Notes under the pieces: model-generated
What the model saw: only the letters and a program-made list of their open reading frames with translations
Databases searched by the model: none
What the model was told of the DNA's origin: nothing
Made by a program: the position numbers and the translations under genes
Origin: an uncultured Candidatus Saccharibacteria bacterium
GTDB taxonomy: Bacteria > Patescibacteriota > Saccharimonadia > Saccharimonadales > Saccharimonadaceae
Length of the DNA: 33,081 bases
NCBI GenBank assembly: GCA_947367795.1
Contig: CANBER010000010.1
Coordinates: 1 to 33,081, forward strand
Direction: 5' to 3'
Shown here: piece by piece, positions 1 through 33,081 of the stretch
Position numbering within the stretch: position 1 is the stretch's first letter
Layout: each line of letters starts with the position of its first letter

Positions 1-160
1 GAAGTCGAGGTAGTACGCGGCAGCAGAAGTAACAGAGGTGAACGCCACAGAAATTAAGCTCCATCCGTAACCATTGATGCCGAAGCCCCTCAGAGAACCG
101 CGGCCCAGATAGACGACCCCACTACGAACGAAGGATAGAGGAGGTGAGGCTATATTATAT
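1..160 (-). repeat. Variable cassette A (orphan FISUMP/lectin-like C-terminal fragment, cut by window edge)
   Basis: Read on the minus strand from 132 downward, this encodes FVRSGVVYLGRGSLRGFGIN followed by GYGWSLISVAFTSV and SAAAYYLDF, then runs off the window. It belongs to a seven-member family found here (A-G). There is no start codon, ribosome site or N-terminal domain. The left flank (133-160) carries the block CCTCTATCCTTCGTTCG preceded by an AT-rich TATAATATA, shared with copies C, E and F. The domain assignment (end of a FISUMP-type, C-type-lectin-like fold) is by recognition of the GYGWSS...GFPIRC pattern and has not been searched. It lies upstream of the dnaE promoter. Confidence 0.8.
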
Positions 161-203
161 TTCGACCAAGTATCGAACCATTTCACAAACTCACTTCTCG
201 TGC

Positions 204-209
204 TATAAT
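204..209 (+). promoter_or_regulatory. -10 box of a leaderless dnaE promoter
   Basis: A TGCTATAAT extended -10 element ends exactly 6 nt before the dnaE ATG at 216, so transcription should begin at or next to the A of the start codon. No Shine-Dalgarno sequence lies upstream of the ATG. The same TATAAT-N6-ATG spacing recurs at several other genes in the window. Confidence 0.7.
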
Positions 210-215
210 TAACCT

Positions 216-3200
216 ATGACGGAGGTATCTCGAGGCTTAGACTCACTTTTGACCAGTGATTTCGTGCATTTGCATAACCATACCCATTATTCTTTGCTGG
301 ACGGTCTGACCAAAGTACCTGAGCTCGTCGACTTTGTCAAGGAGCAGGGAATGGAGGCTGTGGCTGTGACCGATCACGGCACGATGAGCGGCCTAGTCGA
401 GCTTTACAAAGCCTGCCACGACAATGGGATCAAGCCTATCTTGGGCCTTGAGGCCTACGTTGCTGCCCGCCGGCTGGAGGATCGTGATCCGGCTCACGAC
501 AAACAGCGCTTCCATATTACCTTGCTTGCCATGAACAATAAGGGCTTCGAAAACCTTTGCCATCTGATGTCTCAGGCCGAGATCCATGGGAAGTATTACA
601 AACCCCGCATCGATCATCGCATCATGGAAGAATACAATGAGGGGATTATTTGCCTCTCTGGCTGTGCCGGTTCCGAAATTTCCATGGCGATTCGGGCGCA
701 TGACGAAAAGCGCACTAAAGATCTCATCGCTTGGTATTCTAAGGTTTACGAAGGCAGATTTTACCTCGAAATGCAAGACCACGGCCACCCAGAGTCACCT
801 ACGCATTGGGATGTCCAGAACGAAATCAACCTCAAACTCCAAGAGATTTCTCAAGAGACCGGTCTTCCGCTCGTCGTGACTTGTGATGCTCACTACCTGC
901 ATCATGAAGATCAGGATACGCATGAGGTCTTGCTCTGCGTTGGTACTGCTTCTAATCTCTCCAATCCCAACCGCATGTCCTTGAAGGAATTCGAACTTCA
1001 TGTGATCCCGCCCCAAGACATTATTGACCGTTGGGGCAAAACCTGCCCCGAGGCTGTGCGTAATAGCCGCCGTATTGCTGATCGCTGTGACGTTGATCTG
1101 CAGCTGGGACGGATCTTGATCCCGAAGTTTCCTTTGCCAGAGGGTGAAAACGAGAAATCCTATCTCGACAAGCTTGTTTTTCAAGGGCTAGTCTACCGCT
1201 ACTGTGGCTACAAACTAGAAGACACTGTAGACATATCTATTGAAGACTGTCGCAAGCTCCTCGAAGAGGCCGACCAAGCGCCGGAACGTGAGGTTGAGAC
1301 CAAGAAAATCCTCCCTCGTATCGACTATGAACTTGGAGTAGTCAATAAGATGGGCTACAATGGTTACTTCTTGATCGTCCAAGATTTTATTAACTGGGGG
1401 AAAAGTCAGCGGATTGTCTTTGGTCCGGGCCGAGGCTCGGCCGCTGGTAGTATTTTAGCCTATGCATTGAGGATTACTGAGCTTGACCCGTTGAAATATG
1501 ACCTACTCTTTGAGCGTTTCTTGAACCCCGATCGTATTTCAATGCCCGATATCGATACCGATATTCAGGACACGCGCCGTGACGAAGTGATCCAATATTG
1601 TGCGAATAAATACGGTGCTGGCCGGGTATCTAACATCGCGACTTTTGGTAAAATGATGGCCAAAAACGCCGTACGGGACGTCGCGCGGGTGCTCGAGGTG
1701 CCGTATGCCGATGCTGATCGTCTAGCCAAGATGGTGCCAGATCCGGTGCAGGGCCACCATGTTCACCTCGTAGATGCGATTCGTGACGTACCCGAGCTGC
1801 GCCAAGAGTATCAGATCAATCCGCTTTCTAAAGAAGTGCTGGATTTTGCTAGCAAGGTAGAAGGTACGATTCGTAACCACGGCGTGCATGCTTGTGGCGT
1901 GATCATTGCGCCTGATGAGCTCGAAAAGATCGTCCCGCTTGAAGTTTCGGCTAAGGGGCCAATTGCGGCGCAGTTTCCGATGGGTCAGATCGAGGAAATG
2001 GGTCTGCTCAAAATGGACTTTCTTGGACTGTCCAACCTTTCCGTGATCAATAATGCTCTGCGTATGATTCGTAAGGTCTATAAAAATGATATTGACTTGA
2101 CTCAAATTCCGCTCGACGATACGAAGACCTTCGAGCTCTTGCAACGCGCTGAAACGACTGGCGTTTTCCAGTTAGAATCTGCCGGCATGAAGCGCTATCT
2201 GCGCGACCTTCAGGCCAACCGGTTTGAGGATATCATCGCTATGGTGGCCCTTTATCGTCCAGGCCCCATGCAGTTTATTGATAGTTTCATTCGTCGCAAG
2301 CACGGCAAGGAGCCGATCACCTACCTTCACCCTGGCCTCGAAAATTCACTCAAAGATACTTACGGTATTATGATTTACCAGGAGCAGTTCATGCAGATCT
2401 CGCGTGAATGGTGTGGATTTACTGGTGGTCAGGCCGATACTCTGCGTAAGGCAGTCGGTAAGAAAAAAGTCGACCTCATGAACAAAGTCAAACCTCAATT
2501 TATCGAAGGCGCGATCAAGATCGGCGGCGCGACCGAGGAAATCGCCGAACAGTTCTGGGTTGAGTTGCTGGACTTCGCTAACTATTGCTTTAATAAGTCT
2601 CACGCTGCGTGCTACGGTTTGGTGGCTTACTGGACCGCCTATCTCAAGGCTCATTACCCCGACGCTTTCATGGCGGCTCTGATGACGGCTGATATGCGCT
2701 GGACTGATCGCCTCGCCATCGAGATTACCGAATGCAAGCGCATGGGTATCCAGGTCCTCGGTCCCGACATTAATGAATCTTACGGTGATTTTGGTATCGT
2801 GGGGGGTGAACGCAAAATCCGGTTTGGCCTCAGTGGTATCAAGAGTATGGGCAAAGCCTTGGTCGAGGAATTTGTGATTCCCGAACGTGATAAAAACGGA
2901 CCTTTCAAGAGTGTCTGCGATTTCGCTGCGCGCGTTAATTCCAATAAATTTAACAAAAAATCCTGGGAAGCGGCCATCAAGACCGGAGCTTTTGACAATT
3001 TTGCCGACCGCAGCGACCTCTTGTTTAACTTGGAAAGCATTCAAGCTTATGGCTCCAAGCGTCAAAAAGACGCCGCCAGTGGCCAGACCGATCTTTTCGG
3101 CGCAATGGGTGACGCCGGAGTCGTACCCGAACCTGAGATCAAACCTGCTCCAAGCAAATTCCCCGAAAAAGAACAACTGCTCTGGGAGCGTGACCTCATG

Positions 3201-4040
3201 GGTCTGTATATTTCCAGCCATCCTCTCGACCGTTATGAGACTTATCTAGCTGAGACCACGCATAGCTATGATTTAGTCAATGCTGAAAATGACAATAAGG
3301 TACTCAGTGTTGGTGGGATTATTAGCGCCGTACGCACTATTATGACTAAAAGCAATACCCGTATGGCTTTCGTGAAGATCGAAAACAAGCTAGCCGAGCT
3401 TGAAATTATCGTTTTCCCAAATCTCTACGAGCAAGTCGGTGCCAAACTTGAGCAGGACAATGTGATTAAGGTTACCGGCAAGGTGAACGCTCGCGATAAG
3501 GATGGCAATATCACAAATGAAGTTAAGATTATTGCGGATACCGTCGAGATTATTCCCGACACTATCCTGGAAAGTTACGAGCCGACCGGCAAAAAGTTAC
3601 CTGTCCCGGAAGCTGCTCCCCGGCCGGCTCGGCGCTCGCGCGCTAGCTCCGCTTCCCGTCCAGCAACCGTCAGCACTCCTGGATCCGCTAGCAAGGTGGG
3701 CTCGGGCTCCGCTGGAGCTAGCACGCCTACCGGCGCCCCTGCCGCCAAGGCTTCTTCTGCCGCGGCGGAGCCCGAGCCCACTCGCCGCGTCGTCACCCCA
3801 CCCAAGGATCATCGCCGCGAAAAACTCTATCTCTTGGTCGAAGATCCATCAAATGTTGACCTCCTTAGCGAAGTCCGCCACCTCTGCGAGCTCAACCCTG
3901 GCGTCCAGGATATTATCATGGTTCTCAAAGATGAAAACGGTAAACGCCCGCTCAAATTGCCTTTCCGAGTGGAAATTGCCGAAGATCTCACTAAGCCCCT
4001 CACTGAGTTGCTCGGTGAACAGTGCGTCAAAGTACAATAG
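216..4040 (+). CDS. dnaE: DNA polymerase III subunit alpha (DnaE)
   Basis: This is the catalytic polymerase of the replicative DNA polymerase III holoenzyme, 1274 aa. The N-terminal PHP domain starts at once (HLHNHTHYSLLDG near residue 18, TDHGTMSG near 52). The C-family polymerase core carries the paired aspartates in MPDIDTDIQD (about residues 444-453) and the GPGRGSAAGS motif near 403. A helix-hairpin-helix/OB region follows (VGGIISAVRT, near 1030). The protein is longer than E. coli DnaE (about 1160 aa), largely because of an Ala/Ser/Pro-rich linker at about residues 1128-1190, encoded by GC-rich DNA with an inverted repeat, before a short C-terminal domain. The ATG at 216 is chosen because a TATAAT box sits 6 nt upstream and the PHP domain begins soon after. 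No dnaN or other replisome gene is adjacent. Confidence 0.97.
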   Translation: MTEVSRGLDSLLTSDFVHLHNHTHYSLLDGLTKVPELVDFVKEQGMEAVAVTDHGTMSGLVELYKACHDNGIKPILGLEAYVAARRLEDRDPAHDKQRFHITLLAMNNKGFENLCHLMSQAEIHGKYYKPRIDHRIMEEYNEGIICLSGCAGSEISMAIRAHDEKRTKDLIAWYSKVYEGRFYLEMQDHGHPESPTHWDVQNEINLKLQEISQETGLPLVVTCDAHYLHHEDQDTHEVLLCVGTASNLSNPNRMSLKEFELHVIPPQDIIDRWGKTCPEAVRNSRRIADRCDVDLQLGRILIPKFPLPEGENEKSYLDKLVFQGLVYRYCGYKLEDTVDISIEDCRKLLEEADQAPEREVETKKILPRIDYELGVVNKMGYNGYFLIVQDFINWGKSQRIVFGPGRGSAAGSILAYALRITELDPLKYDLLFERFLNPDRISMPDIDTDIQDTRRDEVIQYCANKYGAGRVSNIATFGKMMAKNAVRDVARVLEVPYADADRLAKMVPDPVQGHHVHLVDAIRDVPELRQEYQINPLSKEVLDFASKVEGTIRNHGVHACGVIIAPDELEKIVPLEVSAKGPIAAQFPMGQIEEMGLLKMDFLGLSNLSVINNALRMIRKVYKNDIDLTQIPLDDTKTFELLQRAETTGVFQLESAGMKRYLRDLQANRFEDIIAMVALYRPGPMQFIDSFIRRKHGKEPITYLHPGLENSLKDTYGIMIYQEQFMQISREWCGFTGGQADTLRKAVGKKKVDLMNKVKPQFIEGAIKIGGATEEIAEQFWVELLDFANYCFNKSHAACYGLVAYWTAYLKAHYPDAFMAALMTADMRWTDRLAIEITECKRMGIQVLGPDINESYGDFGIVGGERKIRFGLSGIKSMGKALVEEFVIPERDKNGPFKSVCDFAARVNSNKFNKKSWEAAIKTGAFDNFADRSDLLFNLESIQAYGSKRQKDAASGQTDLFGAMGDAGVVPEPEIKPAPSKFPEKEQLLWERDLMGLYISSHPLDRYETYLAETTHSYDLVNAENDNKVLSVGGIISAVRTIMTKSNTRMAFVKIENKLAELEIIVFPNLYEQVGAKLEQDNVIKVTGKVNARDKDGNITNEVKIIADTVEIIPDTILESYEPTGKKLPVPEAAPRPARRSRASSASRPATVSTPGSASKVGSGSAGASTPTGAPAAKASSAAAEPEPTRRVVTPPKDHRREKLYLLVEDPSNVDLLSEVRHLCELNPGVQDIIMVLKDENGKRPLKLPFRVEIAEDLTKPLTELLGEQCVKVQ
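3697..3780. repeat. Inverted repeat inside the DnaE linker
   Basis: The 16-base arm 3697-3712 (TGGGCTCGGGCTCCGC) is exactly complementary to 3765-3780, with 52 bases between. The arms encode VGSGSA on one side and AEPEP on the other, inside the low-complexity linker that is absent from typical DnaE. The DNA is markedly more GC-rich than the rest of the gene. It may be an in-frame palindromic element or a chance product of biased codons. Confidence 0.6.
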
Positions 4041-4095
4041 ATTAGCGTAGAGATGGTCCAGGAGCACAAATCGGCTCCACAAAGCAATAAAACTA

Positions 4096-4124
4096 TTTAC
4101 TTTTTGTACGATGTGTGCTATAAT
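4096..4124 (+). promoter_or_regulatory. Promoter of the 252-aa protein gene
   Basis: TTTACT (4096-4101), a 17-base spacer ending in TGTGC, and TATAAT (4119-4124) form a good vegetative-sigma promoter with an extended -10. It lies 112 bases upstream of the ATG at 4236, giving a leader of about 105 nt. Confidence 0.75.
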
Positions 4125-4151
4125 AGGAAGATAGGTAGCAAATTCTTGCGG

Positions 4152-4192
4152 TACCCCAGTTTTTGACGAGCCTGGGGCCACCCCAGGCCTCG
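4152..4192 (+). promoter_or_regulatory. Structured 5' leader with alternative hairpins
   Basis: Within the leader, CGAGCCTGGGG (4167-4177) pairs with CCCCAGG..CTCG (4181-4192) in a strong hairpin. The earlier CCCCAG at 4154-4159 could instead pair with CTGGGG at 4172-4177, so two mutually exclusive structures are possible. There is no U-run after the hairpin and the ribosome site lies 30 nt further on. No known riboswitch class is recognised; a regulatory role is inference. Confidence 0.45.
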
Positions 4193-4235
4193 CAACTTAA
4201 CTGACGGTACATCTCATGGTTAGGAGGGAAACTAT

Positions 4236-4994
4236 ATGGAGAATTCTTATTACAATGACACTGGGTTCAAGGCTTCGGCTGCTGGAGCTTATCTCGGCTA
4301 TCTTTGTTTTCTGGGTGCCGAAGCCGACCCACAGAAGCTCGTGCGTCGCACCACTTATGCCGATCCGCAGTGGCTGGGTAAGCTCTTCGCGTTGATTCGC
4401 ACGACAAACGGGCTGATCCCGCAAAAGACTGAAGCTGAGCTCAGACGTTTCATCGAAGATGACGGGATTATGCTGGCACTGATGGACGATATCATCAGTG
4501 CCTTTCTGGGAGAGATTAGCTTTAGCAGTATTGTCGAATCTTGCGCCGAAGTATGCGAGCGCCTGACGGGGTTAGAGGCATCTGCTCCTCAGTCTGCTCA
4601 GAGCATTCACGATTTATTGCAGAATTCTATCCCGACGTTTGAAAGAATGAAGGTTCAGGCGGAAGAAGCCGAAATTACCCTGAAAACCTATAAGGACTCG
4701 CTGATCCTTTCTATCTTTCCGGACGCGATCGCACGGCGCTATTTTGATCTTTTTTCCATCGAAACTTTTCTCAAGGAGGAGATAGGTAATGCTCAGGAAG
4801 AATACTTCGCACAATGCATCTATGTGAAGATGCTGCTCCTCGAATGTGGAGATCTGGATCGCAGCCCTACTCCGACCCAGCAGATGATCAACAGTCTCAT
4901 CGAACAGATGATGCTCAAGATTACGCCCACCGAGCGCGAATCTGTGCTCTTGACGGCCGCCAGGAACATCCTGGGTACATCATCCGATTCGTGA
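4236..4994 (+). CDS. Hypothetical protein, 252 aa
   Basis: The family is not recognised. The start is set by a strong Shine-Dalgarno AGGAGGG about 7 nt before the ATG and by a promoter at 4096-4124. The protein appears soluble: no signal peptide or membrane segment is seen, and it is mostly helix-favouring and acidic, with no catalytic motif I can name. It ends in TGA, used as an ordinary stop. It is a single-gene unit, converging on enolase across a shared terminator. The long structured leader suggests control after transcription starts. Confidence 0.85.
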   Translation: MENSYYNDTGFKASAAGAYLGYLCFLGAEADPQKLVRRTTYADPQWLGKLFALIRTTNGLIPQKTEAELRRFIEDDGIMLALMDDIISAFLGEISFSSIVESCAEVCERLTGLEASAPQSAQSIHDLLQNSIPTFERMKVQAEEAEITLKTYKDSLILSIFPDAIARRYFDLFSIETFLKEEIGNAQEEYFAQCIYVKMLLLECGDLDRSPTPTQQMINSLIEQMMLKITPTERESVLLTAARNILGTSSDS

Positions 4995-5019
4995 GAAATT
5001 GCCGTTAGTGTCACACTAA

Positions 5020-5042
5020 AGCCGCTCCCTGGGGGAGCGGCT
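5020..5042. terminator. Shared hairpin terminator between convergent genes
   Basis: AGCCGCTCCC (5020-5029) pairs with GGGAGCGGCT (5033-5042) across a 3-nt loop. It sits between the 252-aa gene and the minus-strand enolase. The tails are short (CATTT on plus, TTTAG on minus), so it is a modest terminator usable from both sides. Confidence 0.65.
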
Positions 5043-5064
5043 CATTTAACTTAACAGAGAGCCT

Positions 5065-6348
5065 TTATTTGAAGATCTCTCGAAATCTCAGGTCAGGATC
5101 ACTCTCGGCGATGCGCATCAGCTCATTGTACTTACAAATCCTCTCCGAGCGCGACAGAGAACCGGTTTTAATCTGACCCGTCCCTAGTCCTACTGCCAGA
5201 TGCGCAATGCTAGTATCCTCGGTCTCACCCGAACGGTGTGACATTACTGTGCGGTAGCCAGCTTGCTTGGCCATCTTGACCGCCGCAATTGTCTCGGTCA
5301 ACGTACCAATTTGGTTGGGCTTGATCAAAATCGCATTCGCCGCCTTTTCCTCGATACCATGCGCGAGCAGTTTAACGTTTGTCACAAACAAATCATCACC
5401 TACCAGCTGCACCTTATCTCCAAGGCGCTCGGTCAAGACTTTCCATCCCTCCCAGTCAGACTCATCCAACCCATCTTCGATCGAAACCAGCGGATAATTG
5501 TCCAGCATCCATTCATACCATCCCACCATGTCTTCTGCAGTTTTCTGTGTACCATCAGTCTTGAATTGGTAATGGTCCTGATCCCAGAATTCCGACGCCG
5601 CCACATCTAGACCTAGTGCCACGTCTCGTCCCGGTTTATAGCCTGCGCGTTCAATTGCACTCAAAATGCAATCCAGAGGCTCATCGTTGCCCTCGCGCAC
5701 TTTCGGACCATAGCCTCCCTCGTCGCCTACTGTCACCGGATAGTCACGCTCTTTGAGTACATTTTTCAGATTATGAAATACCTCTGCCCCCATACGCACG
5801 GCTTCCGCCATTGTACCAGCACCTCTTGGGATAATCATATATTCCTGAATATCCGTACACCAATCAGCGTGCGCTCCACCGTTCATCACGTTCATCATCG
5901 GCATCGGCAAACACATTTCGTTGGTCGTACCGGCAATCGCCGCCACATATTTATAAAACGGCAGCTGTCTTGCCTTAGCCATCGCCTTGGCTGTCGCCAG
6001 CGAAACCGCTAAGATCGCATTCGCCCCCAAACGCTCCTTATTTTCAGTTCCATCCAGCTCCAACATCAACTGATCAACGTGCTCTTGACTGGCCAAATTA
6101 CCAACCAAAAGATCCCGAATTTCGTGATTCACGTTCCAAACTGCGCGCGATACACCCTTGCCGCCGTAATACTTCGGGTCGTCATCTCTAATCTCTAACG
6201 CCTCCCCACTGCCGGTAGAGGCTCCCGACGGCGCAATCGCTCGCCCCGCCATTCCGTTTTCCAAAAATACATCCGCCTCCACGGTCGGATTACCTCGGCT
6301 GTCTAGGACTTGCCGAGCTACAATATTTTTAATCGTAATCTTATCCAT
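5065..6348 (-). CDS. eno: Enolase
   Basis: Phosphopyruvate hydratase converts 2-phosphoglycerate to phosphoenolpyruvate in lower glycolysis. The reading frame is full length (427 aa from the ATG at 6348). Hallmarks are DSRGNPTVE and [14 protein letters not shown] near the N-terminus, the Mg-binding [14 protein letters not shown] and [21 protein letters not shown] with its catalytic lysine, and the signature [18 protein letters not shown]. An in-frame TTG at 6354 would add two residues, but TATAAT (6360-6355) lies exactly 6 nt before the ATG at 6348, so a leaderless ATG start is preferred. The gene is monocistronic on the minus strand. Confidence 0.97.
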
Positions 6349-6354
6349 AACCAA

Positions 6355-6360
6355 ATTATA
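6355..6360 (-). promoter_or_regulatory. -10 box of a leaderless eno promoter
   Basis: Read on the minus strand, GATATAAT is followed by TTGGTT and then the ATG at 6348. This places the expected transcription start on the start codon. No ribosome-binding sequence is present. Confidence 0.7.
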
Positions 6361-6450
6361 TCACGCTTCGAACGGCGGCTCAGGTTTTTGCTTGTTTTTT
6401 AGATTTTATGTTACAATGGAATAAAGCTTTAGGTAAAAGCAAGGAGGTTC

Positions 6451-7770
6451 ATGGATCAAGATAATGAGAAAGTGGCGCAGCCGCACGCTACTTCCACTAG
6501 TAGCAAGGAGCGCCCTCGCCCCGAAGCTACTCATTCGACTACAGAAACCATCCAGTCAGCCGGCTCGGAGCATGTAGTTGACAGCAATTATGTCAAGCGT
6601 GACGTCAAACTGCCACACGCGAGCCACAAGGGAGCCAAAGTTTTCGCCCTTGTCATGGCAATTATCTTGCTTGCATTGGGCGGTGTCGCGGGCTGGTTTT
6701 TCATTTATTATAACAACCCCGATAAAGTTTTAGCCGACGCTGTTACGCACTTTTATCAGGCGGATAATGTTGTCTTTGACGGAGGGATTTCTCTAATGGA
6801 TCCAGACGATGAGGCTTCCCCGATCAAGTCTATCATGCTTGATTTTGATCTCTCCTCACTCCGGTTGCCCCTCTCGACCGAAGCCTCTCTGCTAGTGCTT
6901 TTTGACGAAGATGCCGAAGCTGATCTTGATATGCTGAAGCTCAAGCTCGGTCTCGTGTGGTTGACTGACGGTGCGATCTACCTCCAGCTCGGCGGTCTAC
7001 ACGATACGATCGCTAGTCTCAATCTCACCCCCGAGCAACGCGCCGAACTCCAAACCTACATTGACACTTTCGAACAAATCGACAATGAATGGTGGCGCAT
7101 TTCGGTCCCTGATTTGATCGATCAGCTTGAGCTGGACTCGGACTATGACCAAGCTTTCAATGAAATGTACGTTTGCGTGCTTGACTCCGTCAAAGACAAT
7201 GACCTCTCCGACCTCGCCCCACTCTATCGAAAGCATAGCTTCTTTAGTGCCTCTCGTGTTTCCTCGCGCACTAGCCGCCCTGATGTCAGTACTCCACCTG
7301 CATCTGGATATAAGGCCTACGAAATCACGCTCGACCGTGCTAAATTAGCTGATTTTCTCAATGCAATTTACGATCAGGATTCCGAACCTGAGCTCGTCTC
7401 ATGTCTCAACCGTGTCGCACGTAAGTATAACTTCGATGAGCTTGATTTTGAAGTGAACGAATTTACTGCTGAAGATTTCGAATTACCTGAAGATTTTCAC
7501 CTTTATGCTGAAATCTCCTACTTCGGCCACGAGCTCCGCAGCCTAAATGCCGAATGGACCGCCAGCGATTATCTCGCCGATGCTGGCTTGGTCTTTACTT
7601 ATCAATCCGCTACGGTTAATCCCCCAGACAGTTACCGCTCCCTTACGGAGCTGAGCGACACCCTCATTGAGGCCTTCGCCGAATTAAATTATGCCTGGAG
7701 CAGTTTAGATGATGAAACTGATTATCCTGACGCAGATTATTTATCTAATCCTCAGGAGGTTCTAAACTAA
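6451..7770 (+). CDS. Membrane-anchored protein of unknown function, 439 aa
   Basis: The start is set by AAGGAGG three nt before the ATG; a TACAAT -10 box lies at 6412-6417. About 60 hydrophilic residues precede one transmembrane segment (residues 63-87). The long remainder is acidic and predicted to be outside the membrane, so topology is N-in, C-out. The extracellular part has Asp/Glu-rich stretches and a Ser-rich patch but no motif I recognise. Its TAA stop overlaps the ATG of the next gene (TAATG), so the two are translationally coupled and the protein is probably a membrane partner of the FtsA/PilM-like ATPase. That pairing is inference from gene order. Confidence 0.85.
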   Translation: MDQDNEKVAQPHATSTSSKERPRPEATHSTTETIQSAGSEHVVDSNYVKRDVKLPHASHKGAKVFALVMAIILLALGGVAGWFFIYYNNPDKVLADAVTHFYQADNVVFDGGISLMDPDDEASPIKSIMLDFDLSSLRLPLSTEASLLVLFDEDAEADLDMLKLKLGLVWLTDGAIYLQLGGLHDTIASLNLTPEQRAELQTYIDTFEQIDNEWWRISVPDLIDQLELDSDYDQAFNEMYVCVLDSVKDNDLSDLAPLYRKHSFFSASRVSSRTSRPDVSTPPASGYKAYEITLDRAKLADFLNAIYDQDSEPELVSCLNRVARKYNFDELDFEVNEFTAEDFELPEDFHLYAEISYFGHELRSLNAEWTASDYLADAGLVFTYQSATVNPPDSYRSLTELSDTLIEAFAELNYAWSSLDDETDYPDADYLSNPQEVLN

Positions 7771-9221
7771 TGGGTCTCGAAAAATTCAATCTACTCAAAA
7801 CCGCCAAGTCTAAATCTAACAAAACCAAGGCCAAACCCCAAGATTCTAAACCTCAGCCCACAGATGAGTTTACTGGTGAAACTTCCGCCCTAGATGAGCT
7901 TGCCGCCCTCTATCTCGATCAAACCGAAGATAAAAAACTAGACCACACCCCGAGCGAGAAAACCGCTGCAGACACGGTTGATCTCAAGAAAGATGACAGT
8001 ACGATCCTCGCGCTTGACATCGGCACCGCCTACGTCAAAGCCGTGATTGCTCGCCAGAGCAAGTCCGGCACACTTGACATCATCGGCGTAGGCCGGGCGC
8101 GCCAGTCTCCCAACAATATGTATTCTGGAGCTATCGCTGATATACCCGCCGTAGTCAGTGTTTGCGAGCGCGCCCTCAGTCAGGCCGAACGCATGTCTGG
8201 CACCACCAGCAAACTCGCAGTCGTGGGTATTGCCGGAGAGCTAATCAAGGGCAACACTAGCACCGTGCGCTACCGTCGCAAGAATGGCAATAAACCTCTT
8301 TCTGAGCAGGAAATGGCCTTAATCATCAAGCGCGTCCAAGATCGCACCGGTGAGCAAGCCCGCAAAGAGATCGCCGACGAGACCAATAATCCCGCGGTCG
8401 AAGTCCGTCTGATCAATTCTGCCATCGTGAGCATTAGCATTGACGGCTACAAGATCTCCAACCCAATCGGGTTTAAGGGTACAGATGTGGTAATTCAATT
8501 TTACACCGCGTTTGCGCCGCTGGTCCACATTTCCGCTATCGAGAAGGTTTGTGCAGAACTTAGCCTAGATCTGTTGGCCGTCGCTGTCGAACCCTTCGCA
8601 GTTTGCCGCGCCTGTTTGGGGGATGATGTTGAGTCTGACTTCTCCGCCATTGTTATGGACATCGGCGGAGGCACCACAGATATTGCCGTAGTTGACGATG
8701 GTGGCGTCGAAGGTACTAAAATGTTTGGTATCGGCGGACGCAGTTTCACCCATCAGATCGCCGTCACTTTGGGCGTCGATTTTGATACTGCCGAGAAGTA
8801 CAAGCTTACTATCAATAATCCTGCCAAGGTACCTGCAGACATCAAAGATCAAATGCTCATCGCCATCCGCCGCAATATTGCTGTCTGGCTCTCAGGCGTG
8901 GAAATTACTCTCGAAGAGTTTACCCTCACCGACATGTTGCCCAATCAAATTCTGCTCTGTGGTGGCGGCGCTGGGCTAGCTGAGCTGCAGGATGTCCTCG
9001 CGACTACCGACTGGTTTAAGGGTCTGCCTTTTGCTCGTCGCCCCGTAGTCCATCTAGTCAATTCTTCGGATATCCCCGGCATCCAGAATCAGACTAAAGC
9101 CAGTCTCGATTATTCATATATCACTGCGCTCGGTCTGCTCCGAGTAGCGCTCGACACTCTCGCTGGTGTTCCCGAGGAATCTGGTATCCGGTCCAAACTC
9201 GCCAAACTGCTACAGAACTAA
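7770..9221 (+). CDS. FtsA/PilM-family actin-like ATPase
   Basis: This is an actin-fold ATPase of the FtsA/PilM superfamily. After a charged, probably disordered tail of about 75 residues come the phosphate-1 motif ILALDIGTAYVKAV (79-92), an SHS2/1C-type region, phosphate-2 VMDIGGGTTDIAVV (295-308) and the adenosine motif LLCGGGAGL (395-403). FtsA tethers FtsZ filaments to the membrane, whereas PilM serves type IV pilus assembly. No C-terminal amphipathic helix is obvious and ftsZ and pilN/O are not adjacent, so the role is left open. The ATG overlaps the stop of the upstream membrane-protein gene, with AGGAGG about 10 nt before it. Confidence 0.85.
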   Translation: MGLEKFNLLKTAKSKSNKTKAKPQDSKPQPTDEFTGETSALDELAALYLDQTEDKKLDHTPSEKTAADTVDLKKDDSTILALDIGTAYVKAVIARQSKSGTLDIIGVGRARQSPNNMYSGAIADIPAVVSVCERALSQAERMSGTTSKLAVVGIAGELIKGNTSTVRYRRKNGNKPLSEQEMALIIKRVQDRTGEQARKEIADETNNPAVEVRLINSAIVSISIDGYKISNPIGFKGTDVVIQFYTAFAPLVHISAIEKVCAELSLDLLAVAVEPFAVCRACLGDDVESDFSAIVMDIGGGTTDIAVVDDGGVEGTKMFGIGGRSFTHQIAVTLGVDFDTAEKYKLTINNPAKVPADIKDQMLIAIRRNIAVWLSGVEITLEEFTLTDMLPNQILLCGGGAGLAELQDVLATTDWFKGLPFARRPVVHLVNSSDIPGIQNQTKASLDYSYITALGLLRVALDTLAGVPEESGIRSKLAKLLQN

Positions 9222-9257
9222 TATGAGTTGATCGCCGGCCGGGCAGGGGATTAGCGA

Positions 9258-9284
9258 ATAAAAAACCGGGACATAAAGTCCCGG
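9258..9284 (-). terminator. Rho-independent terminator of the 49-aa gene
   Basis: On the minus strand CCGGGAC-TTTAT-GTCCCGG is followed by TTTTTT. It is a textbook intrinsic terminator 13 nt beyond the stop of the small minus-strand gene. Confidence 0.9.
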
Positions 9285-9296
9285 CACCAGCGGTCG

Positions 9297-9446
9297 TTAG
9301 ACTGCCGTGATCTTCAGCTGCGCGCTCCTTCGCGCATCCTGACACCTCGGATCGCCCGTTTCCGCGCGGTCGATCATGATTGCGGTCTTCAAGCGCTCCT
9401 TGGTCGCCGCCTTTCTTTTACTCTGTCTTCGCCTCAGCAGTTTCAT
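9297..9446 (-). CDS. Small basic protein, 49 aa
   Basis: This short gene is well supported by signals on the minus strand: a consensus promoter (9563-9535), the ribosome site AAAGGAGGAAG before the ATG at 9446, and an intrinsic terminator directly after its TAA. The product starts MKLLRRRQSKRKAATKERLK, is very rich in Arg/Lys and has no membrane segment. It is likely to bind nucleic acid or the ribosome, but no family is recognised. The leader of roughly 80 nt is long for this genome, where many genes are leaderless. A longer in-frame start at 9509 exists but ignores the strong ribosome site. Confidence 0.7.
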   Translation of the reverse strand: MKLLRRRQSKRKAATKERLKTAIMIDRAETGDPRCQDARRSAQLKITAV

Positions 9447-9534
9447 CCTTCTTCCTCCTTTTTTGTAGTGCAACCTACACCAAACCCTGTCGTCAGAGCA
9501 AAATTTCAAGGTGCTAGCACTAGTTTATACCTCC

Positions 9535-9563
9535 ATTGTATCACACATTGTGAATTTTGTCAA
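9535..9563 (-). promoter_or_regulatory. Consensus sigma-70 type promoter of the 49-aa gene
   Basis: Minus strand: TTGACA (9563-9558), a 17-base spacer ending TGTGTGA, TACAAT (9540-9535). The core closely resembles the obg promoter (TTGACA, 17 bases ending GTGTGA, TACAAT). The 10-base palindrome GTGCTAGCAC at 9511-9520 lies just downstream of the expected start. Confidence 0.85.
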
Positions 9564-9588
9564 GTATTTTAGGCCAAAGTCGCTCAGT

Positions 9589-10266
9589 CTACTTTTGGAT
9601 TTCTATTGCTGTACCCTCTGCCAGTCCGTCTAGACGATATTTACCAAATTCCGTCCGATGCAACTTCGTCACCCCATATCCCACTGCGGCAAATGTCCGC
9701 CTGATCTGGCGATTTCTCCCCTCATGCATCGTCACGCGCCAACGCTCGCGGCTATCGTCTATTCTCTCTAGTCCGAGTTGCGACTTTCCGTCCGACAAAT
9801 CTATTCCAAAATCCGCAATCATCTGCTGATGTAACGGCTCTAGCGCCCGATCCAGCTCTACCTCGTAGATTTTGGTCTTGATAAACTTCGGATGTGTCAT
9901 CTGGAAGGCAAAATCCCCATCGTTAGTTAATAAAATCAGCCCCGAAGAGTCTTTATCTAGCCGACCCACCGTTTTTAAGTTTTGGTATTTTTCCGGCAAA
10001 ATTTCATAAATCGTGGGCGTATCCCCCTGACGTCGACGTGAACAGACGTATCCTGCAGGCTTATTTAGTGCAATGTAGAGATGTTGAGCCTGCAAAGGCA
10101 CTATCTTTCCATTATAGCACACTTCATCAGAAAAGTCAACCCTCTGACCTAATCTTGCGGGTTTTTGGTTCACTGTAACGTGCCCCGCAGCAATTGCATC
10201 ATCTGCCTCTCGACGCGAAACCCCCAACACTTCGGCCAAAACCTTGTTTAGGCGTAACTTATCCAT
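9589..10266 (-). CDS. rluB: Pseudouridine synthase, RsuA/RluB/RluE family
   Basis: This enzyme isomerises a specific uridine in ribosomal RNA. At 225 aa it has the expected two parts: an N-terminal S4 RNA-binding domain (MDKLRLNKVLAE..., VTVNQKPARLGQRV) and the catalytic domain with YIALNKPAGYVCS and the signature GRLDKDSSGLILLTNDG containing the catalytic aspartate; MHEGRNRQIRRTFAAVG follows near the C-terminus. RluB (23S) is the commonest member, but RsuA or RluE cannot be excluded. The start at 10266 is leaderless: TATAAT at 10278-10273, then 6 nt, then ATG. It follows the response regulator gene on the same strand but has its own promoter. Confidence 0.92.
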   Translation of the reverse strand: MDKLRLNKVLAEVLGVSRREADDAIAAGHVTVNQKPARLGQRVDFSDEVCYNGKIVPLQAQHLYIALNKPAGYVCSRRRQGDTPTIYEILPEKYQNLKTVGRLDKDSSGLILLTNDGDFAFQMTHPKFIKTKIYEVELDRALEPLHQQMIADFGIDLSDGKSQLGLERIDDSRERWRVTMHEGRNRQIRRTFAAVGYGVTKLHRTEFGKYRLDGLAEGTAIEIQK

Positions 10267-10284
10267 ATTTCTATTATATCAAAT

Positions 10285-10782
10285 CTAGGCTTGAGGCGCC
10301 ATCGGAGCTGCGTTTTCGCCGACTTGTGGAATTTCCATCCTGGCATCTGCCACCGCCTGCATCGGTGCAGGGTCGTTCATCGGAGCTACCGGATTAATGG
10401 TCCCGTCACTCGCACGATCACCCAGCACCTCGTGCACTACATTCACTACGTCTTCAATCCCGACTTGAGATTTCACTAGATAACGGTCTGCGCCCAAATT
10501 TTCGCCGCGCTCGCGCTGGTCCTCAGACGAAAGCGCCGTCATCATAATCACCTTGATATCTTTCGTTTCGGGTGTCGAACGCAAAATATCCAGCATGTCA
10601 AATCCGGAAATTTTCGGCATCATCACGTCAGAAATGATCAAATCCGGTCTTTCGCGCACGGCTACCGCTAGTGCCTCCTCACCATCGCCCGCAGACACAA
10701 TTGCATAACCTTCTGCAGTTAGGCGGATACTGTAAATTTCGCGAAGACTATTGTCGTCTTCGACCAGCATAATTTTGCTCAT
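10285..10782 (-). CDS. Single-domain response regulator (REC)
   Basis: This is a receiver protein of 165 aa. The acidic cluster E8-D9-D10, phosphoacceptor D52 (LIISDVMMP), T82 and K104 are all in canonical places. There is no DNA-binding or enzymatic output domain, only a tail of about 40 residues rich in Pro, Ala and Met. It should act through protein contacts, like CheY or Spo0F. The ATG overlaps the kinase stop by 4 nt (ATGA), with AAGGAG as ribosome site, so the two form a translationally coupled two-component pair. No downstream target gene is evident in the window. Confidence 0.93.
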   Translation of the reverse strand: MSKIMLVEDDNSLREIYSIRLTAEGYAIVSAGDGEEALAVAVRERPDLIISDVMMPKISGFDMLDILRSTPETKDIKVIMMTALSSEDQRERGENLGADRYLVKSQVGIEDVVNVVHEVLGDRASDGTINPVAPMNDPAPMQAVADARMEIPQVGENAAPMAPQA

Positions 10783-12410
10783 GAAACTCCTTGTGGGTTA
10801 ATGGTTTGTTGTTGATCAGTAGTAGGGAACGAATGACTTGGGATTGGCGGTTGCTCGACTGTAGGAGCAGACGTCACTTCGGTGGGTGTGGAATTGGTCA
10901 TCATGGTCGGCGCGGCTGATTCTGCTGGCACCTGGGAAGCCGCCGGATTTACCAGTTTCTGCACTTGTGTCGCTGCTGTCGGCTTCTCGCGGGTAATCTT
11001 GACAGAGCGTTCTTCGGTCTCATTCGTCGTGTTTTGCAACATCATCGTGTTTGGCATTCCTGCAGTCGGCACCCCCGAAATCGCACTATCTGTATTTGTT
11101 ATTGGACTCGCATGGGCTACTGGCTGGACAGGAGCCACCTGCGGCATCACTGTCGCCGTCGAAACCGTCGGCATTACTGGTACCACTCCAGCCGCCCCTC
11201 GCATATTTTGAGCCGCTTGCTCATTCTGATAAGCTAGGAGCCGCCGCTGATAATCTGCTGCGCTCAGCCTCGGTAGACTCACAAAAAAGGTCGAACCGTC
11301 ACCAAACGAGCTCTCTACCCAGACTCGCCCACCCATCGCCTCAACTCGCTGCTTCACTAGGTATAATCCCAGACCAGTGCCACCAATCTGGCGGGTCTGC
11401 GAATTATCCACCCGATAAAATTTTTGGAAAATATGCCCGGCATCTTCCGGCGATACACCGATCCCGGTATCCGTCACATTGATCAGAACTTTGTCGCCAT
11501 CGCCCCGCGCATTCACCCAGATTTCACCTCCATCTGGTGTATATTTGATTGCATTCTCAATCAAGTTATCTAAAATCTCTCTCAGAAAATCTAGATCCAC
11601 CGCCGCATATACTAGCTGATCGATCTGCTTGTCCCCCGTCACCGGACCAGTCGTCCCAAAACTATATTTCAAATGCTTGGCATGCATATCTTTCTCGCGC
11701 GCATTCGCCATCTCGCGCACCACTGAAACAATCTCCACTGGGACCTCGTGTACCTTAAGACGGCCATCATCAAGCTTGGTCACATCTAACAAATCCTTAA
11801 ATAGCCGCCCCAGGTGCTGACTTGAAGCGTGTGCTGCCTCGAGATATTTCTTGGCTCGCTCATCGATCGTCGCCGTTTGCGGATTCAGGGCCAACCCCAA
11901 ATATCCCTCAATCGACGCTACTGGCGTGCGCATTTCGTGACTCGCCGTCGAGATAAAATCACTTTGCTTTTCTTCCTCCTCTAGCTCAGTCGTAATATCG
12001 CGGAAAGTAATAATTTTATTATCCTTCGGCCCGCCGGTGGGGATCAAGGTCAGCGCAATCGCCGCCTTTCGCTCGCTCTGTGCCGAGACTAAAACGTAAT
12101 TTCGCGTAGTTAAAGGCTGATTCGCCACGACCGCCTGCGCAAGCGTACTTTGGTCCGCTGGCACTGCCACTCCCTCCGTCGTCTCGAATCTCAGGACAGT
12201 CTGATAATTCATCCCGATCATGTTGGTCGGACTGCCGTATCCTACCATCGTCGCTGCCGCCGGATTAGCAAACTTGATCAAGCCTGACTCGTCAATCAGC
12301 ACAACCCCATCCGTGATCGCATTGAGTGTCATTTCTGCCAGCGCCGAATAATTCGCAATCGCTGCCGCCGGGACCGCAGCCGGCTGCTTTTTACTTTTGA
12401 ATAAACTCAT
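10779..12410 (-). CDS. Soluble PAS-domain sensor histidine kinase
   Basis: A histidine kinase of 543 aa from the ATG at 12410. Order of domains: a PAS-like sensor (about 25-140; GVVLIDESGLIKFANPAA), HisKA with phosphoacceptor H158 (FISTASHEMRTPVAS), and HATPase_c with N box NLIENAIKYTPDG (283-295), G1 DTGIGVS (314-320) and G2 GGTGLGLYLVK (343-353). The last 150 residues are low-complexity (Pro, Thr, Val, Ser), matching the disordered tail of its partner regulator. No transmembrane segment is seen, so it senses a cytoplasmic cue. The start is chosen at MSLFKSKK because TAAAAT with an upstream TGTGC lies 7 nt before that ATG; an upstream extension to 12467 would run through the divergent promoter. 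Confidence 0.93.
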   Translation of the reverse strand: MSLFKSKKQPAAVPAAAIANYSALAEMTLNAITDGVVLIDESGLIKFANPAAATMVGYGSPTNMIGMNYQTVLRFETTEGVAVPADQSTLAQAVVANQPLTTRNYVLVSAQSERKAAIALTLIPTGGPKDNKIITFRDITTELEEEEKQSDFISTASHEMRTPVASIEGYLGLALNPQTATIDERAKKYLEAAHASSQHLGRLFKDLLDVTKLDDGRLKVHEVPVEIVSVVREMANAREKDMHAKHLKYSFGTTGPVTGDKQIDQLVYAAVDLDFLREILDNLIENAIKYTPDGGEIWVNARGDGDKVLINVTDTGIGVSPEDAGHIFQKFYRVDNSQTRQIGGTGLGLYLVKQRVEAMGGRVWVESSFGDGSTFFVSLPRLSAADYQRRLLAYQNEQAAQNMRGAAGVVPVMPTVSTATVMPQVAPVQPVAHASPITNTDSAISGVPTAGMPNTMMLQNTTNETEERSVKITREKPTAATQVQKLVNPAASQVPAESAAPTMMTNSTPTEVTSAPTVEQPPIPSHSFPTTDQQQTINPQGVS

Positions 12411-12417
12411 TACGTTT

Positions 12418-12451
12418 ATTTTAGCACAAGCTTGAAAAAATGTGCTATATT
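12418..12451. promoter_or_regulatory. Divergent leaderless promoters
   Basis: Minus-strand TAAAAT (12423-12418) serves the kinase and plus-strand TATATT (12446-12451) serves the membrane protein gene. Each is preceded by TGTGC, so TAGCACA (12422-12428) and TGTGCTA (12441-12447) form a dyad around the 12-base centre. The two operons may share regulation through this symmetric region. Confidence 0.6.
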
Positions 12452-12459
12452 TGTTGTAT

Positions 12460-14196
12460 ATGAACAAGGAAGTTATTTATTTGGAGCCGGATGAAGACAT
12501 CACCGACATCCTCACTAAGCTCCAGCAGGCCGAACAAAAACTTGTGGCTCTGGTGCCACCCAAAAAAGCTACCATGCTCCGTAGCGCTGTCAATATGAAA
12601 CTGGTCGCGCGTGCCGCTAAGGAATGCAAAAAAGTCATCGTGATCGTGACGGCTGATCCAGCTCTGCTTAAGCTGGCTATGGCTGCCCAGATTCCGGTTG
12701 CCAAAACTCTCCAATCTCGCCCGATTATTCCTACTAAAGACAGCATTGCTGCCAGTGAGAATAACGATACTGTTATTAGCGAAGACGATGATTCTGAGGC
12801 TCTCAGCAGCCTCAAAGACAAAAAATCCGCCAAAAACGCCAAAACTGCCGCCTCGGCCGCTTCCGCCTCTGCTACGGGCTCTACCATCGATCTGAGCGAT
12901 GAAGACCTCGAAAAAGACTCCAAAAATAACTCCAAAAACTCTAAAAATGCCCAGAAAGGCCGCCAGCAGGCCGAAAAAGGCCCTTCTGACAAAAAAGCGC
13001 TACTGGATAGCCGTTTGAAGAAATGGCTTCCCATAGGGGCCGTAGCAGCCGTTCTAGTGGCTATTTTCTTGGTTTGGGCGCTAGTTTTTGCCCCATCCGT
13101 CAAAATCACCGTCGCTATGAGCACTTCTGCTGACAATTTCTCTGAGGAAATCCGCTTTACCACCGACAAAAACGCCGAAAACCTCTCCGAAGGAGTCCTT
13201 TTTGCCGAAAAACGCAATTTTGAGCAAGAATATAACGAAAAAGCCACTGCCACCGGCAAAGAAGACCGTGGTGAGAAGGCCAAAGGTAGCGTTATGGTAA
13301 GCTATACCTTCAAGGGTGCCAGTCAGCCCAATGGTTTTGACAAATCTATTGCCAAGGGCACTAGTTTTACCGCCAGCAATGGCAAAGGCTACACCTCGAC
13401 CACTGATGCGAGCTTGAAATGGGACGGCAATTTCCCCTTAGTCTGTGACAATAATAAGAAAATCAGCAACGGTGCCTCAGAGTGTACTATGAGCGTTACT
13501 ATCCCGGTCGTCGCCGAGGATTCTGGCGAAAACTATGATTACCCCGCCGGCGGGAAGTGGAATAGCGTCTACGAAGCTGTCGTGACCAATCCTTCCGCCA
13601 TTTCTGGAGGTACTACTAATGACGTCACAGTGATCACGCAGGCCGACATCGACAAGACCAAAGATGGCTTGGTTTCGAACCATGCCTTGGAAGGCAAAGA
13701 AACTCTCATTTCTGAGGTCAAAAATGAGGATACTATCATCATTGAATCTAGCTTCTCGAGCGAAGTCACTGACGTAAAATCCACTCCTGCTGCCGGCGGC
13801 GTGGTAGAAAACCGCGAAAAAGAGGCCGAAGTCGAAGTTAAGGTAACTTATTCCGTCTATACGCTCCAAAAATCCCAAATCGAGGCCTATATCAAAGCCA
13901 AAACCGCCCTCGGCGAAGATCGCCGCATTTATTCAATTGGTGAACCTTACGTCGAGCGCTTCACTTCAATTGAAGAACCAGCCCGCCTCAAGACCGTGAT
14001 TAAGACCGGCCCGACCGTTACCGAAGAAAACATCGTCGAAAAGGCCAAAGGTCGTAAAATTGGCGAAGTCCAATCTCTCTTGCGCTCCATCAACGGTGTC
14101 AGCTCGGTCAATATCACCCCGTCCTTCTTCTGGGTTCGCACCATTCCGAACGATAACAGCAAAATCACCGTCGAGCTAACCGTGGAGGACAACTAA
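12460..14196 (+). CDS. CPR-type membrane protein, possibly baseplate-J-like, 578 aa
   Basis: The first 90 residues form a compact domain (YLEPDEDITDILTKLQ, LVALVPPKKATMLRS, VIVIVTADPALLKLA) that I recall from many Patescibacteria proteins. A Lys/Ser/Asn-rich linker (95-185), one transmembrane helix (190-211) and a roughly 370-residue extracytoplasmic part follow. Such proteins are often annotated 'baseplate J/gp47 family'; I could not confirm that fold by eye. The start is taken at the ATG at 12460, 8 nt after the -10 TATATT; a GTG at 12442 lies before that box. The TAA stop overlaps the ATG of the RuvX-MltG gene (TAATG), so they are co-translated, suggesting a shared role at the cell envelope. 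Confidence 0.75.
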   Translation: MNKEVIYLEPDEDITDILTKLQQAEQKLVALVPPKKATMLRSAVNMKLVARAAKECKKVIVIVTADPALLKLAMAAQIPVAKTLQSRPIIPTKDSIAASENNDTVISEDDDSEALSSLKDKKSAKNAKTAASAASASATGSTIDLSDEDLEKDSKNNSKNSKNAQKGRQQAEKGPSDKKALLDSRLKKWLPIGAVAAVLVAIFLVWALVFAPSVKITVAMSTSADNFSEEIRFTTDKNAENLSEGVLFAEKRNFEQEYNEKATATGKEDRGEKAKGSVMVSYTFKGASQPNGFDKSIAKGTSFTASNGKGYTSTTDASLKWDGNFPLVCDNNKKISNGASECTMSVTIPVVAEDSGENYDYPAGGKWNSVYEAVVTNPSAISGGTTNDVTVITQADIDKTKDGLVSNHALEGKETLISEVKNEDTIIIESSFSSEVTDVKSTPAAGGVVENREKEAEVEVKVTYSVYTLQKSQIEAYIKAKTALGEDRRIYSIGEPYVERFTSIEEPARLKTVIKTGPTVTEENIVEKAKGRKIGEVQSLLRSINGVSSVNITPSFFWVRTIPNDNSKITVELTVEDN

Positions 14197-15752
14197 TGAA
14201 GCTGATCGCCCTAGACGTCGGAACTAAACGTATCGGCGTTGCCAAAGCTGACACCTCGGTTCGCATCGCGGTACCTTATTCTGCCGTTGAGGTTGATGGC
14301 AATGAATTTAAAAAAATCGCCTCTCTCGCTCGAGCTTGGGACATTAATAGCTTCGTTCTGGGCCTCCCCCGCAATAACCAAGGTGAAGAGACCGAGCAAA
14401 GCCGCTATGTTCGAGATTTTGCTGCCCAACTTAAACGCGCCATCCCTGGGGCTAAAGTTTGTTTTCAGGACGAGTCTCTAACCTCGGTCGAGGCCGAAAA
14501 ACGTCTCAAAAGCCGCAAAAAAGGCTACAAAAAAGGCGACATTGATTCCGAAGCTGCGACGATTATTCTACAAGACTTCCTCGAGCAACACGCTGGCAAA
14601 CCCAAATCCAAAACCAAAGCCGCCACCGCCAAACGCAAATCCGTCAAGGCCGCTAAACCGCACCGCTGGATTTTTGCGCTCTTGGCCGTGGTCGTTTTGC
14701 TGGCGGCCGCCGGAGGAGGACTTTATTATTATTATTTGCAAGAAATCAAAGCTGTTTTCACCGATGTGGACTGCGATGACCGAGAAGAGGCCGATAGTGC
14801 CGCTTGTAAGGCTGTGACCTTTGAGGTGGCCCCTGGCAGCAGCGTGGCAGATGTCGCTACCGACCTCAAGAATGCCAGTTTGATTCGTAACGCTCTGGTT
14901 TTTCAGATCTATTTCCGCCTCAATCATGGAGATTCTATGCTCAAAGCTGGAGAATATGAGCTAAGTCAAGCTATGACTCCCGAAGAAATTATTACCAAAA
15001 TTGTCGAAGGTGCCGGTGGCGACACCATCCGCGTCACCTTGTTGCCCGGCGAGAATTTGCGTGACCTCCGTGCCACCCTCCTCAAACTGGGGTATAAATC
15101 AGATTCCATTGATCGAGCGTTCAGCGCCAGCTACAACGGCAGTTATAATTGGATGTTTGAAGGCCGCCCGGATGGCGCTGGGGTCGAAGGTTATCTCTAT
15201 GGCGAGACTTACGAATTCTACACCGGAGACAGTGTAGAGACTATTATCGAACGCATGCTCACCGAAATGGCCGATGTTCTGGAAGAGCATGATTTCCGGA
15301 CCAAGTTCGCCGAACAAGGTCTGAATGTCTATCAGGGTGTCACTCTCGCTTCTGTTGTCCAAAAGGAGGCTAATAACTCTGTCGATCAGGCTAGGGTTGC
15401 TCAGGTATTTCTGAACCGCCTGCGTCAGGGAATGAACCTCGGTAGTGACGTCACCACCCAGTATGCTCTTGATTTGGTCGATCCTAATCGTGAAACTTAT
15501 ACTAATAATGCTGAGGCACTGCAGATCGACTCTCCCTATAATACCCGTCTTCACCCCGGTCTCCCCTATGGACCGATTTCTAACCCCGGTCTGAGTGCTT
15601 TGCAGGCCGTTGCTGCCCCTGATGGTGATGCTTCAAACTACTTATTCTTCTTGACAGGAGATGATGGTGTGATGTATTATGGTACTACAGACGAGGAGCA
15701 TCAGCGGAATATCCGTGATCACTGCGCCGAACTCTGTAACGTCGCCCTCTAG
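14196..15752 (+). CDS. RuvX (YqgF)-MltG fusion: resolvase-like domain plus endolytic murein transglycosylase
   Basis: Two normally separate proteins are joined in one 518-aa frame. Residues 1-132 are a complete YqgF/RuvX RNase-H-fold domain (ALDVGTKRIGVA with D7; QDESLTS near 92; KGDIDSEAATIIL with D117). After a Lys-rich linker comes one transmembrane helix (157-179), then an MltG/YceG transglycosylase: GLYYYYLQEIK anchor, EGYLYGETY (331-339), and LASVVQKEA with catalytic E391. MltG cuts nascent glycan strands outside the membrane; YqgF acts on RNA or Holliday junctions in the cytoplasm, and this topology suits both. In Firmicutes yqgF and mltG homologues are close neighbours (yrrK and yrrL), so fusion is plausible. 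I see no frameshift or stop at the junction. Confidence 0.9.
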   Translation: MKLIALDVGTKRIGVAKADTSVRIAVPYSAVEVDGNEFKKIASLARAWDINSFVLGLPRNNQGEETEQSRYVRDFAAQLKRAIPGAKVCFQDESLTSVEAEKRLKSRKKGYKKGDIDSEAATIILQDFLEQHAGKPKSKTKAATAKRKSVKAAKPHRWIFALLAVVVLLAAAGGGLYYYYLQEIKAVFTDVDCDDREEADSAACKAVTFEVAPGSSVADVATDLKNASLIRNALVFQIYFRLNHGDSMLKAGEYELSQAMTPEEIITKIVEGAGGDTIRVTLLPGENLRDLRATLLKLGYKSDSIDRAFSASYNGSYNWMFEGRPDGAGVEGYLYGETYEFYTGDSVETIIERMLTEMADVLEEHDFRTKFAEQGLNVYQGVTLASVVQKEANNSVDQARVAQVFLNRLRQGMNLGSDVTTQYALDLVDPNRETYTNNAEALQIDSPYNTRLHPGLPYGPISNPGLSALQAVAAPDGDASNYLFFLTGDDGVMYYGTTDEEHQRNIRDHCAELCNVAL

Positions 15753-15796
15753 TACAGGGGTGGATTGCTATTTGCTGCGGCGACACCCAATTTATT

Positions 15797-16891
15797 ATGA
15801 AGAAGAAACGTCAAGAGCATAAGATTCGCAACTTCATCGGCAAGCTTTTGCCGTATGTGGCGGTCTTTTTGGTGATTTTTGGAGTGGCCAAGATTGGTGC
15901 TGAGACCAAAAATGACCCTTCTGCTGACAATATCAATATGAATACGATTGCCGCTGGCGATTATAATGTCTCGGCTGATCAGCTTTCGACTTTGTACGTA
16001 GTTGCTAACCTCTCTGGTAGCTTTGACCTTGCTAGTACCGATTCAGTCGCTGGCAACTATGTTACGGCCTCAGTCATGAAGGGCATTAGTCAAACTAGCA
16101 CCGACAAGATCGAGAAACCCAACTGGATCAATACCAATATCTCACGTGGCGTCGTCGTCCATGAGGTGAAACCAGGTGAGACCATGGAATCGATTGCACG
16201 CAAATACGGCCTTACCACTGATCAGATTCGCTGGTCTAATGGTCTCAAGACTACTGCCATCAACCCAGGAGACAGTCTCAAGATTCCTAGCGTCGCGGGC
16301 ATTGTCTATACCGCCAAGGCCGGCGATACCCCAGAGAGCCTAGCTGCTCGTTATGGCTCTTCCGCCGAGCGCATCATCGCTGCCAATGACCTTGAGGGCG
16401 TTGGTATCACCGAAGGCGCCCAGATTGTCCTCCCTGGTGGTACTCTCCCCAATACCGAACGCCCCGAGTACGTAGCTCCCGCTCGTACCTACACCTACTA
16501 TGGCTCGACTTCTGAACGCCAGAATATGCACCGCGTTTACGATAACGTTACGCGTAGCGCTTCCAACCGCATGGTGGGCGGCCAATGTACTTATTATGCT
16601 TGGTGGTGGCGCGAAGCTCACGATAATCCACTACCTTCGGCTTTGACTGGCGATGCGAAATATTGGGCTAATAATGCCCGCCGTCTCGGTCTCACTGTGA
16701 ATAATTCTCCATCCATCGGCGCTGTCTTTCAGACTACTGCCGGCTGGTACGGACACGTCGGCGTTGTGGTGGGAAAGAACCCTGACGGCTCAATCGTCGT
16801 GCGTGAAATGAACTATGGCTACCGTGCTGGCGTCATCATGGAGTCCACCATTCCTGCCAACGTGGTTGGTAACTTCAATTACATCCATTAA
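15797..16891 (+). CDS. Membrane-anchored LysM-CHAP peptidoglycan hydrolase
   Basis: A cell-wall enzyme of 364 aa. A basic N-terminus and one hydrophobic segment (18-33) act as anchor or signal. Two LysM glycan-binding repeats follow (about 120-165, VVHEVKPGETMESIARKYG; and 169-213, YTAKAGDTPESLAARYG). The C-terminal CHAP domain has C264 (GGQCTYYAWWW), H320 (GWYGHVGVVV) and E337 (VREMNYG), the expected triad of an NlpC/P60-like amidase or endopeptidase. It lies 44 nt after the MltG fusion, so a glycan-cutting and a peptide-cutting enzyme sit together. The ATG lacks a clear ribosome site or -10 box; the start rests on the basic anchor. Confidence 0.92.
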   Translation: MKKKRQEHKIRNFIGKLLPYVAVFLVIFGVAKIGAETKNDPSADNINMNTIAAGDYNVSADQLSTLYVVANLSGSFDLASTDSVAGNYVTASVMKGISQTSTDKIEKPNWINTNISRGVVVHEVKPGETMESIARKYGLTTDQIRWSNGLKTTAINPGDSLKIPSVAGIVYTAKAGDTPESLAARYGSSAERIIAANDLEGVGITEGAQIVLPGGTLPNTERPEYVAPARTYTYYGSTSERQNMHRVYDNVTRSASNRMVGGQCTYYAWWWREAHDNPLPSALTGDAKYWANNARRLGLTVNNSPSIGAVFQTTAGWYGHVGVVVGKNPDGSIVVREMNYGYRAGVIMESTIPANVVGNFNYIH

Positions 16892-16925
16892 ACTGACTAA
16901 TTTTGCCCAAAAACCTATAAAACTA

Positions 16926-16954
16926 TTGACAAAAATCAAAAAGTGTGATACAAT
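16926..16954 (+). promoter_or_regulatory. Consensus promoter of obg
   Basis: TTGACA (16926-16931), 17-base spacer ending GTGTGA, TACAAT (16949-16954). The ribosome site AAAGGA follows, giving a very short leader before the ATG at 16968. Confidence 0.88.
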
Positions 16955-16964
16955 GAAAGGATAG

Positions 16965-18356
<1,392 letters not shown>

Positions 18357-18364
18357 CTGGCCCC

Positions 18365-18589
18365 TTCGTCCGTAGTGGAGTTATCAATTCACGCTTCAGT
18401 AGTCTCAGATATGCCGGCATAGCTAGCTTCGGTTGGGAATCCGCTGCCGGCCCATTCACTAGTGTCAGCTCCACTGATGCATACTATAGTAACTTCGATG
18501 ACAGTAAGGTTCACCTATCAAACGGCCCACACGGTCGTATCACTGGTTTCCCCATCCGCTGCCTAGCCTATTAGTTTATATATAGTACT
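18365..18589 (+). repeat. Variable cassette B (complete, divergent core)
   Basis: Seventy codons: FVRSGVINSRFSSLRYAGIA, then SFGWESAAGPFTSV..., ending RITGFPIRCLAY and TAG at 18572-18574. The core has diverged from A/C/D/G at all codon positions, yet the 3' end (CTAGCCTATTAGTTTATA and on to 18589) is nearly identical to that of copy D. It has no start codon and begins 8 nt after the obg stop, with the left flank block missing. A hairpin follows at once. Confidence 0.85.
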
Positions 18590-18590
18590 A

Positions 18591-18635
18591 AGTCAAGCAC
18601 CAGCATGATCATTTTTATAACTCTAGTGCTTGACT
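18591..18635. repeat. Hairpin between cassettes B and C
   Basis: AGTCAAGCAC (18591-18600) and GTGCTTGACT (18626-18635) are perfectly complementary, with 25 bases between. The stem directly follows the conserved 3' flank of cassette B. Copy D is likewise followed by an inverted repeat. Confidence 0.75.
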
Positions 18636-18638
18636 ATA

Positions 18639-18867
18639 TTTATAATATTAATCCTCACCTCCTCTATCCTTCGTCCGTAGTGGGTACGCCAATCTGTACG
18701 ACGGTTCTCTGAGGTACTTCGGCGTCAGTGGTTGCGGCTGGAGCTCAATCTCTGTGGCGTTTACCTCTGCTACTTCTGCTACCGCGTACGACTTCTACTT
18801 CGTTGCGTCTGACGTCTATCCGTCGCTCGGCCCGGACCATCGTTGGTACGGTTTCCCCATCCGCTGA
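18639..18867 (+). repeat. Variable cassette C
   Basis: The left flank has TATAATATTAATCC and CCTCTATCCTTCGTCCG. The core (18670-18867, 66 codons) encodes FVRSGYANLYDGSLRYFGVS, GCGWSSISVAFTSATSATAY and ends HRWYGFPIR-TGA. Against copy D it differs, by my hand count, at about 38 bases over 65 codons, about 33 of them in codon positions 1 or 2. It ends at codon 66, where B and D continue with CLAY-stop. Confidence 0.88.
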
Positions 18868-18931
18868 CTTCCCACTGGATGCTTTGGATAAAGAAAACTG
18901 ACTTTACAAAACGTAAGCTCCCTTTGTCTTC

Positions 18932-18942
18932 TGTGCTATAAT
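18932..18942 (+). promoter_or_regulatory. Extended -10 promoter of the permease remnant
   Basis: TGTGCTATAAT (18932-18942) matches the extended -10 seen elsewhere in the window. No good -35 is visible. The leader is about 40 nt and a GGAGG ribosome site precedes the ATG at 18989. Confidence 0.6.
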
Positions 18943-18988
18943 CAAACACGAAGTTTTGTATCTTAACAATATGAATGGAGGAAACAGT

Positions 18989-19658
18989 ATGCAATCTAAA
19001 AGCAGAATGGTTATTATGGGGGGGTCCATGAAAAACCTCCCACTGGACAAATGATCATCTTGGCAATCCAACACCTCTTCGGAATGTTCGGCGCGACCGT
19101 GCTGGTACCGATCTTAGCCAATCAGGCCGCCGGTGCTGAAGTCTGGTCGATTGGCGTTGTGTTCACTATGTCCGGCGTTGGCACTTTGATCTATCATCTC
19201 TGTACTCGTGGCAAATCTCCCGTCTACCTTGGCAGCTCATTTGCTTTTATTGCACCGATGGTATCAGTATACCTTGCTGCTGGCGTGGGTGCTGCACAGA
19301 TCGGCATGGTTTTAGTTGGAGTGGCCTATATTGTACTGCATGAATAACGCTCAGGGATTTCTCCGCGTTTACTATACCCGGACCAGTCCTCGGCGGCGCC
19401 TCGCTTTTGCTTTATGGCTATATCGCGACTAATGGTCTACGCCGGATTCAGCGTGGTCGCGTCGATTTCGAGAATCCCAAACACGCCATCATCGTCTCAG
19501 CGATGCTGGTAATGGGTCTCGGTGGTGCTATTTGGGGCAAAGGCATGGTCCAGGTTTCCGGCATGAGCATGGCGGCCATCTTTGGTATCGCACTGAACTA
19601 TTTTGTGCCAGATCGTAGTGCAATTGACACACCTGAGCACCATGAGGCCACCAAATAG
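18989..19658 (+). pseudogene. uraA: Uracil/xanthine permease (NCS2 family) remnant
   Basis: Three pieces of one permease can be read. The start (ATG 18989 after GGAGG) runs out of frame at a run of seven G (19018-19024); adding one G restores MGGVHEKPPTGQMIILAIQH and the typical IQHLFGMFGATVLVP. The second piece (from 19051) ends at TAA just before 19350, after the PVYLGSSFAFIAPMV region. The third (about 19381-19658) is the C-terminal end (GGASLLLYGYIATNGLRRI, NPKHAIIVSAMLVMGLGGAI) with no intervening transmembrane helices. Roughly the middle 200 residues of a normal 400-450-aa permease are missing, so a deletion plus frameshift has inactivated it. The pieces keep good codon use, so decay looks recent. 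Variable cassettes B and C lie directly upstream. Confidence 0.88.
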
Positions 19659-19706
19659 CAGGCTCTATTCCATTCAAAACTCGCACCTGATTTTGGGAAT
19701 CTTCCC

Positions 19707-19745
19707 AAGGCGTTGTAAGAATTACAACGCCTTCTTACTTTTTAG
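19707..19745 (+). terminator. Intrinsic terminator after the permease remnant
   Basis: AAGGCGTTGTAA (19707-19718) pairs perfectly with TTACAACGCCTT (19722-19733) over a 3-nt loop, followed by CTTACTTTTT. Confidence 0.88.
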
Positions 19746-19755
19746 GCTAAAACCC

Positions 19756-19940
19756 TTGACGACTTGAAAGCTATGCCTTATTATAAACATAAGCTGGTAC
19801 GCTTCACAGGGGTTCCACTGACAAGTTTGGTGGAGTGTGGAGACTTTAAAAAACAAAAACAGCGGATTAAAACAAACCAATGTGCCCCATAGGGTGGGCG
19901 CGGATCAGCGAAAAACTAGCTCGAAAGGGCTAGTTTTTGT
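19756..19940 (+). ncRNA. Candidate small structured RNA with own promoter and terminator
   Basis: TTGACG (19756-19761), 17 bases and TATTAT (19779-19784) predict a start near 19791. The transcript would fold an imperfect hairpin from TTCACAGGGGTTCCAC to GTGGAGTGTGGAG (about 19803-19843), an unpaired A-rich stretch, then GTGCCCCATAGGGTGGGCG, and end in a terminator (AAAAACTAGC 19911-19920 / GCTAGTTTTT 19929-19938). No credible reading frame is present. The length of about 148 nt would suit a 6S-type or other regulatory RNA, but no class is recognised. AGGGTGGGCGCGG loosely recalls a T-box but lacks NACC and does not overlap the terminator. Confidence 0.55.
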
Positions 19941-19948
19941 AGTATCTA

Positions 19949-19977
19949 TTGACTTTCTGATCCAAGTGTGATATAAT
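19949..19977 (+). promoter_or_regulatory. Promoter of the 216-aa gene
   Basis: TTGACT (19949-19954), 17-base spacer ending GTGTGA, TATAAT (19972-19977). The region from AAGTGTGATA onward closely matches the obg promoter. It starts right after the small-RNA terminator. Confidence 0.85.
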
Positions 19978-20030
19978 GGAAGTATGGTCTACTTTTTGTC
20001 GGCCAAGCACAGAAAAAGGAGGGGTTCAAT

Positions 20031-20681
20031 ATGATTGCGATTGAACTAGGAGAGGCAATTGTTAACGCAGAAACCAGACTTAAAGGCGCCAAGGTCCAGG
20101 AAGGAGGTTTCGCTCGACCCAAGACCGGTCCGGCCAGGACTCAGGATAGCTATGCCGCCAATGATGGCATTGATCGGTGTTTTATCGTCTTCGGTCCACC
20201 CGTGGAAGAGGTCGTGACGATGTATGGTAAACACCTCACAGGTGACGATGCCGATTCGGTTCCGCTATTATTGGTCGAGTATGGCGCACCACACAATGAG
20301 GAAAGTTGGGTTTACACCATCGCGAGCGCACAGCTGGAGCTGATCCCGACTAAGCTGAAAGATTTCAAGGCTCCCGGGCATAATGTGCGTAAATTTGCCA
20401 TGATCCTTGCTGGAAAAATTCGGAGCATTCAGTGTGTTCGCCATGATATAATGTTACCGTCTCTGTTGTTGCCGGATGCGACCAAACATCGCAATGCTTT
20501 ATCGCTAATCTCGCGCGAACACCAGCTTGAGATGGTTTATCGTATTGCAACCAAAGCCGGACGCGTTCTGGGCAGCTATGACCGCTCGCAGAACTTGGTT
20601 ACGAAGTTTTCCTATACTCCACCAAGCTTCGTAATGTGGGGTGGTACTCCAATGGAGCGTCCGAAACTGCCCCGGTCTTAA
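20031..20681 (+). CDS. Hypothetical protein, 216 aa
   Basis: No family is recognised. The start is fixed by AGGAGGGG 7 nt before the ATG and by a consensus promoter. The sequence is globular with mixed charge and no signal peptide or membrane segment; a central stretch (DRCFIVFGPPVEEVVTMYGK, VPLLLVEYGAP) looks like alternating strands and helices. It is expressed alone: a terminator lies before its promoter and a double hairpin after its TAA. Its place among decayed and repeated DNA suggests an accessory gene, but codon use looks normal. Confidence 0.8.
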   Translation: MIAIELGEAIVNAETRLKGAKVQEGGFARPKTGPARTQDSYAANDGIDRCFIVFGPPVEEVVTMYGKHLTGDDADSVPLLLVEYGAPHNEESWVYTIASAQLELIPTKLKDFKAPGHNVRKFAMILAGKIRSIQCVRHDIMLPSLLLPDATKHRNALSLISREHQLEMVYRIATKAGRVLGSYDRSQNLVTKFSYTPPSFVMWGGTPMERPKLPRS

Positions 20682-20757
20682 GCATTGTGTCATACGCAAT
20701 GTAAACCGTATTTTATGGTTGCGTCCGAGACCTTATTGTCTTTGGACCGCCCCAAAC

Positions 20758-20809
20758 GGTGCTCAAATTACTTTTGAGCACCTGCAGGCCCGCTTCTCAG
20801 CGGGCCTTT
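20758..20809 (+). terminator. Tandem hairpins, second an intrinsic terminator
   Basis: GGTGCTCAAA (20758-20767) pairs with TTTGAGCACC (20773-20782). Then GGCCCGCT-TCTC-AGCGGGCC (20787-20806) is followed by TTTG. Together they end the 216-aa transcript and separate it from cassette D. Confidence 0.8.
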
Positions 20810-20840
20810 GTCAAACCTCATATATCGTCATTATAAGCCT

Positions 20841-21069
20841 ATCCTTCGTCCGTAGTGGGAGCGTCAATCTGGGCCTCGGTTCTCTGAGGGGCTTCGGCAT
20901 CAGTGGTTACGGCTGGTCTTCATCCTCTGTGGCGTTCACCTCTGTTACCTCTGCTACCGCACGCAGCTTCCTCTTCAATGCGTCTGGCGTCGGCCCGTCG
21001 GGCGGCCCGGACGGTCGTTGGCACGGTTTCCCCCTCCGCTGCCTAGCCTATTAGTTTATATATAGTACT
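20841..21069 (+). repeat. Variable cassette D (complete)
   Basis: The core 20845-21054 has 70 codons: FVRSGSVNLGLGSLRGFGIS, GYGWSSSSVAFTSVTSATAR, SFLFNASGVGPSGGPDGRWH, GFPLRCLAY-TAG. Conserved flank TATCCTTCGTCCG lies before it and TTTATATATAGTACT after it, as in copy B. An open frame from 20641 covers it, but its upstream part crosses the terminator, so no real gene is implied. A nested inverted repeat (21078-21192) separates it from the convergent copy E. Confidence 0.88.
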
Positions 21070-21077
21070 TGTAATTC

Positions 21078-21192
21078 ATGTCTAAGCTGCTATCAGGATT
21101 TCCAAGAACGGCGGGTGAGCCATCCGAAGTTGTACTCTTTCGAGTATACAACTTCTGATGTTCATAGAAATCCTGATAGTAGCTTAGATGTA
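21078..21192. repeat. Nested inverted repeat between cassettes D and E
   Basis: Outer arms 21078-21103 and 21167-21192 are complementary over 26 bases with a few mismatches (core AAGCTGCTATCAGGATTTC). Inner arms CATCCGAAGTTGTACTC (21121-21137) and GAGTATACAACTTCTGATG (21142-21160) form a second stem. It could extrude a cruciform or act as a long hairpin. It sits exactly at the 3' ends of two convergent cassettes. Confidence 0.85.
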
Positions 21193-21440
21193 TGATATCA
21201 AGCATTCTAGCTAGGTAGCGGAGGGGGAAAGCGCGCCAGCGTCCTCCGGATCCATCAGACGGGTAGACATCTGCATCTGTGAGTGCCATGCGGATTGCGG
21301 AAGCCCATGATGACACAATGAAATCGCCTGTAGACGAAGCTATGAGATAGCCGCTATATGCAGTAAATCTTAATGAGCCATACTCATTGAAAATATTTCC
21401 ACTACGGACGAAGGATAGAGAGGGTGAGTGTATATTATAA
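21193..21440 (-). repeat. Variable cassette E (divergent core)
   Basis: Minus strand from 21412: FVRSGNIFNEYGSLRFTAYS, GYLIASSTGDFIVSSWASAI, RMALTDADVYPSDGSGGRWR, AFPLRYLAR, reading on past the usual stop into the inverted repeat. The left flank CTATCCTTCGTCCG and a TATAATATA upstream match copies A, C and F. The core is diverged from the A/C/D/G group. It lies downstream of the pilin gene, beyond its terminator. Confidence 0.83.
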
Positions 21441-21451
21441 TAATGTTTTAT

Positions 21452-21480
21452 ACAAAAAGCGCCCACTGTAGTGGGTGCTG
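21452..21480 (-). terminator. Intrinsic terminator of the pilin gene
   Basis: Minus strand: GCACCCAC-TACA-GTGGGCGC followed by TTTTTG, 12 nt or so beyond the pilin stop. Confidence 0.85.
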
Positions 21481-21491
21481 GGAGTTTGTGA

Positions 21492-21923
21492 TTATCCGAT
21501 GAATTGAGTAAAGAGGATAAAGGCGTTTTCTGATGGGGGTGGGGTGGTGGTAACACTGCCGATGGCATTGAGGACAAAATTGACGATAGCGAAGGCAAGT
21601 ACTGCGATGATTAAGCCGATAATGGCGTAGAGGATGGTGTTTTTGGCGTCGGTGATTTTTTTGCTGTCACCGCCAGAGATGATGTAGCGGACACCGCCCC
21701 AAACTAACATGATGACGGAAATTGCGCCAACGATATAAAGAACGACATTGGTGATGCGGGTAAAGACGCCTTCTGGGCCAATGAGCTCGGTGGGCATGCT
21801 GTCGGCGCGGGCGGCTTCGGCACCTTCTTGGACGGTAAGGGCCATAGCTTTGCCGGCGCAAAGAGTAGCAACGGTGGAAATACCGGTGATGATTTGTAAA
21901 ACGTTTTTGGTGAACTTCTTCAT
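21492..21923 (-). CDS. TrbC/VirB2-like pilin
   Basis: A 143-aa protein with a type I signal peptide (basic MKKFTKNVLQ, hydrophobic core, likely cleavage after KAMA near residue 28) and two transmembrane helices (about 56-82 and 93-119) joined by the short loop GGVRYIISGGDSKKITDAKN. This is the architecture of TrbC/VirB2 pilins of type IV secretion systems, common in Patescibacteria, where they are thought to help in DNA uptake or host contact. The C-terminal tail SVTTTPPPSENAFILF is an extension. No VirB4 or VirB6 gene is nearby. A TATAAT box (21981-21976) and a palindrome at the expected start of transcription lie upstream; a terminator follows. Confidence 0.85.
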   Translation of the reverse strand: MKKFTKNVLQIITGISTVATLCAGKAMALTVQEGAEAARADSMPTELIGPEGVFTRITNVVLYIVGAISVIMLVWGGVRYIISGGDSKKITDAKNTILYAIIGLIIAVLAFAIVNFVLNAIGSVTTTPPPSENAFILFTQFIG

Positions 21924-21950
21924 CCTAAATCTCGCAGTTAATTGTTATCT

Positions 21951-21981
21951 GCGCTTTTGAAAGCGCTTTTATACATTATAT
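21951..21981 (-). promoter_or_regulatory. Pilin promoter with palindrome at the transcription start
   Basis: Minus-strand TATAAT (21981-21976) is followed by the perfect palindrome GCGCTTTT-G-AAAAGCGC (21951-21967), which covers the expected start site. It may be an operator or a leader hairpin. The -35 region is weak, so activation or repression is plausible. Confidence 0.55.
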
Positions 21982-22038
21982 CATAAGTTGGAAAAAATGG
22001 TGAAAGTGTGTGGGGTGGGAGAAAATGGGCGTCGACTC

Positions 22039-22068
22039 AAAAAGGAAATGTTTGCATTTTCTTTTTTC
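22039..22068 (-). terminator. Terminator downstream of tRNA-Ser(GCT)
   Basis: Minus strand: AAAAAGAAAATG-CAAA-CATTTCCTTTTT. The stem is A/T-rich and ends in a T-run, about 110 nt after the tRNA. Confidence 0.6.
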
Positions 22069-22125
22069 GCCTCCTACAGCGATCGTCCTCCCGCTTCGCG
22101 AGAGTCCCATCTCCCAGGACTTGGA

Positions 22126-22177
22126 GCCATCAAATTTAAATAGCCATACTAGCGTATGACTTTTTAAATTTGATGGC
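22126..22177. repeat. Perfect inverted repeat abutting the tRNA-Ser(GCT) 3' end
   Basis: GCCATCAAATTTAAA (22126-22140) and TTTAAATTTGATGGC (22163-22177) are perfectly complementary over 15 bases, with an inner CATAC/GTATG stem. The right arm contains the encoded CCA of the tRNA (22174-22176). Confidence 0.85.
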
Positions 22178-22266
22178 GGAGGGTGGGAGATTCGAACTCC
22201 CGCTCCAGGTCTCCCCAGACTAACGATTTAGCAAACCGTCCCCTTCAGCCACTTGGGTAACCCTCC
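22174..22266 (-). tRNA. tRNA-Ser(GCT)
   Basis: Ninety-three nt including an encoded CCA. The acceptor GGAGGGT pairs with ACCCTCC; the D arm, the anticodon loop TTGCTAA (anticodon GCT), a long class II variable arm and T arm GGTTCGAATCT-like (GAGTTCGAATCTC) are all visible. Reads AGC and AGU. Transcribed on the minus strand. Confidence 0.95.
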
Positions 22267-22350
22267 AGATTTTATGGTTTTATTATAGCACAGAAAATCG
22301 GAGAATGTGGAAAAACGTACAAGATGATGTTTTTGTGGTACAATAAATTT

Positions 22351-22818
22351 ATGGTAAAATCATCGGACGTAATTAGCTGGGAGGCGGAAGAATACGTCGT
22401 CCGCGATAAAAATGCTTGGTGGTATGTGGGATTGGTGGCAGTAGGACTAGTGCTTTGCGGAATCGCGATCCTAGTGCAGGCTTGGACGTTTTTGGTGGTA
22501 ATCATCTTGAGCGTGTTTGCGCTAATTATATACGCATTGCGGCCGCCGAGGATTTTGCATTATTCCCTGAGCAATAAAGGTTTGAGTGAGGGGGATAGAG
22601 TATATGATTATGCGGATTTTAAAGCATTTGGGATTTTAAGAGAAGGTAACCATTTTGCAATTGTTTTGATACCGAGGAAACGGTTTGCGCCACGGGTGAC
22701 TGTATATTTTCCGGAGAACCGGGGTGAGCAGATTGTAGATATGTTTGGGGCGAGACTCCCGATGGAAGAAGTAAAACTTGATATGTTGGATAAATTGATA
22801 AAGTTCTTGCGCATTTGA
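22351..22818 (+). CDS. Two-helix membrane protein, 155 aa
   Basis: A small membrane protein whose family is not named with confidence. A short cytoplasmic N-terminus (SWEAEEYVVRDKNAWWY) leads into two adjacent transmembrane helices (24-43 and 45-63), then a soluble C-terminal half with beta-rich pattern (ILHYSLSNKGLSEGDRVYDYADFKAFGILRE, FAIVLIPRKRFAPRVTVYFPE) resembling bacterial PH-like domains. Similar proteins occur widely in Patescibacteria by recollection. The ATG at 22351 is preferred over an in-frame ATG at 22324, because TACAAT (22339-22344) lies exactly 6 nt before it, a leaderless start. Confidence 0.85.
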   Translation: MVKSSDVISWEAEEYVVRDKNAWWYVGLVAVGLVLCGIAILVQAWTFLVVIILSVFALIIYALRPPRILHYSLSNKGLSEGDRVYDYADFKAFGILREGNHFAIVLIPRKRFAPRVTVYFPENRGEQIVDMFGARLPMEEVKLDMLDKLIKFLRI

Positions 22819-22880
22819 AAATGGTTGTGTTATAATGATAAATATACGTTATGTAATTAACAATAAAGAAGGTGGGTAAT

Positions 22881-23363
22881 ATGAACCAAAATCGTAAAGA
22901 TAACGATCTGCAGCGTGCGATCGACGAGATCACTCAAAAGGGTGGCTCGAACAATCCGAAGCCGGCAGGTGCTGCTCCAACGAGCCAGCCGCCGGCAGGA
23001 ATGATGCCGCCACAGCAGGCGCAACCGGCTCCGCAGATGCGGACGCCAGCTCCGGCTCCTGGTCCACAGATGAGCATGCCAAGTATGGCTCCAATGGGCG
23101 GAAGTTTTGGTCGTCCGATGAGTTACGGTGCTGATATTTCTAAGGTGAAGGAAGCGGCACTCAAAGAGCTATTCCCGATCATGGACCGTGTAGAAGTTGA
23201 GCCAGAAAAGCGTTTCTTGCTTTATCAGGAGATGTTGAATACGATGCGCGATAAGGCGGTGATTGCTCCGGCTTATGAGGCAGCACGCCAGATCCGTGAT
23301 GATAAGGTGCGGGCTGACTCCCTGCTTTATCTGATTAATAGCATTGATGAAATGAGCTTGTAG
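22881..23363 (+). CDS. Proline-rich hypothetical protein, 160 aa
   Basis: The family is not recognised. TGTGTTATAAT (22826-22836) with TTGCGC upstream forms the promoter, and AAGGTGG precedes the ATG at 22881; an in-frame GTG at 22872 would fall inside that ribosome site. Residues 1-30 are polar, 31-80 form a Pro/Gln/Met/Ala-rich disordered stretch, and the last 75 residues form a charged helical domain (KEAALKELFPIMDRVEVEPEKR, AYEAARQIRDDKVRADSLLY). The layout suits an adaptor or scaffold with a helical docking domain, which is inference. Its transcript ends at the hairpin at 23379-23405. Confidence 0.85.
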   Translation: MNQNRKDNDLQRAIDEITQKGGSNNPKPAGAAPTSQPPAGMMPPQQAQPAPQMRTPAPAPGPQMSMPSMAPMGGSFGRPMSYGADISKVKEAALKELFPIMDRVEVEPEKRFLLYQEMLNTMRDKAVIAPAYEAARQIRDDKVRADSLLYLINSIDEMSL

Positions 23364-23378
23364 GATTTGAGCTCTAGC

Positions 23379-23406
23379 AAAATCACCCCAGTTTGGGGTG
23401 ATTTTG
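23379..23406. terminator. Intrinsic terminator
   Basis: AAAATCACCCCA (23379-23390), loop GTT, TGGGGTGATTTT (23394-23405). The perfect 12-bp stem with A-run and T-run works for the gene upstream. Confidence 0.9.
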
Positions 23407-23465
23407 GGTTTGGAGAAAGTAGGTTTAGAACTATAATATAAATAAGGTATAAATAAAGGAGGACA

Positions 23466-24470
23466 ATGCCAGATCAGGATAAAGTGAACGTGAGTGAGCA
23501 AATGGGGGTGGCTTCGCCGGATGTTCAGACCAAAAAGAAGCGAGAGCATAAGGCGGGACGATCTACGGGGTGGATTATAACCGTGGTGATATTGAGTTTG
23601 GCAGTGTTAGGTTTGGCTGGGTTTTTGACCTATCATTTGCTCGTAACTGATACAAAATCGGAAGAAAAGGAGTGCGAGACGATATGTGAGACGACGGACG
23701 GAGATGATGTAGGGAGTGGCGAGGTGAAACCGCCAGTTTCTACGGTAAAAGATGATGAAGAAGTAAGGGAGATCGCCGGTAAGTTATATGATGTAGCTGT
23801 AAAAACAGTTTACGATGGTGAGACTTTTCATCCGAATCTAGTACATACTTACAACGAAATGATGCCACTATATAAACCAGAGGGCTTAAAGACGTCGACT
23901 AAGCTGATTTTGTCGTATGGCTTTGGGTTTGTGGGTGATTCTTCTGAGTTTGAGAAGAAAAGTAGGCCGATCTTTGATGGTAGGTTGAAGGAGGCTTTGG
24001 TGGCAGAACTGGGAAAAAATGGGTTTGTGGAATATGAATACCGACCGACGTTTGCAACCGAATATATTAATCAAGAGTTAGGGATAGTGTGCGCGTTAAG
24101 CTCAGCTGGGATGCCATTTGGGGTAGGGTGCAGTTCGGTGAAGTGGTACAGCACGGAAGATTGGGAGTTTATTAATGATTTGGCTGAGGCGTTTAAAGAG
24201 AAAAAAGGTGAATATCCGTATTATTTGAAAGGAAATCCTAAACAGATTGAAGATAGTGGGTATGAACAATATCAGAAGATTCATGTTAGCTTGGCTGATG
24301 CAGGGGCGAGCTTTTATCGGGTGAATCCGGAGAGTGAGTGGAAGTTTTTCCGTGACGGTCAGGATGCAGGCTCGTGTGAGGAATACAATACGGAGGAATT
24401 GAGAAAAGCGTTTATTGGGGAGACGTGCTGGTATGAAGCGAATGGCAAAACTGGCGTAGTGAAGCCATAA
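23466..24470 (+). CDS. Membrane-anchored extracytoplasmic protein, 334 aa
   Basis: No family recognised. TATAAT (23432-23437) with a TTTGGA -35 and AAAGGAGG before the ATG support the start. A Lys/Arg-rich cytoplasmic tail of about 33 residues (QTKKKREHKAGR) precedes one transmembrane helix (35-59), and about 270 residues lie outside. The outer part has several cysteines (CETICETTDG, VCALSSAGMPFGVGCSS, SCEEYN, TCWYE) that could form disulfides. Aromatic-rich stretches suggest a compact folded domain. The gene stands alone and converges on groEL across a shared terminator. Confidence 0.82.
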   Translation: MPDQDKVNVSEQMGVASPDVQTKKKREHKAGRSTGWIITVVILSLAVLGLAGFLTYHLLVTDTKSEEKECETICETTDGDDVGSGEVKPPVSTVKDDEEVREIAGKLYDVAVKTVYDGETFHPNLVHTYNEMMPLYKPEGLKTSTKLILSYGFGFVGDSSEFEKKSRPIFDGRLKEALVAELGKNGFVEYEYRPTFATEYINQELGIVCALSSAGMPFGVGCSSVKWYSTEDWEFINDLAEAFKEKKGEYPYYLKGNPKQIEDSGYEQYQKIHVSLADAGASFYRVNPESEWKFFRDGQDAGSCEEYNTEELRKAFIGETCWYEANGKTGVVKP

Positions 24471-24486
24471 AAAGAAAGGCGATATA

Positions 24487-24515
24487 AAAATAGCCCCCTC
24501 TCGGGGGCTATTTTG
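24487..24515. terminator. Bidirectional terminator between convergent genes
   Basis: AAAATAGCCCCC (24487-24498), loop TCTC, GGGGGCTATTTT (24503-24514). It ends both the plus-strand membrane protein gene and minus-strand groEL. Confidence 0.93.
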
Positions 24516-24526
24516 TGGGGGATGAT

Positions 24527-26143
24527 TTAGTACATGCCGCCCATGTCTGGTGTAGCGGGAGCTTGTTTTTCCGGCAGATCGACGATGAGGGCACCCATAG
24601 TAATGGCGGTAGCAGCGATGCTAGTAGCGCTCTGGACGGCTTCTTTGGTGACTTTGGCTGGGTCGATAACTCCGGATTTTTTGAGGTCAATAATTCCCTG
24701 TTCGGGCGTCATGACATTGATACCGAAGCCAGGTTTGGCTTTTTCGACTTCAGCGAGAAGAGCCTGAGAATTGAGGCCGGCATTTTCCATGATATGGATG
24801 AATGGGGCTTTGAGGGCTTTTTGGACGATCTTGGCGCCATCGTTGTCAGCTTTGAGAGAAGTGGCGAGATTGACTAATGTCACGCCACCACCGGTGACGA
24901 TACCTTCGGCCAGAGCGGCTTTGGTAGCGGCAACGGCATCATCAACGCGAAACTTCTTTTCGTCGATTTCGGTTTCGGAAGCGCCACCGACTTTGATGAT
25001 GGCGACTTTGCCGAGTAAGGCGGCAGCCCGTTTTTCGAGCTCTTCGCGAGCGTAATCAGACTTTTCGAGCTTGGCTTGAGATTGAATAAGGCTGATACGG
25101 TCGGAAATGGCGGATTTATTGCCGGCACCTTTGATAATGGTGGTTTCGTCTTTGGTGGCGATGATTTTGCTGCAGGTACCAAGGACCTCCATGCCGACTT
25201 CTTCGAGTTTCATGCCTTTGTCGCTGGAAACCACAGTGGCGTCAGTGAGAATGGCGATGTCTTCCATGATTTCTTTGCGGCGGTCACCGAAAGAGGGGGC
25301 TTTGAGGACGAGGGTATTGAAAACGCCTTTGAGCTTGTTGAGCACGAGGACGGAGAGAGCTTCGCCTTCGACTTCTTCGGCGATGATGACAAGGTCTTTG
25401 CGACCAGATTGGGCGCATTGCTCAAGAAGTGGTAGGAGCTCACTGGCGCTGCTGATCTTTTTGTCGGTGATCAGGATGAGAGGCTTCTCAAAAATGGCTT
25501 CTTGGCGGTTGGTATCAGTGACAAAGAAAGGCGAAGAGTAACCTTTGTCGTAGGTGAAACCTTCGACGATTTCTTGTTCCATTTCGAGGCCTTGGCCTTG
25601 TTCGACGGTGACGACGCCGTCTTTGCCGATTTTGCTAATAACATCAGCGATGAGTTTGCCGATCTCTGGATCGCCGGCGGAAATGGAGGCAACCTCGGCG
25701 ACTTTGCTGTCGTGGCCTTCGATTTGCTCGGCGGATTTTTCGATGCCTTTGATGATTTCGACACCGGCGTTTTCAATTCCCTGGCGGAGTTCCATGGGAT
25801 TGACACCGGCAGCGATGAGCTTGTTGGCTTCAGCGAGAATGTGGTAAGTCAAAACTGTGACAGTGGTGGTGCCATCGCCGGCGACTTTGTTGAGTTTTTC
25901 GGCGGCGGATTTGATGAGCTTGGCGCCGATAGCTTCGCCGAGGTTTTCGTCGGTAGAACCAAGATCGACGGCTTCAGCGACGGTCACGCCGTCATGCGTG
26001 ATGGTGGGGGCACCGTAGGATTTTTCGATGACAACGTTTTGACCTTTGGGGCCGAAGGTGACTTTGACGGCATCGTAGAGTTGTTTGGCGCCGCTGAGGA
26101 TTTTGTCGCGGGCTTCGTTGGTATAGAAGATTTTCTTTGGCAT
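24527..26143 (-). CDS. groEL: Chaperonin GroEL
   Basis: The 60-kDa chaperonin that folds proteins in a double ring with GroES. Full length at 538 aa: VKVTFGPKGQNVVIEKSYGAP and THDGVTVA near the N-terminus, the ATPase motif AGDGTTTVTVL (about 85-95), EVEGEALSVLVLNKLKG in the apical domain, the signature region AAVEE-like ALAEGIVTGGGVTLVN, and a Gly/Met end (DMGGMY). It lies downstream of groES with 288 bp between, filled by a long inverted repeat, and probably belongs to the same CIRCE-controlled transcript. The ribosome site before the ATG is AAGGAAT. Confidence 0.98.
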   Translation of the reverse strand: MPKKIFYTNEARDKILSGAKQLYDAVKVTFGPKGQNVVIEKSYGAPTITHDGVTVAEAVDLGSTDENLGEAIGAKLIKSAAEKLNKVAGDGTTTVTVLTYHILAEANKLIAAGVNPMELRQGIENAGVEIIKGIEKSAEQIEGHDSKVAEVASISAGDPEIGKLIADVISKIGKDGVVTVEQGQGLEMEQEIVEGFTYDKGYSSPFFVTDTNRQEAIFEKPLILITDKKISSASELLPLLEQCAQSGRKDLVIIAEEVEGEALSVLVLNKLKGVFNTLVLKAPSFGDRRKEIMEDIAILTDATVVSSDKGMKLEEVGMEVLGTCSKIIATKDETTIIKGAGNKSAISDRISLIQSQAKLEKSDYAREELEKRAAALLGKVAIIKVGGASETEIDEKKFRVDDAVAATKAALAEGIVTGGGVTLVNLATSLKADNDGAKIVQKALKAPFIHIMENAGLNSQALLAEVEKAKPGFGINVMTPEQGIIDLKKSGVIDPAKVTKEAVQSATSIAATAITMGALIVDLPEKQAPATPDMGGMY

Positions 26144-26162
26144 TTTGTGATTCCTTATTTAT

Positions 26163-26356
26163 ATGGCCGTGAAGTGCTTTAGTAATTATTTTTTGGAATG
26201 GGGCATTTCGCGCCGGGGGTTGATTCCTAGATTTCCCTGCGGTCGTGAAAGTTCCACGGACGTGACCGTGCTGACTTTCACTAAATCCAGAAATCAACCC
26301 TCGGGTTCAACGCTTTCATATTCCGAATAATAATTACTAAAGCGCTTCATGGCCGT
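26163..26356. repeat. Long imperfect inverted repeat between groES and groEL
   Basis: About 70 bases from 26163 (ATGGCCGTGAAGTGCTTTAG...) match the reverse complement of the segment ending at 26356, with scattered mismatches; the best stretch includes GCTTTAGTAATTATT. A second stem (GTGAAAGT with ACTTTCAC, about 26245-26281) and the small CACGG/CCGTG hairpin sit in the centre. No reading frame is present. In the groESL transcript this would fold into one very long hairpin. Confidence 0.85.
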
Positions 26357-26404
26357 TTAATTAATGATTATAAAGTGCTAAATTACCTCTGTAATTGGGT
26401 AGGT

Positions 26405-26429
26405 GAACTTGTAAAGCGTTTACAAGTTC
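26405..26429. repeat. Perfect 11-bp-arm palindrome after groES
   Basis: GAACTTGTAAA (26405-26415), centre GCG, TTTACAAGTTC (26419-26429). It lies two bases beyond the groES stop. The same palindrome (arms AACTTGTAAA) recurs at 32576-32598, also just after a stop codon. There is no T-run, so it is not a simple terminator. Confidence 0.85.
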
Positions 26430-26431
26430 GA

Positions 26432-26686
26432 TTATAAAGTGGCGAGAATGTCTTCTTCTTTGACGATGATGTAGTCGTGATCGTCAAGTTTGACACTAGT
26501 GGTGGAATAATCTTTGGTGATGATTTTGTCGCCTTTTTTGATGGTCTTGACGTCAGGGCCGACGGATTCGACGATGGCGTAGGCTGGGGCTTCTTTAGCC
26601 TCGCCGAGTAAAATGCCGGATTTGGTTTGGGTCACTTCCTCCTCTTTGAGAGCAATGACACGGTCTTGTAGTGGTTTTAGCTGCAT
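26432..26686 (-). CDS. groES: Co-chaperonin GroES
   Basis: The lid of the GroEL chaperonin, 84 aa, slightly shorter than the usual 95. LKPLQDRVIALKEEE opens the protein, the mobile-loop region TQTKSGILLGEAKEAPAYA follows, then VESVGPDVKTIKKGDKIITK and the C-terminal DDHDYIIVKEEDILATL. The ribosome site AAAGGAG precedes the ATG. It is first in a minus-strand groES-groEL operon whose promoter overlaps a CIRCE operator. Confidence 0.97.
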   Translation of the reverse strand: MQLKPLQDRVIALKEEEVTQTKSGILLGEAKEAPAYAIVESVGPDVKTIKKGDKIITKDYSTTSVKLDDHDYIIVKEEDILATL

Positions 26687-26709
26687 AATTAACTCCTTTA
26701 CGTACCCCT

Positions 26710-26752
26710 ATAATAGCGCAGATAGTTAGCACTGTCAATGTTGAAGTGCTAG
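26710..26752 (-). promoter_or_regulatory. groES promoter with CIRCE operator
   Basis: TTAGCACTG (26726-26734), nine bases, AAGTGCTAG (26744-26752) is a near-consensus CIRCE element (TTAGCACTC-N9-GAGTGCTAA), the target of the HrcA heat-shock repressor. On the minus strand TTGACA (26738-26733), a 17-base spacer and TATTAT (26715-26710) form the promoter, so the operator covers the -35. HrcA is not encoded in this window. Confidence 0.92.
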
Positions 26753-26782
26753 AAAATGATGAAAAGTGTAGATGAAGGTTTG

Positions 26783-26845
26783 CTTTGAAGTTTTATTTTT
26801 CAAAGTGGTTGAATAGCTCAAAGTGATGTGATAAACTCAAAGTAA
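26783..26845 (+). promoter_or_regulatory. Operator-like repeats before the toxin-antitoxin operon
   Basis: TCAAAGT occurs three times, starting at 26800, 26818 and 26837 (18-19 base period), and CTTTGAA at 26783-26789 forms an inverted partner to TTCAAAG at 26799-26805. A possible promoter is TTGAAT with TAAACT 17 bases on. Toxin-antitoxin operons are typically autorepressed through such repeats by the antitoxin. Confidence 0.6.
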
Positions 26846-26860
26846 GGAGAGTGATATAAA

Positions 26861-27214
26861 ATGAAAAAAAATGAGGGAGATAAGATAGTCGTGACGACCA
26901 CAGTATCAAAAGCCTATCAGATTACGGTGCCGAGCGTGGTACGAAAAGTGTTAGGGTTGGCGCCGGGTGACCCGGTGGATTTTGAGATAGAAAAAGGGCA
27001 GGCGGTATTGAAAAAGGCGGAGACAAAAGAGGAGAAGATCCGACGGGTGTTTGCCGAGCTAGATAGGATGAAGGAAGCGCGTGAGAAACATATGACGCCG
27101 GAGCAGAAGGCGTTTGCGAAAATGTCGGCGGGATGGACGATTAATCAGTATCATGAGTATTATGATGGTTTGCCAGAAACAAAGGCATATGTGAAGGAGA
27201 AATATGGCGTTTAG
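26861..27214 (+). CDS. AbrB/MazE-type antitoxin
   Basis: A 117-aa antitoxin with an N-terminal swapped-hairpin SpoVT/AbrB domain (about residues 9-48: VVTTTVSKAYQITVPSVVRKVLGLAPGDPVDFEI), followed by a charged helical tail expected to neutralise the partner PIN toxin. AAGGAG about 12 nt before the ATG sets the start. The last 11 bases overlap the toxin start, showing translational coupling. Repeats upstream probably bind this protein. The long C-terminal half (KAETKEEKIRRVFAELDRMK...) is longer than in minimal AbrB-type antitoxins. Confidence 0.88.
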   Translation: MKKNEGDKIVVTTTVSKAYQITVPSVVRKVLGLAPGDPVDFEIEKGQAVLKKAETKEEKIRRVFAELDRMKEAREKHMTPEQKAFAKMSAGWTINQYHEYYDGLPETKAYVKEKYGV

Positions 27215-27605
27215 GACTGAGGAATCGTTGGATACGAATGTGATTTTACGGATAATGTTGAAAGATGTTCCGGAGCAATGCGAGAGGATCATGGATTTGT
27301 TTATGCGCCAAGGCGTGGTTTATCATGTGGCGGATTTGGCGATTACCGAGGCGGTGTATGTGTTGCAGAAAGACAACGTTCGTCAAGATATTGTTGATAT
27401 GTTGACACAAATGTTGGATTTACCGAATATCAAATATAATCAGGCACTGTTTGAAAGAGTTTTTCCGATGTATCTGTGGTGTCCGAAATTGTCGTTCAAT
27501 GATTGTTGCTTGGCGTGCTATGCAGAGTTGAATGAGGCGGAGCCGCTCTGGACGTTTGATAGAGTGCTAGCAAAAGAATCAGGGACGGTGAAGATGTTGG
27601 GATGA
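27204..27605 (+). CDS. PIN-domain toxin (VapC-like)
   Basis: A 133-aa PIN-fold ribonuclease. The acidic metal-binding residues are present: D10 (SLDTNVILR), E49 (DLAITEAVYVL), D100 (LSFNDCCLACYAE) and D119 (LWTFDRVLAKE). VapC toxins cut tRNA or rRNA to stop growth until the antitoxin is restored. The ATG lies inside the end of the antitoxin gene with AAGGAG 5 nt before it. It is followed closely by leaderless murE, so the operon ends here. Confidence 0.88.
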   Translation: MAFRTEESLDTNVILRIMLKDVPEQCERIMDLFMRQGVVYHVADLAITEAVYVLQKDNVRQDIVDMLTQMLDLPNIKYNQALFERVFPMYLWCPKLSFNDCCLACYAELNEAEPLWTFDRVLAKESGTVKMLG

Positions 27606-27614
27606 GTTTTGTAG

Positions 27615-27620
27615 TATAAT
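27615..27620 (+). promoter_or_regulatory. -10 box of leaderless murE
   Basis: TATAAT (27615-27620) is followed by 7 nt and the ATG at 27628. No ribosome-binding sequence is present. Confidence 0.65.
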
Positions 27621-27627
27621 ATAAGGT

Positions 27628-28899
27628 ATGAGTTTGAAGAGTAAAGTGGAGAAGGTTCCGGGGTATAATTCCCTGGTGAAACCGGTGCATTTTTGGCAGG
27701 CGGTGATGGCGGCGAAGAAATATAATTTTCCGGCGAAAAAACTGAGGGTGATTGCAGTGACGGGGACGAATGGTAAGACGACGACCTGTTTTATGATTTG
27801 GAAGATGCTGAACACGGCGGGTCACCGGACGGGACTTTTGACGACGGTGGGATGGGCAACGGGGGCAGATGATTTACATCAGCAGATGGAGCACATGACG
27901 ACGGAAAGGGTGGAAGTCTTGAACGAACGGATGCGAAAGATAGCTGATGCGGGGGCGGAATATTTGGTACTTGAAGTGACGTCGCATGCTTTGTCGCAGT
28001 CGAGAATTTTCGGGGTGCCGGTGGAGGTGGCGGTGTTTACGAATTTGACGCATGAGCATCTGGATTATCATAAGACATTTAGAAATTACCGAGCAGCGAA
28101 AGCGAAGTTGTTTAAGAAATCACGTTATGGGGTAGTGAATGCAGATGATTTGAACGCGAGGTATTTTGTGAAATATTATGCGTCTGGTGATATAAAGACC
28201 TACGGTATAGAGCGGGGAGATTTGAGGGCAACAGACATAAAGCTGAAGTCTACTGGTGTGGAATATGCGTGTGGTGATATGAAGATTAAGACGCGGATTC
28301 CGGGTAAGTTTAACGTATATAATTCTCTGGCGGCAGTAGGTGTCGGTCAACGAGTGGGTTTGAGCGCACAGGAAATTGAAAGTGGACTTGGAGCGTTGGA
28401 ATCGGTGGAGGGACGGATGACCCGGATCGTTGAGGGGCAGGATTTTGAGGTGATCGTAGATTATGCGCACCAGCCGGATGCATTGGAGAAAGTGTTTGCA
28501 AGTGTGGGACATAGTGTGGAAGAAAATCGGAGAATTATTGCGGTGCATGGTGGCGCGGGAAGGCGGGATCCGTCGACGCGGGAACCGCGGGGGGAGATTT
28601 TGGGGAGAGAAAGCGATGTAGTGATTATCACAGAGGATGATTCTCGAGATGAGGATCCGCGAGAGATCGCACAGAGGTTTCTGGACGGCGCGGAGAGGGC
28701 TGGTAAAACTTTGGGTAAGGATTTGTATGTTGAACTTGATCGGCGTAAAGCGATCGAGCTAGCACTTAAGTTGGCGAGGAAAGGGGATTTGGTGTTGGTG
28801 CTAGGAAAGGGGCATGAAAAAACGATTTTGCGGAAGGATGGGCCGCATGAGTTTGAAGATATTGGGGTGGTGAGAGAGATATTGAGAGAAATGATCTAG
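27628..28899 (+). CDS. murE: Mur ligase, MurE-like (UDP-MurNAc-tripeptide synthetase)
   Basis: Adds the third amino acid to the peptidoglycan stem peptide in the cytoplasm. At 423 aa it is 60-80 residues shorter than usual, mainly in the N-terminal UDP-binding domain. The ATPase domain has TGTNGKTTT (45-53), VLEVTSHALSQSR and TNLTHEHLDYHKTFRNYRAAK, with the lysine normally carbamylated; the C-terminal ligase domain has VDYAHQPDALEKV and GGAGRRDPSTREPRGEI. The amino-acid specificity loop, DNPR in diaminopimelate enzymes, is here EDDSRDEDP, so the amino acid added cannot be assigned. The ATG follows TATAAT by 7 nt. Cassette F begins about 10 nt after the stop. Confidence 0.92.
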   Translation: MSLKSKVEKVPGYNSLVKPVHFWQAVMAAKKYNFPAKKLRVIAVTGTNGKTTTCFMIWKMLNTAGHRTGLLTTVGWATGADDLHQQMEHMTTERVEVLNERMRKIADAGAEYLVLEVTSHALSQSRIFGVPVEVAVFTNLTHEHLDYHKTFRNYRAAKAKLFKKSRYGVVNADDLNARYFVKYYASGDIKTYGIERGDLRATDIKLKSTGVEYACGDMKIKTRIPGKFNVYNSLAAVGVGQRVGLSAQEIESGLGALESVEGRMTRIVEGQDFEVIVDYAHQPDALEKVFASVGHSVEENRRIIAVHGGAGRRDPSTREPRGEILGRESDVVIITEDDSRDEDPREIAQRFLDGAERAGKTLGKDLYVELDRRKAIELALKLARKGDLVLVLGKGHEKTILRKDGPHEFEDIGVVREILREMI

Positions 28900-28908
28900 G
28901 TCGCCTTG

Positions 28909-29135
28909 TCGGCGGATGGGGAAACCAGTCCAATGATCGTTAAGGCCGCTGGATGGGTTGGAGCCGGAGTCATTGAAGCCAAAAACATATGCAGTAGCAT
29001 AACTAATGGAAGTATATTCGATGGCTGTTGATGTCCAGCCATAGCCATTGATCCCGAAGGCACGCATGGCACCTTTTCCGAGGTAGATATACCCACTACG
29101 GACGAAGGATAGAGGAGGTGAGAGGTATGTTATAG
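28909..29135 (-). repeat. Variable cassette F
   Basis: Minus strand from 29106: FVRSGYIYLGKGAMRAFGIN, GYGWTSTAIEYTSISYATAY, VFGFNDSGSNPSSGLNDHWT, GFPIR, 66 codons like copy C. The left flank CCTCTATCCTTCGTCCG and a TATAAC-like AT-rich stretch match copies A, C and E. It differs from the A/C/D/G group also at third positions, so it is older or came from another template. The AT-rich flank doubles as the promoter region of the next gene, whose TATAGT box (29131-29136) lies on the other strand. Confidence 0.87.
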
Positions 29136-29142
29136 TTAAGAT

Positions 29143-29592
29143 ATGAATGAGCAGATTTATAAATGGCAGCAGACAAGAAATGTTATTGCGTATGTGAAGG
29201 AAAAATATGGGGACGAATTGGAATTTTTGTGGCCGCGATTTGATGCGAATGCGATTTGGAGGAATAAAGTAAACCGCAAATGGTATGGATTAGTCATGAT
29301 CGTATTGGCTGATAAGATAGGAATTGAACAGGAGGGTGAGTTGGAGATTTTGGATGTAAGATTTGAAAAAGGGCAAGCAAGGGAGTTTGCACAGAGTAGT
29401 GAGAATATCTATCCAGGGTATCACATGAATAAAAACAATTGGATTACTATCGTATTGGATGGTAGTGTAGACATGCAGCAAATTAGGATTCTAATTGATC
29501 GAAGTTATCGGATTTCTATAGAAAGCCAACCTAGTTGGTGGGAGTTGGCGAAGCCGGGGTTGGATCTGGATCAGGCTGAGGGTTGTAGCTAG
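29143..29592 (+). CDS. MmcQ/YjbR-family protein
   Basis: A 149-aa protein with the pattern of MmcQ/YjbR (CyaY-like fold) proteins: an N-terminal YVKEKYGDELEFLWPRF, KWYGLVMIV, YHMNKNNWITIVLDGSVDMQQIRILIDRSYRI. Members may bind DNA but their function is poorly known. The start is leaderless: TATAGT (29131-29136), 6 nt, ATG. The family usually ends near the 'SYRI' helix; here 25 more residues run into the 3' end of the oppositely oriented Mur-ligase-like gene, an overlap of 62 bases between convergent genes. Confidence 0.82.
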   Translation: MNEQIYKWQQTRNVIAYVKEKYGDELEFLWPRFDANAIWRNKVNRKWYGLVMIVLADKIGIEQEGELEILDVRFEKGQAREFAQSSENIYPGYHMNKNNWITIVLDGSVDMQQIRILIDRSYRISIESQPSWWELAKPGLDLDQAEGCS

Positions 29593-30310
29593 CGATGCCT
29601 TCGTCGATGGTCGCAGGCGAGATATTGAGGGCGGTGGCGATGGCGGCGGCACAGGCCATATACGACACCGTGGGCTCGCCGGTGAGAAAGCTAGCCACAG
29701 TGAAGGCTTTGTTGCCAAAGCTGAGGCTGGCTTCAGTTCCCTTGCGGTAGAGTTTGGAATAATCAATGCGTAAATCCGAATCGGATGAAGCGCCATAAGT
29801 GATAGTCTCGGTCTTGCCACGGAAATTAGCGAAATCAGGATAACGAAGGTCGTCGCGATTGAGGACGACGACTTCCGGGTTCATGCGGAAGAGGGTGGAT
29901 TTGGCGTCAAGATAGGAAGCGGTTTCGGGTTCGGAGAGATTGGTAGGGAGAAAATCGGTGAGAGCGGCAACGTAAATCGGCAGGCCATAAAACGTGTCAT
30001 GACTTAGTGATGAGGCGGGTGCAGTAATAATAGCGTAGGTGGCTTTGGCTTTCCAAGCGTCGTTGAGGAATTTGTGTAGAACGGAAGCTTTGACCTCGTG
30101 GTCAGAGGCGAGAATGGCGACGGGCTGGCTAGCGGCGCGAAGGATCTCATGGACAAAGTGGGCGACGGTGGATTTTCCAGTGGAGCCGGTAATACAAATT
30201 AAACGTAGATCGCGGGCAGGGTGGCCGTAATAGGCAGCGAGGAGTTTGACTTTGGTGCGGGCCAAGTTGAAGCGTTTGCGAGTTGCGGGATTTTTTGTAG
30301 TACCTTCCAT
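29531..30310 (-). CDS. Truncated Mur ligase paralogue (no C-terminal ligase domain)
   Basis: A MurE-like protein of 259 aa. The P-loop CITGSTGKSTVAHFVHEIL (41-48 core) is intact, followed by the central-domain pattern (YAIITAPASSLSHDTFYG, AALTDFLPTNLSEPETASYLDAKSTLF, VVVLNRDDL). It stops at the boundary where the amino-acid-binding C-terminal domain should begin, replaced by a Pro/Thr tail. Normal ligase activity is therefore unlikely; it may bind ATP or a UDP-MurNAc precursor, or partner another protein. The frame is clean, which argues against a fresh pseudogene. TACAAT (30325-30320) lies 9 nt before the ATG, giving almost no leader. Confidence 0.8.
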   Translation of the reverse strand: MEGTTKNPATRKRFNLARTKVKLLAAYYGHPARDLRLICITGSTGKSTVAHFVHEILRAASQPVAILASDHEVKASVLHKFLNDAWKAKATYAIITAPASSLSHDTFYGLPIYVAALTDFLPTNLSEPETASYLDAKSTLFRMNPEVVVLNRDDLRYPDFANFRGKTETITYGASSDSDLRIDYSKLYRKGTEASLSFGNKAFTVASFLTGEPTVSYMACAAAIATALNISPATIDEGIASYNPQPDPDPTPASPTPTN

Positions 30311-30447
30311 AATACTTTAATTGTAGCATAAAAAACTCTGGTGTAAATAAAAAATTTGTGGTACAATATAGGTGTTGCGATCCTTCGCAATGCTCATTTT
30401 CATTCTAGGTGGATAGGAAAGCGCATGGCGTGGGAATATCCACATAT

Positions 30448-30524
30448 GTGCCCGTAGCTCAGTTGGATAGAGCGTTGGCTTGCGGAGCCAAAGGTCGTAG
30501 GTTCGAATCCTGTCGGGCATACCA
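30448..30524 (+). tRNA. tRNA-Arg(GCG)
   Basis: Seventy-seven nt with encoded CCA. Acceptor GTGCCCG pairs with CGGGCAT; D stem GCTC, anticodon stem TTGGC/GCCAA with loop TTGCGGA (anticodon GCG at 30482-30484), T arm GTAGGTTCGAATCCTGT. It is otherwise like bacterial tRNA-Arg(ACG), but position 34 is G rather than A, reading CGC and CGU. A TACAAT -10 box lies at about 30362-30367. Confidence 0.93.
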
Positions 30525-30636
30525 AAATTCAAGTTAAAAGGGGCTCTTTCGACAGTTCTCTCGGCGCTCGTTCGATATAAATCGTACTTCGCTTGAGAGA
30601 AGCCGAAATAGCTCCCTTTTAATCTTGAATTTTTTA
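30525..30636. repeat. Long inverted repeat after tRNA-Arg, acting as terminator
   Basis: AAAATTCAAGTTAAAAGGG and GCTCTTTCG (30525-30552) pair with CGAAATAGC and TCCCTTTTAATCTTGAATTT (about 30604-30632). Inside, TTCTCTCGGCG pairs with CGCTTGAGAGAA. The right arm ends in TTTTTT, so the whole may terminate the tRNA transcript. It begins right after the encoded CCA. Confidence 0.8.
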
Positions 30637-30661
30637 TGACTAAAAGTAGTATAATGTAGAT

Positions 30662-32566
30662 ATGTTTGGGAGGCTGAAGCCGGAGAAGGCAGAGAAAACG
30701 CGACGACGGAGTATTGATGGGATGCGGAATCCTTTGGGGTTGGTGCTGAAAAAAGAAGACTCGAAAAAGCAGAAGCCGCAAAGTACAGAGACGAAGATGC
30801 AGAATGTTGTAGCCGATGAGGCGGCCTGGAAGAAAACTGAGGTTGTAATGGATCGATCGGATGTTGTGGATGGGCAGACGGCACAGGAGACGAGGCGACA
30901 GCGAGCGGAGCGGATACAAAATCGGATAATTAATTACTTTAATGCTGATCTGGCGGTAAGTGTGACGCCGGAGGAAATCGTAGGGTTGGGGACGCGGGCG
31001 TTAAAGGAACTAAAACAGGAGCGGCATCAGAGTCTGAGGCGAGCGGCGCTTGAGGCAACGGAGCCTAGAGCTAGCGTAGAGCAGCGAGTGAAGTTTTTGC
31101 AGAGGTGGGCGACGGGAGAAATTGGTGACGAAGAAAAAGCGGAATTTTTGTTGGCGGTGCGAGGACCTTTAGGGCAATTAGATAGTAATGCGGCGGAAAT
31201 CTTGACGAAGTTGCGTCAAGATTCGCGAAAAATGCAGATATTGGTATGGCTGTTGGGTCTAAAAATGACTAGTGGTCAGAAAATTGACGAAAAAGCGCTG
31301 ATTAATATGTTGACGCAAGTGAATCAGGAGTTGCCGGATTATCGTACGCCGATAGTGACAATGGAGCGGGGGCGGAAGTTTTTGCAGAAGATTCAGTTGA
31401 AAGCGACACCGGATTTGTACCAAAAATATGAGAAGTCGTTGGGGGGGATGATGGGGATTTTGTATGGTGAGCGGTGGGAATACTATCTGCAAATGCAGCA
31501 GCTTGAAGTGGAGGCGAGGGAGCTGGCGTTGAACAGCAATCCTGTGGCTATGAAAGTGAAAAAACTGGAAGTGGCGGAAGTAAGCGCAGAACAAAGCGGG
31601 GAGATGTTGGGGCGAGCCGTGATTGATGGCGATCCGTGGAGGGGTGGACAAATTGAGCGTCATTTAAATACGCATAATTTGGCGGAGGCGAAACTGGGAC
31701 CGGTATATGCAGTGGAAATTGACCAGATGCAGATTTATTTGTCGCGAATGTTCCAGCTGCCGAATGGCTATATTGGGGTGGTGGCGTATATTCCGGAAGG
31801 TGAAAGTGTGCAGGTGCGAGCGTATTACAAGAATAACATGCAGGTTTTGTGGCGGTATCTGCCGGATTATACGAGACGGAGTGATGGGTCGATGGACCGA
31901 TATTGCTTGGGGCAGGCGGAGGAGTCGGTGACGTTGCCAGCGGAGTTGCAAGGGGCGTTAGCAGAGATTGAGCATAAGTATGGGGTTTATATGTTGGATG
32001 AGACGCGGGGAGTGGCGGAGTTTTATATTGCGGGGACAGCGCATGCTTATAATTCCCTGCAGGAGTATCAGACGCTGTGGAGTTATGGGCGGATGAAGGG
32101 CGATTATTATACGCAGGTGTCGCGTGATCCGTTGAATCATGATTTCGGTTTGAGTGGACTCAACCAGAAGAAGGCGCCGTACACGCTGAGTATTGATTAT
32201 AATCGGGCGCCGGATTTCGGGCAAAAGATAGTGGAGTTTGAGACGATCACGGTGGATGCGGGGCCGATTACTGTGGAAGGGTTTGCTTCGCATGATGGAC
32301 AATATAATTGGCTGTTTTGCAAGGATGCACGGAGTAGGGCGTGGATTGAGTGGGTGGAGGCGGTGTCTCCGTTGACGACGATGGGTTTGAGACGGGATTG
32401 GGTGACGATGGGAGATTTTACCACCTCGTTATATGAACATACGAATCAGGCGGGGATTTATGGTGACAGAGGTGACACGAAGGGGGCGAGGCAAGGGATG
32501 TGGAAGAATTATTTGAGTAATATTCCGTTAATACAAGAATATACACGGCGAAATGACAGGGGTTAG
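30662..32566 (+). CDS. Large hypothetical protein, 634 aa
   Basis: No family is recognised. The start is leaderless: TATAAT (30650-30655), 6 nt, ATG. Residues 1-110 are highly charged (Lys/Arg/Glu) and probably partly disordered; about 110-260 are predicted helical and Glu/Arg-rich, with coiled-coil-like stretches. The C-terminal half has a mixed pattern rich in Tyr and Trp (YIGVVAYIPEGESVQVRAYY, MQVLWRYLPDYTRRSDG, YNWLFCKDARSRAWIEWVE). No signal peptide, membrane segment or nucleotide-binding motif is evident. Its sense strand is strongly G-rich. It stands alone between two tRNA genes, with a palindrome shared with groES just after its stop. Confidence 0.82.
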   Translation: MFGRLKPEKAEKTRRRSIDGMRNPLGLVLKKEDSKKQKPQSTETKMQNVVADEAAWKKTEVVMDRSDVVDGQTAQETRRQRAERIQNRIINYFNADLAVSVTPEEIVGLGTRALKELKQERHQSLRRAALEATEPRASVEQRVKFLQRWATGEIGDEEKAEFLLAVRGPLGQLDSNAAEILTKLRQDSRKMQILVWLLGLKMTSGQKIDEKALINMLTQVNQELPDYRTPIVTMERGRKFLQKIQLKATPDLYQKYEKSLGGMMGILYGERWEYYLQMQQLEVEARELALNSNPVAMKVKKLEVAEVSAEQSGEMLGRAVIDGDPWRGGQIERHLNTHNLAEAKLGPVYAVEIDQMQIYLSRMFQLPNGYIGVVAYIPEGESVQVRAYYKNNMQVLWRYLPDYTRRSDGSMDRYCLGQAEESVTLPAELQGALAEIEHKYGVYMLDETRGVAEFYIAGTAHAYNSLQEYQTLWSYGRMKGDYYTQVSRDPLNHDFGLSGLNQKKAPYTLSIDYNRAPDFGQKIVEFETITVDAGPITVEGFASHDGQYNWLFCKDARSRAWIEWVEAVSPLTTMGLRRDWVTMGDFTTSLYEHTNQAGIYGDRGDTKGARQGMWKNYLSNIPLIQEYTRRNDRG

Positions 32567-32575
32567 ATTGGGTTG

Positions 32576-32598
32576 AACTTGTAAACGCTTTACAAGTT
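32576..32598. repeat. Second copy of the AACTTGTAAA palindrome
   Basis: AACTTGTAAA (32576-32585), centre CGC, TTTACAAGTT (32589-32598). It is the reverse-complement form of the palindrome after groES (26405-26429) and again lies about 10 nt after a stop codon. Confidence 0.85.
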
Positions 32599-32631
32599 GC
32601 TTTGGGGTGGAGGTATGGTATAATTATGAAT

Positions 32632-32719
32632 GGAAGCGTGGCCGAGTGGTTGAAGGCGCACGACTCGAAATCGTGTATGCAGCAATGTATCGGAGGTTCG
32701 AATCCTCTCGCTTCCGCCA
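32632..32719 (+). tRNA. tRNA-Ser(CGA)
   Basis: Eighty-eight nt with encoded CCA. Acceptor GGAAGCG pairs with CGCTTCC; D arm GTGGCCGAGTGG; anticodon stem CACGA/TCGTG with loop CTCGAAA (anticodon CGA, reads UCG); long variable arm; T arm GGAGGTTCGAATCCTCT. TATAAT lies at 32619-32624. Confidence 0.95.
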
Positions 32720-32861
32720 AACTAGAAAATACGCAAGGCGCAGTTTCTAGTTTGGCAGGTGAAGCGATCACCAAAACGCCAGGCGTTTTGGTGCTTTTCT
32801 TTGAAAAGGAGGATTCTCTTGGATCTCGCTGCGCTTGATAACGAATTCTCTCGCTTCCGCC
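32699..32861. repeat. Direct repeat of the tRNA-Ser(CGA) 3' end flanking a 123-bp hairpin segment
   Basis: CGAATCCTCTCGCTTCCGCC at 32699-32718 recurs at 32842-32861 with one mismatch. Between the copies are a perfect inverted repeat starting at the tRNA CCA (CCAAACTAGAAA 32717-32728 / TTTCTAGTTTGG 32744-32755) and a terminator hairpin. Duplication of a tRNA 3' end is what site-specific integration leaves, though a simple tandem duplication is possible. No integrase is present. Confidence 0.7.
32769..32803 (+). terminator. Terminator after tRNA-Ser(CGA)
   Basis: CACCAAAACGCC (32769-32780), one base, GGCGTTTTGGTG (32782-32793), then CTTTTCTTTG. A perfect 12-bp stem with a T-rich tail. Confidence 0.8.
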
Positions 32862-32900
32862 GGTGTATTTCATGGATTTTTTATTCTAGTGGATGTGATT

Positions 32901-33081
32901 TTCGTCCGTAGTGGACTCGTCTCTCTGAGCCACGGTTCTCTGTGGTACTTCGGCATCAATGGTTACGGCTGGAGCTCAACCTCTATGGCGTTCCCCTCTG
33001 TTATTTCTGCTACCGCGTACTACCTCCACTTCTATACGTCTGGCGTCAACCCGTCGCTCGGCCTGGACTCTCGTTGGGGCG
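32901..33081 (+). repeat. Variable cassette G (cut by window edge)
   Basis: FVRSGLVSLSHGSLWYFGIN, GYGWSSTSMAFPSVISATAY, YLHFYTSGVNPSLGLDSRWG, continuing out of the window. The left flank is truncated at TTCGTCCGTAGTGG. It belongs to the close A/C/D/G group: against copy C I count about 33 differing bases, about 30 in codon positions 1 or 2. It lies 40 bp beyond the duplicated tRNA end. Confidence 0.86.

Follow-up and report, generated by a model that had tools for sequence, protein, structure and literature searches.

Silent 3′-terminal cassettes throughout a Saccharibacteria genome as probable variable repeats of a trans-acting diversity-generating retroelement

We consider it probable that the bacterium studied here keeps the variable repeats of a trans-acting diversity-generating retroelement (DGR) as silent 3′-terminal modules throughout its genome, and that the cores of these modules are exchanged with one expressed surface protein. 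The sequence data support a DGR with adenine-biased change, startless cassettes constrained as protein, a full-length target gene, and an exchange of cores between fixed ends. The window, that is the whole stretch of 33,081 nucleotides analysed, is contig C10 of an assembly of 860,540 bases in 38 contigs, and the reverse transcriptase (RT) of this genome has its closest named relatives in uncultured Candidatus Saccharibacteria.

The window holds seven copies of a repeated unit of about 195 bases, labelled A to G (Table 1), the seventh being additional to those described in the initial annotation. That annotation had proposed units with common flanks around differing cores, and the alignments bear this out. 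Comparison of the cores of B and D over 166 nt gives 50% identity, yet both end at the same 3′ border, and the next 30 nt after the unit (TGCCTAGCCTATTAGTTTATATATAGTACT) are identical in both and reach past the stop codon. Cassettes A, C, E and F have a common upstream block (TTCGTTCG in A, CACCCTCTC in E), preceded in all four by a TATAATAT-like stretch (TATAACAT in F). Similarity of cassette F to other units stops at the unit border (CCGC). The tight packing between genes that had been described is correct for the start of B behind obg, but in F, on the minus strand, the end close to the murE stop is the 3′ end and not the start.

Table 1. Coordinates of the repeated units and their shared flanks in the window (contig C10) and of the reverse transcriptase on contig C9
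Feature	Position	Strand	Description
Cassette A	1..132	-	TR-like class; truncated by contig start
5′ flank of A, ATATAATATAGCCTCACCTCCTCTATCC	133..160	-	same as the coding sequence (YNIASPPLS) that the probable expressed gene has 5′ of its variable repeat
Cassette B	18365..18559	+	diverged class-2 core; open frame; without start; 8 nt past obg stop
3′ shared flank of B	18560..18589	+	same as that of D; runs past stop codon to AGTACT
5′ shared flank of C, TATAATATTAATCCTCACCTCCTCTATCC	18641..18669	+	
Cassette C	18670..18864	+	TR-like; differs from template at 9% of non-A and 47% of A positions
Cassette D	20845..21039	+	TR-like; differs from template at 4% of non-A and 58% of A positions
3′ shared flank of D	21040..21069	+	same as that of B
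Cassette E	21218..21412	-	diverged class-2 core; tail-to-tail with D
Cassette F	28912..29106	-	class-2 core; 3′ end 12 nt from murE stop
Cassette G (additional seventh copy)	32901..33081	+	truncated by contig end
Reverse transcriptase	C9:33781-34929		PF00078 match

Three other features of the window were seen in passing. A 29-bp inverted repeat at 21081-21188 lies between the tail-to-tail cassettes D and E. Just 3′ of cassette C (18987-19658), a uracil/xanthine permease-like gene is split into ORFs of 98 and 83 aa and is probably a pseudogene. The obg gene (16968-18356) contains an element of about 80 bp at 17979-18059, apparently in frame, which is reminiscent of Rickettsia palindromic elements and has copies, 81-83% identical, inside other genes (lepA at L072 1898-1977, L067 5548-5622 and L229 3979-4061).

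A protein search located the family at 84 places in the 860-kb genome. Besides one template and three full-length paralogues, these are about 80 cassettes scattered between genes, of which 54 are complete at both ends and 23 are truncated by contig ends. Cassette translations run PPLSFVRSG...GFPIRCLAY-stop, and complete copies hardly vary over 14 nt at the 5′ end and about 15 nt at the 3′ end; near-invariant unit ends around diverged cores also occur in two relatives. According to flank alignments, the sequences outside the unit (5′ TATAATATAGCCTCACCTCCTCTATCC, 3′ CTAGCCTATTAGTTTATATATAGT) are shared to varying extent, the unit ends are nearly constant, and the borders of the copies coincide, as the exchange of cassettes proposed in the initial annotation would demand. 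Many cassettes have one or both flanks equal to those of the probable expressed gene, none carries the 5′ part of a gene, and the sequence upstream of the shared flank is unrelated from copy to copy. Homology to the template repeat ends at some of the borders. Template-RNA flanks were absent from every cassette examined, and many cassettes carry gene flanks that the template lacks; since the flanks are those of the gene and not of the template RNA, simple insertion of template cDNA is ruled out as their sole origin. The lack of start codons observed in the window extends to the whole genome: from the upstream in-frame stop to the unit, 48 of 53 complete copies contain no ATG and 42 of the 53 no ATG, GTG or TTG, and several cassettes have a stop 1-2 codons upstream of the unit.

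The reading of these units as cassettes overlooked their main engine, since judging by their sequences they are variable repeats of a DGR whose template repeat and RT lie elsewhere in the genome. The best PDB sequence match of the RT is 8ub7 (1.7e-23), from a series that we take to represent the BPP-1 DGR enzyme. The protein has the motifs IGNLTSQ (residues 235-241) and YVDD, the former satisfying the (I/V/L)GxxxSQ pattern in RT domain 4 that is part of the DGR definition (PMC3521204). The template repeat lies directly downstream of the RT, and its variable codons, 14 in number, are AAC or AAT. When 22 TR-like cassettes are compared with the template, adenines are changed at 423 of 836 positions (51%) and other bases at 242 of 3454 (7%; Fisher p about 3e-173), with 1-13% non-adenine differences in individual cassettes; the adenines are replaced by G (177), T (129) and C (117). 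The combination of a template near the RT with adenine-type differences in the variable repeats, another hallmark by which DGRs are recognised, is replicated in the relative G043, which has its own template and the same adenine pattern. A 339-aa ORF that ends at the RT start is conserved at 44-70% in the RT clade and matches no profile of Avd, the DGR accessory protein. A downstream GC-rich hairpin has been described as a requirement for the BPP-1 target (PMC3240598). Folding of the 3′ flanks revealed no such rule downstream of every unit: strong hairpins are found mainly at tail-to-tail units, several pairs of which have long ones, and most 3′ flanks fold weakly. The template RNA has no match in Rfam. 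Its flanks (L052 9057-9064 and 9497-9504) carry conserved and complementary sequences, AAAGATCG upstream and CGATCTTT downstream, whose pairing could close the template RNA; both are invariant in the alignment, so that no support from covariation is possible.

A further 22 cassettes, including B, E and F, form a second class in which 30-46% of the non-adenine positions differ from the template. The mean pairwise identity of these class-2 cores is 43%, with the unit ends still near-identical. Not one stop codon occurs in the 22 cores, compared with about 41 expected (log10 P = -18), the cores differ in length only by multiples of three, and variation is highest at third codon positions. The cassette search does favour open frames, but the effect should be slight, as stops are read through and reported, and from the absence of stops in such diverged cores we therefore infer that they are selected as protein. 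The single template in the assembly does not explain their origin; older or lost templates, or long upkeep as used cassettes, are possible sources.

An expressed-type gene with the same 3′ module, whose absence would have refuted the initial annotation, was found at full length in the relatives G024 and G043 and as two contig-end fragments in the genome under study. The G024 gene (L184) is intact and encodes 593 aa with an N-terminal hydrophobic segment and the cassette module at the C-terminus, so that the variable repeat lies at the 3′ end of a full-length target, as expected of a DGR. Its counterpart in G043 (L198) has the same N-terminal segment and C-terminal module, the contig ending within the repeat. 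In the genome under study the assembly splits this gene: contig C19 breaks off before the orthologous N-terminal part is complete, and the C-terminal part is probably the end of C8, which has the longest shared flanks and an open frame up to the contig boundary. Assembly stops at the end of the C19 fragment because its last 77 bases are also present at the end of C15. At the C15 end in G000 and the C24 end in G024 we also observed a longer, 5′-truncated copy of the expressed gene besides the gene itself, possibly a staging copy. Expression of the full-length genes is inferred from their intact structure, there being no expression or protein data. The target proteins have matches to TIGR02145, with values of 3e-8 and 1.4e-9, that do not reach the curated cut-off of the family. 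An AlphaFold prediction of the G024 domain reached a mean pLDDT of 86 with 46 sequences (36 with 5). Foldseek alone gave no significant match for the predicted domain among PDB structures and viral models; re-alignment of the model ranked Lcl of Legionella best (8q4e, Z 6.7) and the DGR target Mtd second (1yu4, Z 5.5), followed by C-type lectins. These Z scores are middling and the C-type lectin folds were listed by re-alignment only, and the tip of the target is predicted to be FISUMP- or C-type-lectin-like.

The proposal that the units are exchangeable is upheld by cores that recur between unrelated flanks and by flanks that recur around different cores. The core of the full-length G024 gene belongs to class 2 and is unlike any of the five templates of that genome, and it is identical to the core of a silent cassette (G024 C19:7622-7842) over about 205 bases from the TTCGTCC border on, with unrelated flanks. 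Conversely, the 5′-truncated copy of the same gene at the C24 end has about 158 upstream bases and the downstream bases identical and a different core. G043 has two copies of a block of about 290 bases at silent places, with borders exactly at unit ends and a differing neighbouring core. Within the genome under study, several pairs of loci with different flanks have identical 77-mers within their cores, and some cores are half-identical. The 3′ part of cassette A equals that of the cassette at the C34 end, and the 3′ part of G that of the cassette at the C19 end (a 77-mer in each case), with differing 5′ parts; because only the 3′ part is common with another locus, A and G, or their partners, are mosaics. 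Two features of silent-cassette systems are thus present, namely startless partial copies that share their ends with a full-length gene, and exchanged sequence bounded by those conserved ends. The main caveat is that all genomes are metagenome-assembled, with an estimated contamination of 7% for G024, and a mixture of strains could give the appearance of some swaps at contig ends; the silent C19 copy of G024 and the block in G043 lie within their contigs. The suggestion that the cassettes are silent donors for gene conversion was right in kind, but the direction of transfer that it implies has not been demonstrated, because single assemblies do not reveal which way the exchange runs.

Across 99 genomes of the genus, the median number of cassette matches per genome was at least 59 where the RT is at least 63% identical, 5 with other related RTs and 1 without. 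We regard this trend as supportive and not exact, because a query from the genome under study favours its own clade. No unit follows obg in any of five relatives (69 bases examined in G013 and 330 in the others), and cassette positions differ between species and are not conserved. In G024, five dispersed template loci on contigs C1, C2, C6, C9 and C15 (L236 and L240-L243) share one RNA scaffold and have different cores, and several of its cassettes clearly best match one individual template of the five. Some of these template cores look like variable repeats copied back into the template.

Under the mechanism that we propose, the RT would copy the template RNA while randomising adenines, and the product would replace the core that lies between a unit's conserved ends, a step for which the substitution pattern is the support. 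Cores also swap at the same ends, among units as well as between the expressed gene and silent units, as identical cores with different flanks and identical flanks with different cores show. We infer that this exchange takes place by gene conversion or by homing of cDNA into the expressed gene, and that silent units act as donors and not only as archives; donation to the expressed gene, like the direction and enzymology of exchange, remains an inference. In BPP-1, homing can complete when cDNA and target are identical over only 8 bp, and is more effective with at least 19 bp (PMC3240598), so the 14-bp unit end would in principle be enough. The presumed purpose, for which there are no activity data, would be to alter what the protein binds, for example a host cell. 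A bolder extension, which we put forward only tentatively, is a heritable library of binding-site variants: mutagenic copying by the RT writes new silent cores, selection keeps the useful ones, the expressed protein recalls them, and cores can also enter template loci so that the templates themselves diversify, the five G024 templates with their different cores being a case in point.

The main rival, which we think unlikely and cannot exclude, is that the retroelement rewrites only the expressed gene and that the cassettes archive its past 3′ ends and are never reused. It would account for the many cassettes flanked on one or both sides like the probable expressed gene and for the resemblance of each TR-like cassette to one past rewriting event, and a silent copy identical to an expressed core fits archiving as well as donation. 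Unused copies should decay, however, whereas the cores that have diverged furthest contain no stops and vary in length only in frame; the expressed class-2 core of G024 cannot have arisen by rewriting from a template now present, and identical cores are found at several silent loci with different flanks. The openness of class-2 cores, constrained without being template-like, also weighs against regarding the cassettes as by-products, that is, off-target insertions of cDNA or of the gene 3′ end that stay open only through repeated overwriting by the template. The borders that coincide with the end of template-repeat homology would suit such insertions, as would positions that vary between species and the missing unit after obg in the sequence examined from five relatives, but they do not explain why gene flanks are common and template-RNA flanks absent among the examined cassettes, and we hold this origin to be improbable.

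Cassette positions that change from species to species, precise borders next to unrelated flanks, and tandem and tail-to-tail arrays might also point to autonomous mobile cassettes, moved by a recombinase that acts on the conserved ends, with only a secondary link to the retroelement. We give this little credence, given that the cassette-rich genomes are those with this RT clade and that adenine-specific divergence requires an RT. Open frames under purifying selection could finally mean that every cassette is translated separately from an unusual start into a small protein of its own. This was rejected for lack of starts and seems to us barely conceivable: most complete copies offer no candidate start codon before the unit, in several a stop precedes it within one or two codons, and the upstream sequence outside the shared flank is unrelated.

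The preferred reading, in which silent variable repeats exchange cores with an expressed surface protein, joins features of systems that are each well known. Borrelia vls, Neisseria pilS and Mycoplasma genitalium MgPar are examples of antigenic variation from silent cassettes. Like these, the present system pairs a full-length gene with numerous partial copies that lack starts and have variable cores within conserved ends; the same core can occupy a silent and an expressed place, and some copies are mosaics. It differs in that its copies are dispersed among ordinary genes throughout the genome, alone or a few together, and in that an RT writes new variants where the others only reassort. With DGRs such as that of BPP-1 (target Mtd) and multi-target forms such as those of Thiohalocapsa PB-PSB1, it shares the RT motif, a template repeat, adenine-specific variation, a variable repeat with conserved 3′ end at the C-terminus of a C-type-lectin-like target, and a partner ORF adjoining the RT. 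DGRs mostly have 1-4 variable repeats (PMC3521204), and Thiohalocapsa PB-PSB1 has 21 in 15 target proteins, with nine DGR loci in the genome (PMC10907252). Here, in contrast, there are about 80, nearly all without a gene body and many with cores that are not template-like, and the relative G024 has five dispersed templates on one RNA scaffold. The targets resemble FISUMP (Fib_succ_major; PF09603, TIGR02145) surface proteins, of whose domain the cassettes carry only the C-terminal stretch. Both DGRs and silent-cassette systems are known; their combination at such a scale was not found in the papers searched, which cover the literature on CPR and DPANN DGRs incompletely, so that a prior description is not excluded.

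The bacterium thus appears to unite two known bacterial routes to surface-protein diversity. Known DGRs overwrite their target, and a good variant is consequently lost at the next round; silent-cassette systems, to our knowledge, reshuffle and create no new sequence. If our reading is true, doing both would solve the memory problem of DGRs. Saccharibacteria have reduced genomes and, as far as known, live on other bacteria, and this one is probably host-dependent as well; given that way of life, the diversified tip may decide the recognition of host or phage. Storage and recall of hypermutated variants would thereby become testable in a bacterium.
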